Positions 1 through 37,372 of a stretch of DNA of 37,372 nucleotides are shown here, piece after piece. The notes under the pieces were generated by a model. It was not told the DNA's origin and made no database searches. It worked only from the letters and a program-made list of their open reading frames with translations. The DNA comes from Candidatus Binatia bacterium (GTDB taxonomy: Bacteria; Desulfobacterota; Binatia; UBA12015): the NCBI GenBank assembly GCA_019749875.1, contig JAIEPK010000373.1:1-37372 (forward strand), written 5' to 3'. Within the stretch, counting starts at the first letter, position 1; each line of letters starts with the position of its first letter. The position numbers were made by a program, and so were the translations under genes.

Positions 1-2
1 CG

Positions 3-260
3 CGCCTGCGCGTGATCGTCGCGGCGAACCCGACGCGCGGGCTCGACCTCGCGGCCACCGCGGCGGTGCACGAGCGGCTGCGTGCCCTGGCCGCATCGGG
101 AGCCGCCGTTCTCGTCCTGTCGACGGATCTCGACGAGGTCGAGGCGCTCGCGGGCGAGGTACACGTTCTCTATCGCGGCAGCCTGCTGGGGCCCTTGCCG
201 GCGGCGACGAGCCGGCTCGAGATCGGTCGGCGGATGGCCGGCCTGGGAGCGGCCGCCTGA
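3..260 (+). CDS. Nucleoside/BMP-type ABC transporter ATP-binding protein, 3' end only
   Basis: This is the C-terminal 85 residues of an ABC ATPase whose start lies before the window. It should hydrolyse ATP on the cytoplasmic face to drive the two permeases that follow. The visible part is the end of the second nucleotide-binding domain: a Walker-B-like segment VIVAANPTRGLDLAA with its D-loop, then the LSTDLDEVEALA segment where the switch histidine would be. Asn before PTRGLD, in place of the usual catalytic Glu region, is common in the second half of BMP-family ATPases. The next permease begins about 24 bases downstream, so the genes are one operon. The substrate-binding lipoprotein is not in the window. 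Family assignment rests mainly on the permeases. Confidence 0.82.
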   Translation, partial: RLRVIVAANPTRGLDLAATAAVHERLRALAASGAAVLVLSTDLDEVEALAGEVHVLYRGSLLGPLPAATSRLEIGRRMAGLGAAA

Positions 261-283
261 AGAGCGGGTGGACCGCGGTCGCG

Positions 284-1315
284 GTGCGTGTGCTGGCACC
301 CGCGCTGGTGGCGCTCGGCGTGGCGACGGCTCTCGCTGCCGTCGTCGCGTACGTCGGCGGCGGGAGTGCGGGCGACGCGATCCGTGCGCTCGTCGTCGGC
401 AGCGTGGGTTCGTCGTCGAACGTCGCGGCGACGCTGCTGCGCGCGACCCCGCTGCTGCTCACCGGTGCCGCGGTGATGCTGGCCTTCAAGAGCGGGGTCT
501 TCAACATCGGTGCCGAGGGGCAGTTCCTCGTCGGGGCCCTCGCGGCGACGGTGGTCGGTACGGCGCCCGGACCCCAGTTCGGTCGCTGGCTGCTGGCCCT
601 CATGGCCGGTGCTTTGGCTGGGGCGATCTGGGCTGCGATCGCCGCCGGCTTCCGCATCGGGCGCGCGGTGAGCGAGGTGATCACGACGATCCTGCTGAAC
701 TTCGTCGCGCTGTACCTGGTGTCCTACGCGGTCGACGGGCCGCTGCAGGAGGCCGCTCGGCAGTATCCGCAGTCGGATCTCCTGGTCGACGGCGCGATGC
801 TCTGGCGTCCGATCGCCGGGTCCCGCCTGCACATCGGCGTTGCCCTGGCCTTGATCGCGGCCGTGCTGGTCGGCGTGCTGCTGTCGCGCACGGCACTGGG
901 GCTGCGCCTTCGCGCCGCCGGCTCGAACGCACCCGCCGCACGCCTCGCCGGATTTCCGGTACTGCGCGACTTGACGGTCGCGTTCGCGCTGTCGGGCGCG
1001 ATCGCCGGTCTCGCCGGCGCCGTGGAAGTCACAGGGGTGACGGGTCGGCTCTACGAGCGGATCTCGCCCGGTTACGGCTACACGGCCATCGCCGTCGCGC
1101 TGCTCGGCGGGCTCCGCAGCGGCGGTGTGATCGCGGCGGCGCTCTTCTTCGCCGCGCTGTCGGCCGGCGCAGGTGCGATGGAGCGCAGCGCGGGCGTGTC
1201 GTCGGTGCTCGTGCTCGCGGTGCAGGGGGCGACGCTGCTGGTCATCGCGATGCTGAACGTCTCGCTTCTGCGGCGCGTCGGACGCGGGGACGCTTCGGGG
1301 AGCGTCGAGCGCTGA
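284..1315 (+). CDS. ABC transporter permease, nucleoside/BMP type (first)
   Basis: A 343-residue, very hydrophobic inner-membrane protein of the branched-chain-amino-acid/sugar permease superfamily. It should form half of the channel of an importer for purine nucleosides or a related solute. The hallmark segment SGVFNIGAEGQFLVGA, near residue 70, is typical of permeases paired with BMP-type (PnrA/NupN-like) binding proteins. A conserved cytoplasmic loop LGLRLRAAGSNAPAARLAG follows around residue 205. The GTG at 284 is the start used here. In-frame CTG at 257 would overlap the ATPase gene and cannot be excluded. The stop overlaps the start of the second permease by one base, consistent with translational coupling. 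The substrate is inferred from the family only. Confidence 0.88.
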   Translation: MRVLAPALVALGVATALAAVVAYVGGGSAGDAIRALVVGSVGSSSNVAATLLRATPLLLTGAAVMLAFKSGVFNIGAEGQFLVGALAATVVGTAPGPQFGRWLLALMAGALAGAIWAAIAAGFRIGRAVSEVITTILLNFVALYLVSYAVDGPLQEAARQYPQSDLLVDGAMLWRPIAGSRLHIGVALALIAAVLVGVLLSRTALGLRLRAAGSNAPAARLAGFPVLRDLTVAFALSGAIAGLAGAVEVTGVTGRLYERISPGYGYTAIAVALLGGLRSGGVIAAALFFAALSAGAGAMERSAGVSSVLVLAVQGATLLVIAMLNVSLLRRVGRGDASGSVER

Positions 1316-2229
1316 TGCTGCTCGAGACCTTTCTCGCGACCGGTCTGGTGCTCGCGACGCCGATCCTGCTCGCGGCCCTGGGCGAGCTCCTGGTCGAACG
1401 TAGCGGCGTGCTGAACATCGGCGTCGAGGGCGTGATGCTGAGCGGCGCCTTCGCGGCTGCGCTCGCCGCCTGGGGCTCGCACAGCACCACCGCGGGGGTC
1501 CTCGCGGCGGCGCTCACCGGTACGGCCCTCGCTCTGCTCTTTGCGCTTGCGACCGTACGGCTCGGTGCGGACCAGATCGTCGTCGGCGCGGCGTTGAACC
1601 TGGTCGCGCTGGGCGTGACGGGAGCTCTCTACCGCGCGGCCCTCGGGGCGAGCGGCACCGCGCTCGTTCTCCCGACGTTGGCGCCGCTGGACGTCCCGCT
1701 CCTGCGCCACGCCCCGATTCTCGGCAAGGCGCTGTTCGGACAGAATGCCTTGGTTTATCTCGGATTATGTTTGACGCCGCTGCTGGCGGTGCTGCTGCGC
1801 CACACGGGCCTCGGCCTGCGGCTGCGCGCTCTCGGGGATCATCCTCAGGCAGCGGCGAGCCTCGGGCTGCCGGTGCGCCGCGACCGGATCTTGATGCTCG
1901 CCGTCGGCGGCGCGCTCGCCGGCCTGGGCGGTGCTGCGCTGACGCTCGCTGCGACCAACACGTTCGTCGAAGGGATCACCGCGGGGCGCGGCTTCATTGC
2001 GCTCGCCGTGGTCGTCTTCGGGCGCTGGTCCGCGTGGGGAGCGCTCGGTGGGGCCCTGCTCTTCGGCCTCGCGAGCGCGCTGCAGTTCCAGTTTCAGGCG
2101 GCCGCCCTCGCGATCCCGTACCAGCTGTTCCTGATGTTGCCCTACGTCCTGACGCTCGCGGTGCTGCTGCTGCCGTCGGGTGGCGGGAGCGCGCCGCGTG
2201 CCCTCGGCACGCGCTACGATCGCGAGTAG
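1315..2229 (+). CDS. ABC transporter permease, nucleoside/BMP type (second)
   Basis: A 304-residue integral membrane protein forming the other half of the importer channel. The N-terminal signature ERSGVLNIGVEGVMLSGAFAA (from about residue 24) is the classic motif of the second permease in nucleoside/BMP-type systems. The loop LGLRLRALGDHPQAAASLGLP matches the coupling loop of the first permease. The start ATG overlaps the preceding stop as TGATG. The frame stays open far upstream, but translation from there gives arginine-rich nonsense antisense-like protein, so the ATG at 1315 is the sensible start. The gene is convergent with the next one, and only four bases separate their stops. Purine nucleoside is the best guess for the substrate. 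Confidence 0.9.
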   Translation: MLLETFLATGLVLATPILLAALGELLVERSGVLNIGVEGVMLSGAFAAALAAWGSHSTTAGVLAAALTGTALALLFALATVRLGADQIVVGAALNLVALGVTGALYRAALGASGTALVLPTLAPLDVPLLRHAPILGKALFGQNALVYLGLCLTPLLAVLLRHTGLGLRLRALGDHPQAAASLGLPVRRDRILMLAVGGALAGLGGAALTLAATNTFVEGITAGRGFIALAVVVFGRWSAWGALGGALLFGLASALQFQFQAAALAIPYQLFLMLPYVLTLAVLLLPSGGGSAPRALGTRYDRE

Positions 2230-2233
2230 CGGA

Positions 2234-2539
2234 TCACTCGCCAGCGTCGTTCGAGCGCTTGCTCCAGAAGGTACCCTTGGCGAGGTACCAAACGAACGCG
2301 CCGGCCGCGGCGTACATGACCACGCCCTCGAAGATGCCGAGTCCCCCGCCGAGGACCATGACGGTGACGACGAGGATCGTCGACACCACGGCCACGACCT
2401 GCTCGATGCGTGTCTCGCGGTCGCGCTCGTCGGCGACGAACTGCGCGACCTCGGCGCCGCACGTGGGACATCGCCCAGCCGGCTTACGGATCAGCTTCTC
2501 GCCGCAGCCCGGGCAGGGCGGGTAGTTGTGAACCGGCAT
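2234..2539 (-). CDS. Small zinc-ribbon membrane protein, function unknown
   Basis: A 101-residue protein with an N-terminal zinc ribbon, CPGC then CPTC about 16 residues later, followed by a charged linker (ADERDRETRIEQ) and two hydrophobic segments at roughly residues 46-60 and 66-84. The layout suggests a small inner-membrane protein with a cytoplasmic metal-binding head. The start was set at the ATG at 2539 because GGGAG lies about 7 bases upstream; the frame is open for 13 more codons. The gene lies downstream of the ISC operon on the same strand but about 80 bases after the previous gene, so co-transcription is possible and not certain. I do not recognise a named family, and no function is proposed. 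Confidence 0.7.
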   Translation of the reverse strand: MPVHNYPPCPGCGEKLIRKPAGRCPTCGAEVAQFVADERDRETRIEQVVAVVSTILVVTVMVLGGGLGIFEGVVMYAAAGAFVWYLAKGTFWSKRSNDAGE

Positions 2540-2619
2540 CGCGAGCTCCCGGGGGGCGAGTGTACCGGTTCCAGGCACGCGCGGTAGTGGCCGCGCGTGC
2601 CGTCAGACGATTCCGCCGC

Positions 2620-3063
2620 TCAACCGACTGCTGCCATGGCGACACGCTCCACGCGCCGGCGCGGATCGTCGAGGTGGCGAGCCTGCAGGCGGACGGGGTC
2701 GTGCTTGCGCTGCTCGAGCCAGCGAAGCAGGCCGGAGCGAAGACACTCGGGGTCGATGTCGAGCACCTCGCACACGGTGTTGAACGCGAACAACGAGCGG
2801 TCGCTGCGGGCGGCGACCCAGCTCCGCTCGACGTCGAAGATCTCTTTGCCGAGGGGGTCGGTCGCGCAGGCGTACTTCTGGAAGTTCTCGATGCCGTCCT
2901 GAAGGACCGCGGCCATCAGGCGCCGCTCGCCGTCCTGCCAGGAGCGCTGCCGAAGCAGCCCGAAGAACTGGTCCGGGGTCATGACATCGGGTTCGAGGAA
3001 CTCGGTGCCACGATCGTCTCGCGTGAGGAGGGAGTATTCCATGCCCGCGATAGACGGGGGCAT
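2620..3063 (-). CDS. Conserved hypothetical protein at the end of the ISC operon
   Basis: A 147-residue soluble protein of unknown function. The core RRLMAAVLQDGIENFQKYA followed by a region ending EVLDIDPECLRSGLLRW resembles short hypothetical proteins I associate with deltaproteobacterial genomes, where this pattern recurs; that comparison is from memory and is not a search result. There is no signal peptide, membrane segment or obvious metal motif. The gene begins 7 bases after the stop of the Rrf2 regulator and lies on the same strand, so it is probably the last or next-to-last cistron of the ISC transcript. The internal ATG at 3042 is an alternative start; neither start has a clear ribosome-binding site. 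The role is unknown, and a link to Fe-S metabolism is suggested by position only. Confidence 0.72.
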   Translation of the reverse strand: MPPSIAGMEYSLLTRDDRGTEFLEPDVMTPDQFFGLLRQRSWQDGERRLMAAVLQDGIENFQKYACATDPLGKEIFDVERSWVAARSDRSLFAFNTVCEVLDIDPECLRSGLLRWLEQRKHDPVRLQARHLDDPRRRVERVAMAAVG

Positions 3064-3070
3064 GCGGGGG

Positions 3071-3565
3071 CTATTCGACGGAATCGGCGCGTGCGGCGGA
3101 ATCGCCTCCGGGTCGCAACTGCTGTGTCGCCGGCGCGGCCGCGTCGGCGAGCGGCGCTTGCGCCGCCAGGGCCGACAGCTTGGTCGCGGCGAACAGATCG
3201 ATCAGGCGGCGCTGACCCTCGGCCCAGACGTGCTGCATCCCGCAGGTCACGCTGACCGAGCACAGCGTCCGATCGCCGACGCACACGTTGAGCGCGATCG
3301 GCCCTTCGACCGCCTCCATGACGTCGCGGAACGAGATGTCACCCGGATCCCGCGCGAGCGTGTAGCCCCCGTGCGCGCCGCGCCGCGACACCACGATGCC
3401 GGCGTGGATCAGATCCTGGATGATCTTCTCGAGGAACTTCTTCGGAATCGCTTCCTGCAGCGAGATCTCTCCCACCGAAGAGGCTCGCCCCGGTGTCTGG
3501 CGGGCAAGGTTGATCGCCGCCCGCAGCGCGTAGTCGACCCGTCGGCTCACCTGCATCAATGCCAT
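3071..3565 (-). CDS. iscR: Rrf2-family Fe-S regulator (IscR-like)
   Basis: A 164-residue transcription factor that should bind a [2Fe-2S] cluster and repress, or switch, the ISC operon according to cluster supply. The N-terminal winged helix reads MQVSRRVDYALRAAINLA, followed by the recognition and wing region SRRGAHGGYTLAR. The cluster cysteines are at about residues 95, 102 and 108, a CX6CX5C pattern close to the CX5CX5C of E. coli IscR. The C-terminal 30 residues are Ala-rich and poorly conserved. The ATG at 3565 is preceded by AAGGAG at good spacing; the frame extends 13 codons further upstream without support. The gene lies after fdx, at the 3' end of the ISC operon instead of its head. 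The best operator candidate is the dyad at 8605-8627. Confidence 0.88.
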   Translation of the reverse strand: MALMQVSRRVDYALRAAINLARQTPGRASSVGEISLQEAIPKKFLEKIIQDLIHAGIVVSRRGAHGGYTLARDPGDISFRDVMEAVEGPIALNVCVGDRTLCSVSVTCGMQHVWAEGQRRLIDLFAATKLSALAAQAPLADAAAPATQQLRPGGDSAARADSVE

Positions 3566-3628
3566 GGGCCTCGCTCCTTGTGCTGCGCGTGCGCCGCGGC
3601 GCACCGGCAGCGTCGCTCGATCGACCGC

Positions 3629-3952
3629 TCAAACATCGGGAATCTCGACGGTGACGTCGCCCGTGACGACCGACTGGCACCCGAGCCGCGAGTACGGCGT
3701 CAGCCCGGGAGCCTGGTCGAGCTTGTCTTCCTCGTCCTCTTCCATCTCGGAGAGATTGTCCGCTCCGGCGCGTACGATCACGTGGCACGTCGTGCACGCG
3801 CAGTTCCCGCCGCAGTTGTGCTCCAGGCGAATGTTGTTCTTGAGGGCGATGTCGAGGATGGATCCCGGCTTGCCGTGGTCGCCGTAGGGGAAGTCGGCAT
3901 CGTCGACCTCGACGGTGACGTTCATCGGCAGGAAGGTGACCTTGTGCTTCAT
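3629..3952 (-). CDS. fdx: ISC-type [2Fe-2S] ferredoxin
   Basis: A 107-residue adrenodoxin-type ferredoxin that supplies electrons during Fe-S cluster assembly on IscU. The cluster ligands are visible as C47, C53 and C56 in [13 protein letters not shown], plus C92 in RLGCQ, matching C42/C48/C51/C87 of E. coli Fdx. The acidic stretch [12 protein letters not shown] between the ligands is the usual partner-docking surface. The start ATG overlaps the stop of hscA as ATGA. The frame continues upstream inside hscA but carries no ferredoxin sequence there. It is encoded between hscA and the Rrf2 regulator. Confidence 0.95.
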
Positions 3953-5778
3953 CCGGCGATCTCGTAGGCGCTCTTGCTCTCGAGCGCCACCTTGATCGAC
4001 GCGTCCATGATGCGCTGTGCGAACGGACGGCTCGCCTCGTTCAACGCCTCGACGAGATCGCGGATGCGGTTGTGGTCTGTGCCGCTGCACGCCTCGCGCA
4101 GAGCGGTCGCGGCGCGGTCGATCGTCGCGCGCTCTTCCACGTCGAGCAGCTGCTCGTGCAGACGCTCGGCCTTCTGTGTCGCGTGCAGGATCGACTCCGC
4201 CTCGACGCGGGCTTCGAGCAGCTGGCGCTGCGCGAAGTCCTCCTCGGCGAGATCGAAGGCCTCCTCGAGCATGCTCTCCATCTGCTCTTCCGTGAGGCCG
4301 TAGCTCGGCTTGACCTCGATGGACTGCTCACGGTTGGTCCGCACGTCGCGCGCCGACACCGACAGGATGCCGTTCGCGTCGATCAGGAACGTCACCTCCA
4401 CGCGCGGCAGCCCGGCGGTCGCGGGCTCGATGGGAATGCGGAAACGGGCGAGGCTGCGGCAGTCCTTCGCGAGCTCACGCTCGCCCTGCAGGACGTGCAC
4501 CTCGACGTGCGTCTGATCGTCGACGGCGGTGGTGAACTGCTCGCGCGCAGCGGCGGGAATCGTCGTGTTGCGATCGATGAGCCGCGTGAATACTCCACCC
4601 ATCGTCTCGATGCCGAGCGACAGCGGCACGACGTCGAGCAGCAGCATGTCCGTCGACGCGCCGGACAGGATGCCCGCCTGCACGGCCGCGCCGAGCGCGA
4701 CCACGGCATCCGGGTCGATGTCGGCGTGCGGCGCCTTCCCGAAGAACGTCTCGACGGCACGGCGAACGGCGGGGATGCGCGTCGCGCCGCCGACGAGGAT
4801 CACGTGATCGACGTCGCGCGCCTGCTTGCCCGCGTCCTTCAGCGCCTGCCGGCAGCGGGCGATCGTGCGCTCGACGAGATCCGCGCTGGCGACCTCGAAC
4901 GCCTCGCGGCTGATGCGGACGACGCGGGTGCCAGCGCCGAGCGACAGCTCGACGGTGGCGACGTCCGCACTGGAGAGCTCTCGCTTCGCACGCTCGGCCG
5001 CGTCGCGCAGGATGGCGAGATCTTCCGCGGACCACTGTGCGTTCCCGCCGACGTCCGCCTCCTGCTGCAGCAGCGTCATCAGCCGGCGATCGAAGTCGTC
5101 ACCGCCGAGCCGGGTATCGCCGCCGGTCGAGAGAACCTCGGAGAGTCCCTCGCGCAGCTGTAGGATCGATACGTCGAACGTGCCGCCGCCGAGGTCGAAG
5201 ACGGCGACCAGCGCCTCTTCCTGCCGGTCGAGGCCGTACGCGAGCGCGGCGGCAGTCGGCTCGTTCACGAGACGCAACACGTCGAGACCGGCGAGACGTC
5301 CCGCGTCGCGAGTCGCCTGGCGCTGGCTGTCGTTGAAGTACGCGGGCACGGTGATGACGGCGCGCGTGACCTCTTCGCCGAGGGCGCTCTCTGCTCGACG
5401 CTTCAGCTCACGAAGGATCAGCGACGAGACCTCGGGCGGCGAGACCTTCCTGGTGCCGCCGGCGTCATCCCGAAGAACGATGCCGAGCGCTCCGCTCGTC
5501 TGATCGAAGGTGTGCTCACGGACGTCCTGCGCATCGACGTGCTCGAGGCCGACGCCCATGAAGCGTTTGACGGAGAGGATCGATGCGTGCGGATGCAGCG
5601 CGGCGCGCCGCCGCGCCGCGTCGCCGACCAGGAAGCTCCCATCGTTCAGCAGGGACACGGCCGACGGCAGCAGCGGCGACCCGGTGTGCGCGTCGGGCAG
5701 GATCTCCGGCCGGTCGTCGCGCATCACCGCGACGAGGCTGTTGGTGGTGCCGAGGTCGATTCCGACGATGCGTGCCAC
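3949..5778 (-). CDS. hscA: Fe-S assembly chaperone HscA (Hsp70 family)
   Basis: A 609-residue Hsp70-type ATPase dedicated to IscU. With HscB it binds the LPPVK loop of IscU and promotes cluster transfer. The ATPase domain starts with [13 protein letters not shown] (residues 6-18), continues with [15 protein letters not shown] near 190 and ends around residue 370. The substrate-binding domain follows, including [14 protein letters not shown] and a C-terminal helical lid. Its length (E. coli HscA is about 616) and its position between hscB and fdx distinguish it from housekeeping DnaK, as does the lack of the long acidic DnaK tail. The ATG at 5778 lies immediately after the hscB stop, with a one-base gap, so the two are translationally coupled. 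Confidence 0.95.
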
Positions 5779-5779
5779 G

Positions 5780-6445
5780 TCAAGCCTCGAGTGCGTTCTG
5801 CAGGTCGCGGTCGAGCGTCCGCAGGTAGGAGAGCTCCGAGAGTGCGCTCTTCAGCTCCCGCAGGGCCGCGGGAATGCGCTCGTCCGGCACGAGAGCCGAG
5901 CCGGCGTCGGGATCCGCGGGCCAGCCGCGCAGCAGGTCGACCAGCGCCGCACGCTGTCGCTCGAGCCGCTCGGTCAGCTCGCGCTGCGTTTCGACGAGCT
6001 CGCTGCGCAGCGTCGCCTTCGAGCCGTTGACCGAGGAGCGAAGCTCGTCGAGCTTCTCCTGCACGTCGAAGACGTACGCGGCGAGTCGAGGAGGGACGCT
6101 CTGCGTCTCGTGTCCAAGGCCGTCGCCCGAACGCGTCAACCAGTATCGCCCGCGGGCCTCGGTGTCGCGCAGCGTCTTGTGCGCCGCGTTGAGAAGTGCG
6201 GTCGCCTGCACGCTCGCACGCTGCTCGTCGGCGGATCGCGTCTGGTAGCGGTCGGGGTGCAGCTTGCGGCTCAGCTCGTAGTAGCGACGATCGAGCGCGG
6301 CGACGTCGACACCGGGGTGTGCCGGCAGATCGAGTACCGTGAAGTAGTCGGTGTCCTGCGGCAACGCCTGGATGGCCTCGCAGCTCCGGCAGAAGAAGGC
6401 CGGTGGCTGGACCTCGCCGCAGCTCCGGCAACGGATCGCACGCAC
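5780..6445 (-). CDS. hscB: Fe-S co-chaperone HscB with N-terminal zinc ribbon
   Basis: A 221-residue J-domain protein that recruits IscU to HscA and stimulates its ATPase. The HPD tripeptide lies at residues 63-65 (KLHPDRYQ), and the C-terminal three-helix IscU-binding domain fills residues 115-210. E. coli HscB is about 171 residues. The extra length here includes an N-terminal tetracysteine ribbon with C6, C9, C19 and C22, a feature better known from eukaryotic HSCB. The start is GTG at 6445, one base after the iscA stop; the ribbon cysteines begin only five codons later, which supports this start. It lies between iscA and hscA, as in classical isc operons. Confidence 0.93.
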
Positions 6446-6446
6446 G

Positions 6447-6782
6447 TCAGACCCCGAACGACGCCCCGCAGCCGCAGCTTCGCTTGACGTTCGGGTTACG
6501 CAGGTTGAAGCCGGCGTGCATCAGGTCGTCGGCGTAGTCGAGCTCGGTGCCGTTGAGGTAGAGGTAGCTCTTGCGGTCGACGATGATGCGCGCGCCGTCG
6601 CGCTCGAACACGCGATCGCCGTCGCGCTTCTGATCGAGGTCCATCTTGTAGGACAGCCCGGAGCAGCCGCCGCCGACGACCTTGACGCGCAGGCCCTTCT
6701 CTTCACTCTGGTCGCTCGCGACCAGGGCGAGGATCTTCTGGACGGCGTTGTCCGTCAACGTGATTCCGGCTGCTGATGCCAC
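6447..6782 (-). CDS. iscA: A-type Fe-S carrier protein IscA (HesB/ErpA family)
   Basis: A 111-residue A-type carrier that accepts clusters from IscU or delivers iron-sulfur units to apo-proteins. The three ligands are C40 in VGGGCSGLSY and C103 and C105 in SCGCGASF, matching C35/C99/C101 of E. coli IscA. The segment PNVKRSCGCG at the end is a family hallmark. It is placed between iscU and hscB, which favours the name iscA over erpA, although sequence alone does not separate them well. The gap to iscU is 53 bases. Confidence 0.94.
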   Translation of the reverse strand: MASAAGITLTDNAVQKILALVASDQSEEKGLRVKVVGGGCSGLSYKMDLDQKRDGDRVFERDGARIIVDRKSYLYLNGTELDYADDLMHAGFNLRNPNVKRSCGCGASFGV

Positions 6783-6835
6783 GGCTCTCGGTCCTTCTCG
6801 ATGTCTGGTCTGCGCAATGGCGAGCGTGTGTGCGC

Positions 6836-7267
6836 TCAGGCGGCGGCGGTGTCGTCCTTGGGCTTCGCCGCGGCCCCCGTCTTCGCGTCGTGGCGCTCCT
6901 GCCAGTCCTTGACGGCGGCCTTGATCGCGTCCTCGGCGAGCACCGAGCAGTGGATCTTGACCGGGGGCAGCGACAGCTCCTCGACGATCACCGAGTTCTT
7001 GATCTGCGCGACCTCTGCGACCGACTTGCCCTTCACGAGCTCGGTCACGTAGCTGGAGCTCGCAATCGCGCTGCCGCAGCCGAAGGTCTTGAACTTCGCG
7101 TCCTCGACGATGCCGTCGTCGTTGATCTTGAGCTGCAGCTTCATCACGTCACCGCATTCGGGTGCGCCGACGATGCCCGTGCCGACGTTGTCCTCGTCCT
7201 TGCCGAACGAGCCGACGTTGCGCGGGTTGCTGTAGTGATCGATCACCTTGGGGCTGTACTCGGCCAT
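6836..7267 (-). CDS. iscU: Fe-S cluster scaffold protein IscU
   Basis: A 143-residue scaffold on which IscS-derived sulfur and iron form [2Fe-2S] clusters. The ligands are C38 (ECGD), C64 (FGCGSA), H106 and C107 (KIHCS), with the conserved Asp40 next to the first cysteine. The LPPVK motif recognised by HscA is intact at residues 100-104. All are one residue later than in E. coli IscU. A lysine/alanine-rich tail of about 15 residues (AKTGAAAKPKDD) extends beyond the usual end. It is encoded about 40 bases after iscS. Confidence 0.97.
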   Translation of the reverse strand: MAEYSPKVIDHYSNPRNVGSFGKDEDNVGTGIVGAPECGDVMKLQLKINDDGIVEDAKFKTFGCGSAIASSSYVTELVKGKSVAEVAQIKNSVIVEELSLPPVKIHCSVLAEDAIKAAVKDWQERHDAKTGAAAKPKDDTAAA

Positions 7268-7307
7268 GATCGGGTCTCCGTGTCGCTTTGCTCGATGGTT
7301 CGGCGGG

Positions 7308-8558
7308 TCAGTGCTGGACGCCCGCGAAGTACTGCTTCAGGTCGATGCCTTCCTTCGCCATCTCGTAGAGCGGCGACAGCTCGCGCAGCCGCTTGACCTC
7401 CGAGACGACGCGCCCGGCGACGTAGTCCACTTCCTCCTGGGTGTTGAAGCGGCCGAGGCCGAAGCGGATCGAGGTGTGCGCCAGCTCGTCGCCGACGCCG
7501 AGAGCCTTCAGGACGTACGACGGCTCGAGGGTCGCCGAGGTGCAGGCGGAACCGGACGAGACGGCGATCGCGGGCAGGTCGCCGTGCGAGGAGCCGTTCA
7601 AGCCCATCAGCATCGACTCGCCCTCGATGTAGGCGAAGCTCAGGTTGAGATTGCCCGGCAGGCGCTCCGTCGGGTGGCCGTTCAAGTAGACCTCGTCGAG
7701 CTCGTCGGTGATGAGACGATGCAGCCGATCGCGCAGCGCGATGACGCGGGCCGACTCGGTCGCCATCTCGGCCTTCGCGATCTGCGCCGCGGCGCCGAGG
7801 CCGACGATGCCCGGTACGTTGAGCGTTCCCGAGCGCATGCCACGCTCGTGTCCGCCGCCGTCCATCTGCGCCGTCAAGCGCACCCGCGGGCCCTTCGAGC
7901 GCACCCACAGGAAGCCGCAGCCCTTCGGCCCGTAGATCTTGTGGCCGGTGCCCGACACGAGATCGACGCCGAGCTCGTTGACGTCGAGCGGCAGCTTGCC
8001 GAAGCCCTGCGTCGCGTCGGTGTGGAAGAGGATCCCCTTCTCCTTCGCGAGCTTGCCGATCTCGGCGATGGGCTGGATCGTGCCGATCTCGTTGTTGGCG
8101 ACCATGATCGAGATCAGGATCGTCTTGTCCGTGATCGCCTCGCGCACCTGGTCGGCGCTCACCCGTCCCTGCTGATCGACCGGCAGGTACGTCACGGTGG
8201 CGAGCTTCTTGCGCTCGAGCGCCTTGCACGTGTCGAGCACGGCCTTGTGCTCGGTGGCGGCGGTGATGACGTGGTTGCCCTTGTCCTTGTAGAATTCGAC
8301 GACGCCCTTGATGGCGAGATTGTCGGACTCGGTCGCGCCGGAGAGGAAGATGATCTCCTTCGCCTTGCCGCCGATCACCTCGGCGATCTGCTCGCGGGCC
8401 TGATCGACTGCGGTCTCGGCTTCCCAGCCGAAGGCGTGGTTGCGGCTCGCAGCGTTGCCGAAATGCTCTCGGAAGTACGGCAGCATCGCCTCGAGGACGC
8501 GCGGGTCCATCGGGGTCGTTGCGTGGTTGTCCATGTAGATCCGCTTCGGCACGCTCAT
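7308..8558 (-). CDS. iscS: Cysteine desulfurase IscS
   Basis: A 416-residue PLP enzyme that converts cysteine to alanine and passes persulfide sulfur to IscU and other acceptors. The PLP lysine is K207 in [12 protein letters not shown]104 (TEHKAV) stacks on the cofactor, and the catalytic cysteine is C339 in [11 protein letters not shown] short insertion ([11 protein letters not shown]) just before the catalytic loop makes the protein about 12 residues longer than E. coli IscS. It is the first gene of the ISC operon here, with the regulator at the other end. The leader contains a promoter and dyad. The ATG at 8558 is preceded by GGGAAGC. Confidence 0.96.
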
Positions 8559-8604
8559 CGTCTGCTTCCCGGATCGGGTGGCCCGATCATCCGCGGTCGG
8601 GAGT

Positions 8605-8627
8605 AATCCGACCTGCTTGGTAGGATT
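8605..8627. promoter_or_regulatory. 23-bp dyad operator in front of the ISC operon
   Basis: An interrupted palindrome with half-sites AATCCTACC and GGTCGGATT (read on the minus strand) around a 5-base centre. Eight of nine positions pair. It overlaps the -10 element and the expected start site of the iscS promoter, so a bound protein should block transcription. The Rrf2/IscR-like protein encoded at the operon end is the obvious candidate. The site does not match the E. coli type 1 or type 2 IscR consensus well, so specificity is inferred from context. Confidence 0.55.
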
Positions 8628-8652
8628 TAGGAGAGGGGCTCGGGGCAGTCAA
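8624..8652 (-). promoter_or_regulatory. Predicted sigma-70-type promoter of the ISC operon
   Basis: On the minus strand, TTGACT (8652-8647, five of six matches to the -35 consensus) is followed after exactly 17 bases by TAAATC (8629-8624, three of six matches to -10). The predicted start is near 8617, about 60 bases before the iscS ATG. The dyad at 8605-8627 overlaps the -10 and start region. Confidence 0.5.
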
Positions 8653-8718
8653 GGCGTCTCCCGCGAATTCCTTCGGTCCCGATTGCACTTCCGGGTGGCG
8701 CTCTCGTAAGGGCGGGTC

Positions 8719-10011
8719 ATGGCGACCGCGACGGTGACGACCATCCGGAACATCGGCGATCATGAGGGGGAGACGGTCACCCTTCGTGGGTGGGTGCGGG
8801 GCCGGCGATCCAGTGGAAAGCTGCAGTTCCTTCAGGTCCGGGACGGCACGGGAACCATCCAGTGCACGATCTTCCGGCCCGAGGTCGCCCCGGAGGTCTT
8901 CGAGACCGCGTCCCACCTGGCGCAGGAGACCTCGCTCGAGGTGGTTGGCGAGGTTCGGCCGGATCCCCGCGCGCCGGGCGGCTATGAGCTGTCGGTGCGG
9001 TACCTCCGGGTCGTGTCCGCGGCGACGGACTATCCGATCACGCCCAAGGAGCACGGGACGGCGTTTCTCCTCGATCACCGGCATCTCTGGCTTCGCTCGC
9101 GCCGCCAGAACGCGATCCTGCGCGTCCGTGCGAGCGTGGTCCGGGCCTGTCGCGAATATTTTGATGACCGCGGCTTCACCCTCGTCGACGCGCCGATCTT
9201 CACGCCGGCCGCGTGCGAGGGGACGACCACGCTCTTCGCCGTCGACTACTTCGGTGAGCCCGCGTATCTCACGCAGAGCGGGCAGCTGTACGTCGAGGCC
9301 GCCGCGATCGCGCTCGGCAAGGTGTACTGCTTCGGTCCGACGTTTCGCGCCGAGAAGTCGAAGACTCGCCGGCACCTGACGGAATTTTGGATGGTCGAGC
9401 CCGAGGTCGCCTGGCTCGACCTGCAGGGCGACATGGATCTCGCAGAGGATTTCCTGGTGGAGGTCGTGGGTCGTGTGGTTCGCGAGCGCCGCGCCGAGCT
9501 CGAAGCGCTGGAGCGCGACGTCGCCGCGCTCGAACGGGTGAAGAAACCCTTCCCGCGCATCACGTACGACGAGGCGTTGCTCCGGTTGCGCGACGCAGGC
9601 AAGGCCGTCGAGTGGGGCGACGACTTCGGAGGTGACGAGGAGACCGTGCTCGCGAGCCAATTCGACCGGCCGGTGCTGGTCCATCGCTACCCGGCGCAGG
9701 TGAAGGCGTTCTACATGAAGGGCGATCCGGAGGATCCGCGACTTGCCCTGTGCGTCGACGTTCTTGCTCCCGAGGGCTACGGCGAGATCATCGGCGGTGG
9801 ACAGCGTGAGGACGACCTCACCGTCCTGCAGCGCAAGATCGCCGAGCACGGGCTGCCGGAGTCGGCGTTCTCCTGGTACCTGGACCTTCGACGCTACGGC
9901 TCGGTGCCGCACGCCGGCTTCGGCATGGGCATCGAGCGCATGGTCGCGTGGCTGTGCGGACTGCACCACGTTCGTGAGACGATCCCTTCCCGCGCATGCT
10001 GGAGCGCCTGA
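8719..10011 (+). CDS. asnS: Asparaginyl-tRNA synthetase, with probable C-terminal frameshift
   Basis: A class IIb aminoacyl-tRNA synthetase that charges tRNA-Asn. The N-terminal OB-fold anticodon domain spans residues 1-105 ([18 protein letters not shown]). The catalytic core carries motif 2, [20 protein letters not shown], and motif 3, [12 protein letters not shown]. As read, the protein is 430 residues and ends [11 protein letters not shown]. Shifting the frame at about 9982-9984 instead gives [14 protein letters not shown] with a stop at 10017-10019, the expected class IIb ending IPFPR. One base therefore appears to be missing. The restored protein would be 433 residues. The start ATG has AAGGG about 7 bases upstream. 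The gene is divergent from iscS. Confidence 0.93.
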
Positions 10012-10070
10012 CGCCGTGACCTTGGACCGCGCGGCTTGCGCGGTCGCGGGTCCGTTGCCAGAACCGACGC

Positions 10071-10671
10071 ATGCTCGTCATTGGCCTCGTCGGAGGCATC
10101 GGCTCGGGCAAGAGCGTCGCGTCCGCCATGCTCGCCGAGCTCGGCGCGGAAGTCATCAACGCCGACGTGGTCGGGCATGAGGTCGTCGAAGCCCGGCAAG
10201 CCGGGCTTCGACGCCATCACGGCCGAATTCGGGGCCGAGGTGGTCGGCGCCGACGGGCGCATCGATCGCAAGAAGCTCGGCGCCCTCGTCTTCGCCGACG
10301 GTGGGAAGCTCGAGCGGCTGAACGCGATCGTGCACCCGCTGATCCGCGCTGAGAGCGACCGTCGGATCCGACGTGCGCGTGATGCGGGCGCCGTGCGCGC
10401 AGTGGTGGTCGAGGCGGCGATTCTGCTCGAAGCAGGCTGGCGTTCCCTGGTCGATCAGGTCTGGGTGATCTCCGCGCGCCGTGAAGACGTCGTCGAGCGT
10501 CTGGCCGCACAGCGGGGCATGGATGCATCCGAGACCGACGCGCGCATGGCAAAGCAGATGACCGACGCGGAGCGGCGCAGCGTCGCGGACGTGGTCATCG
10601 AGAACGTCGGCTCGCTCGACGAGCTCCGCGCGCGCCTGACGGGACTGTGGCACGCCATGGTTCCGCGTTGA
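10071..10671 (+). pseudogene. coaE: Dephospho-CoA kinase, interrupted by an apparent frameshift
   Basis: CoaE phosphorylates dephospho-CoA in the last step of CoA synthesis. Residues 1-39 read from the ATG at 10071 and contain the P-loop GGIGSGKS and [11 protein letters not shown]. The rest of the enzyme, from [15 protein letters not shown] through VVEAAILLEAGW to the stop at 10669-10671, lies in the next frame. Removing the single G at 10188 joins the two parts into a normal protein of about 199 residues in the usual order GHEV-x-x-P-G-x-P-G. The break falls inside a perfect 13-bp inverted repeat. CoaE is normally essential, so a sequencing or assembly error, or another functional copy, is likely. 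No ribosome-binding site is obvious. It follows asnS. Confidence 0.85.
10184..10213. repeat. Perfect 13-bp inverted repeat inside coaE
   Basis: CGTCGAAGCCCGG at 10184-10196 and its exact complement CCGGGCTTCGACG at 10201-10213 flank a CAAG loop. It can form a stable GC-rich hairpin. The extra G at 10188 that breaks the coaE frame is one of the paired bases; without it the left arm would be imperfect. Confidence 0.9.
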
Positions 10672-10797
10672 CACAGGCTCTCGTGCCCTTAACCTGACGT
10701 CCATCCCTTCGCGTCCCGTCGTCGCTCGCCCGTCGGCACGTCGTCTCGACTTGCCGACGCCTGCGTCCTTTCCCAACGTAGGAGACGCTCGATCGAA

Positions 10798-12732
10798 ATG
10801 AACAATCTGAAGCTCTCGCTGTGGTACCTGCCGGCTGCGTTGCTGCTCATCCTGCTCGCGCAGACGATTTTCGTCGCACCGCGCCCGGTACAGGTGAGCT
10901 ACAGCGAGCTGCAGCGCCTCGCCGACCAGAACCACGTCGAGCGCGCCATGATCACCACCGACGAGATCCGCTTCCAGCTGCGCCCCGATACGCCGCTCGA
11001 GGGAGAGCTGCAGAAGCAGGTGGAGAAGGCGCGCGGCATGATGGGCAGCCTGTCGCCCGACCAGCGCCCGACCTTCGTCGCGACGCGTCCGCCCGGCCTC
11101 GATCTCTCCACTCTCGTCAAGATTCTCACCGAACATGGGGTGACGTTCTCGGGCGAGATCGCGGACAACTTCTGGCGGACGTTGCTGCTCGGGTGGTTGC
11201 TGCCCTTCGGCCTGATCATGCTGATGTGGAATCTGGTGGCACGACGCATGGGGCCCGGCGGCGCCGCGGGGGCGTTGTCCTTCGGTCGCAACAAGGCAAA
11301 AATCTACGGGGAGAACGACGTCGCCGCTCGCTTCGGTGACGTCGCCGGCATCGACGAGGCGAAAGCAGAGCTCGAGGCCGTGGTCTCGTTCCTGCGCGAT
11401 CCGGCCAAGTATCAGCGCCTCGGCGGAAGGATTCCGAAGGGTGTGCTGCTGGTCGGCCCGCCGGGCACCGGCAAGACGCTACTCGCGCGCGCGATCGCCG
11501 GTGAGGCGCACGTACCGTTCTTCTCGATCAGCGGCTCCGAGTTCATCGAGATGTTCGTCGGGCTCGGGGCGGCACGCGTGCGCGACCTGTTCGAGCAGGC
11601 GAAGGCGAAGGCGCCGTGCATCGTGTTCATCGACGAGCTCGACGCGGTCGGGAAGTCGCGCGCCGGCGCCGGCTTGCAGATGGGCCGGCACGACGAGCAG
11701 GAACAGACGCTGAACCAGCTGCTCGTCGAGATGGACGGGTTCGACGCATCGAAGGGTGTCGTGCTGCTCGCTGCGACCAATCGGCCGGAGGTTCTCGATC
11801 CGGCCTTGCTGCGCGCCGGCCGCTTCGACCGCCGCATCATCGTCGAGCTGCCGGACCGCGTCGGGCGGGCGAAGATCCTGCAGGTCCACCTGAAGAACGT
11901 GAAGGCTGCCGCGAACGTCGACGTGGACGACCTCGCCGCGCGTACCCCGGGCCTGTCGGGAGCCGACCTCGCCAATCTCGTCAACGAGGCCGCACTCCTC
12001 GCAGCCCAGCAGGGCGCGGACGCGGTCGAGCCGCGTCACTTCCTCCTCGCCGCGGATCGCCTCATGACGGGCCTCGAGCGGAGGAGCCGTGTGCTGCGTC
12101 CGCAGGATCGGACCTTGGTCGCGCACCACGAGTCGGGACACGCGTTGGTCGCGGCGTTGCTGCCCAACTGCGACCCGGTGAGCAAGATCACGATCATCCC
12201 GCGCTCGATCGGAGCTCTCGGCTTCACGATGCAGCTGCCCACCGAGGATCGGGTGTTGATCCGACGCAGCGAGCTGGTCGACCGGCTCGCCGTGATGCTC
12301 GGTGGGCGCGTGGCGGAGGAGCTGGTGTTCGGCGACGTCAGCACGGGAGCCCAAGACGACCTCGAGCGCGCGTCGCAGCTCGCTCGACAGATGGTCTGCC
12401 TGTTCGGCATGAGCGACCGGCTGGGGCCGCTCAGCTATGGGCGTCGTGAGTCGATCTTCCTCGGCGACGGTTTCCTGGGACGCTCGCAGGCGGCGAGCGA
12501 GGCGACCAACGAGGCGATCGACGCCGAGGTTTCGAATCTCGTCCGGGGGGCGCATGCGACGGCGCGGCAGCTGCTCTCGGAGCGGAAGGAAGGTCTCACC
12601 GGTCTTGCTCGCGCGCTCGAGCGCGAAGAGACGCTCGAGGGCGACGCACTGACCGCCGCGCTGACGGCTGCACGCGTACGCGACGCCGACCGCGCCCCGG
12701 TCGATTCGGGCGGCGAGACTCTCGTGGCTTGA
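10798..12732 (+). CDS. ftsH: ATP-dependent zinc metalloprotease FtsH
   Basis: A 644-residue membrane-anchored AAA+ protease that extracts and degrades membrane and unstable cytoplasmic proteins. TM1 is at about residues 8-27, a periplasmic domain of roughly 95 residues follows, and TM2 is at about 124-145. The AAA module has the Walker A GPPGTGKT at 220-227, Walker [13 protein letters not shown] near 275, and the pore segment [14 protein letters not shown]. The SRH region [20 protein letters not shown] follows. The protease zinc site is HESGH at 444-448, and the third ligand is the Asp in [11 protein letters not shown]. All catalytic residues are present. AGGAG lies 14 bases before the ATG. 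Its substrate in this organism is unknown; in other bacteria it controls LpxC. Confidence 0.96.
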
Positions 12733-12751
12733 CGCGCGTGTCGCTCGAGCG

Positions 12752-13297
12752 TCAGCTGCGTCGAGCGAGCGCGTCCTTGAGAGCGTCGAGAACCAAGGCG
12801 CGGAACTGACCCCACGAGCGCCACGGTCCGGTGCACGAGCGCAGGCGTTCGGCCGCCTCGCCGATGGTGTTCAGGTCTGCTTCGAGCCAGCCGGTGATCC
12901 CCTCGCTCTCGTCCGTCGGGTGCAAGACGCCGCCTTGCTCCTCCAGGATGAACAGGTAGCTCGCGAAGACGTGTCGCGTGTTCGGGGCGCGATACGTCAG
13001 GACGGCGGCGAAGCGGCTGATCTCGACGTCGAGGCTGGTCTCCTCCTGCGTCTCGCGGAGCAGCGCGTGCTCGATCGTTTCGCCGCGCATGATGCCACCG
13101 GTGGGGAGCCGAAAGGTGCTTTCGGGGTAGGTGCCCTTCGTCTGCAGCAGGTAGAGACCGTTGCGGCGCCGAATGGCCATCGCGACCTCGCCGTCGCGCT
13201 TGCGGTTGAGCGGTGAGAATCGGAGCGAGGGCAACGTATGCGCGACGGCACGCGGGCGTCCGTAGCGGCGAGCGAGGACGGCGATCTCCGCTTGCAT
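12752..13297 (-). CDS. Nudix hydrolase
   Basis: A 181-residue cytoplasmic Nudix-fold protein that should hydrolyse a nucleoside diphosphate linked to another group. The Nudix box is complete: G67-x5-E73-x7-R81-E82-x2-E85-E86, with Thr at the following position where Gly is usual. A hydrophobic residue pattern and the acidic C-terminal half are otherwise ordinary. Substrate cannot be told from the sequence. It is convergent with ftsH, with a 19-base gap between stops. The start at 13297 (ATG) has no strong ribosome-binding site, and the segment before about residue 30 is not typical Nudix sequence. Confidence 0.85.
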   Translation of the reverse strand: MQAEIAVLARRYGRPRAVAHTLPSLRFSPLNRKRDGEVAMAIRRRNGLYLLQTKGTYPESTFRLPTGGIMRGETIEHALLRETQEETSLDVEISRFAAVLTYRAPNTRHVFASYLFILEEQGGVLHPTDESEGITGWLEADLNTIGEAAERLRSCTGPWRSWGQFRALVLDALKDALARRS

Positions 13298-13434
13298 CGT
13301 CAGCGCCCGGATCGCTAGCGGGGACGCCCCCGATGAGCGACGGTACCTGCTCGAGCGTGCCTCACGAGCCTCACGAGCTCACACATAGTCCAGGTTCGCC
13401 GGGCTGGGAACCGACGTGGGCACCGGATCGTTCC

Positions 13435-13962
13435 TCAGGCAGCGCCGGTCCGTCGATCGGCGCGTAACGCATAGGATGCCGACCAGATTCCGAGGCCCAG
13501 CATCCCGGATCGTGTCAAGATGTCCGTTCGCGCCGCCAGCGACATCCGGGAGAGGTCGCTGTTGATGACCAGATGGGCGAGCCCCTCGACGGCGACCACC
13601 ATCAAGCCGCTCGCGGCGAATGCGATCATGAGCGCGGCACGAGCATTCCCGCGCAGGAGCTGACGTGCCGCGAATGCGCACGTGCCGGCGACGTACGCGT
13701 GCGGGAGAAGACGGGAGGCGGTCCAGCTGGTCGAGACGTCTCCCTCGACCTCGAACGCGCCGCTCAAGACGAGCAGCCAGTGGATGACGATCAGGCCGGA
13801 AGCGGCGAGAAGGAAGCGCCCGAGCCAAGCCGCTTCACCTGCCAGATCCGAGCTCGCGACCGGCGCCTTTCGCTCGACGCGGACGCTCCGCGCGCGCGGA
13901 CGCGGGGCGTGATCGCGCAGGTAGACGAGCTTGTGCGGGGTGCGTTCGTGGTCCGTCGACAT
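13435..13962 (-). CDS. Four-helix membrane protein, function unknown
   Basis: A 175-residue protein with a basic N-terminal cytoplasmic tail of about 40 residues (RPRARSVRVERKA). Four hydrophobic segments follow at roughly 44-66, 85-103, 108-130 and 150-167. There is no signal peptide and no catalytic motif that I recognise. Some short charged linkers separate the helices, such as NSDLSRMSLAARTD before the last one. It stands alone, about 140 bases from the Nudix gene and divergent from the PEP-utilising enzyme gene. The size and topology would suit a small scaffold or regulator in the inner membrane, but nothing in the sequence supports a particular role. Confidence 0.65.
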   Translation of the reverse strand: MSTDHERTPHKLVYLRDHAPRPRARSVRVERKAPVASSDLAGEAAWLGRFLLAASGLIVIHWLLVLSGAFEVEGDVSTSWTASRLLPHAYVAGTCAFAARQLLRGNARAALMIAFAASGLMVVAVEGLAHLVINSDLSRMSLAARTDILTRSGMLGLGIWSASYALRADRRTGAA

Positions 13963-14124
13963 GGCGGCGCGGACTTGCGATGCGACCGCGACTCTCGGTC
14001 TGGCGTGGACTGCCCCGCAAGTCCGGGCTCGATGCTACTCGCGCTGGCGATTGCTGACAAGCCTCGCTGCGACGGTCTCGACTCGTGCATGGCGTCTCTC
14101 GGCGCGCGTCGCTAAGGGTGCGCC

Positions 14125-15822
14125 GTGGTCGAGGAGCGCGTGTGGAGCCGACGCATCGCGGACGAGCTCTGGTCGGGCGCCGTCACGCCCCTCAGCTTCA
14201 CGATGCTCGCCGAACCCATGGCCGAGCACCTGGTGCATCGTCACCTCGAGAACGCTGGCCTCGCGGCGCTCGCGCGCGAGCCGGTGTTCCGGCTGTCGCA
14301 GGGGCACGTGTACGTGAACGCGACGCTCGTCGCCGCAGTGATGGCCGAGATTCCGAGCTTGTTCCTGAGCGAGGGGCTGCTGGACCTGTTGCCTGCAGCG
14401 CTGCGTGAGCCGCTGCGTCGCGATGGCCGGTCGGCCTTCTCGACGTCGTTGCCGGGCATCCTGCTTCGACTCGCGCTGAACGAGACCGGCTGGCTCCCGT
14501 GGGCACGAGCCGACCTCTTTCGCGCCGCCACGGCACGCATCAGAGCCGACCTTGCGGCGTGGGCACCGCGAGATCGTCCGACCGATGCGGACCTGGTGCA
14601 CGCCATCGACCATGTCCGGACGAGCCTGGGCGCGTACCTGGACATCGTCAGCTGGGGGATGATCCATGCGTACGTCTTCTTCCACCTGACGGTAGAACTG
14701 CTGGCGCGGTGGGCGCCGGATCTCGACGCGTCTGCGACGGTGTCGGAGCTGACGATGGGATTGGACGGCATCCAAACCTTCGAGGCACACGACGAGATCG
14801 TGGCGTGCGCAGCGCTCGCGCACGCCGATCGAGGACTTCGCGAAGCGATGATGCGCGATCCGGCGGCGGTTGCCACGGCATGCTTGGCGGGCGGCGGCAG
14901 CGCGTTCGCCACCGCGCTTCGGTCACTGCTCGATCGCCATGGTCACCGGTTCGTTGCGCGCGACCTGTCGCAGCCGACCTGGCGTGAGCAGCCCGGCATG
15001 GTGGTCGAGATGGTTCGCAAGCTGATCGATTCGGATGCGCGACCATCGTCGGCGTCGCGGCGAGCACGCCGCCGCGACGCCGTTGCTCGCACGCTGGATC
15101 GGGTCGGGGCAGGCGTCGGCGGAACGGTCAAGCGTCTCGCGTTCGAACGCGTGCTGCGCTGGTGCGAGCAATACTACGTCCTGCGTGAGAACATGCGGTA
15201 CCACGCCGACCTGTTCCTGGCTGCACTGCGCTTCCTGGCGCTCGTTGCCGCTGAACGGTTGGTCGAGGCGGGGGCGCTGAGCAGCCGTAGCGACGTCTTC
15301 TTTCTCGAGGTCGAAGAGCTCCGCGGGCAACTCTCTGGCCGCGGCGTGGAGCCGGCCGCGCTCGCCATCCGTGCGGCCGATCGACGTCAGGCGCAGGCCA
15401 ACGCCGCGGCCGTGGATCCCCCGGAGTGCCTCGTCGGCGATCTCGATGGGGACGCGCCCTCACCGCGACCCGTCGAGGTCCGGGCATCCAGGGCAGACGC
15501 CGAGGAGATGCTCTCCGGCATCGGCGTCTCCCCGGGAGTGGTCACCGCTCGGGTGCGGGTCGTACGGTCCGTGGAGGAGCTGCAGGCGATCGAGCCCGGC
15601 GAGATCGTCGTCGCTACCGCCACCGACCCGAGCTGGACGTCGATGCTCGCCGTCGCCGGCGCGCTCGTCCTCGAGATGGGAGGACCTTTGTCGCACGGCG
15701 CCATCGTCGCGCGTGAGCTGTCGATTCCAGCGGTCGTGAACGTGGCCGATGCGACGCGAGCTCTCGTTACCGGCGAGCTCGTCGTCGTCGACGGCAGCGG
15801 CGGCACGATTCGTCGCGCGTGA
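14125..15822 (+). CDS. PEP-utilising-enzyme-like protein lacking an ATP-grasp domain
   Basis: A 565-residue protein whose C-terminal 80-90 residues are a phosphohistidine swivelling domain of the PEP synthase/PPDK/rifampin phosphotransferase superfamily. The motif GGPLSHGAIVARELSIPAVV places the phosphorylated histidine at H524, and the preceding GIGVSPGVVTARVRVV is the usual domain entry. The upstream 440 residues are helical and resemble the substrate-binding region of rifampin phosphotransferase-type enzymes, including EQYYVLRENMRYHADLF near residue 350. The N-terminal ATP-grasp domain that would phosphorylate the histidine is absent and is not encoded next to it. The start is GTG at 14125; the long leader (13963-14124) is shared with a divergent gene. 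The substrate is unknown. Confidence 0.75.
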   Translation: MVEERVWSRRIADELWSGAVTPLSFTMLAEPMAEHLVHRHLENAGLAALAREPVFRLSQGHVYVNATLVAAVMAEIPSLFLSEGLLDLLPAALREPLRRDGRSAFSTSLPGILLRLALNETGWLPWARADLFRAATARIRADLAAWAPRDRPTDADLVHAIDHVRTSLGAYLDIVSWGMIHAYVFFHLTVELLARWAPDLDASATVSELTMGLDGIQTFEAHDEIVACAALAHADRGLREAMMRDPAAVATACLAGGGSAFATALRSLLDRHGHRFVARDLSQPTWREQPGMVVEMVRKLIDSDARPSSASRRARRRDAVARTLDRVGAGVGGTVKRLAFERVLRWCEQYYVLRENMRYHADLFLAALRFLALVAAERLVEAGALSSRSDVFFLEVEELRGQLSGRGVEPAALAIRAADRRQAQANAAAVDPPECLVGDLDGDAPSPRPVEVRASRADAEEMLSGIGVSPGVVTARVRVVRSVEELQAIEPGEIVVATATDPSWTSMLAVAGALVLEMGGPLSHGAIVARELSIPAVVNVADATRALVTGELVVVDGSGGTIRRA

Positions 15823-15828
15823 AGACGG

Positions 15829-16566
15829 TCAGCGCTTCAGGCCCGAGTAGCTCTGTAGCTGCTCGACGCTCGCCGCCGCGTCCTGTCCCTGGCTGGTGCG
15901 CGTTTCGCGTTTCACGAGCCCGACGCCGCGCGCGTACCACTCGAGGACCTGTTGACGAGCGTACCGGGTGTCCTGACCTCGGTGCAGCGTCAAGGTCTGG
16001 ACCGTCGCCACCTTCAGGGCGTCGGGAAAGGTTCCGGCCGGAACCGTGACGCTCTCGACACCCTCGACGCGGCTGCCGCGCGCTCCCTGGGCGACCACAC
16101 GAGTGCCCGAGTCCATCGTCTCGACCTCGCTGTCGCCTCGCCAGCTGAAGCCGGGCTTCATGTCGGACTCGGGCGGAAGCCCCGGCAGCTTGGCTTTGAT
16201 GACGCCCGACGTTTCACCACCGACACCCGCGGAGCCGTCGATCGTCAGAGTGACGCCGCTCGCATCGCACTTGACGCGCGTCGTCGCCGTGCCCGCCGTC
16301 ACGTCCGGTTGGCCCGGCAGGGAGACTTGTTGCCGCAGCTCGGCGTTGGTCACCCCGTCGCTCGTCGAAACGGACTGGACGGTGATCGTGCGACGCATGG
16401 TCGCGTTCGAGCCTGCCGCGCCCTCCTCGTAGACCCAGCGGGCATCCGCCTGCAGGGGGAAGTAGGCATTGCAGTCCTCGCCCCGGGCCGGCATGGCGGC
16501 GACGAGTGCTGCGGTGGTGGCGGACACGACGAGCAGCGCTCGAGTCCGATGAGGCACGCCGCTCAC
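15829..16566 (-). CDS. Exported protein of unknown function
   Basis: A 245-residue protein with a signal peptide: basic start, hydrophobic stretch [14 protein letters not shown], and a likely cleavage after MPARG-E. The mature protein opens with [17 protein letters not shown], a phrase common in periplasmic or surface beta-rich domains ('YFPL...W.Y'). It carries a few regularly spaced strands ending [16 protein letters not shown] possible lipobox is absent. Start GTG overlaps the stop of the mutase gene as GTGA, so the two are translationally coupled. The gene is convergent with the preceding PEP-utilising enzyme gene. The connection of an exported protein to an acyl-CoA mutase is unexplained. 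Confidence 0.72.
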
Positions 16567-18179
16567 AGATGCGCCGGATCGCGGTACTCGCCGAACACGT
16601 TCCGGTAGACGTCGGAGATCTCACCGACCGTGCAACCCACCTGCACGGCCTGCACGAGCGGCGGCATGAGATTGGCGTCACTTGCAGCTGCCGCGCGGAC
16701 GCGATCGAGCGCGGCTTGGACGCCCCCGCGATCGCGGCTCTGCTTGAAACGCTTGACGCGATCGATCTGGCGTTCCTCCAGCTCCATCGGGATGCGCAGG
16801 ATGTCGAGCGGTCGCTCCTCGGGCACCGTGTACTTGTTGACGCCGACGATCACCTGCTCACCTCGATCGAAGCGCTGCTGGTCGCGGTACGCGGATTCCG
16901 CGATCTCGAGCTGGGGGTATCCCTGCTCGATCGCGTTCACCATTCCGCCACGACGGTCGATCTCCGCGATGTACGCCTCGGCGGCCTTCTCGATGGCGTC
17001 CGTGAGCGCCTCGACGGCATAGCTGCCGCCCAGCGGGTCGACCGTGTTCGCCACGCCGCTCTCCTCGGCGATGATCTGCTGCGTGCGCAGCGCGACCATC
17101 ACTGACTGCTCGGTCGGCAGGGCGAGCGTCTCGTCGAACGAATTGGTGTGCAGCGATTGGACGCCCCCCAGCACCGCGGCGAGGGCTTGCATCGCGACCC
17201 GTACGACGTTGTTCAGCGGCTGCTGCGCCGTCAGCGTCACACCCGCGGTCTGAGCGTGCATGCGCAGCCGGCAAGCTTCGTCCTTCGTCGCGCCGAAGCG
17301 CTCGCGCATGATGCGGGCCCACAATCGGCGCGCGGCGCGCAGCTTTGCGATCTCCTCGAAGAAGTCGTTGTGGACGTCGAAGAAGAACGACAGGCGATGT
17401 CCGAAGTCGTCGGCTTTGAGGCGACCGCGTCGCAGCACCTCTTCGACGTAGGCGATGCCGTCGGCCAGCGTGAAGGCGAGCTCCTGCACCGCCGTCGCCC
17501 CCGCTTCCCGGATGTGGTACCCGCTGATCGACACCGGGTGCCAGCGCGGTGCTTCGGCCGCACAGAACTCGATCATGTCGGCGACCACCCGCACCGACGG
17601 CTCGGGCGGAGAAATCCACTCCTTCTGCGCGATGAACTCTTTGAGCATGTCGTTCTGGATGGTGCCGCCGAGCTTCTTCCAGGAGATGCCGCGGCGCTGC
17701 GCGATCGCCAGGTACATCGCGAGCAGGATCGAGGCGCTGCAGTTGACCGTCATCGAGGTCGTGACCTCGTCGAGCGGGATGCGATCGAAGAGGAGCTCCA
17801 TGTCCTCGATCGTCGACACCGCGACGCCTTCGCGGCCGACCTCGCCGCGCGAGCGCGAGTGATCGGCGTCGTAGCCCATCAGCGTCGGCATGTCGAAGGC
17901 GGTGGACAGGCCATTCTGTCCTTGACGCAGAAGGAAGTGGAAACGCTGGTTGGTGTCTTCCGGCGTTCCGAAGCCGGCGAACTGACGCATCGTCCAGCGC
18001 CGGCTCAAGTACATCGTCTCGTACGGGCCACGCAGAAACGGATACGCCCCGGGTGCGCCGAGCCGAGGCGACGCGTCGTCCGCCTCGAAGACCGGCTTCA
18101 GAGAAAGGCCGCCGTGCGTCGTCCGCCCGGACGGCTCGACGCTGGCGCTGCCCCGACGCGCGTGATCGCCGTCTGCCAC
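16563..18179 (-). CDS. Acyl-CoA mutase large subunit (methylmalonyl-CoA mutase family), no B12-binding domain
   Basis: A 538-residue TIM-barrel subunit of a coenzyme-B12-dependent acyl-CoA mutase, which moves a carbonyl-CoA group between carbons. Family signatures include [70 protein letters not shown] and [13 protein letters not shown]. The Tyr of TMY and the Arg of SVRVV, which contact the methylmalonyl carboxylate in true methylmalonyl-CoA mutase, are both retained. That favours methylmalonyl-CoA but does not prove it. The chain ends at about the end of the barrel, so a separate small subunit with the DXHXXG cobalamin-binding domain must be encoded elsewhere. GTG start at 18179 with GAGGAGG just upstream. 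Confidence 0.9.
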
Positions 18180-18190
18180 GTTCGTCCTCC

Positions 18191-18904
18191 TCAGTAGGCC
18201 AGGGGCGACGCGGCGCTGGCCGAGGCCGGCCGCTGGTCTTCTTCGGAGTCGCGTAGGGCCTTCACCACCACTTCGGGATTGATCTGGCGCTGTTCGATCT
18301 TCGCGACGGCGTCGCGGACCAGGCGCTGCGTCGTCTCGTCGCTCGAGCTGTCGCCGATGCGCTTCAGGTCAGCGACGCTGCTCGGATCCCCGATCTCCCC
18401 GAGGGCGTAGATCGCAGTACCCTTCGTTGCGGCATCGGTGTCCCGCGACAAGAAGTCCGCGATCGGCTTGGCGCTGCGCGTGTCGCCGATCTTGCCGAGG
18501 GACACGAGGACACGCTGCTGGAGCCAGGGCTCACTCTCGCGCATGTACAGCACCTGGACGAGCACTGGGGTCGCATCCGCGGCACGCAGGGTTCCCAGCG
18601 CATCGATCGCCTTGATCTTGACGCGCGGATCGAGGTCGGCGGTGGCCTCGATCAGGTGCTCGACGGCCTTCTTGTCCTGCGACGCGGCGAGCGACTTGAC
18701 GGCTTCGAGACGTACGGCGGGGTCCTCGTCTCGGAGGTTCTTCGTCGACTCGTCGATGTCGCTCGCGCCTGGATTCGTCTGGCGCGTCGATCGCTGCGGG
18801 TTCGACCCGGGGAGACCGACCTGCGCGATGGCGGGCGCTGCGCCGAAGGAGAACACGGACAGTGCGAACGCGGCCCGTACGAGATTCCTCTGAAGCCTGA
18901 TCAC
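18191..18904 (-). CDS. Exported HEAT-repeat (PBS-lyase-like) protein
   Basis: A protein of about 237 residues with a signal peptide ([19 protein letters not shown], cleavage likely after AIA or AQ) and a mature part of consecutive HEAT-like helical pairs. Repeats include [33 protein letters not shown] and [20 protein letters not shown], each about 30-35 residues. HEAT repeats are protein-interaction scaffolds. The GTG at 18904 is chosen because it puts the signal peptide at the N-terminus; the frame is open upstream to 18979. No clear ribosome-binding site is present, so the start is uncertain. Its stop is 11 bases before the mutase start, and co-transcription with the mutase is likely. The functional link is not evident. 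Confidence 0.75.
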
Positions 18905-18992
18905 GTTTCGAGTAACGACAGAAACCCCTACGGCGTGCAAGATCGCGTATCCTGCGGCGTGCGAACGCGCGTACTCCAACTGGTGGCCGCCG

Positions 18993-19025
18993 AAAAAAAA
19001 AGGGGCCCGGGTTTCCCCGGGCCCC
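18993..19025 (-). terminator. Strong intrinsic terminator of the exported-protein gene
   Basis: On the minus strand, GGGGCCCGGG (19025-19016), a GAAA tetraloop (19015-19012) and CCCGGGCCCC (19011-19002) form a perfect 10-bp stem followed by nine T (19001-18993). It lies about 22 bases after the stop of the gene at 19048-20067. A canonical rho-independent terminator this strong is notable in GC-rich DNA and suggests a well-expressed, isolated transcript. Confidence 0.95.
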
Positions 19026-19047
19026 TTCTCCTCTCTTCCTCCGCGAC

Positions 19048-20067
19048 TCAGTCGAGGAGGCTCACCGGCGCGTCGACGAACGCGCGGGAAGCCGACGGCT
19101 CGCCGAACTTCACCTTGGCGCTGGTGCTCGCACCGTACTGTCCGACCGCCTGACCCACGATGCTGTACAGGTAGTCGTTCGGGCCGAAACCCGAGATCGG
19201 GTGCAGACGGATGATACCCGACGTCGTCACGGAGACGTTCGCCGGAATGAGACCGGCCACGGTGTCCGTGCTCGAGACCTGCGTGAACTTCACACAGGGT
19301 GCCGTCTGATCAGGCAGCGAGGTCGGGATCTCGAGGTTGTCGTAGAAGGTCGTTGCGAAGCGGATCGGCGCCGCCTTCGGCTCCACCTGACCCTTGCTCT
19401 GCTCTGCGAGGTGCGAGAGCACGACGACGCTCGACTCGACGGAAGTCGGATCGAAGATCTCGATGTTGAACGAATCGACGATCTCGGACGGCGGCAGGAC
19501 GACCGCAGTGCCTGCGTCGTTCAGGCCGAGGCCGAACGCGTCGTTGCCGAATGCGTAGCCGACGCTGGTGTCGGCGAAGGTGAACGTTCCGACGATGGCG
19601 TCATCGGCCAGCACCGCGCCGACGTGCGAGAAGTCCGCACAGGCCTCGTTCGTCTCGTACGCGGTGACCGTCACCAGACCACGCTTGCCGGTCAGGTTGA
19701 TGAGCGGGCCGAGCTCCTCGTTCGCCGCACCCAGCGCACGCGCGTTCGTCGGATCGACGACCACCGTGTCGTTGAGCGTCAGGCAGATCGAGAAGTCCGC
19801 CAGCTCGTTGCACGACTCGGACCAGAAGGTCCAGTGCGTCGTGATCTGAGCACCGCCCGACGATGACGTCCCGTGGATGTTGCTCACGAGAAGGAAGGTG
19901 CCCTTACCCTCCGTCGCATCGAACGGCATGATGAGCTCTGCACCGGGCTGAGTGTGAGAGAAGCCATCGTCACCGATGATCGCCGAGCTCGTGCCCGCGC
20001 TTCCCATGACGATCGCGCTCACCATTCCCAGGGCGACCAGAAATCTCCTCTCGCGCTTCACCTTCAT
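19048..20067 (-). CDS. Secreted protein of unknown function, sigma-54 target candidate
   Basis: A 339-residue protein with an N-terminal signal peptide: MKVKRERR, then a hydrophobic core LVALGMVSAIVMGSAG, with cleavage likely near SSA. The mature part is acidic and rich in short beta-forming stretches, such as GKGTFLLVSNIHG and GTFTFADTSVGYAFG. It contains four cysteines (SESCNEL, FSICL, NEACADF, TAPCVKF) that could form two disulfides. There is no lipobox, transmembrane anchor or LPXTG-like sorting signal. AAAGGAG lies 3-9 bases before the ATG, a -24/-12 promoter lies at 20103-20118, and a strong terminator follows the stop. I recognise no named family and propose no activity. Confidence 0.8.
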   Translation of the reverse strand: MKVKRERRFLVALGMVSAIVMGSAGTSSAIIGDDGFSHTQPGAELIMPFDATEGKGTFLLVSNIHGTSSSGGAQITTHWTFWSESCNELADFSICLTLNDTVVVDPTNARALGAANEELGPLINLTGKRGLVTVTAYETNEACADFSHVGAVLADDAIVGTFTFADTSVGYAFGNDAFGLGLNDAGTAVVLPPSEIVDSFNIEIFDPTSVESSVVVLSHLAEQSKGQVEPKAAPIRFATTFYDNLEIPTSLPDQTAPCVKFTQVSSTDTVAGLIPANVSVTTSGIIRLHPISGFGPNDYLYSIVGQAVGQYGASTSAKVKFGEPSASRAFVDAPVSLLD

Positions 20068-20102
20068 CAGCTCCTTTCTCCCCCGCTCGCTGAACGCTCA
20101 CG

Positions 20103-20118
20103 AGCTGCAGGAACGCCA
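20103..20118 (-). promoter_or_regulatory. Predicted sigma-54 promoter of the exported-protein gene
   Basis: On the minus strand TGGCGTTCCTGCAGCT places GG at -25/-24 and GC at -13/-12 with the obligatory spacing. TGGC and the final W also match the consensus TGGCAC-N5-TTGCW. The predicted start is near 20092, giving a 25-base leader that contains the AAAGGAG ribosome-binding site. A sigma-54 activator gene lies directly upstream on the same strand. Confidence 0.4.
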
Positions 20119-20141
20119 AACCCGCGCCTGCCTCGGTCCAA

Positions 20142-20164
20142 GTAAATCCTGGTAACCAGTTTAC
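20142..20164. promoter_or_regulatory. Nested dyad upstream of the exported-protein promoter
   Basis: Outer arms GTAAA and TTTAC surround an inner CTGGT-A-ACCAG repeat; the two symmetry centres differ by about half a base. The site is centred near -61 relative to the predicted sigma-54 start. It may be an activator or repressor site. Confidence 0.35.
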
Positions 20165-20410
20165 GGCGTCGTTGCCGCCAGGCCTCCTCGTCCGCGCAGG
20201 GAACGTCTCCGGTTCGCGGCGAACGCCGCCCCCTCCCCGAGACGCGCCAGTCCTAGCAACTAAGGTAGGTCATTACAACAAGCGGATCCTCCGTCTCTCG
20301 GCACCCGACGCCCACGCGACAAGGACGCGAAGCCTCCTGCGGACGATCCCTGCGGGGAACGACGGTTCGAGTGGCCCGATCCTTACGCCACGTCGCAGGG
20401 GGAACGAGTC

Positions 20411-21706
<1,296 letters not shown>

Positions 21707-21775
21707 GCTCGTCCTCTCGGGTGCTGGTAATCGGCTGGGAGTCGCGTGGCCGCCCAGGGCGACGCCGGCCGATTT

Positions 21776-21791
21776 TGCAAAGACGGCGCCA
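21776..21791 (-). promoter_or_regulatory. Predicted sigma-54 promoter of the activator gene
   Basis: On the minus strand TGGCGCCGTCTTTGCA matches the consensus TGGCAC-N5-TTGCA, with GG at -25/-24 and GC at -13/-12 exactly spaced and TTGCA intact. The expected start is near 21765, giving a 59-base leader before the ATG at 21706. The activator would therefore be under sigma-54 control itself. Confidence 0.6.
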
Positions 21792-21832
21792 CCTGGCTCA
21801 CCGACCGACCGTCCGTGAAAAGCCCGATGATT

Positions 21833-21842
21833 CAAGCGCTTG
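21833..21842. repeat. 10-base palindrome CAAGCGCTTG
   Basis: A perfect self-complementary decamer about 70-80 bases upstream of the predicted start of the activator gene. It may be a protein-binding site. It could also be chance. Confidence 0.4.
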
Positions 21843-21884
21843 TGTCTGTGATGAGGCGTTCCGGACGCGTCGACTGGCGGTACA

Positions 21885-21917
21885 AAAATGACGCTACGCC
21901 AGGTGACCGTTCATTTT
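21885..21917. promoter_or_regulatory. Inverted repeat AAAATGA-N19-TCATTTT, candidate enhancer
   Basis: Seven-base arms at 21885-21891 and 21911-21917, located about 120-150 bases upstream of the predicted sigma-54 start. That is the usual distance for enhancer sites bound by sigma-54 activators. AT-rich arms stand out against the GC-rich background. Confidence 0.4.
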
Positions 21918-22199
21918 CGTAACGATCTGGGGACTGCGCGGAACGGGAAGCGCGCTGGGTCCGTTCCGGCGAGATCATCCGATCCCATCGTTTCGCTCCG
22001 GTTGACGCACTGCTCCCCCGGCCCAGGTCGAACCCACCCCCGCTTCAAGGCACACGGCGGACAATTTTGAACGCGACCCTCGCCGGGATTCAGTCGTCAG
22101 ACACGAGACTTAGACGCCCTACCGGGTCGCCCGCGTGGTGTCCTGCGCTGGCCGCGACCTGCTTGCCGACCCCGGACGGGGGTGTTACCGACTCGACAA

Positions 22200-22784
22200 A
22201 TGGCGCGGGTCGTCAAGCGATATGCCAACCGGAAGTTGTACGACACGACGACGAGTCGCTACGTCGCACTCGACGACATCGCGACGTTGATCCGGAGCGG
22301 CGAAGAGGTCGAGGTCACGGACAACGAGACCGGAGCCGACCTGACCGCCGTCACCCTGGCGCAGATCATCCTCGAGGAGGAGCGGCGCCACAAAGATCTG
22401 CGCTCTCTCGCGGTGCTCCGGGAATTGGTTCGTTACGGGGGCGATGCGATCTCGAACGTGACCAGTCGTGGCATCGAGGCGCTCGGCGACATGCGTGGCC
22501 GTGTCTCGGAGATCGTGAACGAGGGCGGGCGCCCGGCGATCCTCGACGAGGTCCTCAGCACGTCGCGCCGGCAGATCGAGGATCTGCAGCGTCGCGTCGA
22601 TCAGGGGATTCGGCAGTCCGTCGAGCGGCTTCGCAGCTATCCCGGAATCGGAGCGGAAGTGGAACGTCTCGAGAGTCGCGTGCGCGACATCGAAACGCGC
22701 ATCCGCCGCCTGCTTGCCGGTGAGAACGGCAAGGTCGAAGACGCGACCGACACGCCCACCAACGCAACCCCCTCCGACGATTGA
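22200..22784 (+). CDS. phaR: Polyhydroxyalkanoate synthesis regulator (PhaR-like)
   Basis: A 194-residue regulator with the PhaR N-terminal DNA-binding domain. Residues 3-60 carry the near-invariant RVVKRYANRKLYDTTTSRYV, DDIATLIRSGEEVEVTDNETG and LTAVTLAQIILEEE segments. The remaining 120 residues form a likely coiled coil (RQIEDLQRRVDQGIRQ, VERLESRVRDIETRIRRL). In other bacteria PhaR binds PHA granules and represses phasin genes. No PHA synthase or phasin is in the window, and the coiled-coil half also resembles phasin-like proteins, so the role in PHA is inferred. The ATG at 22200 is chosen over an in-frame TTG at 22182 because the conserved domain starts immediately after it. Confidence 0.82.
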   Translation: MARVVKRYANRKLYDTTTSRYVALDDIATLIRSGEEVEVTDNETGADLTAVTLAQIILEEERRHKDLRSLAVLRELVRYGGDAISNVTSRGIEALGDMRGRVSEIVNEGGRPAILDEVLSTSRRQIEDLQRRVDQGIRQSVERLRSYPGIGAEVERLESRVRDIETRIRRLLAGENGKVEDATDTPTNATPSDD

Positions 22785-22852
22785 CGCATCGCGTTCGTCG
22801 AGGGCGACAGCGAGGTGAGGCGGATCGCCGTCGAACTCGACGACGCTCCCGT

Positions 22853-23689
22853 CTACCGGTTGAGGAAGACCGGGCAGGGCGCGTTGCGCAGGACGTATTC
22901 CGTGGTGCTTCCCAGCACCAGCTCGATGATGCGGCCGTGTCCGTGTGAGCCCATGAAGACGAGGTCGTAGCTCTTGGCCCCGATCTCGTTCGGGATGCTC
23001 TCGTAGGCATGCCCGGTGATCGCGTAAAAGTTCGTCTCGATCGCGTACGACGACAAGTATCGTCGCGCCTGATCGAGAATCTTCTCACCCTGATCCATCT
23101 CGCGGCACACCGTCAGGACCGCGAGGGGTAGGGACAGTTGACTGCAAACCTCCGCGGCCACTTGCATGGCTGCCGCGGCGCGCTGGCTGCCATCATAAGC
23201 CAGCACCGGCGAGCGAATCTCACTGAACGCGAGCGGGGTTACGAGCACCGGCTTGGGACACTGGCGGGTCACGCTCTCCGCGGCACCGCCGAGGAGGCCG
23301 GTCGAGAATCGCTGATTGACGCCGCGGTGTCCGATCACCACCAGATCCGTCTCTCGCGCCCGCTCGCAGATCTCGCTGGGAACGATGCCGATCTGCAACG
23401 CGGTATCGCAGCGCACTCCTTCGCTGGCGCACGTCCCGCGAAACTCGTCCAGCAAAGCCGCACCGCGCTCCTGCAAGGCCTCGCGCATCTTCGAGGTGAA
23501 GTCCAAGTACGGCTCGAAGCCGAGCGAGCCGGAGATGTCGTGGAAGAACGAGCCCTCGATCGACACGATGTCGACGACGTGCAGCCCGGTGACCGTCGCG
23601 TCGAGACGACGCGCAAGCCAGGTCGCGTAGCGGAGCGCCGTTCTCGCGTGCTCCGAACCGTCGATTCCGACGAGAATGCTCTTGATCAT
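22853..23689 (-). CDS. Tandem universal stress protein
   Basis: A 278-residue cytoplasmic protein made of two UspA domains, each about 140 residues. The first starts MIKSILVGIDGSEHARTALRYA, the second around residue 155 (PVLAYDGSQRAAAAMQVA). The second domain keeps the ATP-binding pattern G-x2-G-x9-G-S in GSHGHGRIIELVLGSTTEYV. The first has GHRGVNQRFSTGLLGGAAES, with one extra residue in the spacer, so only one domain may bind ATP normally. The ATG at 23689 is preceded by AGGGTGG. The frame stays open well upstream without Usp sequence. It is convergent with the phaR-like gene. Confidence 0.9.
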   Translation of the reverse strand: MIKSILVGIDGSEHARTALRYATWLARRLDATVTGLHVVDIVSIEGSFFHDISGSLGFEPYLDFTSKMREALQERGAALLDEFRGTCASEGVRCDTALQIGIVPSEICERARETDLVVIGHRGVNQRFSTGLLGGAAESVTRQCPKPVLVTPLAFSEIRSPVLAYDGSQRAAAAMQVAAEVCSQLSLPLAVLTVCREMDQGEKILDQARRYLSSYAIETNFYAITGHAYESIPNEIGAKSYDLVFMGSHGHGRIIELVLGSTTEYVLRNAPCPVFLNR

Positions 23690-23760
23690 GCCACCCTGCC
23701 CTCGGTCGGCTTGCGCGGTTTCTTTACATCGTCGCGTCGCCCCGATACTAACGCGACGCG

Positions 23761-24177
23761 ATGAGCGCGGCCAGCAGGAAGCGGCGTGGTGAGGCAGGTG
23801 TGGGAATGTCGCGAACGAATCGGCGCGGAGGACGTGGGGCAGCGACGACGCCCAAGCGTCCGAGCGCTCGCGCGGCTCGTCTGACCGCACTGATCGCGGA
23901 GCTCGAGAATGCGGTCGAGGCACTCGGCATCCGCGTCCGGCGCGAGCGCTTGATCCGCGAAGTCGGCTACCATGCGCGCAGCGGGCTGTGTCGGGTGGGC
24001 GGCGAAGAGATTCTCTTCCTCGATCACGACCTCTTGCCGGACGACGAGATCGAGCTGCTTGCCGTGTTGCTGGCCGATCGCGATCTCTCCGCGGTCGAGA
24101 TGTCTCCGGAAGCCCTGCGATTGATCGCACGTGTGCCGCAGCCGGAGCATGTTGACAAAGCGGAGCCCCGCCCGTAA
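23761..24177 (+). CDS. Conserved hypothetical protein upstream of fur
   Basis: A protein of up to 138 residues. The first 35-40 residues are basic and low complexity. The conserved-looking part begins at about residue 40 (LTALIAELENAVEALGIRVRRERLIREVGYHARSG split over several strands) and includes LCRVGGEEILFLDHDLLPDDEIELLAVLLADRDL. There is no signal peptide or membrane segment. The ATG at 23806, preceded by GTGTGGGA, is a plausible alternative start giving 123 residues. The stop is 9 bases before fur, so the two are probably co-transcribed. I associate similar short proteins with deltaproteobacterial genomes from memory, but no function is known to me. Confidence 0.68.
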   Translation: MSAASRKRRGEAGVGMSRTNRRGGRGAATTPKRPSARAARLTALIAELENAVEALGIRVRRERLIREVGYHARSGLCRVGGEEILFLDHDLLPDDEIELLAVLLADRDLSAVEMSPEALRLIARVPQPEHVDKAEPRP

Positions 24178-24186
24178 CGCACGTCC

Positions 24187-24681
24187 ATGCTCTCGCGCGC
24201 GGAGCGTTTCGCCGCATTCCGCAAGGCGCTCAAGGACAAGAGCCTCAAGACGACGGCCCAGCGCGACGACATCGCGCATGTCTTCTTCGGCGGCCACCGT
24301 CACATGAGCATCGACGAGTTGTACCGCGAGGTACGCAAGATCAATCCCCGCGTCGGCTACGCGACCGTCTATCGAACGATCAAGCTCCTCAAGGAGTGTG
24401 GCCTCGCCGACGAACAGCACTTCGCCGATGGGCAGACGCGCTACGAGAATTCCGACGTCGGCGAGCAACACCATCACGATCATGTGATCTGTGATCGGTG
24501 CGGTCGAATCGTGGAGTTCTCGGACGACGATCTCGAGCGGCTCCAAGAGGACATCGCCACTCGCCTCGGCTTCGTCCTCGCCCGCCATCGCCTCGAGCTC
24601 TACGGAATCTGTCGGGACTGTCGCGAGGGGGTGCGCCCGACCGCGTCGACCGATCGCGTCGCGGTTCCATCGCGTCGCTGA
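24187..24681 (+). CDS. fur: Fur-family metal-dependent repressor
   Basis: A 164-residue Fur-family regulator that should use Fe2+ (or another divalent metal) as co-repressor. The winged helix occupies residues 15-85, with TTAQRDDIAHVFF and YATVYRTIKLLKECGLA as the typical recognition region. Metal ligands are visible: HHHDH at 95-99, C102 and C105 (ICDRCGR), and C142 and C145 (ICRDCRE), forming the structural zinc site and a regulatory site. Fur cannot be separated from Zur or PerR by these residues alone. However, a strong Fur box lies 93 bases after the stop, supporting an iron role. It follows the short hypothetical gene in an operon. Confidence 0.88.
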   Translation: MLSRAERFAAFRKALKDKSLKTTAQRDDIAHVFFGGHRHMSIDELYREVRKINPRVGYATVYRTIKLLKECGLADEQHFADGQTRYENSDVGEQHHHDHVICDRCGRIVEFSDDDLERLQEDIATRLGFVLARHRLELYGICRDCREGVRPTASTDRVAVPSRR

Positions 24682-24759
24682 GCGCTCCGATGACGACCGG
24701 TTGTCAGCTCCATCCAGGACACCGCCGCCGACCGACCTCGCAGATGCGGGCGCTCGCCC

Positions 24760-24793
24760 TTGACATCACGAGTTGAAAATGATGTTCAATTTC
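24760..24793 (+). promoter_or_regulatory. Promoter with Fur box in front of the Com-like gene
   Basis: A perfect -35 TTGACA lies at 24760-24765. GAAAATGATGTTCAATTTC at 24775-24793 matches the 19-base E. coli Fur consensus at 14 positions, and its inner 7-1-7 dyad is TGAAAAT-G-ATGTTCA. TTCAAT at 24785-24790 can serve as -10 (19-base spacer). Transcription would start within a few bases of the ATG at 24799, so the mRNA may be leaderless. Confidence 0.6.
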
Positions 24794-24798
24794 ATCCC

Positions 24799-24999
24799 AT
24801 GAAGAAGGCGGACGAAGTTTCCGGGCCGGCGTCCGCCGAGCACCGATGCGTATGCGGCAGTCTGCTCGCACGTTTGCGGCCCGAAGGCGTCGAGTTGAAG
24901 TGCCGGCGCTGCAAGCGCGTGGTCTTGGTGCCGTGGTCGAGTGGATCTCGCTGGCACGGCATGAACGTCACCTGGGATGGTCCCGATCCCGAGGGTTGA
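24799..24999 (+). CDS. Com-like small zinc-finger protein
   Basis: A 66-residue protein with one zinc finger: C17 and C19 in HRCVCGSLL, then C35 and C38 in LKCRRCKRVVLV. The fold and spacing resemble the bacteriophage Mu Com translational activator family, which is also found on chromosomes as tiny 'Com family' proteins. Mu Com exposes the ribosome-binding site of the mom mRNA. The target here is unknown. No phage genes surround it. The ATG at 24799 lacks a ribosome-binding site, consistent with a leaderless transcript driven from the Fur-boxed promoter. The frame is open 13 codons upstream, but that would place the start inside the promoter. Confidence 0.75.
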   Translation: MKKADEVSGPASAEHRCVCGSLLARLRPEGVELKCRRCKRVVLVPWSSGSRWHGMNVTWDGPDPEG

Positions 25000-25091
25000 G
25001 CCCGCTCGGTCCGACGACACAGTGGGCTTCGAACGCGACACCGCGATCGCGGGCGGCGCGGCCGGGTTGCCCGAGCCGCGTCCGTGCTCGT

Positions 25092-26684
25092 TCAAGAACG
25101 CGGCGTAGCCGGCTTCGCACCCCGACCGGGCGTGTCCTTGCCGCTCTTCGGTGCACGCGGGCCAGCATCGATTCGCGGAAAGAGGTTCACCGCCGCGCCG
25201 ATGCCATGCTGCGGTGCGAATGCCGAGCCCCAAGGGAGATCGAGATCCGCGAAGCGTGTCTCGTCCAGTGCGAGGGCGGAGCGTAGCCGAGTCGCCGTAT
25301 CCGGCAGAAACGGCGCCAGGAGCTGTGCACTGACGCGCAGCGACTCGAGGCAGTTGTGCAGGATCGCACCGACGCGAGGGAGCTGCGCCGGGTCCTTCGC
25401 CAGGGTGAACGGCGCGGTCGCCACGATGTACTTGTTGGCCGCGTCGAGCGCGCGCCAGATGGCCTCCAAGCCACGGTGGAAAGCGAGTGCCCGGACGTGC
25501 GTGTCGAGGTCCGCCCGCGCGCGTGCGAACGCGGCGGAGAGCGCCGTGTCCTCCGCCGCCTCCGGGGTGAGCGGCTGCACCGCACCGGCGAAGTACTTGT
25601 GCATCATGGCCAGCGTGCGGCTCGCGAGATTGCCGAGGCCGTTTGCCAGGTCGGCATTGATCCGGGTGATCAGCGCCTGCTCGGTGAAGTCGGCGTCGTT
25701 TCCGAACGCCATCTCCCGCAGCAGGAAGTAGCGGATCGCATCCATGCCGTACGTGTCCCGCAGCGCGAGCGGCTTGACGACGTTGCCGAGCGACTTCGAC
25801 ATCTTCTGGCCGCCGCTGGTCCAAAAGCCGTGCACGTTGAGATGCTGGTAGAGCGGATAGCCAGCCGCGAGGAGCATGGTCGGCCAGAACACGGCGTGCG
25901 TCTTCAGGATGTCCTTGCCGATGAAGTGGTTCGCGACCGGCCAGAGGTCTTCGCGACGACCGCGCGCTTCGAGGCCGCTCACGTAGTTCAGCAGTGCATC
26001 GAACCACACGTAGGTCACGTAGCCTGCATCGAACGGCATCTCGATGCCCCATTCGAGCCGCGACTTGGGTCGCGAGATGCACAGGTCGCCGATCGGCTCC
26101 CGAAGCATCGCGAGCGCCTCGGAGCGATAGCCCTCGGGGCGGATGAAGTCGGGATTCGACTCGATGTGGGAGCGGACCTGGGCCTGGTACTTCTCCATGC
26201 GGAAGAAGTAGTTGGGCTCGCTCACCTCGACCGGCTTCGTGAGGTGCTGCGGGCAGAGCCCGTCGACCAGCTCCTTCTCGGTATACAGACGCTCACACCC
26301 GACGCAGTACAGACCCGAGTACGCGCCGAAGTAGATGTCGCCGTTCGCATGGATCCGGGCGAGGACGTCCTGCACGAAGGCGACGTGATGCGGATCCGAC
26401 GTCCGCATGAAGTGGTCGTAGCCGATGCCGACCGAGTCCCAGACGGCACGAAAGGTCGCGCTCACGCCGTCGACGAACTGTCTCGGCGAGACGCCGGCGG
26501 CTGCAGCGGCTTCGGCGATCTTCTCACCGTGCTCGTCCGTCCCGGTCAGCAGAAAGGTGTCGTCTCCGCGCTGGCGGTGGAAGCGCGCGAAGCTGTCGCA
26601 GACGACGTTCGTGTACGTCGAGCCGAGATGCGGTTCGGCATTCACGTAGTAGAGCGGCGTGGTGATGTAGATCTTTCCGGCCAT
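25092..26684 (-). CDS. metG: Methionyl-tRNA synthetase
   Basis: A 530-residue class I synthetase that charges tRNA-Met for initiation and elongation. It has a HIGH variant, HLGS, at residues 19-22 and KMSKS at 294-298. Its single zinc knuckle C127-x2-C130...C144-x2-H147 in the connective peptide has the same residue numbers and CCCH set as I recall for the Thermus enzyme. The anticodon-binding helical domain fills roughly 350-500. The C-terminal EMAP-like tRNA-binding domain found in longer bacterial MetRS is absent; the chain ends in a short basic tail (SGKDTPGRGAKPATPRS). It is the last gene of the hemD-to-metG run, 15 bases after ricT. Confidence 0.96.
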   Translation of the reverse strand: MAGKIYITTPLYYVNAEPHLGSTYTNVVCDSFARFHRQRGDDTFLLTGTDEHGEKIAEAAAAAGVSPRQFVDGVSATFRAVWDSVGIGYDHFMRTSDPHHVAFVQDVLARIHANGDIYFGAYSGLYCVGCERLYTEKELVDGLCPQHLTKPVEVSEPNYFFRMEKYQAQVRSHIESNPDFIRPEGYRSEALAMLREPIGDLCISRPKSRLEWGIEMPFDAGYVTYVWFDALLNYVSGLEARGRREDLWPVANHFIGKDILKTHAVFWPTMLLAAGYPLYQHLNVHGFWTSGGQKMSKSLGNVVKPLALRDTYGMDAIRYFLLREMAFGNDADFTEQALITRINADLANGLGNLASRTLAMMHKYFAGAVQPLTPEAAEDTALSAAFARARADLDTHVRALAFHRGLEAIWRALDAANKYIVATAPFTLAKDPAQLPRVGAILHNCLESLRVSAQLLAPFLPDTATRLRSALALDETRFADLDLPWGSAFAPQHGIGAAVNLFPRIDAGPRAPKSGKDTPGRGAKPATPRS

Positions 26685-26699
26685 GAGGCTCCGTCGGTT

Positions 26700-27572
26700 T
26701 CAGGCGTCGGCGTCGGATCGGCGCTCGACGAGATCCTCGAGCGAGCACTCCACCACCAGGCCGTCCTCGTCGCGCCGCAGCAGAACGTGCTGCTTCAGCG
26801 TCAAATGCTTGACGACCTCGCCGTCGCCCTTGACGCTCTTGACGCGCTTGCCGACCCCCGGCAACCCGCGGCGCAACGAAAGGTACGTGTCGTACTCGTA
26901 GCGGAGGCAGCACTTCAGCCGCCCGCACATCCCTGCGAGCTTGGAAGGGTTCAGCGAGAGATCCTGCTCCTTGGCCATCTTGACCGACACCGCCGCGAAC
27001 TCCCGCAGCCACGAGCTGCAGCACAGCTCTCGCCCGCACGGACCGATTCCCCCGATCAGGCGCGTCTCGTCGCGGTCGCCGATCTGACGCATCTCGATGC
27101 GCGTGTGCAGGGTCTGGGCGAGGTCGCGTACCAGTGCCCGGAAGTCGATCCGCGATGCGGCCATGAAGTAGAAGACCGCCTTGCCGCCGTCGAATCGGTA
27201 GTCGACGCGGATGAGTTTCGCATCGAGTTTGTGCTTGTTGGCGAGCGATGCGAATGCCCCGTACGCGCGACGCTCCTGCGCACGATTGTGGTCCGCACGG
27301 CTGAGGTCCCGCTCGTCCGCCCGGCGCAGGACGCGCGGCAGGCGCTGGTCGAGCTCGTTCGGCCAGCGTGCTCGAGCACGGCCGATCACCTCGCCGAGCT
27401 CGGGGCCGCGCTCGGTCTGCACCACCACCAGATCGTGCATCGCGAGCTCCAGCGTCCCCGCGTCGTAGGCCCCCGCGCGTCCAGCGACCCGAAAGCGGAC
27501 GTCGACGACGTCTCGGACGTCGTCCGGCATGGACGGTGCGGGTGCCGCCTCGTGCGACGAATCGGTTTCCAT
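26700..27572 (-). CDS. ricT: PSP1/RicT-family protein
   Basis: A 290-residue PSP1 C-terminal-domain protein (YaaT/RicT family). In Bacillus RicT forms a Fe-S-containing complex with RicA and RicF that affects RNase Y activity; its role in Gram-negative bacteria is poorly known. Characteristic segments are VVVQTERGPELGEVIGRA, KLIRVDYRFDGGKAVFYFMAA and the cysteine clusters GPCGRELCCSSWL and MCGRLKCCLRYEYDTY. The last two contain the conserved cysteines that can hold a cluster. The ATG at 27572 is preferred. It lies 8 bases after the holB stop, and the upstream extension overlaps holB with no conserved sequence. Confidence 0.9.
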   Translation of the reverse strand: METDSSHEAAPAPSMPDDVRDVVDVRFRVAGRAGAYDAGTLELAMHDLVVVQTERGPELGEVIGRARARWPNELDQRLPRVLRRADERDLSRADHNRAQERRAYGAFASLANKHKLDAKLIRVDYRFDGGKAVFYFMAASRIDFRALVRDLAQTLHTRIEMRQIGDRDETRLIGGIGPCGRELCCSSWLREFAAVSVKMAKEQDLSLNPSKLAGMCGRLKCCLRYEYDTYLSLRRGLPGVGKRVKSVKGDGEVVKHLTLKQHVLLRRDEDGLVVECSLEDLVERRSDADA

Positions 27573-27580
27573 GAACGCGT

Positions 27581-28579
27581 TCAGCCCCGGCGATCGCCGA
27601 GCTCGAGAAGGAGCTTGTCCCACGCCAGGTTGGCGTTGGCATTTCGCTCCAGGTCGCGCACGCTAGCATAGACCGTCGCCATGGCGCGATGTGCGCGGCG
27701 CGCCGACGCGAGGCGGGTGAAGTCGTCCTCGGGATGGTCGCCGGGGGCGGCACCGCGAGCGGCCTCGAGCATGCCGTGACGGAACAGCTCCAGCACCGTG
27801 GCCGTCGTCAGTGTCTGCTGGGCTCGATTGCGCTCACCGCGCGGGCTGAGCTCGCCCGCGAGATCGAGTCGCTCCGGAATGCCGAGCCGATCGATCTGTT
27901 CGAGGCGGTTGCGCAGCGCCTCGCAGCGCGCCCAGCCGTCTTCGCTGGTCAGCTCGCGCGCACGATCGAGGCTGCCGCCGGCGAGGGCCGCGGCGCGCCG
28001 AGCGATTTCGTCCTCCACCCCTTCTCGCGACAGCAGCGTCGCCACCAGATCGTCGGGCAGCGGCGCGAACAAGAGACGCTGGCAACGTGAGCGGATCGTC
28101 GGCAGCAGCGCGTCCAGATTGCTCGTGACCAGGACCAGAGTTGCACGCCCGCGCGGCTCCTCGAGCGTCTTCAGGAGCGCATTCTGCGCTTCGGCGGTCA
28201 GGCGCTCCGCTTGATCGACGATGCCGACCTTTCCTGCGCCGCGAATCGGACGCAGCGACAGCGCTGCGCACACCCGCCGGATCTGCTCGATCGAAAGCAT
28301 CGTGGCCGTGGCGCGTTCGGCCTGCGCGGCGGCGAGATCCTCGAGGAAGAGATCGGGATGCGACCCCGCGCCGACGAGCCGGCAGTCGATGCACGTACCG
28401 CAGCCGACGTTCGGCCGCTCGGGACAGAGCATCGCGCGCGCCAGCGCGAGCGCCGTCGCACGCTTACCGACCCCGGCCGGCCCGGCGAACACGAACGCGT
28501 GCGCGAGCCGACCGTTCTCGATCGCACGGCGCAAGAGGCCGATGGCGCGCCCCTGGCCCTGGATGTCGTCGAAGGTCAC
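27581..28579 (-). CDS. holB: DNA polymerase III delta-prime subunit
   Basis: A 332-residue clamp-loader subunit (HolB/DnaX-like AAA+ fold) that helps place the sliding clamp on DNA. The ATPase domain carries a P-loop-like GPAGVGKR at residues 33-40 and a zinc module CGTCIDCRLVGAGSHPD around residues 60-76. The sensor-type segment AEAQNALLKTLEEP and SRC in TIRSRCQRLLF are typical of delta-prime. The start ATG overlaps the tmk stop by four bases. The gene order tmk-holB-ricT is widely conserved. Confidence 0.92.
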   Translation of the reverse strand: MTFDDIQGQGRAIGLLRRAIENGRLAHAFVFAGPAGVGKRATALALARAMLCPERPNVGCGTCIDCRLVGAGSHPDLFLEDLAAAQAERATATMLSIEQIRRVCAALSLRPIRGAGKVGIVDQAERLTAEAQNALLKTLEEPRGRATLVLVTSNLDALLPTIRSRCQRLLFAPLPDDLVATLLSREGVEDEIARRAAALAGGSLDRARELTSEDGWARCEALRNRLEQIDRLGIPERLDLAGELSPRGERNRAQQTLTTATVLELFRHGMLEAARGAAPGDHPEDDFTRLASARRAHRAMATVYASVRDLERNANANLAWDKLLLELGDRRG

Positions 28580-29202
28580 GCGGCGGCCGCGAGACGCGCG
28601 CGAGCGTGGTCGGCGAGCGCGCGCGCCAGGTCCGCGATCTCGACCGAGGCATCGAGCAGCACGACGCGGGTCGGCTCGGACGCGGCGATGGCCAGAAAGC
28701 CGTCGCGGACACGACGGTGGAAGTCGAGCGCCTCGCGCTCGAGACGGTCCGCCGGGCCGGTGGCGCGGGCACGCTCCAGCCCGACGTCGGGCGGCAGGTC
28801 GAGAAAGAACGACAGGTCGGGCACCAGGCCGCCACGCGCGAAGGCGTCGAGCCGCTCGACGGTCTCGAGCGGGAGGCCACGGCCGTAGCTCTGATACGCG
28901 ACGGTGGAGTCGGAGAAGCGATCGGCGATGACGATGGCACCGCGCGCCAGCGCCGGCTGGATCAGCCGACGCACGTGCTCCGCCCGGTCGGCGAGGTAGA
29001 GCAGCAGCTCGGTTTCTGCCGTCGGGCCCGGTGAGTCGTCCTCGAGCAGCATGCGGCGCAGCGCCCGTCCGAGCTCGGTGCCGCCCGGCTCGCGCGTCAG
29101 CACGACCTCGTGACCGTCGCGGCGCAGCGCGTCCGCCAGGCGCGCGGCCTGCGTGCTCTTGCCGGCGCCTTCGACGCCATCGATCGTGATGAAGCTCGCC
29201 AT
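28576..29202 (-). CDS. tmk: Thymidylate kinase
   Basis: A 208-residue kinase that converts dTMP to dTDP. The P-loop GVEGAGKST is at residues 8-16, the DR motif is in IADRFSDSTVAYQ near residue 92, and the dTMP-contact and LID regions (LDLPPDVGLERARATGPADRLE) follow. The ATG at 29202 is used, with GGAG about 12 bases upstream. An in-frame ATG at 29226 would overlap the hemG stop by 4 bases and cannot be excluded. It is followed immediately by holB. Confidence 0.93.
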   Translation of the reverse strand: MASFITIDGVEGAGKSTQAARLADALRRDGHEVVLTREPGGTELGRALRRMLLEDDSPGPTAETELLLYLADRAEHVRRLIQPALARGAIVIADRFSDSTVAYQSYGRGLPLETVERLDAFARGGLVPDLSFFLDLPPDVGLERARATGPADRLEREALDFHRRVRDGFLAIAASEPTRVVLLDASVEIADLARALADHARARLAAAA

Positions 29203-29222
29203 GGTGTGGAGATGCTCCGGCG

Positions 29223-30710
29223 TCATGCGTCCGCCGGTGATCGCTCGACGAGGAAGCCGGTCATCGCATCCGCCGCCGCTTCGCCGCTGCGGACGCAGTC
29301 GGCCAGGCCCACACCATGGTAGGCGTTGCCGGCGAGCGCAAGCCCGGGAAGATCCGCCGCGCGGCGCTCCGCATCGGCGATCCGCGCGGCATGCCCGACC
29401 TGGTACTGCGGCATCGACTCGGGCCACCGCTGCACCCAGCTCAACAGCGGCTCGGCGACGATTCCGAGCAGCTCCGCGAGCTCGTCGCGCGCGGAGCGGA
29501 CCAGCGCCGCGTCGTCGAGCGCGAACTGCTCGGGCTTGAGCGCGCCACCGGCGAAGAGCCGCAGCAGAACCGTGTCCGCCGGCGCGCGGCTCGCGTACTT
29601 GACGTCGGTGAACGAGCCCGCGATCACGCGCCGGTTCTCCGGTCCCGGGACCACGAAGCCGAACGCGCGCGGCGGGTCTGGCACCTGGTCGCGGCGAAAC
29701 GCGAGCGTGACGACGGCGCTCGACGCGCACCGCACGGAAGACAAGATCTCGCCGAGCGCGGGCTCGGCCTCGTGCAGCAATCTTCCGGCGACCGGTGCCG
29801 GGGTCGCGACGACGATCGCGTCGGCCGCGATCCGCTCGTCGTTCGCGAGGCGCAGCTCCCACGAGGCGGCATCGCCGCCGGTGTCGCGACGCACGATGGA
29901 GCGCACCGGTGTCTCCATGCGGATCGTCCCCGCTGGGAGACGCGCCGCGAGCGCGTCGACGAGCGTCGCCATTCCGTCGCGGAGGGTGACGAAGAGGCCG
30001 AAGCGCGCCCCGCTGGTTCCTGCCGCCGCGGCGGCGCCGCTGCGCCTGGCTTGCGCCCGCAAGCCGAGGATGACGCTCCGGTGCGAGCGCTCGAGCTCGA
30101 GGAAGCGGGGCATGGTCGAGGCGAGCGACAGCGTCTCCGCGTCGGCGGTGTAGATGCCGCCCACCAGCGGCTGCGCGAGCCGCTCCAGGACCTCGTTGCC
30201 GAGCCGGCGCCGGACGAAGCTCGCGAGGCTCTCGTCACCGCCCGGCGGCGGTCCGCCGCGCGGCAGGAGAAGATCCTTCGCCGCCGCGAGCTTGCCGCGC
30301 CACGACAGCACCGGTGACAGCAGGAAGGGCAGGATGCGCGTCGGTCCCAGCAGCTGGAAGCCGTCGGGCAGCGGGATCAGCTTCCCGTCGCTGACGATCA
30401 GCGTGCGCCGGTTGGCGTCGTTCGTCGGCAGCAGCTGGTCCTCGAGGCCGATCCGCCGGCAGAGCGCGATCGCTTCGGGCTTCTCGCTGATGAACGAGTC
30501 CGGCCCACCCTCGAGCAGAAAGTCGCCGCGGCGCTCGGTCGAGATCACACCGCCGAGCCGGGCGTTGCTCTCGAGCAGCACGACCTCGACGCCGTCACCG
30601 CCGCGCTCGACGGCACGGTTGGCGGCTGCGAGGCCCGTGATCCCGCCGCCCACCACCACCAAGCGTCGCGGCCGGCTCTGCGGCTGCCTGCTCAGCGGGG
30701 CACCGCCCAC
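29223..30710 (-). CDS. hemG: Protoporphyrinogen oxidase (oxygen-dependent HemG/HemY type)
   Basis: A 495-residue FAD enzyme that oxidises protoporphyrinogen IX to protoporphyrin IX. The FAD-binding motif is VVVGGGITGLAAANRA near residue 19. Other family marks are GGVISTERRGDFLLEGGPDSFI, PLVGGIYTADAETLSL, and the C-terminal LALAGNAYHGVGLADCVRSG, which caps the FAD. It may be the O2-linked HemY-type enzyme; naming varies between species. GTG at 30710 is the likely start and overlaps the hemH stop by 19 bases; no ATG is available nearby. It is placed between hemH and tmk. Confidence in the function is high and in the start moderate. Confidence 0.9.
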   Translation of the reverse strand: MGGAPLSRQPQSRPRRLVVVGGGITGLAAANRAVERGGDGVEVVLLESNARLGGVISTERRGDFLLEGGPDSFISEKPEAIALCRRIGLEDQLLPTNDANRRTLIVSDGKLIPLPDGFQLLGPTRILPFLLSPVLSWRGKLAAAKDLLLPRGGPPPGGDESLASFVRRRLGNEVLERLAQPLVGGIYTADAETLSLASTMPRFLELERSHRSVILGLRAQARRSGAAAAAGTSGARFGLFVTLRDGMATLVDALAARLPAGTIRMETPVRSIVRRDTGGDAASWELRLANDERIAADAIVVATPAPVAGRLLHEAEPALGEILSSVRCASSAVVTLAFRRDQVPDPPRAFGFVVPGPENRRVIAGSFTDVKYASRAPADTVLLRLFAGGALKPEQFALDDAALVRSARDELAELLGIVAEPLLSWVQRWPESMPQYQVGHAARIADAERRAADLPGLALAGNAYHGVGLADCVRSGEAAADAMTGFLVERSPADA

Positions 30711-31657
30711 GCATCCTCCACGAGCTTCGCCAGCATGCCGATGAACTCGGGATGGTCGCTCACGGTGCCGGCGCGGATCATCGCGATGCCGCAGCGTGCC
30801 GCGGTCGCTTGCGCCTCGTCGTCGAGGTCGTAGAGGACTTCCACGTGGTCGCACACGAAGCCGATCGGCGCGACGACCATGCGGCGCTCGCCCGCTGCGG
30901 CGAGCTGCTCCACGACGAGGTTGATGTCGGGCTCGAGCCACGGGTCCTGCGGTCGTCCGCTGCGCGACTGGTAGGCGAGCTGCCAGCGGGCGTGCCCGAG
31001 ACGTTCGGCGATCAGCGTCGCGGTGCGGGTGAACTGCTCGACGTAGCGCGACGCGGACGCCATCTCCGACGGGATGCTGTGCGCCGTGAACACCAGCGGA
31101 GTCGACGCGCGCTCGGCATCCGGAATCGCCTCGAACGCAGCCGCGACGCGCGCCGCGGCAGCCGCGACGTAGCCGTCGGCATCGTGCCAGTTCGGCGCGA
31201 TCGAGACCTCGGGGCAGGTCTCGCCCGCGCTCCGGATCTCGGCCTGCGCCGCGAGCACGTCCTGCAGGTAGCGCTGCCAGCCCGCCTCGGAGTCGTGCGC
31301 CGAGAGGATGATGCCGAACACGCGCGCGATGCCCGCAGCGCGCATCTCGCGCAGCGTGTCGCCGAGGTACGGATGCCAGTTGCGCATCCCGACGTAGACC
31401 GGCAGCGCGACGCCGTCGTGTGCGAGCCGCGCGCGCAGCGCTTCTGCTTGACGGAAGGTCAGCTCGTTCAGCGGCGAGCGCCCGCCCATCTTCTCGTAGT
31501 GGTGCGCGACCTCCTCGAGCCGCGCCGGCGGGATCGGCCGGCCGCGCGTCACGTTCTGCAGGAAGGGCCGGATCTCGTGCGGCGCGGTCGGCCCGCCGAA
31601 CGCGATCAGCAGCACGGCATCGAACGGTCGCGCCGAGCTCTGCGCGAGCGGGCTCAT
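30692..31657 (-). CDS. hemH: Ferrochelatase
   Basis: A 321-residue enzyme that inserts Fe2+ into protoporphyrin IX, completing protoheme. The catalytic histidine is in FTAHSIPSEM, and the opening AVLLIAFGGPTAPHEIRPFLQNV and closing VVAPIGFVCDHVEVLYDLDDEA are family hallmarks. The active-site motif GRSPLNELT is also present. The start ATG overlaps the hemE stop as ATGA. It comes after hemE and before hemG, so the last three steps to heme are encoded in a row. Confidence 0.95.
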   Translation of the reverse strand: MSPLAQSSARPFDAVLLIAFGGPTAPHEIRPFLQNVTRGRPIPPARLEEVAHHYEKMGGRSPLNELTFRQAEALRARLAHDGVALPVYVGMRNWHPYLGDTLREMRAAGIARVFGIILSAHDSEAGWQRYLQDVLAAQAEIRSAGETCPEVSIAPNWHDADGYVAAAAARVAAAFEAIPDAERASTPLVFTAHSIPSEMASASRYVEQFTRTATLIAERLGHARWQLAYQSRSGRPQDPWLEPDINLVVEQLAAAGERRMVVAPIGFVCDHVEVLYDLDDEAQATAARCGIAMIRAGTVSDHPEFIGMLAKLVEDAWAVPR

Positions 31658-32685
31658 CGTGCGCTCAGCTCGTGTACGGTCTCGACCAGCGCGCGGACGT
31701 TGTCGGGCGGCGTTTCGGGGAGAATGCCGTGGCCCAGATTGAAGACGTGTCCCGGACGCCCGCCGGCCTCTTTGAGCAAGGCGCGGGCGCGCTCGCGGAT
31801 GACGTTGCGCGGCCCGAGCAGGATGCCGGGATCCAGGTTTCCCTGCACCGCACGGTCGTGGCCGACGCGCTGCCACCCGTCCGCGAGGGAGATGCGCCAG
31901 TCCAGCCCGACGACGTCGCCACCGGCGGCGGAGACCAGCTCGAGGAAGCCCGACGTCCCGGTGCTGAAGTTGATCACCGGCACACGGCCCCCGATGCGGC
32001 GGAAGAGCTCCTGCATGTGCGGCAAGACGCGCGCGCGGTAGTCCTCGGGAGCGAGGTTTCCGACCCAGCTGTCGAAGACCTGCACCGCCTCGACGCCGGC
32101 ATCGATCTGGCCGTTGAGGTAGTCCGCGGTGACCTCGACCAGGCGCGCCATCAATGCGTCGAACGCATCGGGCTGGCCGTACATCAGCCGCTTGGTGTGT
32201 GCGTAGTTGCGTGATCCCGCGCCCTCGATCGCATACGACGCGAGGGTGAACGGCGCGCCCGCGAAGCCGATCAAGGGTACGCGGCCGCGGAGCTCTTGCT
32301 TGACGAGACGGACCGTCTCGAAGACGTACGCGAGCCCGTCCGCGACGTCGACACGCGGCATCCGTGCGACGTGCGCGGCGTCGCGCACGGGGTGTGCGAT
32401 CGCCGGCCCGTCGCCCTTGGCGAAGCTGAGTCCGAGCCCGAGCGGCTCGAGGACGAGCAGGATGTCCGCGAACAGGATCGCCGCATCGACGCCCATGTGC
32501 TCGACCGGCTGCAGCGTGACCTCCGCCGCCGCAGACGGAGTCTTGCAGAGCTCGAGGAACGAGAGGCGCTCACGGATGGCGCGATACTCCGCCATGTACC
32601 GACCCGCCTGTCGCATGAGCCAGATCGGCGTGTACGGGACGGGTTGGCGCCGGCAGGCGAGGAGGAACGGGACGGACGACGACAT
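31654..32685 (-). CDS. hemE: Uroporphyrinogen decarboxylase
   Basis: A 343-residue enzyme that decarboxylates uroporphyrinogen III to coproporphyrinogen III. The N-terminal signature YTPIWLMRQAGRYMAEYR supplies the substrate-binding arginines. ILFADILLVLEPLGLGLSF, GFAGAPFTLASYAIEG and FNLGHGILPETP follow in order. The ATG at 32685 (MSSSVPFLL) places the protein start where family members start. An ATG at 32709 gives eight more residues and is the alternative; no strong ribosome-binding site separates them. Coproporphyrinogen oxidase, the next enzyme, is not encoded in the window. Confidence 0.95.
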   Translation of the reverse strand: MSSSVPFLLACRRQPVPYTPIWLMRQAGRYMAEYRAIRERLSFLELCKTPSAAAEVTLQPVEHMGVDAAILFADILLVLEPLGLGLSFAKGDGPAIAHPVRDAAHVARMPRVDVADGLAYVFETVRLVKQELRGRVPLIGFAGAPFTLASYAIEGAGSRNYAHTKRLMYGQPDAFDALMARLVEVTADYLNGQIDAGVEAVQVFDSWVGNLAPEDYRARVLPHMQELFRRIGGRVPVINFSTGTSGFLELVSAAGGDVVGLDWRISLADGWQRVGHDRAVQGNLDPGILLGPRNVIRERARALLKEAGGRPGHVFNLGHGILPETPPDNVRALVETVHELSAR

Positions 32686-32806
32686 GCGGCCGCGATGGTA
32701 GCGCGGCATGGTCGGGTCACCAAGCCGCAGCTTTCGCGTGGTACTCCGCGACCTCGGACGCGAGATGCTGCTCGGCAAAGGCGTCTGCTGCTAACCGGCG
32801 ACAAGA

Positions 32807-33685
32807 TCACGCGCCGTGGCGGCGCGAACGCTTCGCTGCGAGCAGCGCCGGCGCCTGCTCCGCGATGGCCTTCGCGAACCAGCCCAGCTTCGGATGTTCC
32901 GGCGTCAGGTCCACCGGCAGGTCGGCTTCGCGAAGCGCCTCGGCGACCGTGGGGCCGATCGCGGCGACCACGACGGCATCCCGCAGCGCGTTGCGCACGC
33001 TCTCCACCCCCGCGACGGTCTCGGCGGCGACGCGCAGCAGGTGGTCGAGCTGGACGGCGGTCGTGAACGCCACGATGTCCGCCTGGGCTGCGGCGAGGCG
33101 CGAGATCGCCGCCCGCAGCGGCGCGAGGTCGTGCGGCAGCGCCCAGCGGTAGACCGGCACGCGCAGGACGTCCGCTCCCCGCGCACGCAGGCCGTCGAGC
33201 AGCGACGGATTCGCCTTGCCGTACTCCTGCACCGCGACGCGCAAGCCGCGCACCGGCAGCTCGCGATCGATCGTCTCGAGCAGCTCGCGCCAGGTGTTGG
33301 GCTCCGGCACGCGGACGTCGGCCTCGAGGTCCATCGTGCGCAGCGCCGCCACGGGCTTGGGGCCGCGCGCGACGATCTTCACGCGGCGCAGAAGCTCGAT
33401 CAGCTTCTCGGTCGGACAGCGCGGTCGCACGGCCTCGACCAGCGCCCGCGTCCCGACGCCGGTGAGCAGGATCACCACGTCGATCTCGCCCCGTTCCAGC
33501 CGGACGACCAGCTCGATCGCCTGCTCGTTCTCCTCGATCGGCACCTCGCGCAGCGCCGGCGCCGATACGACCTCCATGCCGTGGCGGGCGAGCAGCTGCT
33601 CGAGCTCGGCCGCACGACGGCTCTCGAAGGCGATCACGCGCAGTCCCTGCGTGGAGAGGGCCCCGGTGCTGGTCGACGACGACAC
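32807..33685 (-). CDS. hemD: Uroporphyrinogen-III synthase
   Basis: A 292-residue protein of the HemD fold, which cyclises hydroxymethylbilane to uroporphyrinogen III. Sequence in this family diverges strongly. The recognisable parts are LRVIAFESRRAAELEQLLARHG, DVVILLTGVGTRALVEAV, DIVAFTTAVQLDHLL and VVAAIGPTVAEALREADLPVD. The start is GTG at 33685, with AGGAAG 6-11 bases upstream. It heads the eight-gene minus-strand run that continues with hemE. The 121-base gap to hemE is the only sizeable gap in the run. HemC is not in the window. Confidence 0.88.
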   Translation of the reverse strand: MSSSTSTGALSTQGLRVIAFESRRAAELEQLLARHGMEVVSAPALREVPIEENEQAIELVVRLERGEIDVVILLTGVGTRALVEAVRPRCPTEKLIELLRRVKIVARGPKPVAALRTMDLEADVRVPEPNTWRELLETIDRELPVRGLRVAVQEYGKANPSLLDGLRARGADVLRVPVYRWALPHDLAPLRAAISRLAAAQADIVAFTTAVQLDHLLRVAAETVAGVESVRNALRDAVVVAAIGPTVAEALREADLPVDLTPEHPKLGWFAKAIAEQAPALLAAKRSRRHGA

Positions 33686-33782
33686 GCGTTCTTCCTAGCG
33701 GTCGCGCGGCGGCGGGAAAATGCCGTTCGCTGGTCCGGCGGCGGCTTCAGAACGGGGCGCACGAACGCTAAGGTCGCACTCG

Positions 33783-34004
33783 ATGCGGGTCGTCGCTTGC
33801 CCTCAGTGCGGAGCCGAGACGCCGTGGGAAGGAAACTCCTACCGGCCGTTCTGCTCCGAGCGCTGCCGGCTGATCGACCTGGGCGCGTGGCTCGACGAGA
33901 AGTATGCGATCCCTGCCCCGCTCGACGACGAGAGCGCCGACGACGAGGCGGGAACGGCGATGGATGCGGCGCGCGGTGGACGCAACGGACGCCACGATGG
34001 CTGA
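33783..34004 (+). CDS. yacG: DNA gyrase inhibitor YacG
   Basis: A 73-residue zinc protein that binds GyrB and inhibits gyrase. The zinc ligands are CPQC at residues 6-9 and CSERC at about 24-28, in the family context RPFCSERCRLIDLGAWLDEKY. The ATG at 33783 puts CPQCG at the usual distance from the N-terminus; the longer open frame starting at 33720 is not supported. The acidic tail is normal. The stop overlaps the lpxA start region by 8 bases. In many proteobacteria yacG is next to coaE; here coaE is elsewhere. Confidence 0.9.
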   Translation: MRVVACPQCGAETPWEGNSYRPFCSERCRLIDLGAWLDEKYAIPAPLDDESADDEAGTAMDAARGGRNGRHDG

Positions 34005-34824
34005 TGCGGCCCGCATCGATCCTCGTGCGGTCGTGAGCCCGGACGCCGTGCTCGGCCCCGGTGTCGAAATCGGACCGTTCGCGGTGGTCGAGGCCGGCGC
34101 CGTGATCGGCGCACGGACGCGTATCCTCGCGCACGCCCACGTTTGCACCGGCACGACCCTCGGCGAGGACAATGTCGTCCACATGGGCGCCGTCGTGGGC
34201 AACGATCCGCAAGACAAGGCGTACGACGGCTCGCCGACGTTTCTCGAGGTCGGCCATCGCAACGTGATCCGCGAGGGCTGCTCGCTGCACCGCGGTACCG
34301 CGGCCGGCAGCAAGACCGTGATCGGCGACGACTGCTACTTCATGGCGAACGCCCACGTCGGGCACAACTCACGCGTCGGCGACGGCGTGGTGCTCGCGAA
34401 CGGGGCGGTGCTCGGTGGTCACGCGCAGGTCGGTGATCGAGCCTTTCTCTCCGCCCACGCGATGATCCACCAGCACACGCGCGTCGGCCGGCTGGCGATG
34501 CTGCAAGGGGGCAGCGCGGTGTCGATGGACGTGCCGCCGTTCTGCATCGGCCGCAACGGCACCAACACGATCAGCGGCATCAACATCGTGGGCCTGCGAC
34601 GCGCGGGCCTCGATCGGGCACGCATCCAGGCCATCCGTCGTGCGTACCGGACGCTGTTCGTCGGGCGTCCGAACCTGCGCGCGGCGCGCGAGCGTCTGAT
34701 CGCGGACGAGGCGGCGAGCGGCGGACCGATCGCCGAGGTCCAGGAGATGCTCGACTTCATCGCCGCGGCACGAAAGGGCGTGTGCGCGGCGCGCGGCGCG
34801 CACGACGACGGCGGAGCGGAGTGA
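33997..34824 (+). CDS. lpxA: Acyl-ACP--UDP-N-acetylglucosamine O-acyltransferase
   Basis: A 275-residue left-handed beta-helix enzyme that catalyses the first step of lipid A synthesis. Hexapeptide repeats run from about residue 7 to 185. The signature HMGAVVGNDPQDKAYDGSPT and REGCSLHRGT are diagnostic of LpxA. The catalytic histidine is H123 in NAHVGHN. The C-terminal helical domain (residues 190-275) begins GRNGTNTISGINIVGLRRAGLD. The ATG at 33997 is inside the end of yacG, so translation is probably coupled. lpxD, fabZ and lpxB, which usually surround lpxA, are absent from the window. Confidence 0.93.
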   Translation: MADAARIDPRAVVSPDAVLGPGVEIGPFAVVEAGAVIGARTRILAHAHVCTGTTLGEDNVVHMGAVVGNDPQDKAYDGSPTFLEVGHRNVIREGCSLHRGTAAGSKTVIGDDCYFMANAHVGHNSRVGDGVVLANGAVLGGHAQVGDRAFLSAHAMIHQHTRVGRLAMLQGGSAVSMDVPPFCIGRNGTNTISGINIVGLRRAGLDRARIQAIRRAYRTLFVGRPNLRAARERLIADEAASGGPIAEVQEMLDFIAAARKGVCAARGAHDDGGAE

Positions 34825-35120
34825 GCGCGCGCACCAAGGCGAGCGACTTTCCGCTGCTCGGGACGGGCGCGCACGCCGTCTACCGGCTCGGTCCCGGCCT
34901 GCTGCTGGTCTTCAAGCCGCGTGGCCACAGCGAGGAGCCGCACGCGCATGCGTACCGCCAGACGCTGCGCATCCTGCGAGGTGCTCTGCGTGTCCGAACC
35001 GAGCGGACGACGCGTATCATCGGCCCGTCGAGCGCGCCGCTGACCATCGTCGCCGGACGACGTCATGCGACCGACGCTCTCATGGATACGTGGCTGGTCG
35101 CGCAGTCACCGCGGCGATGA
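34821..35120 (+). CDS. Small cupin-like protein, function unknown
   Basis: A 99-residue protein that looks like a single small beta-barrel. EEPHAHAYRQTLRILRGALRVRTE contains the histidines and glycine spacing of a cupin first motif, and a short VAGRRHATDALMDTWLVAQS forms the second half. Metal binding is possible through the paired histidines. GTG at 34821 overlaps the lpxA stop as GTGA, with GGAGCGGAG just upstream. The protein is too divergent for me to assign a substrate. It is co-directional with the methyltransferase that follows 25 bases later. Confidence 0.7.
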   Translation: MSARTKASDFPLLGTGAHAVYRLGPGLLLVFKPRGHSEEPHAHAYRQTLRILRGALRVRTERTTRIIGPSSAPLTIVAGRRHATDALMDTWLVAQSPRR

Positions 35121-35145
35121 ACCGCGCGCGGCAGGGGAGGCGACG

Positions 35146-35892
35146 ATGGACGAGGAGGCGGAGTACGATCGCATCGGCGACCGCTACTCGGAGGCCAAGC
35201 AGCAGCCGTTTCGCATCCACCTGGAGGCGTACACGCTCGAACGTCTGGCGGGCGACGTGACGGGTGCGAGGATCGTCGACTTCGCCTGCGGGGACGGCTT
35301 CTACAGCCGCCGCTTCATGCGGCGCGGCGCCGCACGGACGCTCGGCATCGACGCCTCGCACGAGATGGTCGCGCTCGGCAGGCGCGCCGAGGAGTCCGAG
35401 CCGTTCGGCTGCCGCTACGCGCACGGCGACGTCGGCGACGCGCGCGACCTCGGCCCGTTCGACGTCGCGATCGCCGCGTACCTGCTGAACTACGCACGGA
35501 CCCGCACCGAGCTGCGACGCTTCTGCGAGGTCGCGTTCGCGAGCCTGCGCCCCGGCGGCCGGCTGCTCGGCGTGAACGATCGTACCGACGATCCCGGTGC
35601 GGGACGGCGCGACTTCTCGCAGCACGGCTTCCGCAAGATCGGACCTGCGCGGGCCGTCGAGGGCGAGCCGATCACCTACGAGTTCCTGCTGCCCGAAGGA
35701 CGCAGCTTTGCGATCACCAACTTCTACTGGCGACCGGAGACGTACCTCGACGAGCTGCGTGCGGCCGGCTTTCGCGAGGTCGCGTGGCACCCGTTCGAGC
35801 TGGCGCCAGACGGAGCGACCGCGTATCCGGAAGGCTTCTTCGACGATCTGCTCGCCGCGCGCCCGCTCGCCGCATTTTCCGCGCATCGCTGA
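35146..35892 (+). CDS. SAM-dependent methyltransferase, class I
   Basis: A 248-residue class I methyltransferase. The SAM-binding motif I is IVDFACGDGFYSRRF near residue 45, with motif II AARTLGIDASHEMVALG and motif post-I ESEPFGCRYAHGDVGD behind it. The central segment LGPFDVAIAAYLLNYARTRTEL corresponds to motif II/III. The substrate is undetermined; the family includes small-molecule and lipid methyltransferases. The ATG at 35146 has AGGGGAGG 6-13 bases upstream. Its stop is 51 bases before the stop of the convergent VOC gene. Confidence 0.85.
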   Translation: MDEEAEYDRIGDRYSEAKQQPFRIHLEAYTLERLAGDVTGARIVDFACGDGFYSRRFMRRGAARTLGIDASHEMVALGRRAEESEPFGCRYAHGDVGDARDLGPFDVAIAAYLLNYARTRTELRRFCEVAFASLRPGGRLLGVNDRTDDPGAGRRDFSQHGFRKIGPARAVEGEPITYEFLLPEGRSFAITNFYWRPETYLDELRAAGFREVAWHPFELAPDGATAYPEGFFDDLLAARPLAAFSAHR

Positions 35893-35943
35893 ACGCCGGC
35901 GTGCACGACCATGCGCCGCGCGAGCGACGCGGCGCATGGCCTC

Positions 35944-36372
35944 TCAGACCGCGCGCAGGCGGCGCTCGATCTCCTCCGAGGTGAGGTCTTCGACGTGCGT
36001 GGCGATCCACCACTGGTTCCCACCGGCATCGATCACGCCTGCGGACCGGTCACCGTAGGGCTGTGTCGCCGGCGCACGCAGCGACGTCGCGCCGAGGGCC
36101 AGCGCGCGCGCGTACACGGCGTCGCAGTCGGGCACGTACACGTGCACCATGGACGGCAGCGCGGGAAGCTCGTCGGTCGCCTCACCGAGCATGACCACGG
36201 AATCGTCGATGCGGACCTCGGCGTGCATGACCGAGCCGTCGGTACGGGTCGAGCGGTGGAGCTCGCATCCGCCTAACGCCTCGCACAGCAAGCGGATCAC
36301 CTGGTCGACGTGCTTCGTGACGACGTAGGGCGACACCGCGCCGTGCCCCGCGGGAACGTGATGAACCGACAT
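35944..36372 (-). CDS. VOC-family (glyoxalase/PhnB-like) protein
   Basis: A 142-residue protein of the vicinal-oxygen-chelate fold, PhnB-like subgroup. The opening VSPYVVTKHVDQVIRLLCEALGG, the middle MHAEVRIDDSVVMLGEA and the end PYGDRSAGVIDAGGNQWWIATHVEDLT are typical. A functional metal site is not certain: metal ligand candidates are the histidine in VMHAEV and the acidic residue near AGVIDAGG. Most close relatives have no proven enzyme activity. Its start ATG has AAAGGAG upstream, and it is transcribed in the same direction as the AraC gene upstream. Confidence 0.85.
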   Translation of the reverse strand: MSVHHVPAGHGAVSPYVVTKHVDQVIRLLCEALGGCELHRSTRTDGSVMHAEVRIDDSVVMLGEATDELPALPSMVHVYVPDCDAVYARALALGATSLRAPATQPYGDRSAGVIDAGGNQWWIATHVEDLTSEEIERRLRAV

Positions 36373-36443
36373 TGCGGATCTCCTTTCGACCGCGATGCCT
36401 ACGCGGCACGCGGGGCGGGATCTTGGAAGAAAGTCCGCCGCGC

Positions 36444-37286
36444 TCAGCCGTCGATGGTCGTGGTGCTGCCCGGGTAGCGCTGCGCGACGAACTCGCGCGG
36501 CGTGAGCCCGCCGAGCTCACGAAACTCGGTCGTCATGTGCGATTGGTCGTAGTAGCCGGCGTCGAGCGCCGCGTCGGCGAGCGATGCCGGCGCTGCGTCC
36601 AGCAACGCCAGCGCGCGCCGGAAGCGTACGATGCGCGCGTAGACCTTCGGCACCACGCCGATCTGGTCGCGGAACAGGGCCGCGAGCCGCGTCTTGGAGA
36701 GGCCGCTGCGCTCGCGCAGCGAGGCGATCGCGACGCGGCCGCCGCTCTCCTCGATCCGGGCCGCGCACCACGCGACCTCCGGATCGAGTGCGCGCGCGCC
36801 GACGACGCGCTCGCAGACCCATCGCGCCGCCTGCGCGAAGCAGTCCGCGATGGTTCGGGTCGCATGGCAACGCTCGGCGAGATCGGCCGCGGCCGATCCG
36901 AGCAGGTCGGGCAGCTCGACGGTGTACCCGCTGATCTCGTGCAGCGGCCGCGACAGCAGCGCATAGGCTCCGGCGGGCCGCAGGCGTAGACCGAGGACGC
37001 GGTGCCATGTCGGGTGCTCGATCACCACGGCGCTCGTCTGCAGCCCGGTGAGGCAGGCGCGCAGGGTCTCGCTGCCGCGACCGAGGACCAGCCGGTGCGG
37101 CTCGCCGAGGCACACCGCGAGCTCGAGCAAGCCGTTCGGCAGGATGCGCTCGCGCGCGGCCCCGGTCGTGCCCTCGCTGTACCAGAAGCGCTCGACCCAC
37201 GGGGCGAGCTGCGACGGCTGCCAGAGGCCCGCGCTCCAGTGGCCGAGGTCCGAGTCCTCGCGCCAGGTCAGGATCTCGTCCGGCAC
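36444..37286 (-). CDS. AraC-family transcriptional regulator
   Basis: A 280-residue regulator. The C-terminal 100 residues form the AraC DNA-binding domain, with two helix-turn-helix units: IASLRERSGLSKTRLAALFRDQIGVVPKVYARIVRF and SLADAALDAGYYDQSHMTTEFRELGGLTPREF, read across several strands. The N-terminal 150 residues are the ligand or regulatory domain found in many regulators that begin with a W/F-rich APWVERFWYSEG segment. GTG at 37286 is the start used; no ATG lies nearby. It is followed by the VOC gene after about 70 bases, which may be its target. The effector is unknown. Confidence 0.85.
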   Translation of the reverse strand: MPDEILTWREDSDLGHWSAGLWQPSQLAPWVERFWYSEGTTGAARERILPNGLLELAVCLGEPHRLVLGRGSETLRACLTGLQTSAVVIEHPTWHRVLGLRLRPAGAYALLSRPLHEISGYTVELPDLLGSAAADLAERCHATRTIADCFAQAARWVCERVVGARALDPEVAWCAARIEESGGRVAIASLRERSGLSKTRLAALFRDQIGVVPKVYARIVRFRRALALLDAAPASLADAALDAGYYDQSHMTTEFRELGGLTPREFVAQRYPGSTTTIDG

Positions 37287-37306
37287 GGTCCACGCCTAGC
37301 ACATCA

Positions 37307-37332
37307 GGGGAGTCCCCCCGGCTCTGCCGGGG
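37307..37332. repeat. Hairpin-rich sequence near the window end
   Basis: GGGG-AGT-CCCC at 37307-37317 abuts and partly overlaps CCCCGGC-TCT-GCCGGGG at 37316-37332, so two alternative hairpins are possible. No T-run follows, so it is not a typical terminator. A -35-like TTGACA follows at 37347-37352. The element may belong to a repeat or mobile-element end that continues outside the window. Confidence 0.5.
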
Positions 37333-37372
37333 AGGCAGCAGCAGTTTGACAATTCCGGGAGTCCAAAAGCGG

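Follow-up and report, generated by a model that had tools for sequence, protein, structure and literature searches.

A Fur-boxed, possibly leaderless gene for a Com-like zinc ribbon in Candidatus Binatia and a candidate RNA hairpin target ahead of iron genes

The small RNAs RyhB and PrrF are Fur-repressed regulators that act after transcription, and BglG and LicT, together with their RAT hairpins, are examples of protein-directed antitermination, in which one strand of a hairpin stabilised by a protein is also part of an intrinsic terminator. The translational regulator Com of phage Mu (Zn_ribbon_Com, PF10122; phrog_13819, gpCom, and phrog_6417, translational regulator) is a small zinc ribbon protein; phage com genes overlap or adjoin mom or methylase genes. 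SELEX with a Com zinc finger yielded the motif GAG(N)2CC, usually as two copies, and its authors proposed that CC(N)2-3GAG is located in a hairpin loop and that binding of Com opens the translation start of mom (PMC6483171).

Here, we describe a com-like gene of a Candidatus Binatia genome (G000, 7.78 Mb on 680 contigs), which is located in the window, that is, the whole stretch of 37,372 nucleotides that was analysed. The protein family encoded by this gene and its relatives has in common with phage Com the small zinc ribbon RC..C..LLAR....[VIL][EQ][IL]KC.RCK, the location of the gene directly upstream of a target, which is a proposed one for the com-like genes, and the proposed effect, by which the target is switched on. 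In contrast to phage Com, the family is chromosomal and Fur-controlled, with several proposed targets in trans and a proposed terminator switch. The com-like genes of relatives adjoin iron genes rather than mom or methylase genes, and the four-cysteine ribbon, with CxC as first knuckle, reads CxC...CxxC in all 40 com-like members, whereas it reads CxxC...CxxC in all seven phage Coms. As for BglG and LicT, a protein-stabilised hairpin would share a strand with an intrinsic terminator; however, the com-like case concerns a zinc ribbon protein, another hairpin, an iron regulon and an input by Fur. The Com-like protein would also form a second layer beneath Fur, as RyhB and PrrF do; however, these are RNAs that switch iron use off, whereas the Com-like regulator is a protein with the proposed role of turning on iron uptake.

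The features of the locus are listed in Table 1. The initial annotation had described a 19-base element matching the Fur consensus at 14 positions downstream of a perfect TTGACA, an ATG that lacks a ribosome-binding site and a location 93 bases after a fur gene, and all three readings were borne out: the box is identical to the Fur consensus GATAATGATAATCATTATC at 14 of 19 positions, it begins 93 nt after the fur stop codon, and the ATG is not preceded by a Shine-Dalgarno sequence, the use of which is mixed across the genes of the window. The box is the sole site with at least 13/19 identity to the consensus in the 37-kb window, and sites with at least 14/19 were absent from 50 first-order Markov simulations of the window. 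The listed open reading frame of the com-like gene opens at a TTG within the -35 hexamer; the ATG is likely the true start codon. With TTCAAT as -10 hexamer, the transcript is predicted to start at around 24797-24799, at the ATG or a few bases before it. The neighbours of the com-like gene in the window are fur and, judged by sequence, metG. The fur gene has a promoter of its own, consisting of TTGACA (24152-24157), a spacer of 17 nt and TAACGC (24175-24180), which is followed after 6 nt by the ATG at 24187 with no Shine-Dalgarno sequence; from this arrangement, fur also looks leaderless, and a near-identical fur promoter is present in a relative of the same genus (L037). The open reading frame upstream of fur (23761-24177, 138 aa) has no convincing family match.

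Table 1. Positions of the com-like gene, its putative promoter elements and the preceding fur gene in the window
Feature	Positions	Strand	Remarks
com-like gene, 66 aa	24799..24999	+	ATG at 24799, stop ends at 24999
Com-like protein core			RCxCGxLLAR...GVELKCRRCKR; proposed iron-responsive RNA-binding regulator
-35 hexamer TTGACA, perfect	24760..24765	+	Read from the sequence; kept in homologues
Fur box GAAAATGATGTTCAATTTC, 14/19	24775..24793	+	Boxes at the same position in homologues
Candidate -10 hexamer TTCAAT	24785..24790	+	Predicted by reading the sequence; 19-bp spacer
fur-family regulator gene	24187..24681	+	Start without Shine-Dalgarno sequence; Pfam FUR, E = 2.1e-35

Relatives of the com-like gene are found in Candidatus Binatia, where a profile search detected the gene in 47 of 148 genomes of the class, and, more distantly, in Nitrospirota, Myxococcota (Sorangium, Anaeromyxobacter, Kofleriaceae) and Rokubacteria. 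A Fur box was sought in 48 distinct loci with the protein core, up to 160 nt upstream of the first cysteine, and boxes with at least 13/19 identity were found in 26 of them, which supports control by Fur; the idea that the homologues carry such a box holds for these loci, but not for the other 22. In three of the unboxed loci, L045, L047 and L048, the com-like gene follows a fur gene having its own Fur box. The same-genus relative G001, whose com-like protein is 71% identical, keeps the gene without a box (11/19). As would be expected for a member of the Fur regulon, the box lies over the promoter and is conserved in relatives, although it has been lost in G001. The promoter spacing was analysed for 19 boxed Binatia loci; L025, which has a weak 13/19 box and no TTGACA, was not counted. 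An exact TTGACA is located 14-15 nt before the start of the box in 17 of these loci and 9 nt before it in two, and the distance from TTGACA to ATG is 38-41 nt in 13 loci, 32 nt in two and 49, 53 and 72 nt in one each, while one locus has no in-frame ATG. Because of the spacing of 38-41 nt in 13 of 19 loci, it is likely that the com-like mRNA is leaderless or nearly so, which supports a possibility already raised for the window gene. Furthermore, 14 of the 19 loci have an in-frame stop codon within the box; therefore, translation cannot begin upstream and the start codon is fixed. In six loci (L009, L012, L013, L035, L040 and L043), the site is the perfect 27-base palindrome TGAAATTGAAAATGATTTTCAATTTCA. 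A deletion of exactly 6 bp, equal to one hexamer step, shortens the palindromic Fur site in L014 and L041, the two loci in which TTGACA and ATG are 32 nt apart; judged by this spacing, their promoters are at odds with a leaderless start from that TTGACA.

Forty members of the protein family share the invariant residues C17, C19, G20, A24, E32, C35, R36, R37, C38 and R40, and their second knuckle is basic in every case (CRRC-x-R, preceded by K and mostly followed by K). The description of the product as Com-like holds for the family, but is weak for the window protein taken alone. At the family level, hhalign of the profile A1 against seven phage Coms gave a probability of 94% (E = 1.4e-7), and the Com profiles are the most widely matched PHROGs, with phrog_13819 matched by 36 and phrog_6417 by 34 of 40 members (best 3e-5); on these profile comparisons, the family is clearly a chromosomal, remote relative of phage Com. 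The window protein alone gave a weak match to the gpCom PHROG (E = 0.085) and no match to PF10122 of Pfam at E ≤ 1. PF10122 is matched by four of the 40 members, with a best E of 0.0015, which is below the curated Pfam cut-off, and a search of 21 genomes with this model gave no matches, its controls likewise matching nowhere. None of the 2.9 million viral contigs scanned yielded a member of the family, which supports the non-phage setting that had been noted. A plasmid search returned weak matches to three E. coli plasmid records, two of which are annotated as Com family, and tblastn of the member L049 against phages returned eight weak records, one of them a gpCom gene. NCBIfam yielded no convincing family for the protein; a copper metallothionein model gave one weak match (E = 0.005, one of 40 members). 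A sequence search of the PDB reached a best E of only 0.073. The AlphaFold model of the window protein has a mean pLDDT of 67.7, which corresponds to middling confidence, and Foldseek found no match to this model in the PDB at E ≤ 0.001.

A genome-wide search of G000 with the clade's own form of the Fur box, in which up to three mismatches were allowed, gave five matches at four places; the reversed sequence, used as control, gave none. Besides the com-like promoter of the window, these places are located between an imelysin gene and a gene for a secreted protein (contig C599), beside genes for a ferritin and a weakly ChuX/HutX-like protein (C632), and between a FecCD-type transporter and an operon for a secreted protein and FeoA (C619). 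Since the clade form stands at iron genes elsewhere in G000, the window box is of the kind that precedes iron genes in this genome. The blunt Fur consensus, also at up to three mismatches, had no match anywhere in G000. The secreted proteins share a TxYDxxLDGFPG-like motif (L103:2691-4310, L105:637-2388 and L177; own genome, C599 and C619) and sit behind Fur boxes or the RNA elements described below; in L117 and L118, proteins of a similar kind are encoded after com-like genes. Two members that were tested had no Pfam match, and the family is possibly a surface iron protein.

In the relatives, fur also adjoins the com-like gene in G001, G003, G010 and three Nitrospirota loci. Other neighbours are FeoA, FeoB, ferritin (on the other strand), TonB-dependent receptors, ApbE, FMN-binding proteins, cupredoxin and a porin-like protein barely recognised by Pfam. 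This porin-like outer-membrane protein recurs beside com-like genes or RNA elements (L007, L008, L009, L011, L015, L045, L057 and L166), has a coiled-coil-like start in several members and occurs with ApbE or FMN-binding proteins in Nitrospirota. An assignment of the porin-like gene as FeoE was considered and dropped, as FeoE is an iron efflux protein, in one account a CDF transporter, according to two articles (PMC7005843, PMC7762939).

Many loci share the sequence GGCCMGMGG-N5-10-CCCAGAGCCC downstream of the com-like stop codon. This element, whose two strands read GMGGCCMGMGG and CCCAGAGCC, takes the hairpin form GGCCMGMGGU-loop-ACCCAGAGCC and travels with most family members. Its 3' strand contains CCCAGAG, which fits CC(N)2GAG and thus the motif CC(N)2-3GAG given for phage Com in PMC6483171; this fit may be a lead toward binding. 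The exact pattern is present in 27 of 145 genomes of the class, 26 of which contain a com-like gene (com-plus genomes). A covariance model, R1, was built from 27 copies and trained on elements near com-like genes; L116 and L120, which are probable chance matches, and L129, which runs to the contig end, were left out. At E ≤ 0.05, R1 detects the element in 37 of 145 genomes, all of which belong to the 47 com-plus genomes, and in none of the 98 com-minus genomes (Fisher's test, 1e-25, a figure inflated by relatedness); ten com-plus genomes, including that of the window, have no element at this threshold. With a looser model, R2, com-minus genomes also show scattered matches with E above 0.01, and one com-minus genome, G072, has a match at E = 0.004. 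By hand count, 28 of the 51 R1 places lie within about 200 nt after a com-like gene, six at about 1.1 kb and 17 elsewhere. In an alignment of 47 copies, in which the own-genome copy L105 is misaligned, 98.4% of the cells of the hairpin are paired compared to 94.6% in shuffles, and 12 cells are compensatory, i.e. doubly changed, compared to 2.6 in shuffles; neither value was reached in 500 shuffles. The search for an RNA target, which the initial annotation had recommended, has thus produced a candidate in the form of a covarying hairpin, which R1 finds at E ≤ 0.05 only in com-plus genomes, but none beside the com-like gene of the window or elsewhere in the window.

The 3' strand of the element (AGAGCCC) doubles as 5' arm of an intrinsic terminator in 21 of the 46 copies examined, so that hairpin and terminator share a strand, as would be expected of an antiterminator; one of the 47 copies has no downstream sequence and was left out, and shuffled downstream sequence gave a mean of 2.6 and a maximum of 8. 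In five examples that were folded, the element and its downstream sequence form a terminator of -31 to -36 kcal/mol, compared to about -6 to -8 kcal/mol for the element alone; the terminator should therefore win without help. In several other leaders, as read by eye, the 3' strand could pair with the ribosome-binding site, for instance AACCC with GGAGGGUU in L011 and L021. Elements are placed either after com-like genes or after Fur boxes ahead of genes for porin-like, ExbB-like, TonB-receptor or secreted proteins, and at 10 of 18 element places inspected, near or away from a com-like gene, a Fur box of at least 13/19 lies within 100 nt upstream. The genes downstream encode porin-like proteins (L166, L167, L172 and L174), a TonB-receptor plug (L168), ExbB-like proteins (L133 and L170), TonB_C (L172) and a cupredoxin (L175). 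Among 30 porin loci, fetched out of 39 genomes with a match, the element is part of the leader in 11 of the 19 com-plus genomes and in none of the 11 com-minus genomes; the other eight com-plus leaders lack it, and at five of the 11 com-minus loci, a Fur box lies close to where the porin frame begins.

Outside Binatia, R1 matches com-like loci of Rokubacteria (L051 and L052), Myxococcota (L053 and L055) and Nitrospirota (L057); all of these but L052 were part of R1, and all five were found by the same pattern. The held-out Nitrospirota loci L045, L047, L048 and L049 score 18-19 bits (E 0.1-0.2), which is not significant on score alone. Read by eye, the first three of them share AAAGGCCAGAGGTCATT...CAGAACCCCGCG, located upstream of the porin-like gene in L045 and L047 and downstream of the cupredoxin gene in L048. 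In G000, R1 gives noise-level scores of 23.8 bits at C619:24369-24392 (E 0.65) and 18.5 bits at C619:17309-17340 (E 8.9). The latter copy lies just after the Fur box of C619 and before the genes for the secreted protein and FeoA, and a third copy, recognised by eye, follows the Fur box of C599 and precedes the gene for the similar secreted protein. R2 was built including the G000 copies and is hence no confirmation of them; what speaks for these copies is their position, not their score, and the candidate targets in this genome are weak and in trans.

We consider it probable that the com-like gene encodes a Fur-controlled zinc ribbon, made from a leaderless or nearly leaderless mRNA, which binds leader hairpins and activates genes for iron uptake. 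Under iron limitation, Fur would leave its box and the Com-like protein would be produced, which would then bind and stabilise the hairpin in leaders of transcripts for iron acquisition. One group of these leaders would be controlled by antitermination, as the stabilised hairpin would make its 3' strand unavailable as 5' arm of the terminator; in other leaders, it would probably keep this strand off the ribosome-binding site. The first target would be located directly downstream of the com-like gene in most relatives, where the gene precedes its own switch and would add a feed-forward step, whereas in the window's genome, the com-like gene is apart from its putative targets and would act in trans. 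The weakest links of this model are direct binding of RNA, which we infer with the covarying hairpin as candidate target, and the faintness of the elements in the window's own genome.

The element might also be a riboswitch or the site of another protein, with the com-like gene merely belonging to the same Fur regulon. Fur boxes precede elements and com-like genes alike, the element is short and well structured, and some com-plus genomes lack it at the R1 threshold; however, we regard this explanation as rather unlikely, as at that threshold the element is missing from all 98 com-minus genomes, even though a Fur box is present at five of 11 com-minus porin loci, and as the family is kin to an established RNA-binding regulator with a motif similar to the element. 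That the protein does not bind nucleic acids at all, but handles metal during iron starvation as a small rubredoxin-like protein or zinc chaperone, would agree with its four invariant cysteines, the iron loci all around and the single weak metallothionein match. The invariantly basic second knuckle and the wide matches to Com profiles argue against such a function, which would also leave the tie to the RNA element unexplained and which appears quite improbable to us.

The start of the com-like transcript could be questioned as well: the gene might not be leaderless and might mainly be expressed by readthrough from fur or from a start further upstream, the box being a product of decay or a side effect. 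Loci such as G001, which keeps the gene without the box, and L014 and L041 with their odd spacing would fit this scenario, as would the location of fur immediately ahead of the gene in the window and in a further six loci or genomes. The arrangement of TTGACA, box and ATG is, however, kept in 13 of the 19 boxed loci from Binatia, many of which are not beside fur, and we give this scenario a small chance. The reading that we prefer remains that of a Fur-controlled, Com-like RNA-binding protein.

The literature searches listed no paper dealing with a Com-like protein regulated by Fur or with the present RNA element, and the search of Rfam with 11 element loci found no matching family. It appears reasonably likely that bacteria from at least four phyla control part of their iron supply by a two-step switch, in which Fur controls a Com-like RNA-binding protein, which in turn would open RNA leaders with terminator or ribosome-site switches ahead of iron-uptake genes. 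If true, this would be a chromosomal Com regulon together with its RNA target family, neither of which was found in the literature searched or in Rfam. Studies of Com have dealt with a phage protein that activates a single gene, and an iron-controlled chromosomal branch with target hairpins of its own would show how a protein of this type serves a regulon. The many natural protein-RNA pairs may help to solve how Com-type ribbons read RNA, a question that PMC6483171 leaves open, as no structure of the complex was available. Taken together, the com-like genes would, if this reading is true, constitute an RNA layer beneath Fur in little-studied phyla.
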